From assembly GCA_000310025.1 (NCBI GenBank), contig FN649751.1, positions 617,816-643,155 of the forward strand: a DNA stretch of 25,340 nt, given 5' to 3'. The notes under the pieces were generated by a model that was not told the origin of the DNA, ran no database searches, and saw only the letters and a list, made by a program, of their open reading frames with translations. Below, in pieces: positions 1-25,340 of this stretch; positions within the stretch are counted from its first letter, which is position 1; every line of letters begins with the position of its first letter. The stretch comes from Ectocarpus siliculosus. Its lineage: Eukaryota; Sar; Phaeophyceae; Ectocarpales; Ectocarpaceae. The position numbers and the translations under genes are program-made.

Positions 1-1586
1 CAGGGGCCCCTCCCCCAAAAAAAAGGGAAAAAAAAAAGGTGTGGGGTTCCCCGAACCAAAAAAACCCGGGAAAAGGGGGTTTCCCCCCACCCCCAAGGCC
101 CCGGGGGGGGGGGGTTTTCCCCCCCCCCCCCCCCCCCCCCCCCCTCCCCTCCTCAAAAAGCAGAACTACTGACTGCATTGAATTGGTACAACAACTGCTG
201 CTGTGCGCGACACAACGAACGCCATATATTACAAAACACATGCAGTCTACTGCTGTTGCAGTCTAGCTCCCAAGGGGCGACACTTGAGACAGACATTGAG
301 AGACACAGATTGGCTCAGGAGTCTTCAGCGACTACAAGGGTCCAAGTCTAGCCAAATCTAACGTATACCATATTGACAAAACAAACCATCGCTACGCTTT
401 ACTTTACCCTCTCCTCCCCATCCCCGTCCGTAAAGACCATGCTTTATCGCACAAACCTCTTGTTGAGGGGGCACTCCTTTCGTACCACGTCAATTGAAGT
501 AACAAAAATTCGACAAAATGAAATACTCTCGATTGAAACGGACGACACTTGGTGCGATCTGCTTGGTTGTGCCTGTGTGCTTTGATGTGCATGGCACAAT
601 ACAAATGATGTGCTACTAGAATACAAATAGGGTGACTATTGGGTTAAAACACGCGACGCCATCGAGATGATGGAGGTGTTCACCCGCACCCTGCTCGGTT
701 GTGGTACGTATGTAGTAGAAAGCTAAAAAAAACTCTCCCAGAAAAGCAGCTAACACTGCTCCCATGGAGCCTGTACATACCTGCCATGTTTACATACAAA
801 TCACCGCACGCGCTTTTCGTGCAGCCATGAGAGGGGACATTCCTATGCTGCGCGGAAAAAACGATCCCGCAATCGGAAAAAATACAAGGCAGCGACCTCT
901 AGCTGAAACATAAAAACACCGCCCCAGTGCATGTTGCAACAAAACACGCGTTCATCTCTTCCTCCGGCAGCGTAGAAAAATTTCAAGCAATTAATTCCGA
1001 GCAAGCCATTTCAAGCAAGTACAACAGAGAGGCACCCTTCCCACCCACTTCTTACATTGCTCCTGTAACAGCAAGAGCCACCACATCATGCAGCAGCAAT
1101 CATCGTGACATCAGTCTGTACCACGATCATGGACTCTCGCGCATGTTTACGGGGTTGTGCCCTGCTTGTGCGCTGCCAAAGCAAGGATGGATGCGGTTAG
1201 ATGCCACAATGAATCTAACGTGTACACGCAATACCGCCTAAATAGATCCTATCAAGGCCAGGCCAAAGGCCAAGGCCCACGTTATCCAGCCCGAGGCCCA
1301 TGCCGAGAACGGTCATACTGCGTTGTCAGTGTCAGTGTCAGCGTCATCATACTCCTTCCTTCCCGAAAGAATGAACCTAAACTTTGCGCTGCACTGGATA
1401 TGATCTGCTGCGTAAAAACAGGCAGCAGCTAACAAATGCTACCCTGCAGCAGCACCGTGTGTCGATACCCGTTCCCCGCCATTGTTCGTGCTCATAAAAA
1501 CGCGTAACAAATCAACCCCAACCGGTTCCTGACGACAACCCAAACCAAAATGCATCGTCACAAATCATCATGACATACATCACAAG
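1..1586. other. No supported gene; sequence downstream of gene A
   Basis: The first 150 bases are stretched homopolymers (runs of A, C and G, including 26 C at 119-144) and look like poor-quality or contig-end sequence. The remainder has only short chance frames. It would include the gene A 3' untranslated region; I see no clear AATAAA signal on the minus strand here. Confidence 0.6.
119..144. repeat. C26 homopolymer at the left end
   Basis: Twenty-six C residues follow a run of twelve G (103-114), within a stretch of exaggerated homopolymers. Confidence 0.95.
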
Positions 1587-4500
1587 TCACAACCGGTGTA
1601 CCCGGGTAACGCCATCCTCTCTTCGAAGGAGAACCGTGTACTTGCAGCCGCAGCAGGTGGCGGAAGTCACAAGCATCGCAATAGCCACGAGAGCCATGAT
1701 GATGATATGGAGGAAGGTCGACGCTGCCAGCAGCGACTCGGAGTCCTGAACGCATAACGCCCAGAAAATGCAAGAACGAGGGGGGGGGGGGGGCATGATG
1801 GGCATGGGGAGGACCCCCCCGTAACAAAAAATTGCCACGAGTGCTTGGCAACTGGAAAATGGTTGGATGTGCAGGCTGTCCCACCAAGTCTATTATTCCA
1901 TGGTAAGAACAAGTGTCTGCCACGTACGTCGGAAGTACCGGAGAATAAAACGTTGCAAACCACACGGTACCGTTCCTTTCCGTCCCGTGCCGTACTGTAC
2001 TGCACTGGAATTACCGTACCGTACCACCTTTGCCTGACAGCATGATCGGTGTACGGGCTGGAAGTCTCTAAAGGCACATAAGTCGAATTCAGCAACGGTA
2101 CAACGGAGGGTGATATGATGGCAGCAGGGGCGCACCGAAAGTGCATGATCACGGCAGCCCCCACCTCGCTCCCCCGCTCAAAACCGCTCCCACGCAATAC
2201 ACAGCCTTAGAACAACCCGGCACTGTATCGAGCGAGCTAGCCAATCAAAATCATTCTAGGTTTTCACCTCACCTCAATCTCGTCGCAACTGCTGCCTTGG
2301 TACTGCAAGCAGGTTCGCGTTGATGTCCCGTCGAAGCAATCAGTCGACCCATCCGGCTCCCAGCAGACGCAATCATATCCACCACTTCCCAGCAGATTAT
2401 ATCAATACACGTGTAGATGGAGAGAAGGATGTCATGACGTTGCAGTCCGTGGTCGTAATTAATAGGACATCGTGGTGAGGACAACAGCATCCAAAGGAGA
2501 GAGAGGGGCGTCATGGCGGGGAAAAATACACGCGGTACGACATGACACAATATCGCAAGGGGATAGGTGGCGTCGTAAAGAGACGACAAAATGCTGTCGT
2601 CGGAAAAAAGTGCGGTGAACATATTCTTGTTTTGGTCCTTCCGAACTGGACGGAAAGGCATCTTCCACCCTCTCATCGTACTCCTCCCACAAACATAGTC
2701 CCTGGTCTGGTCTGTTGTGGTGTAGGACGCACGATTGTTCCCCTTGGAACACGGAAACAACCGACACCGACCGTTTCCGGGAGGACACTACCTACATGAC
2801 TTGTACGACCGGTGATCCATCTGACTGACCGGCGTAACTGCTCTTGGTGTTAAGGCGAACGGATGACGCACACTCATTTCGTGCGACACGCAAAAACGAC
2901 GAGAGCTCCAGCACAATAAATAGTGTTTCGACTGGTGCTTAGAGAGACGACAAGATCAATACCAAACAAACTTTTGATGGAGATGAGGTACGACACAACC
3001 ACCCTCATGCCGAATCCGAACAAAGTATTTCGTTTTGTTTCGTCCGCCGGGGCATCAACGCATCAACACCAACACATGCAACTGAGAGGCGTTGCAGATA
3101 GTTCAGTCTAGAGTGCACCCTTCACGCCCAGTCCCGACACCATGAAATAGAACCAACCGTAGAACAGTCCGGGAGGCTTATCCGTTTGTACTTAACCCAG
3201 CACTCGTTTACCCCCGCCCCCCCACCAGCGTACACCCCCCCCCCTCTCCCGCAGCCACCACCAGCCAACCATTCCATCTCAAGCCTCCCCACTCACCAGA
3301 TATCATCTAGGCATGACGACGTGTCCACGCAGTTCCCCTCGGTCGATTGCACCTTGCTATAAACTGCGAATCATTTCACGTCCACAGCATGCCGGGTGCG
3401 AGAGAGCAGCCAGGAAGCCATTAGAAGAGAACAAAGAGAGCCATGTGATTCACCGTGAACTATCAGGCTTGATGTGATGGGCTTGATGTGATGTGATTTG
3501 GTGTGATGTGATACGAGATACTTCCACTTGTATGAACTTGAGTTCGTATGTTTTTTGTCCATACGACAGAGAACGGAAGGAAGGCCTGTCGCTTGCGCAA
3601 CCAGTGGCTCAAGTACCCCACAGAAACTATAAACTATAAACTATAAACACATGCTTTCCCTCCAAGAAAAGCCACAACCGCCTTCGAAACAAACATATAT
3701 ATAACAGCAAGAGAGGTGCAACCAGCGTGACTTGGCCAAAGAACTTCCAGTCACCCGTTGGTTCGAGGGAATGCACGGGTGGTGCCGTCATACAGAAGTA
3801 GAGTTGGTGGCACCAACCAATACCGATCGATGCGGACTGACGTAACGACGTCTCGGCGTCCTCCTGGCTCTCCGGAATGTACCGTGGGGTGTCCATAGCT
3901 ATATGCATGCGTCGGTGCCGCATGCCGCATGATACCGGGATACTCGAAGGCCTGCTGCGACCACTTGTATTCCAATCAGCCTACGCCCGACGCATGCAGG
4001 CACCATCATTCCCAATGGTTAACATGTAGCCCTCTCATACGCCTTCTATGCTTGGAAGTCATGGTCATAAAGAAGCGTGCTCGCGTTTGGGAAAGATCGG
4101 CGAAGAAGTCTGTTTCAGCAGAAAAGGCCACCAATCGGCGGTGTTCGTTGAGACTATTCGACTGCTTCCTGTCTGAATAGGGTCTTCGCCTACTATATTA
4201 GCCAAGCTAAGCTACAAGGCTTTTGCTTGTCTGTCTGTCGCACTTTGTCGCCTTTCTTTTCCCGCAGCCTGGCTCCTGCCTCGCCCTCACCTAGACCATC
4301 CACCAGCACCAGCGACAGCGTAGCAGCCACTAGGCACATGGCCGATTGGAAGAAGAACGCCGCAGTGGGAAACCCGCCAGAGTGCTCCGTGATGGAAACA
4401 CACGTCCCAGCCACCCCCGCCGCCAAAGCCATGAACCCCACCCAGAAGCCGCCCGCGTATTTCCAGTCTGGACCGCGGGGCGTACGGAACGGGGCCGCGA

Positions 4501-5210
4501 AACGAATGACACGACAAGAAGTACATCAGACAAGAAGGACGCAACAGGTAAACAGCGGTTCTATTGTCGTCGTGGTCTTTTACATCATGACCAACACGTG
4601 CCGATCTCCACTCAGAACCTGCTGGCGTTCGTATGGGTCCAAGTGACGCCGACAGACGACACCTTCCGCGGTGACAGGCTACATACATACAGTAACTACC
4701 GTATACCCGGATATGTATGTACACACATGTAGATAAATTGCAAAAACTCCATGAGAAAAACGACGCCTGCTCTCTGTGATCCATTTTTTTCATGACAGAG
4801 CGTTCACGAGGAAGGGCTGCTGTCGCAGATGCCATGTACCGGGAGAGGACCCTGCTTCGCTAGTTACCACTTGAGATATTCGCAAGCACATCCGCTGTTT
4901 CTTGTTCCGACAACAAGAACGCCATCCAACTATCGAAGCACCCAAGAAGAGGGAGTGTAGAATACCTCCGGGGGACAACGATATATAATAATCCCACTTT
5001 TCCTTGGTCCACATGACTAAAAAACGCAGTCTAACCCCCCACACCATTGCCCTTCCTTCCCGAGCGCAGACAGACAACAAACTGCGTACCGTTGAAGATG
5101 AGGGCTCCGACCACAATCTCCGCTGACCCCGCGGCAACAAGGATCCACCCCAGCACGTGTGAAGCCTTCACGATCCTTGGGAACGGCCTTGTCAACGAAA
5201 TTCCGCTCAT
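1587..5210 (-). CDS. Gene A: four-helix membrane protein with eight-cysteine loop (5 exons)
   Basis: Exons on the minus strand, in transcription order: 5210-5090, 4467-4291, 3363-3297, 2384-2273, 1745-1587 (stop included). They join in phases 1, 1, 2, 0 to give 211 residues. Donors are GTACGC, GTGAGG, GTGAGT and GTGAGG; all acceptors are AG, that of exon 4 (GGGAAG) lacking a good pyrimidine tract. Helix 1 is about residues 18-39, helices 2 and 3 lie in exon 2 (from FWVGF), and helix 4 starts the last exon. Residues about 100-159 form a loop with eight cysteines and the motif CVCWEPDG. A juxtamembrane CCGCK and a short basic tail follow. The model rests on matching gene B: exons 2, 3 and 4 have identical lengths and phases. 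The start is the only in-frame ATG before a stop, but an acidic in-frame stretch (VEDDEEERR) lies just upstream, so an earlier exon is possible. Function unknown; a surface or endomembrane role is inferred. Confidence 0.85.
1780..1793. repeat. G14 tract (C14 on the gene A strand) in intron 4
   Basis: On the coding strand this is a run of 14 C that starts about 48 bases upstream of exon 5 of gene A and ends about 34 bases from it, so it may act as, or replace, the pyrimidine tract of that acceptor. Confidence 0.85.
2273..3363 (-). other. Region encoding the eight-cysteine loop of gene A (exons 3 and 4)
   Basis: Exon 3 (3363-3297, 67 bases, phase 1 to 2) and exon 4 (2384-2273, 112 bases, phase 2 to 0) encode the helix 3-4 loop. 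The Cys codon split across intron 3 is TG/T. Cysteine spacing is C-x5-C-x4-C-x4-C-x-C-x8-C-x8-C-x7-C. The first six cysteines resemble an EGF-like module, although the C3-C4 gap is short for that family. The 912-base intron between the exons holds A/C/T-rich sequence and C tracts. Confidence 0.8.
3467..3513. repeat. Degenerate TGATGTGAT minisatellite
   Basis: Several imperfect copies of TGATGTGAT/GGCTTGATG units lie within intron 2 of gene A. Confidence 0.7.
3624..3648. repeat. AAACTAT short tandem repeat
   Basis: Three and a half copies of a 7-base AAACTAT unit, in intron 2 of gene A. Confidence 0.85.
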
Positions 5211-5785
5211 TCTCCTCTCCTCTTCATCATCTTCCACAGGCTGCCAGTTTTGATCGATGCATGATGATACAATTTAGTATGTCGTATTCCTCTCTTGTAG
5301 ACACAAGGCAAAGTTCACTTACGTCTACCCGCAGGATATCTCCCTAGATTGGATCTCAAGCCAATATTTTTTTGTAATAGCCTTTTATGCCCTTTGTTCG
5401 ACACATACATACCCTAATTACATTTCAACGCCGGAAATACTGGGCGATGACATCTGAACTGAAGGAAAGCACCGCGGAAAAGGACAGACGGTGGACGGTG
5501 GACCAAAAACAACTCGTGTGTTTAACCCTTTTCCTGCGTTTGTATGCATATTATGTACGTGGACGTACCTCCGGCTGGTGGGTCCCGAAAGAAAGAAAGA
5601 GAGTCTGTTGGGAGACGCCCAAGAACATTTACGAGAGCTTCGCGCGAAAAATTAGGAAACTTTGGAGAGGGCAGAGGTCATCAAAAGTCCGGTAGGAGAG
5701 CTCGAGACAACCCATCATCCATACTACCGCGCGGGAGAGACTACTGTGTAGGGACAACGCAGACCCGATAGCCGATGGCGCATGG

Positions 5786-5806
5786 ATATATATATATATA
5801 TATATA
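5786..5806. repeat. (TA)n microsatellite
   Basis: About ten TA units, some 580 bases upstream of the gene A start. Confidence 0.95.
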
Positions 5807-6690
5807 CAATGACAAGTGAAGCGCTGATGGCAAGCTGCCCCGGGACAGAGTCGAATTGACAAGATTCGAACACAAGCAATAATAGAGTTTGAATTTTCAA
5901 GACGCGCACAATGCATAGCAATTTTCCATTGGGAGCAACGCCACTGATGGCCCTCCACACCCACCCATGTATTTTGTATCAACATCTACTTGAAGGTGGC
6001 GGCGGGGCGACCAGTAAACAAACGTCTAACGTATACTGCATAGACGTTCCGGACGATGCTATTATACTCCTTTGACTTCTCTGTTTCGTTTTTTTTGTAT
6101 TCTAGCAGTTGGTCATCATCAGAGGGTCATGAATCTGCATGCATAGCTACAGCAGCGTGGTTGCGCAACGTCGAAGTATTTTGTTCTGAAAACTGAAAAC
6201 TGGTGTCTGCTGGACATTCTCAAAAAAAAAAAATCTGAGTGAGGACGTCGACGCATTTACTACATGTGTGCAGGACTTGGAGGAACGGCAGCTCTCGATA
6301 CGCGCTGCAGATCGCCGCTATTCGAGAAGCTGAGGAAGAGGATAGTCTAAACCGTGGATGCCCGTATCGTTGCTTATGGTCCGTACATCGGTCAGCCGAT
6401 TCGCTGCGTGCGCGGGTCAATGTCAATGCCCGCCGCAGGCCACGCACCACCCTTACCACCCTGAAAGTGCGGTGCAACCTCTTTCTCTGCTCATCATCTT
6501 GCATGCCATATATTATATGTATGTACATCGAGCGCGGCGGGCCACATGGTTGTGTCGCAGAGCAAGCATAGGACTGGCTATCCGCGCTTCGCCCTTCCGC
6601 CATCCAATATGTGACACACGCTTCTTGCACTCTACTGCTTGTACTGATGCTGCGGTATGACAGGGAGGAGAAACGCGTGCTGAACTGACG

Positions 6691-6732
6691 TGCACCATGC
6701 ACCATGCACCATGCACCATGCACCATGCACCA
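6691..6732. repeat. TGCACCA minisatellite, six copies
   Basis: Six essentially perfect head-to-tail copies of a 7-base unit (42 bases). The periodic MHHAPCT-like peptide read across it is a by-product of the repeat. Confidence 0.95.
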
Positions 6733-9250
6733 GTTTTTACCACAGGTTTATGGGGATCCCGGAGTGGTGCTGCCAAGGGAATGGCCACAGCGACGCAGCG
6801 CGGCGGCGGAACGAGATAAAAAACACCGGTTGTCCGCAACAAGCTTGGTGCCTCGCGCTCGCCCCGTTTATCAGACCCCTCTGGTGGAGCAGAAAGCCTG
6901 TGAACTCTGATGAACACAACAACACACACCCATGCAGCACTGCCCTGCCTGCAGATCACCTGCTGGTCCTTCCTATCTATAGTCTATATGGCGGGAGGCG
7001 CTTTGGATTCATGACGGGAAGGAATCAACCGTGCTTTGGAAGCCCTCGGCAGCGTTCCGACCAACCCATATCAACGGACAGACAACGCATGCAAGCGCGC
7101 CGCTCTTTGCTGCTTTTGTTGATCACGCGTTGCGGGAGATTCTGCTGATCATACAGCGGTACTGCGGCTGTCTCCGTCGTGGTACAACACATTCATACAC
7201 AGGTCCAAAAAACGGTAGAACCGTGAACTCACCCCGTTGTTTCTCACGGGCATCGTCGGCGCTGCTCCACCCTTTGGCGTCGAGGCCGAGGGAGCAAAGT
7301 TTGGAGGGCTCATGATCTGTACTAGGCGGGGAAAATAATGGAGCTGGAGTGATGGGAGTATGGGTACGGAGTGCAGCAGCAGCCAAAATCCCCATGTGGT
7401 CTGAACGAAAAAAAAACTCGCACGGTCCCTAACTCATCAGGGGACCACCGAACGAAGAACCCGTCTCTCTGACAGAAAAGAATGTACTTCGAAGTACGAA
7501 ACATCAACCTTGCCTTGTTGTCTCTTCCCCTCGCAACAAATAAATCCATTCATTCATTCGTCGAGCAAGGCTGCTGTGTGTGGTGGAACACGAGTGAGTC
7601 TGCTGTGATATGTACCGGAAGGTGCCCACCACGTATGTATGGATAGACTATACATACATAGTAGACGACGTTTGGAGCGAAGACTCATCCTGAGTCGTAG
7701 TACATACGTTATACCACGTATTAATATACACACGCTGCAGCACTTTTTGTTAATTCACCGTACACCGAGCCAGCGTTCTCGTAACCAACGTGGGGACATG
7801 CACGGTAAAAACCCACCTTATCTAAACTCAGCAAACCTACACCCATAACCCAACCCAGCCCTCGATCCTTCCCCATCATCATCACGTGGCCATGGGTGCA
7901 TTGCTAGAGGAGCAAGAGGCTACAAAGTAAGCACATTGTGTGCATACGAACCCCGGATTTTTTTAGAATCTACATTCAAACACAAAGAATTACGCTGCAT
8001 TTCCCTTCGTAGACTACATAGTGTCCAAGCACAACAGACAAGAAAACCCGGGCGGTTGAGAAAGTTCCCAGGCGCGCACACGTTTTCGATGCACTTGGTC
8101 CAAAGAGCCACAGCAGATAGACAGGACCTTAAAATCACCTCAATGCGGTTCAACGGGAACGAAAGGAAAATGGTCGGCTTCACTCTGAATGATTCATTAA
8201 CGATATCACAGCAGTACAACAAACGACTGACAGCAAAAAATGGTTCGCTCTCGACGGACGACATACAAATGGTTCACTCTGGTTGTTTTACGACGAAAGG
8301 TTGGAATATGAACAACTCTGCTTACCCTGCGTAGGCGTGTCTTCTTGTAGACTGACAAGAAACAAAACAAAATCGCATTCCTTCCTTCTTCGAAGCAACA
8401 GCACAAGTCGCAACAATATGTGAGTGCAATAAGAAACCACGTATTTCAGTACAACGCAAGCATGCCACTTGGGCAAACGTTCAACAAAGCAAACAATCAT
8501 TGGCCTGCTCCGTAGGCGATGCGATGCAAGATTCAAGGTCTCAAACCAGTTGATCGCTACACACAATGGACTCAGGTTGATCAGGTCACTGCACCGAACG
8601 AAGCAGGCGGCAAACATCCCTCCTCGCCTCACGATCAAAACCAATGTCAAGTTTCGTCCATGCGTGAGTCGACAGCCAACTACCAAGTACGAAATAACCC
8701 CAAGCTTTGCCAAATGTACGGACAAAATTTACAATCCTTTATCCTACTGTAGGGTACCAGACCACCAGCACCACCCCACTACACGGACCGCGGGCACCTC
8801 GCATGGCCACCACCACTCCTGCTGTACACGGATGTGACACCCATTTACGACTAGGTCGAAGCGCCAACAACTCCAATACCCCTCTATATCAACGTGATTC
8901 GAACGCTACCATGCCATACCATACTACAGCAACTTCGCTTCGACCCGGCAGCGGGGCGCGGAAAAAAGTCGACTCAAGCACTGGCCAAAACTATTTGTCG
9001 CGGAAACCGGTGTCGCGCAAATGAACTGGCTACGGGTAAAAGTGCGTTTCATAATTCTTCGCTAGCCGGGCCTACCGTTCCAACAAACTACCGACACTCA
9101 CCACACAAACACCTGGAATCACGCACGCCCAACAAAAATGTCCCCACACCTGGAATCACAACCCCGGTTGTCACGACCAACAATTAACCACAGCAACATG
9201 GACAAACATCAACGGCATCGGCAACACTGCAGGCAGTACTATAATAACAG

Positions 9251-9270
9251 CAACAACAACAACAACAACA
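9251..9270. repeat. (AAC)n microsatellite
   Basis: About six and a half CAA/AAC units, downstream of gene B. Confidence 0.9.
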
Positions 9271-9334
9271 TTAGGCGGCCAGCCAAAATACAGGGACGAC
9301 AGACAACAGACGGCCGGCGGCAATGATATTTATA

Positions 9335-9340
9335 TTTATT
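9335..9340 (-). terminator. Possible polyadenylation signal (AATAAA) for gene B
   Basis: AATAAA on the minus strand about 505 bases past the gene B stop, in an AT-rich patch. Position and motif are compatible with a cleavage signal, but a single hexamer is weak evidence. Confidence 0.25.
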
Positions 9341-9845
9341 CTCCTAATCAATTACGGGACCACGCGAGTGGAGGCCTGAAACAAACTCAGCACAAGTAGA
9401 TAGATAGCAACGCCCGATCTAAGCTTGTGAGATTTTGCCTGGGGTCCGTCATTCAACTGCCAGCGACCTACACACTGCAGCCGCTCATCCCTCCGGCGAG
9501 ACTTGGTCTCCAGTCGAAGAAGCGAGTGATGTCAGGTGTCACTTGTCACATTTCACTCGCTACCAACGGACCAGAGACAAACGACTGTGAGCCACGCCCC
9601 CCGGCCTACGACAAAATTTCTAACAGCGCCCGTAGCTAGAGTGCTTCGGCATTCCCCGTAGGGCCGAGAACGAGCGTTCGCGAATCCAAACTGCGTCCCT
9701 CCCCCAGGGGGCCAAGTAAAACGTGGCACTGCTGTACAAACGGCCTCGTGCGGTTCTGTCCAACGACTGCAGTACTATTCGACATACCTTGCTCGCACGA
9801 CGCTTTGGTAATCAATCCTCGGAGAAAGGGAGGTAGAACAGCTAC

Positions 9846-12659
9846 CTACCGATAGCTAGACGATTCTTCGCTAGACTCCACGACGATGGTGCGCTTGCAG
9901 TACCAACACGTGTTGATGGCTACCACCAGCGACCAGAAAGAGCAGAAGGCGATGATGACTAAGATGATGAAGGACCCCAAGAGGATATTTTCAGAGTCCT
10001 GTCATGTCAAGTTTCAAGTCAAGTCGCATCCGACAAACGGAAGTAGCGCCACGGCCGCAGAAAAAAAAAAAAAGTAAGGGACTTTTGAAAGGGGGAGCAT
10101 CAAGAAAAGAACAGAAGAAGAGAGCTGACAGCCATGCAAAAAAAAAAGGAAGAACAAGAGTTGAGAAATTTGAATGGGAGAGCAACAGGGAAAAAGAGAG
10201 TTGACACTCACAAACGGAACAAACAAGATACATGAACGGGGGGGCACCAGAAAAAAAAACTCCGCAGAAGATACTCCACCTAAACACGGCCTACACAATG
10301 AGACACGAGTGGACCTAGGATCGTACAGTATTAGTAGCACCTTGAACAATCACGGAAATATATGTGGTCCAGCACTCAATGCCGCCTTATGGTGCGGTAA
10401 TCCGACAGCGGCCTATGGATACAGCAGTACGACGAAAAACAGGGCTTGAGCGGAGGCCCCGTCAATCATAACAGGGTACCCGTCACCCACTTTGCTGGGC
10501 ACGCCGCGCACCAATTTCGCCTTCTCCAACGCACCTTGATATCGCTGCAGCTGTCTCCCCCAAACGGGACGCAGTAACGAACGCTTCCCGCATCCGAGCA
10601 AACGTCAGTCCCGTCTGGCTCCCAGCACACACACGCGTCCTCCGGACTGATTGGTGATTGATTCCACGGTGCACGACACAGGACACAAGAGACACGAGCA
10701 ACGGCAGCACTAAGCGGGACAGGACAGCTCATCAGGGGCCCACTTGCGCGCCACATCTACCTTGTATCTTGCCGGGACGCAAGCCATGTCTTCATGCTCG
10801 TCACCCTGGACCTACGGCTTGCGAAAAGACTAGTTAGAACTACAATCACTCACACATAAAAGGCAGGCCGGCCTCTGCTTGCTTTGGCAAAAGGCGGCCC
10901 GACCAGCGATAACGATACCAATGGGTCCAGCGATAGGGACAGAGGGCATACCTAACCTCCTTCCCAAAACGCACCCCTCTCCATCGCCCATCATTTGTTC
11001 ATTCATTTTTCAAAACAAAATACTCCACTCACCAGAAGTCTGATGGGCAGTCATCGCCGTCTCGACAGTTCCCATTCACATCTCTCACAATCAGGAACGC
11101 TGTCGTGTAAGTGTGAGTGAGAGTTTGAGCATGCATGTCGTGTCATGCATTAGTGTCAAGTGTTGAGTCGGGCGGCGGGGGGGCGGGGGTATGTCCACGC
11201 TTGTGCCTGTTCCTACCGTACCTGTACACCATCTTCTACTGTCGTGGCATTTCGTTGAGATTTCCATGTACGCCATGCTGCATGAACCCCGCTTTGGGGC
11301 TTGCCTGTAACGACGGAGATTCCTCCTGTACACTAAACATGAACATTTTTCTGAGTTCGCCTGTCGACCGCTATTCATAGACCATTCTAATTATTACCAC
11401 CTAATAATGTTGATAGACTAGTGCGGGAGGGTACTTTTTTGGTTGCAGTACTGCCGCACCAAGGCTGGAACAGTTATTAAGGCAACGTGAGGCTAGAAAA
11501 CGCGTCAGCAACAAAAGCAACAACAGTATGCCTAGCGGTACTGCTGCAGATCGAAATAGTTTACAATACCCTGGAGTGTGAATTACGCCACGCAAATGTT
11601 GTGTGTCTAAAGGCCTCCGACGAGAACCCACGCCTCTTACAAGTAGCCTTCCTGTTAAACGTCACAAATACAAACAAGTTAAAGCGGTCGTATCAAAGCA
11701 GGCCCGGTTACTTGGTGGCAAGCGTGACCGACCATCGACTTCAACCCTAAACGAAAGCCGATCGAAGGTCGGGCAGTAGACCTGGAACGTTAACTACTCG
11801 CGGCTACAGTAAGACAATGAACATAGCATAATCCACCGCGAAGTACCTACGAGGTCGGAGTACATCATCATACTGAACTCTACGCCGAACATTGGTGTCC
11901 GTACCCGCGCCTGCCCGCGACGTGATCTCGTAGTTTGCGCTGTGGTTGTGTTGTGTTCATGATTTTTCAAGCAGGATAGATCTCTCTTAGCTCTTAGCTC
12001 TCACTTGCTCCCTCGCCCAGGAAAATTGACACCACCGATGCGGCCAGCGTGACGAGAGACAGGAGCGCATAGAACACCGTTGCCAGTCCGCCAGACGCCT
12101 CTCCCTGCGTGACATAGATGCCCGAGGTGCCCGCAGCCATGGCCACAGCACCTACCCAGAAGGACCCAATCCCTTTCCACTCTTTGTCGAGGTACAGTAT
12201 TTGGAGTACATTACAGCAGTGCAGTAGTGCAGCGGTACAGCGAAAGAAACGGCGACGGGCATGCAGTCAAGGATGCGGCGCAATTCAAACGCGGCCGCCA
12301 CGAAATCGGGACACTTACCGACGGGCCGAGGGCTGAACGCGGCATGAATCCGCCTTTGTCTGTTTTCGCTCTGGGGGCGAGAATGCTAACACAGCAGAAG
12401 AACACAACGGCGCGTTCGGACAAAACTCTCTGGGTACAAACAATAAGTAATAGAGACAGAAAAAAAGAAATAAGCCCTCTCCTCTCTACCGCTCACCGGT
12501 AAAGATGATGACCCCCACGACAACGCTGGACAAGCCCGCCACCACGAGAGCATTCGCCCAGAAGTGCGAGCAGCTGATGGCGGCGTGCTTCGGCCTCACC
12601 AAGCGCGCGCCCGAGTCCTCCTCCGGCGATATCTCGGTTTGGCGGGAATGGTAAGACAT
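9846..12659 (-). CDS. Gene B: tandem paralogue of gene A, four-helix protein with eight-cysteine loop (5 exons)
   Basis: Exons in transcription order: 12659-12497, 12181-12005, 11099-11033, 10646-10535, 9998-9846 (stop included), joining in phases 1, 1, 2, 0 to give 223 residues. Donors are GTGAGC, GTGAGA, GTGAGT and GTGCGT. Residues 1-32 are polar and acidic (TEISPEEDSG); helix 1 is about 33-53, helix 2 begins at FWVGA, helix 3 is about 90-110, helix 4 starts the last exon, and CWYCK then an acidic Ser/Glu tail follow it. The loop between helices 3 and 4 has eight cysteines at exactly gene A's spacing. Exon 2 is about 40% identical to its gene A counterpart and exon 4 about 46% (counted by eye). 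With the N-terminus in the cytosol the loop would be extracellular or lumenal, which suits disulfides. The frame stays open upstream of the chosen ATG to 12794, so the start is less certain than the rest. Function unknown. Confidence 0.86.
10535..11099 (-). other. Region encoding the eight-cysteine loop of gene B (exons 3 and 4)
   Basis: Exon 3 (11099-11033) and exon 4 (10646-10535) match gene A in length, phase, the split Cys codon (TG/T) and all eight cysteine positions. CVCWEPDG is identical in the two proteins, and a D-x-x-S-x-R-x-C pattern is shared. The residues between cysteines are otherwise mostly changed, as expected for a disulfide-stabilised extracellular module under selection mainly on its fold. 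Confidence 0.8.
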
Positions 12660-12704
12660 GCTGATGCTGCTTGGTGTGCGAGCGCTGCCGCAGCGTGGTG
12701 TGGC

Positions 12705-12726
12705 ATGTCGATGTCGATGTCGATGC
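12705..12726. repeat. ATGTCG short tandem repeat
   Basis: About three and a half copies of a 6-base unit, just upstream of the gene B start. Confidence 0.8.
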
Positions 12727-13092
12727 CGAAGAATAACAACGGGGGCACGAAACACGAAACAAGCGCCATGGGTGGACGGCATGGAGGCGAACACAAAGGT
12801 GGAGCATCATCAGAGGGGGGCAAGCATGGCGAAAACGAGAAAGGATGGGAACCCAAGCGAGCCAAGCACGCGACAGAAGTCCCGCCAAGCAAGACGCGCG
12901 CGTCCTGCCAAGATTAAGGTTATGGTTCATAGTAAATAGAGTGTCTCGAGCTTTGTCAGCAGGCTGTGTTGACAAGCCCCCCCGCCCGCGTTGGGTGAGG
13001 TGTGGTATGTCCACGTCAACCTTGGCTGTTACAGTGCTCGATGCAGAGCAGTGCTACCGAGAACCAAGAAGCAGCAGGTGCAGCGACAAGGG

Positions 13093-13115
13093 ATGGCATG
13101 GCATGGCATGGCATG
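13093..13115. repeat. ATGGC short tandem repeat
   Basis: Four perfect copies of a 5-base unit plus a partial one, upstream of gene B. Confidence 0.9.
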
Positions 13116-13150
13116 CATGAGACAGACAGCTCGACCAGATAGACACAGCG

Positions 13151-13175
13151 GCAGCAGCAGCAGCAGCAGCAGCAG
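13151..13175. repeat. (CAG)n microsatellite
   Basis: Eight GCA/CAG units in sequence upstream of gene B, with no sign of being coding. Confidence 0.95.
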
Positions 13176-13942
13176 TTTGTTGCTGCCTCTCTCGTTTTGT
13201 TTGGGCGCCACAGACAAGCCCGATAGCGTGCACATTTGGTCTTCAGTTCGATAAGTCACCTTCATTTCGATAGCTCAAGGTAGGGAGTAGTTGTAGTTGT
13301 ATGGTCTGGTAAGCTGCACAGGCGAAGTTGGAGAGCATGCGATATGCATGTATTTCTGATGCGGGCATCAAACGAGGGCAAACGCCATGTGCGCGACGTC
13401 GTGTTGAATGACTTCCTGCAAGCCATCTAGAAATAAACAGAGAAGAGCAGTCTGGTCTTGTCTTTCACACTCAACACGCTCTTTCCAACGAACAACAACG
13501 ACCAAATTCAGGTGTGGGCCTTATTTTGCTTCGGACATGACAGACCAAAGACCAAAGACACCATTTCGCGTGTAGACTATACTACATACGGCGTAGTACA
13601 GCACCCTATTGTAATAAAGAGTCGTCTGGTTGACCGACGACATGAAAACAGTAGCAAACATGCCTTGGGGAGCATGCATACTAAATAAGAAAATTAGCTG
13701 CTGTGTGAGTACTTTCCTTGTACATAACCGGCGCATCATTGAAGTTGAACAACGCGATCACTGCAAATCGTGGCAACTGCCCTAGAAGTCCTGACGTGCT
13801 TCGCCATCGACGAGTGACCCTGCCTCGACTGACCAAAATCAATGCGGTTTCGAGGTAGGGCTTCTATCGAAGGAAACAATTACATATACGTATGCACCGG
13901 TACATAGATATTTGTTGGGTTTTCGGAAGACAATGAGCTGCG

Positions 13943-15222
13943 GTCAGGCTAAGCTCAGCCTTATCAGGCAACCCTGATTTATTGCCTGACAGCCCCTTTT
14001 CAGATCGGGGTTGCCTGAGAGGGTGTTTGGTGCCTGAGATGCCTGACTTTCGCCAGGCAACGCAGCAAACCGCCAAAACACGTGTCAGGCATCATAAAAT
14101 AAACGCCAACTCTCATAAGTAGGTATGTAGGGGGCCGAGGGGGGCCCGTGAGACACAGAGAGGGGGAACAAATCAAGCACGGACCCCCTCCTAATAAAAA
14201 AAACAAAAAAGTAGAAATGGATTCGTTGTGCCATATTAAGAAAAAAAAAAAAAAATGCACGGCCTTGCGCGCTCGACGAATGATGCGCCGTGGTAGTTTA
14301 GCTAGCGGTGTGTCGTGCTGGTAGTAGTGTCGTGCTGGCAGTGTGTCGTGTGGTCGTGCAGCAAGATGCTGCCAGCTAACTTTTCTTGCCCGTGCGTACA
14401 TGAAAGGGATTGCGGGAAAGTCGAGGGGGCGCCAATAATCTGGCTGCTCGCATTTACCTCCGGTCATACTTTAAAAATCCTGGCCCCCTGCTCCTAGAGC
14501 TCGTTGACTGTTAGCGTTGTCTATTTAGCGCTTCTGCACACACCAAACAGATGGAAGTGGGGGAGGATGGTAATTATCGGTTTACCATGCCTTGCGTCGG
14601 CGGGGAATGCTTTGCTTGTTGTCGTACGTTGAATGTCCGAATCTTGTTTTGAACGTTTTTGTTTGTTGTCTGGTTTCTTTGGCATCTATCTGTACAACAA
14701 TCTTCTTTGCGAAGTAATGGTTTTCTCTGTTTCTTTCTGCTTCTCCAGCCTCTGTGCGCTCTCTGTACCTCGCCCCTCGCCCCTCGCCCGCTTCAAGCAA
14801 CCTCTTGCTGATGTTGGTGGAGTACTGAGTCGAGACGCATGGGGTGAATGGGGGGAACCAACGTACACTGCTGTAAATAAATGTTGTTTGCAACAGAAAA
14901 CAATGGTATATATTTTTCGTCAACTACGTGTCTGAATACTTCAGTGTAAGCCCTGAATGCCAACACTGCCGGTGCACGTTAGTTGCGCGCTACAGTTGCG
15001 TACTGAGGGCGCCAAAACGACTTGAATGGCTTTCAGGCAAGTGTCAGGCAAGTTTTCAGGCAGGTTGCCTGATTCAAATCAGGCATTTCAGGCAAAAACC
15101 TGGTGTCAGGCAAATGCCTGAATTTTTGCCTGACCCCAAAATTTTTCGCCTGCGGCGGGCTGTTTTGCACATGCCTGAAGCACGCCTTCGGCGTGCCTGA
15201 TAAGGCTAAGCTTAGGTCAGGC
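13943..15222. mobile_element. Putative non-autonomous inverted-repeat (foldback/MITE-like) element rich in GCCTGA
   Basis: The 22 bases at 13949-13970 match the reverse complement of 15194-15215 at 21 of 22 positions. Next to each, internally, is an arm crowded with TCAGGC/GCCTGA hexamers: about seven in 13943-14091 and about twelve in 15032-15222. These hexamers are essentially absent from the 940-base centre. The centre has no transposase-like frame. Terminal inverted repeats with subterminal hexamer arrays suggest a non-autonomous DNA transposon or foldback element; I could not define a target-site duplication. Confidence 0.45.
15183..15195. repeat. Short hairpin beside the right inverted repeat
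   Basis: CGCC, a short CTTCG-type loop and the complementary GGCG form a perfect GC-rich hairpin abutting the right-hand inverted repeat. The left arm has no counterpart. Confidence 0.4.
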
Positions 15223-16130
15223 GTACATACATGGCACAATAGCAGTGAAAGGACAAACAATACTGCTGCTGTTGTACACGTCGTGGGGTGAAAGACCGAC
15301 TGCGGTACCATAGATACCATATTACCTATACAGAAGTTTTTTTGTACTTGGCACCAACTGGCATCATCGATATAAATCACCAGTGTATAGAGGTAAAAAT
15401 ACTCGAAATAAGTCCAGTACCCAGCCGGTTTTCCTCCACTCACTGAAAAGACTCCACCACATCCCGTTCGACTATTGTACTGTGGGTATATCTCGAATGG
15501 GTACAGCAGTAGTCTTTCTGTGTGTGTATTTATTATTCCTTAATATTACAGCAGGAACCCCTCTTGTATGCATACCATGTAGCTATGTAGGCTTACCTGC
15601 ACGAAGGCCAAGAGGCAGGGCGAGATGGGTCTACTTGTTGTATTGCATGGTTCAAGCATACATATCCACGGGGTAAATTACGGGGTAAATGTGTATCACC
15701 CGCTCCTCCTCCAACCCTGCTTCTCACACTCTCAGAGTAAAGCTCAAAGGAAATGCAATCTACGTTCTACATGGACTGGTTGTCCTATGCCTATGCATGC
15801 ACACATAACCGGCGCGGCAGTGCTGTTGTGCGATGTTATTGGTGTTGCCTCGGCGCTGCCCTTCCTCTTCCTCAATGCCACACACACGCCGAAGGGAAAC
15901 AGGCATGAATCGATGAATACCCGCTGCTACATCCTACAGCAGTATGCATACCCCGCCCACCTTGTGGAACGCAGCACAGCCGCTCTTTCTCTGTGGTGCG
16001 TCGTTTGCCGGAATGACTGCTTTGACGGACGGATTGCTTCAGTTATCCATCCATTGTTTGCTGTTGTTGCTCTAGTTTCACAGAGACGAGCGACACGTCA
16101 GGCGCAACCTGGCTCACCTTGTCGGCAGCA

Positions 16131-16155
16131 GTCAAGCGTCAAGCGTCAAGCGTCA
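16131..16155. repeat. GTCAAGC short tandem repeat
   Basis: Three perfect 7-base copies plus a partial one. Confidence 0.9.
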
Positions 16156-16192
16156 CGTGGTTGGGTGTCAAGCTGCTGCACCGGACCTCCTT

Positions 16193-16194
<2 letters not shown>

Positions 16195-16240
<46 letters not shown>
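16195..16240. repeat. (CT)23 microsatellite
   Basis: Forty-six bases of uninterrupted CT. It produces the Leu-Ser or Arg-Glu runs seen in frames that cross it. Confidence 0.97.
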
Positions 16241-16243
<3 letters not shown>

Positions 16244-17251
16244 GCTCCCTCCCTGGTAGCAGCTTCAGCTTCAAGCAAATAAACTCCAGCACAAGAGCAG
16301 GTGGCCAACCGCACTCCTGTGAGGGGGCGGGGAGAGGAAGAGAGCAAGTCTTGGCAGGGAGAGGGCCAACCAAAGAACCTGCCTGCCCGAATCAACTGAA
16401 CAAAAGAAGTCTGCTGCGGGATGCTGTCGACAGCAAAGGGACCGACAGCAAGTGGTGCCGTCAGCGGGGGCCCGCGGCTGCGCCGAACAGGTTTTTCCCA
16501 TGGGTATGCATTGCGCAAATGTGTGCGGATCTACGAGATCTCCGGGGGATACGTGGATGTTTTCGGGTTGTGTGTGCGGCGGGCCATCATAGGTCCGTCC
16601 ATCACAGATCAGTTAACCTGTAACCAACCGGAACGGCAGGCTGGGGGGAGAGAGGGAGAGCGGGCGACAGAGCGAGGTGTCTACCCCTCATGGTGAGTTT
16701 GAGATCATCTGCTTGCCTTTGCAACTCATAGGGCATCCCTTCAAGTACGAAGCCAATAACTAGCCGCTCTCCCTCTGGCTTCCCACATCTCACATCTCCC
16801 TGTCTCTCCAGCTTTGGTGCCCTCTCTCGACATATATATGCATACGAGAGGAGCAGTTTCAGTGCTGCGAACTGGATAAGAGCGTACCGAGTGCACGAGA
16901 CAAAAACCACACGTCTCATGAACGAAACGCATTAAATGAACGAAAGGGTGCTTCTCTGTCAAGTCAACAAGCACAACCTCTCTTCCGCTATAGAGGTATC
17001 TCGCCGCGTCCTTGAAGGTGGCTTGTTGTATTTTGTCTACAATTGTATTTACTTCTTGAAAGTTGAGAAGGCTTTGGGCTTGTGTAGCGTATGTATGCGT
17101 ATGATGCATGTAAACCAGCAGCCACGACAACGTTGTCTAGTGCGGTGCGTCCTCAGGCTTTTGGGGTGCAGTATCATCACCAGCAGGGATGATAAGGAAA
17201 TCCCCGCGGTAAACATCCCGCCGCCTGCTGTGGTAGACTATGGGTGTTGGC

Positions 17252-17252
17252 G

Positions 17253-17295
<43 letters not shown>
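17252..17295. repeat. (GTT)n microsatellite
   Basis: About fourteen to fifteen uninterrupted GTT units, roughly 1.5 kb upstream of the TMEM184-like gene. Confidence 0.97.
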
Positions 17296-17687
17296 CTTCA
17301 CATTTAAACTCGTGTCAGTTGCTAATCCCAAAATCTGGCGTTAACTACATACGTATAATATACTGCTGCTGCAGCGGTCTGCTGCAATTTTTTTTTTCAT
17401 TCTCGTTGTGGTTGTCCGTTCGAAGCTCACCGGATGATGTTGAAGGTGACATCATTCCCGCATTGCCGCTGACGAACAGTTGACCGGGAGTCGACTAGCC
17501 GTGATCTCTTGAGTGGCAGTCACGAGCGCTCAAACGTGAATGCCAAACATTTGGACTCACGTGCTGAAGGTCCGATCTACTGCTATACAGCAGTAGCGAC
17601 GTAGCGTCTCTTCAGTAGGGGAAGGCAGACAGCAACCACAACAAGCACAAGCAGTGTGGAACTACACCTCCCCCGATACATACCACT

Positions 17688-17710
17688 GATATGCTGATAT
17701 GCTGATATGT
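17688..17710. repeat. TGATATGC short tandem repeat
   Basis: Nearly three copies of an 8-base unit. Confidence 0.75.
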
Positions 17711-18767
17711 ATGCATACCATCCAGCATGCCGTACGTTCAAGCACGGCTGTCATGTCATGCGTTTCGTATCACGCCCTTTGCAGATAACCACGGGGCCAA
17801 CACCTTTTTCGGCTCCTTCATCTTCGCTACTGCCAACCTGCCTGCATTATCATGGGACTACATTGTACGGCAGTGTACCGCTGTAGCCATTGCCGTAAAT
17901 AGCTTTCAAGAAACCCCTGTCGCGAAACATGAAAAAATCCGTGTACTCTACAATGTAGCACCCGTGATTTACCCCCCCTCCGAGCATGTACAAGAATATC
18001 TACAAGCTACGGGCGAAAGTATCAATGGCAGCGGGACCAACAACAAGCTGCTCGTACCGTAAAGGCTGCTACACAACCTGCTTAAGAATGAAGAAAAGTA
18101 TCTCGAACGGTGCTGTTCCTAGTCTTCCTTGCGAAACAATTCCACGTATGTTATTTTTCTTTTGACGGGCAAATGATGCTCACTAGCCTAGGACTTTTCT
18201 TCGAGCAGCAGCCAGCATGCATCGAACGGCATCAAGGCCCAGCATACACCGAACGGCATGAAGGCCGCGTCAGGTTGGCTCCACTCTAACCTACAAGTTC
18301 TACCTGTCATGTAGACAGGCGCTCCGATACCACCGGAAGCTGATGCTTGCGCTTCGAAATCGCCTCCATGAACGGGGATACGTTTCAGCATGGTGCTATT
18401 TATCGCCTGGGACAACCCCATGATGGCCCACACCCACACTTCAAGTGTCAACCCCATGCTGGCCCTGTGCGTTGTCTGGCCTACTAATACCCACCTACCC
18501 ACTTACCCACCCTTCCGTCAGTCTGGCGGTTACAGTACCGTCCGTGTGCCGTTCAGCCCGACGGCAGGTGCACAAGGCAGAATAAGGTCATGTCAATGGG
18601 TCCGTTGCACATTAGTACATTGTATCATTGCACACGCGACTCTCCGTGCAACAACCACCACCCGTCCTTTATTATAGTGCATGCCAACATCCTCCAACAT
18701 CCGCCTACCGAAGGCACTCGTTGTTCATTGCTTGCTGTCACATCATATACATATACATATCGACGAT

Positions 18768-19042
18768 ATGTCGGCCGCCGTTCGGTATCGAACACCGAAA
18801 GCCCCTCTTCGTCGTTGTTGTGCTCTCTGGACCGAAAAGGCTCAGGTCAATCAGCACAGCCGCCAGCCTGGCAGCGGCCAGCAAGAAGCCGGGGGGTTGC
18901 TGCTACAGTCCGCCCACCACGGTGCGCGGCCCCCCATAGACGCTCGGAAAACTTCCGTTCGGAGCAGAATCAGCGGAGGCAGCGGAAGCGGAGGAGCTGG
19001 GGTAGCAGACGAGCTCGGCAGGGGGAGCAAGATCCTGGCTTG
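18768..19042 (+). other. Putative first exon of the TMEM184-like gene (start uncertain)
   Basis: This exon ends at a strong donor (TTG/GTGAGT), and its last codon is completed as Trp by the next exon, giving ILAWYMLLLVYAY, a sensible first helix. About 90 residues before that are Arg/Ser/Gly-rich with no homology I recognise. The same frame is open from 18681, so the start could be at another ATG, or the 5' part may not be coding at all. Confidence 0.5.
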
Positions 19043-22000
19043 GTGAGTTTACAGGCTAACGGGGAGAGGGGAGTATGCGGCTGAGGGGGCCCCGTCGTGT
19101 GGGGGCAGGGAAGGCAAGGGTGTGGGTACGGAGGAAAGTAGGGGGGTTACAGTAGGAAGCTGAACGAGAGCACGGGGTATCCATTTCATGGTTGGGTGCA
19201 GGGTCCTGGAGAACCGGGTGGTCGCGGCCTTAACAGTACTCGCCTCCCGTTCATTATCATTATCATAATGCCAGGCTCCTTGTCTTGGATGGGGGGATAA
19301 GCAAACTCCTTCTTTAGGTACCTCAAACACCCAAGCCCCTATATAAGACGTAAAGTCTCGGCGACGGGCAAGTGTTGGGTTACGAGCATGCGATGCTGTC
19401 CGTGCTGTCTGCGTTGCGTCCTTGAGGAAGGAGGGGCGGCGGACACAAATCATGTCAAAGCAGTCATCCGGTACCTGATTTTGGGGACGGAACAAGGGAC
19501 GGGATAAGACAAGGCCACAGACCCGTCGTGTGTGTGCCCGCAGAGGTGCCGTGCCACCGGCCGTGTGTCGATAGCAATACCAATCGCTGCTTGCACCGTG
19601 ATGATTGGGCGTGCGCTGGAGATGTGGTATGCATGATGTACAGAACCGCCACAAAGAGCTGGCTTGACTCATGCCATATCTTCAACGAGGTACATGCTTC
19701 TATGTGAGATCCGCGGGGTCGTGAACATCAGGTAGGCCGCACGGAAAATCGAGCTACTGCCAATCGTGCTGCTGCTTGCCTTGCAGGTACATGTTGTTGT
19801 TGGTCTATGCGTATCTGTTTTGGCTGGCTGGACAGAGGGTCAACTACGCGCTCGTCCACGTGGAGAACAAGTTTGATGTCGCCAGGACGTTGGGGGGTGC
19901 CTTGATGTGCCTCACGGTGCCCCTGGCCACCTACCAGGTGAGGCGATTTTGTTGATTTTTTTCTTCTACTAGTATCTGCTGTTGTTTTGGCGCATTCAGG
20001 TCATGGAGTACCCTCAAACACATCACAGGCTAAGCTATTCACCCACCAAAGTACGGTAGCACCACAAAAGCCACAACTCGGTACCGCACCGTATGCTGCA
20101 CTAGGTCTGCAAGAAAACCACCACCGTAAATTGAGCGCTGTAACACAAGCCTATCAGACGGAGAGGGAGCACGCGACAACACCGGGTGTGTGCTGGTACT
20201 GTCCATTCGGTTGTCATTGAAGTGCATACGTTACAAGTAAGGCGTGCCCTGCTCCCGTATGTTCGGGATATTGCGGGGTCATTCTCAATTAGGTCACTGT
20301 CGGTACACTCCTGCCGTGCCCCTGCTTGTGGTACTGCTGCAGCCGCTCTCAATGAATTTTGCTTCGAGACTGGCTTGCCTTCGCCTCCCCTCCCTGCCGC
20401 AAATTCTCTTCTCGCCCCTCTGTGTTTGTCTCCTCTCTGTCCATCCATACCGTCTTGCTGCTCCTACTGCTGTGGTGTATTTTTTTTCTTCCGGTGTAGG
20501 GCTGTGCATTCATGCCCTCATTCCCGCATTCCCTCATTCGCTCCCTCCCTGGTGTGGCGGTGGCGTGCGATGACGCCACGATCACCGCTTGACATCCCGG
20601 TGCTCATGCTGCTGCCGCCGCTGCCGCTGCCGCTGCCGCTGCCGCTGCCGGTGCTGCATCGTCCCGACGGGTTGAAAATGGAGCAGATCGTGCTGCATCT
20701 GTCCAATTTCGTGGAGCCGCGACAACAAAGCCAAATCGTGCGTATCGTCTTCATGGTGCCGACCTACAGCGTCACCGCCTTCCTGTCGCTCCGGTTCATG
20801 CACTGGTGAGTCAGTGACTCAATGGACCTCCCTCTTCCCTGGTGTCGTTGTAGCGAACGAACCGAATCGAAGGCGTGGTACGGTAACGTACCGTGAACGT
20901 ACCGTGAAAGTCGCGGTAAAGTATGCGTCCCGTGCCACCACGTGGCGTGACGACTAGGCTTCACATTTGCTACATGTGTGTATGGATACCTGAATGGTTT
21001 TATTGCGCGCATGATGTCTGTTGAGATACTTTCGTCGTGGTGAACGCATTGGAGTACAATAGTTCGTTGGCCACCTCTCGAAACTGCTTGTGTCGCTGGA
21101 GCGGCCTTGACGTGTGGTTTCCGTCCGTTCGTTTGTTCTCGCAATGCTTTACCCTGCTTGCTTTGAGCAGGTCACTGTTTATCACGACTGTGCGAGATTG
21201 CTACGAGGCTTACGTGATTTACTGCTTCCTTCACTTTCTGGTGGGGACGCTGGGAGATGGCTTGCCCGCGGCGAATAGGTGAGGTGCATGGGGTGCATTG
21301 CGGCGATGTGGCGATGGTAGCGGTGGTATACTACCGTACAGCAGCCATTGTGTGACCGTGCCGGAGTGAGTGGGCGGCATTGTGATCACGGTTGATGCCT
21401 TGTTATGTTGTATTTGGGTTGTGCGGACATGGTTGCTTTTGTGTTGTGCTTGTACACTGTACTCTCCGCATTGGTTGAAGTAGAAGGCGAACCGCACGTG
21501 TTCCCGTGTGGTGCACATCGGGGCTTATGGAGAAAGTGGTGGTGGAGGGGTTAGAGCTGGTATGATGGTATGATTGTAATGAGTCATGAGTCAGCGAGGG
21601 AGGCTTTGATGCCGGTTCCGTGTGCAGATTGTCAGATTGTGCGACCGACTGTTGGCCTGACATGCTTGGACAATCGAACGAACATGCTTGGTTCACGGAT
21701 GGGGATGGGGATGGGGTTGATGCCTGCTCGTGCTTCGTAAAGAGTAGAGTGCTCGTTGTTGGTGTGTTTTTGCTTGACGGCTACCAGGTGCGTTCGTGTT
21801 CTACTGTAGGGCCGGTAGCATCTACATGAATACGTTACACTTGATAGCAGTTGAGTGTTAGTGTTAGTGTGGGTGATTGCGTTGCTTCGTGGCTCCCCCT
21901 ACCGCTCCCCATGCCAACGCTCCCTGCCGAACACATTTCCCTGGCAATGGCAATGTCACCATCGTATCGCCGCTGCCTTGTACAGCCGATTGGCGGCCAT

Positions 22001-24979
22001 GCCGCCGGTGGTCGGGCGTCACGTGCCCCCGTTCTGCTGCCTGGAGCCGTGGCAAATGGGCAGGGAGTTCCTACAGAGGTGCCAGGCGGGCGTGTTCCAG
22101 GTCAGTAACGGGCGCGGGGTGCTGTAACAAGTACTAGTGAAGTTCGCGTGACATGTCCACATGAAGTTGTGCTGCAGGCCAAGACGATAATTACCTCTTT
22201 TTTTTCCCTTTTGTGCCCGTCTGCACGTTGGCTGCTGGTGCTCTCCCCCATTGACCGATCATATTAGAGTTAACTTTAACGCTAGCGTTAACTGCACGAA
22301 GATGGTCTCTTCGCTGTGTTGTTTGGTAGGTACAAGGTGGATACAGCAGTCCACCCGTACGTAACCTCTGCCCGACAAGTTGGTGCAATGTATTCGTGTC
22401 GGCGATGGTGATGGTGACGGTGACAGGGATGGCTACCGTCCCATCCTTTAGTGGTCGTTTCTTGCCGTGTAGAGGTCGCCGCGGCTATCGCAGCTTCCCT
22501 TTAGCGCCCCTCTTAGTTTGAGGAGTCGCTCGTGCGCCGGGTTTTTCCAGTTGCGCACATGGCGTTCCCTATTAATAGCAGTCTCGCTGTGTTGCCCACT
22601 TGGGTCCATTGCACAGTAGTAGTCAAGGCCGGAAGCAATATTACGCAAGTATCTAGCCGCTCAGACAGCTTCAAACCGCACGACGAGATTTATGGACGGC
22701 CGCTCCCGCTCTACACCCCAGCTCCTGCTTGGCGATTCCCAACTACGCACCACAGCCGTGTGCATGGCCGGGCCGTGTTCGTTGCGTGAGGCAGGTTTGG
22801 GATTCCATACAACCGAGGGTAGTGGACGTTTCATGTAAGCGTCTGTTAATTACCATACTTGTGCCGGCACTCTCTCTTGTCCGGCTGGCTGCGCACTTGT
22901 GCTGTATTCTTGCGTGCAGTACGTGCTCATCAGACTCGTGAGCACTGCCGTGGCGCTCGCCCTCCAGCTGGGGCACTTGTACACGGAGGGGGACTTCGAC
23001 CCGAAGCGGGGGTACCTTTGGATCACCGTCGTCACTTGCTGCAGCCAATCGTGGGCCCTTTACGTCCTCGTCCTCTTTTACCGGTGGGTGGGCAGACCGA
23101 ACCAGGCCTCTAGCGTATGGGGGGTGGTTTGAATGGGGTACACTATGGAATGGGGTACAATATTGAATGGGGTACAATATGGAATGGGGGGTCTGACGAG
23201 GTCTCAGCTAACCCTGCGTCTTTGCGGTGTGTGTGTGCGGGTGGGTGGTACGCGAGCGAAGCACTTTGTAAGCCGAGCCTGCCGCAAGTGGCAAGTGCAT
23301 CTTTGGATCATCAGACCGCCTGCATGGATTCCCATCCGATCCCATCCCATCCCGTATCCTCTGACTTCCCGACCGGCACTACTATTTTGATATGTACTTC
23401 TATAGTGTAGAGATGATACGACGGTATGACCTTCGAGCCGGTTTGTACGGTTTGCCAGTCTTTTTGGTGAGGGCTGGGGTTGGAGTTGTCCAGGAAGTAG
23501 ACGCCCTGGGCTATTAGATGAATTGATTAACTGTTGCTGTGTTGCTGTGCGCGCTTGTACGTTAGCGTAGCCCACCGCTTTTCTGACATCCGTGCCCCCC
23601 GCCCCGCCTACTCCCCCTGGCCGGCCGTCTTCCGGCTTGGCCCCTGGTTGGTGCTGCTGGGGAAACCTTAACATTAAACTTGCTTGCAAGCAGCGCTACG
23701 TACAAGGAGCTGGTGCATATTCATCCCATGGGCAAGTTCCTGGCCATCAAGACCATCGTCTTCTTCAGCTGGTGGCAGGTGCGTCTGGCGTGTTGCTTGT
23801 TGATGACGATGCTTCCGGGTCGTGAGAGTTTAATGGGATGCAGATCGAGCTGGCCGTCTGGCAGGAGAGTGTTTGAGGTCTGCTGTAGGGTCTCTGCATA
23901 TGTGTATGTACCATTTCGCCTGTGTTCGTGCTTCGGAACATCTTTCGCTGGCGGGAGCGAGTGTTTTCTCACGCTTCCTTTTCAGGGGCACGCAGGGGTA
24001 TCATCGGTACATTGCTACCCACGCCCGAGGACCGTGAGCCGCCCGTGGCGCGTGTGCTTGATGCCCAGAGTTGAAAAAAACTGGCTCTACACCCCGGGGA
24101 CCCGTTCCGCGCGAAGAAAGCCTTCGCAACAAGTACTCGAAACCCGCTTTGCGTAAACACAACTTTTGGTTCCTGCGCAACGCACACAAGTCCCACAGAC
24201 CATGGGCAACATGAATACACAAGAGCGAGTGATCAAACGCGGCGGAGGACAAGGGTAGGACCTGCAGCAAAGACGCCACTAGCCTAAAAGCACACAATCA
24301 CGCTCACGCGAAAAGTCACGGCGAGACAAAAAAATACCCCGCACAAGATAGCCGCAAATTCCTTCTGCAGGCATTCGGCGAAACCTGCTTAGTCGTGACG
24401 TTGAGATGTAACGATGAGATCGCGATAGCATTGACCATGTCGCCTTGCGTTGCCCCCGGGAGGCAAGCCACCTAACTCCTGAAAGGGGAGCCTTGTATGG
24501 TTTTCCAGTGTGGTATTTTTTTTTTCTGGCTGCCCGAAGTGCCGATGCGTGGAATGTCATAACGTCCTGACACACCGGCTTGCCATGTTTGTGTTGAGCG
24601 TGAGGGTCTCGTGTTGAGATTTATTCTGTCTCTTGTCTCTGATGTGTCTTGCAGGTTTTCTGTTGGTTGTCTATCCATGCCATGTCCCTGATGCGTGTGG
24701 TGATACTGTTGTCTGTTCTGTCGTTGTTGTTGATGCTGTTTTTTGTTTGTGCTGTTCTTGATGCCCTCAGTGATGCCGTTGTTGGTGCCGTTGATGATGA
24801 TGCGTGAACGTAGATGCTTCAATGGTAATGGTCAGCCCCTCGTTTTCTTTTCGTCATCCTCCCAGGGCATCTTGATCGAGATCCTGGAGGGCCAGGGGTA
24901 CTTCGCGAGCGTGGTTGGCGTGAGCAGCGGCGAAGGAGGTGACCTGTCTGAACATGACCCCTCGGAGCATGTAGCACAG
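18768..24979 (+). CDS. TMEM184: TMEM184 / OST-alpha family (DUF300, Solute_trans_a) membrane protein, 8 exons, 3' partial
   Basis: Exons: 18768-19042, 19787-19937, 20687-20805, 21171-21278, 21986-22100, 22920-23083, 23694-23778, 24866-24979. They join in frame (phases 2, 0, 2, 2, 0, 2, 0) to 377 residues with no stop. Family landmarks in order: VRIVFMVPTYSVTAFLSL (about 161-178), VRDCYEAYVIY (about 190-200), PFCCLEPWQMGREFLQRC (about 232-249), GDFDPKRGYLWITV, LFYRATYKEL, GKFLAIKTIVFFSWWQ, then GILIEIL. This is the conserved core of TMEM184 proteins, multi-pass membrane proteins of the organic-solute-transporter alpha superfamily; substrate cannot be read here. The usual closing helix after the last exon is missing, so at least one exon lies beyond the window; 24980-25340 is intron. 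Donors are GTGAGT, GTGAGG, GTGAGT, GTGAGG, GTCAGT, GTGGGT, GTGCGT and GTATGT. Exon 1 (Ser/Gly-rich, from ATG at 18768) is the weakest part; exons 2-8 are secure. Confidence 0.92.
20608..20651. repeat. GCTGCC hexamer repeat in TMEM184-like intron 2
   Basis: About seven GCTGCC/GCTGCCG units end about 35 bases before exon 3, immediately upstream of its acceptor region. Confidence 0.85.
22277..22292. repeat. 16-base perfect palindrome in TMEM184-like intron 5
   Basis: TTAACGCTAGCGTTAA is its own reverse complement. One such palindrome is not surprising in 25 kb, and no function is claimed. Confidence 0.7.
23131..23189. repeat. 17-base minisatellite in TMEM184-like intron 6
   Basis: About three and a half copies of a GAATGGGGTACAATATG unit with one- or two-base differences, about 50 bases after the exon 6 donor. 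Confidence 0.9.
23688..23693 (+). promoter_or_regulatory. NAGNAG tandem splice acceptor before exon 7
   Basis: The sequence AAGCAG gives two in-frame acceptors three bases apart. Use of the downstream CAG yields LFYRATYKEL, which matches the family pattern LFY-x-A-T; the upstream AAG adds one Ser. I chose the downstream site for the gene model. Confidence 0.6.
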
Positions 24980-25340
24980 GTATGTACAGAGTGCTTACTT
25001 CTTTTTCTACGGCAGCTTTGCTTCCGATCTGCTGTGCCATCAGGCTCTGAATGCCAACCAAAGCGGTGGGCACTGAAAAACGGGATGCCATTCATGAATT
25101 TAAGGCGGCGTGCGCGTCAGGCGGTCCAGCTGATGTCACAGCCGTGGACGACTTTAGCATACTGCTAAATTATAGATCGGAACGAGTTTGTATGCAAAGA
25201 CGGCAACAGCAGCAATACCATACCGAACTACCGGTACAATACTGTAGGGCATGCGATGAGGCCTGCTAAAAGTACAGTATGTCATCTGCTTGATTTGTTT
25301 CATGACCCATACCATGACCCATACCCCCCCCCCCCCCCCA
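24980..25340 (+). other. Start of intron 8 of the TMEM184-like gene, running off the window
   Basis: It begins at a GTATGT donor. None of the family's next segment (a helix around an F-x-I-C-I-E-M-type motif) is visible here, so the next exon is beyond the end. The stretch ends in two copies of a CATGACCCATAC unit and a C tract. Confidence 0.75.
25324..25339. repeat. C16 homopolymer at the right end
   Basis: Sixteen C residues close the sequence, mirroring the C tract at the left end. Confidence 0.95.

Follow-up and report, generated by a model that had tools for sequence, protein, structure and literature searches.

Two diverged tandem paralogues in Ectocarpus siliculosus, predicted to encode four-helix membrane proteins with a cysteine-rich loop

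The described systems closest to the proteins considered here are membrane proteins of four helices: the tetraspanins (PF00335), in which the large loop carries a CCG motif; the CD20/MS4A proteins (PF04103), whose second helix shows the spacing W-G-G...S-G; and the claudin/PMP22-type tetraspans, where the large loop lies between helices 1 and 2.

Within a window of 25,340 nucleotides from the brown alga Ectocarpus siliculosus (contig FN649751.1, forward-strand positions 617,816 to 643,155; positions below count from the first letter of this window), two minus-strand genes encode proteins that would resemble tetraspanins in having four helices, a first outer loop that is short, a second that is large and contains cysteines, and further cysteines at the edge of helix 4, but which differ from them in lacking the CCG motif, in having an eight-cysteine loop around CVCWEPDG, and in giving no significant profile match. 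With CD20/MS4A proteins they share four helices, a short first loop and the spacing W-x-G-x6-G at helix 2, whereas their second loop is far richer in cysteine and again no profile match is found. Their likeness to the claudin/PMP22-type proteins ends at the four helices: the loop between helices 1 and 2, large there, is short here (roughly ten residues by hydropathy), and on this ground that group was set aside. A tetraspan membrane protein with a cysteine-rich second outer loop is, in itself, an ordinary kind of protein.

Two five-exon genes and their common ancestry

The initial annotation had placed two minus-strand genes here, encoding 211 and 223 residues, with internal exons of equal length and the same phase at all four introns; recomputation returned these coordinates, lengths and phases exactly. 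The upstream gene (12659-9846) encodes 223 amino acids and the downstream gene (5210-1587) 211; exons 2, 3 and 4 measure 177, 67 and 112 bases in either gene, the intron phases run 1,1,2,0 in both, and GT-AG borders are present at 8 of 8 introns. The exons are as follows.

12497..12659, minus strand: upstream gene exon 1, 163 bp; N-terminus and predicted helix 1; phase 1 at its end; placed by the joined alignment
12005..12181, minus strand: upstream gene exon 2, 177 bp; FWVG...AAG, predicted helices 2 and 3; phase 1 to 1; blind E 1e-7
11033..11099, minus strand: upstream gene exon 3, 67 bp; start of the Cys-rich loop; phase 1 to 2; blind E 0.004
10535..10646, minus strand: upstream gene exon 4, 112 bp; CVCWEPDG loop; phase 2 to 0; blind E 1e-10
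9846..9998, minus strand: upstream gene exon 5, 153 bp including the stop; predicted helix 4 and tail TCWYCK; blind E 0.001
5090..5210, minus strand: downstream gene exon 1, 121 bp; N-terminus and predicted helix 1; phase 1 at its end; not recovered blind
4291..4467, minus strand: downstream gene exon 2, 177 bp; predicted helices 2 and 3; recovered in the blind comparison; two helices modelled
3297..3363, minus strand: downstream gene exon 3, 67 bp; start of the Cys-rich loop; recovered in the blind comparison
2273..2384, minus strand: downstream gene exon 4, 112 bp; CVCWEPDG loop; recovered in the blind comparison
1587..1745, minus strand: downstream gene exon 5, 159 bp including the stop; predicted helix 4 and tail TCCGCK; recovered in the blind comparison; one helix modelled

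The joined proteins are identical at 78 of 202 positions (39%) with no gaps (BLASTP, E 8e-47), and their Smith-Waterman score of 389 compares with 62 +/- 14 (maximum 117) for 1000 shuffles made within 20-residue blocks, a scheme that roughly keeps the hydropathy pattern. As a blind control, the six-frame open fragments of at least 20 amino acids from positions 9000-13000 (131 fragments) were compared with those from 1000-5700 (162) at E <= 0.1. This comparison returned 11 rows, the top four being exons 4 (1e-10), 2 (1e-7), 5 (0.001) and 3 (0.004), all minus/minus and collinear; the fifth (E 0.005) reflects exon 2 read antisense, and the remaining six stand at 0.017 or above. When each locus was set against the 505 fragments from elsewhere in the window, 9 and 19 rows came back, with best E-values of 0.018 and 0.012; exons 4 and 2 stand far above this background, and exons 5 and 3 modestly above it. 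Exon 1 was absent from the blind comparison of the two loci at E <= 0.1, and therefore rests on the joined alignment together with the common phase-1 donor; we regard it, and thus the predicted N-terminus and start codon, as the least certain part of both models. A further 5' exon may lie at 7233-7313. With four of the five exons heading the blind list and the first brought in through the joined alignment, the claim of a tandem pair is borne out, and the gene structure and shared ancestry of two diverged tandem paralogues are established.

Mismatches between the copies at codon positions 1, 2 and 3 number 100, 91 and 134 over 209 codons, and the NG86 estimates are dN 0.73 and dS 1.82, the ratio of ~0.4 being a rough one because dS is near saturation. 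The codon-position mismatches and the NG86 values suggest constraint at the level of the protein and an old duplication. That one or both copies might be pseudogenes, or untranscribed, would accord with the low conservation of exon 5 (26% identical between copies), but both frames stay open through five exons with every intron border intact, third codon positions are the most variable, and the eight loop cysteines are all kept; we consider this reading improbable. To judge from their sequence, the pair look like real genes.

Predicted topology and the cysteine-rich loop

The four helices that had been proposed for each protein agree with four hydrophobic 19-residue windows in each (by hydropathy) and with AlphaFold2 models of single exons of the downstream gene, which give two helices in exon 2, helices 2 and 3 (mean pLDDT 71), and one in exon 5 (mean pLDDT 79, with the last dozen residues at 47-55); helix 1 is a prediction from hydropathy alone. 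These models, built from single exons with two-row alignments, are uninformative as to how the whole protein folds.

Helices 3 and 4 are joined by a loop of ~75 residues that surrounds CVCWEPDG, a stretch identical in both copies; all eight of its cysteines are conserved. The two stretches, of 74 and 76 residues, contain 16 and 15 acidic residues as against 4 and 2 Lys plus Arg. The tail after helix 4 reads TC..CK in both proteins (TCWYCK upstream, TCCGCK downstream). Basic residues lie before helix 1 and after helix 4, in agreement with the positive-inside rule for membrane protein topology, so that both termini would be inside and the cysteine-rich loop outside; this charge argument is not uniform, because Lys and Arg are missing from the loop between helices 2 and 3, cytosolic in this topology, whereas a single Lys occurs in the short outer loop. 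In neither protein was a signature of catalysis or transport noticed.

Could the outer loop be a degenerate LDL-receptor class A (calcium-binding) module (PF00057), which has six cysteines with an S-D-E calcium cluster? Two of the three weak matches of the downstream protein among PDB sequences are LDL-A modules, at the chance-level E-values of 1.6 and 2.4, and the spacing W-x2-D-G-x3-C-x-D-x6-C fits one LDL-A chain (the one with its alignment shown); the upstream copy and the two-copy profile, however, match no such chain in the PDB. Since the loop lacks the S-D-E cluster and one cysteine of the LDL-A pattern, and since Pfam gives no LDL-A match, membership was not accepted, and we hold this origin of the loop to be very improbable.

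Even less credible to us is the reading of helix 3 as the signature of a membrane protein of the light-harvesting (LHC) type. Among five weak PDB matches of the upstream protein, four are indeed light-harvesting chains that all align to residues 87-123 (best E 0.098), but this single stretch of 37 residues is not significant and recurs with neither the downstream protein nor the two-copy profile, and Pfam gives no light-harvesting match; membership was not accepted on one insignificant stretch in the upstream copy only.

Family searches and the tetraspanin and MS4A comparisons

The pair had been described as belonging to no named family, and it is ‘unrecognised’ in the sense that significant matches are absent from Pfam, NCBIfam and PDB sequences. 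Searches with the joined proteins covered Pfam (best E 0.39) and NCBIfam (best E 0.77), with nothing significant in either; nor was anything significant found among PDB sequences with the joined proteins and the two-copy profile (best E 0.098), the profile giving two weak matches only, to an antibody light chain (0.49) and a rhodopsin (1.3). Taken alone against Pfam, the upstream loop gave a zinc finger (0.075) and a late nodulin (0.12), the downstream loop DUF6748 (2.4) and downstream exon 2 only DUF3042 (E 2.7), none of them significant. As a positive control, three of four single exons of a plus-strand neighbour (41, 35 and 54 amino acids) match the Pfam family Solute_trans_a at 1.1e-11, 7.6e-7 and 2.7e-14, the 48-residue exon giving no match; short exons alone do not, therefore, account for the silence of the orphan pair.

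We think it unlikely that the two proteins are very diverged true tetraspanins with their hallmark motifs eroded. Hydropathy and the single-exon models do match the tetraspanin topology, with four helices and a large loop between helices 3 and 4, but the CCG motif is absent from that loop in both copies, the CCG of the downstream protein lying past helix 4 and outside the large loop. Upstream exon 2 aligns with positions 51-96 of the Pfam Tetraspanin profile in a plausible register at a non-significant E of 0.8 (9.8 bits, cut-off 32.1), whereas PF00335 is matched neither by downstream exon 2 nor by the joined proteins at E <= 10, a threshold at which the HMMER filters drop most matches above ~0.1 and so limit what is listed. 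In a genome-wide search with PF00335 the controls gave no signal, which makes it uninformative here. The intron phases 1,1,2,0 are also unlike the phase 0 of ancestral tetraspanin introns reported in PMC2650405, an argument from phases that is weak because the same source gives derived introns as mostly (seven of ten) of phase 1 or 2. Without a CCG in the loop and without a Pfam profile match, tetraspanin membership was not accepted.

A place within the broad CD20/MS4A-like four-helix group is in our view quite unlikely. The short first loop is CD20/MS4A-like, and W-x-G-x6-G in helix 2 of both copies agrees with the MS4A spacing given above, which is weak evidence because the helix motif is short. 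Against this, PF04103 is matched neither by the joined proteins nor by single exons or loops, and a genome-wide search with this profile gave a sole match (E 1.74) on another contig, the controls in that search giving no signal, so that it weighs little; for want of a profile match, CD20 membership was not accepted. In a survey of the MS4A family (PMC2826416), protists, plants, invertebrates and jawless vertebrates yielded no clear MS4A genes, and the short MS4A-like stretches seen in invertebrate candidates are said to turn up in many membrane proteins that are unrelated.

Relatives elsewhere and a possible role at the membrane

A filtered search of the genome (189 Mb, 492 contigs) for a third copy gave 7 matches with each protein (7 scored), all within the window and all from the two genes. 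The pattern C-x-C-W-E-P occurs 3 times in the genome, against 0 in a reversed control; two of these are the window's own and the third, at C10:40995, reads CTCWEPDG. A looser loop pattern gave 13 matches against 11 in the reversed control. For 5 of the 11 outside the window (C10, C456, C26:4058031, C15, C8:401021) a companion exon was not seen in the flanks, and the other 6 were judged from their own letters only; among the matches listed, the two leading scores for exon 4 (E 0.0025 and 0.015) are a circular result, since these loci had been selected by the pattern in the first place. A helix-2 pattern gave 10 matches (3 reversed), two being the window's own, and among the matches listed no convincing companion exon lies near 2 of the 8 outside (C13, C26:2676604). 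A third copy was not found, and distant members may have been missed, because the genome search was filtered and 6 plus 6 pattern matches were judged by their letters only.

None of 63 pattern matches in viral contigs, and none of 71 in bacterial and archaeal genome contigs, was confirmed, and a phage collection held no relative of the downstream protein, the only query used there. These collections hold no eukaryote-genome sets, and uniqueness of the family is thus not implied; as far as the searched libraries tell, the pair may be lineage-restricted. Judged by titles and the openings of abstracts, none of the papers listed in literature searches describes such a family in brown algae. Homologues probably sit as unnamed proteins in annotated brown algal proteomes.

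A different cysteine-rich family, EsV-1-7, is expanded in brown algae. As a separate observation, its repeats (PF19114) give at least 150 matches in this genome (the best 150 of 880 candidates were scored, all above the cut-off) and none in 14 control genomes, numbers that speak for a brown algal genome.

Our best explanation, to which we would give about an even chance, is that the genes form a tandem pair of membrane scaffold proteins that are tetraspanin-like in topology, not in membership. Both ends of the protein would lie in the cytosol, while the first, short loop and the long one of ~75 residues that joins helices 3 and 4 would face the outside or the lumen; the eight cysteines of the long loop would pair as disulfides, and the C..CK cysteines directly past helix 4 could be acylation sites. 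A four-helix protein whose acidic, cysteine-rich loop is exposed and which may be acylated beside helix 4 has a tetraspanin-type anatomy, and it is by this analogy that we propose an organiser role, in which the protein would act laterally in the membrane and offer its acidic, disulfide-bonded loop, in tetraspanin fashion, to partner proteins or to wall or matrix material.

We also speculate, with considerable doubt, that the pair could represent a family of surface tetraspans in brown algae, or possibly in stramenopiles more widely. This family would have its own eight-cysteine acidic fold in the outer loop and an evolutionary origin independent of animal and plant tetraspanins, and its members would be organisers coupling the cell to the wall matrix in a lineage that became multicellular separately. 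According to the review PMC8307928, brown algae have alpha-integrin-like membrane proteins, these integrin-like molecules are unlikely to act as in animals, and an integrin-like pathway in brown algae remains to be shown. A matrix-coupling role for the pair, if true, would be of interest.

Comparison of paralogues can establish short-exon genes that have no family match. If the two genes are expressed, the little-known cell-surface proteins of a multicellular lineage would include a further four-helix membrane family whose cysteine pattern is distinct; failing that, the pair probably counts among many membrane gene pairs restricted to one lineage.

A possible 5' extension of the downstream gene

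Window 7233-7313, minus strand: candidate additional 5' exon of the downstream paralogue, open from ATG to donor

We note that the downstream gene of the minus-strand pair may possibly begin further upstream, at an 81-base open stretch (27 codons) that runs from an ATG to a GTGAGT donor in phase 0. A CAG acceptor, in frame with this donor, sits 30 bases ahead of the modelled start codon, such that a join there would read through 10 more codons (PVEDDEEERR) before reaching that start.

An isolated reading resembling the loop motif

C10:40995-41017, minus strand: CTCWEPDG reading elsewhere in the same genome

This reading, similar to the paralogues' CVCWEPDG, is followed by two cysteines; no companion exon was seen in 9.9 kb of sequence taken around it, and we regard it as either a chance occurrence or a remnant.

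Other features of the window

Window 1-149: unusual series of homopolymer blocks
Window 13949-15215: element of about 1.3 kb flanked by inverted repeats
Window 19791-23081, perhaps to about 24980 by eye, plus strand: gene for a protein of the organic solute transporter alpha type, with PF03619 matches

The homopolymer series, finishing with a C tract (119-149), may be a poorly resolved stretch of the assembly.

The element carries 22-base inverted repeats at both ends (95% complementary) and is perhaps a recently active DNA transposon, its copies being compared over the left-end 169 bases alone; this left end has 13 further copies elsewhere (89-100% identity), along with shorter, weaker matches at other places.

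Three of the four single exons tested from the plus-strand gene matched PF03619 in a Pfam search (1.1e-11, 7.6e-7 and 2.7e-14); its product is a TMEM184-like protein akin to organic solute transporter alpha.
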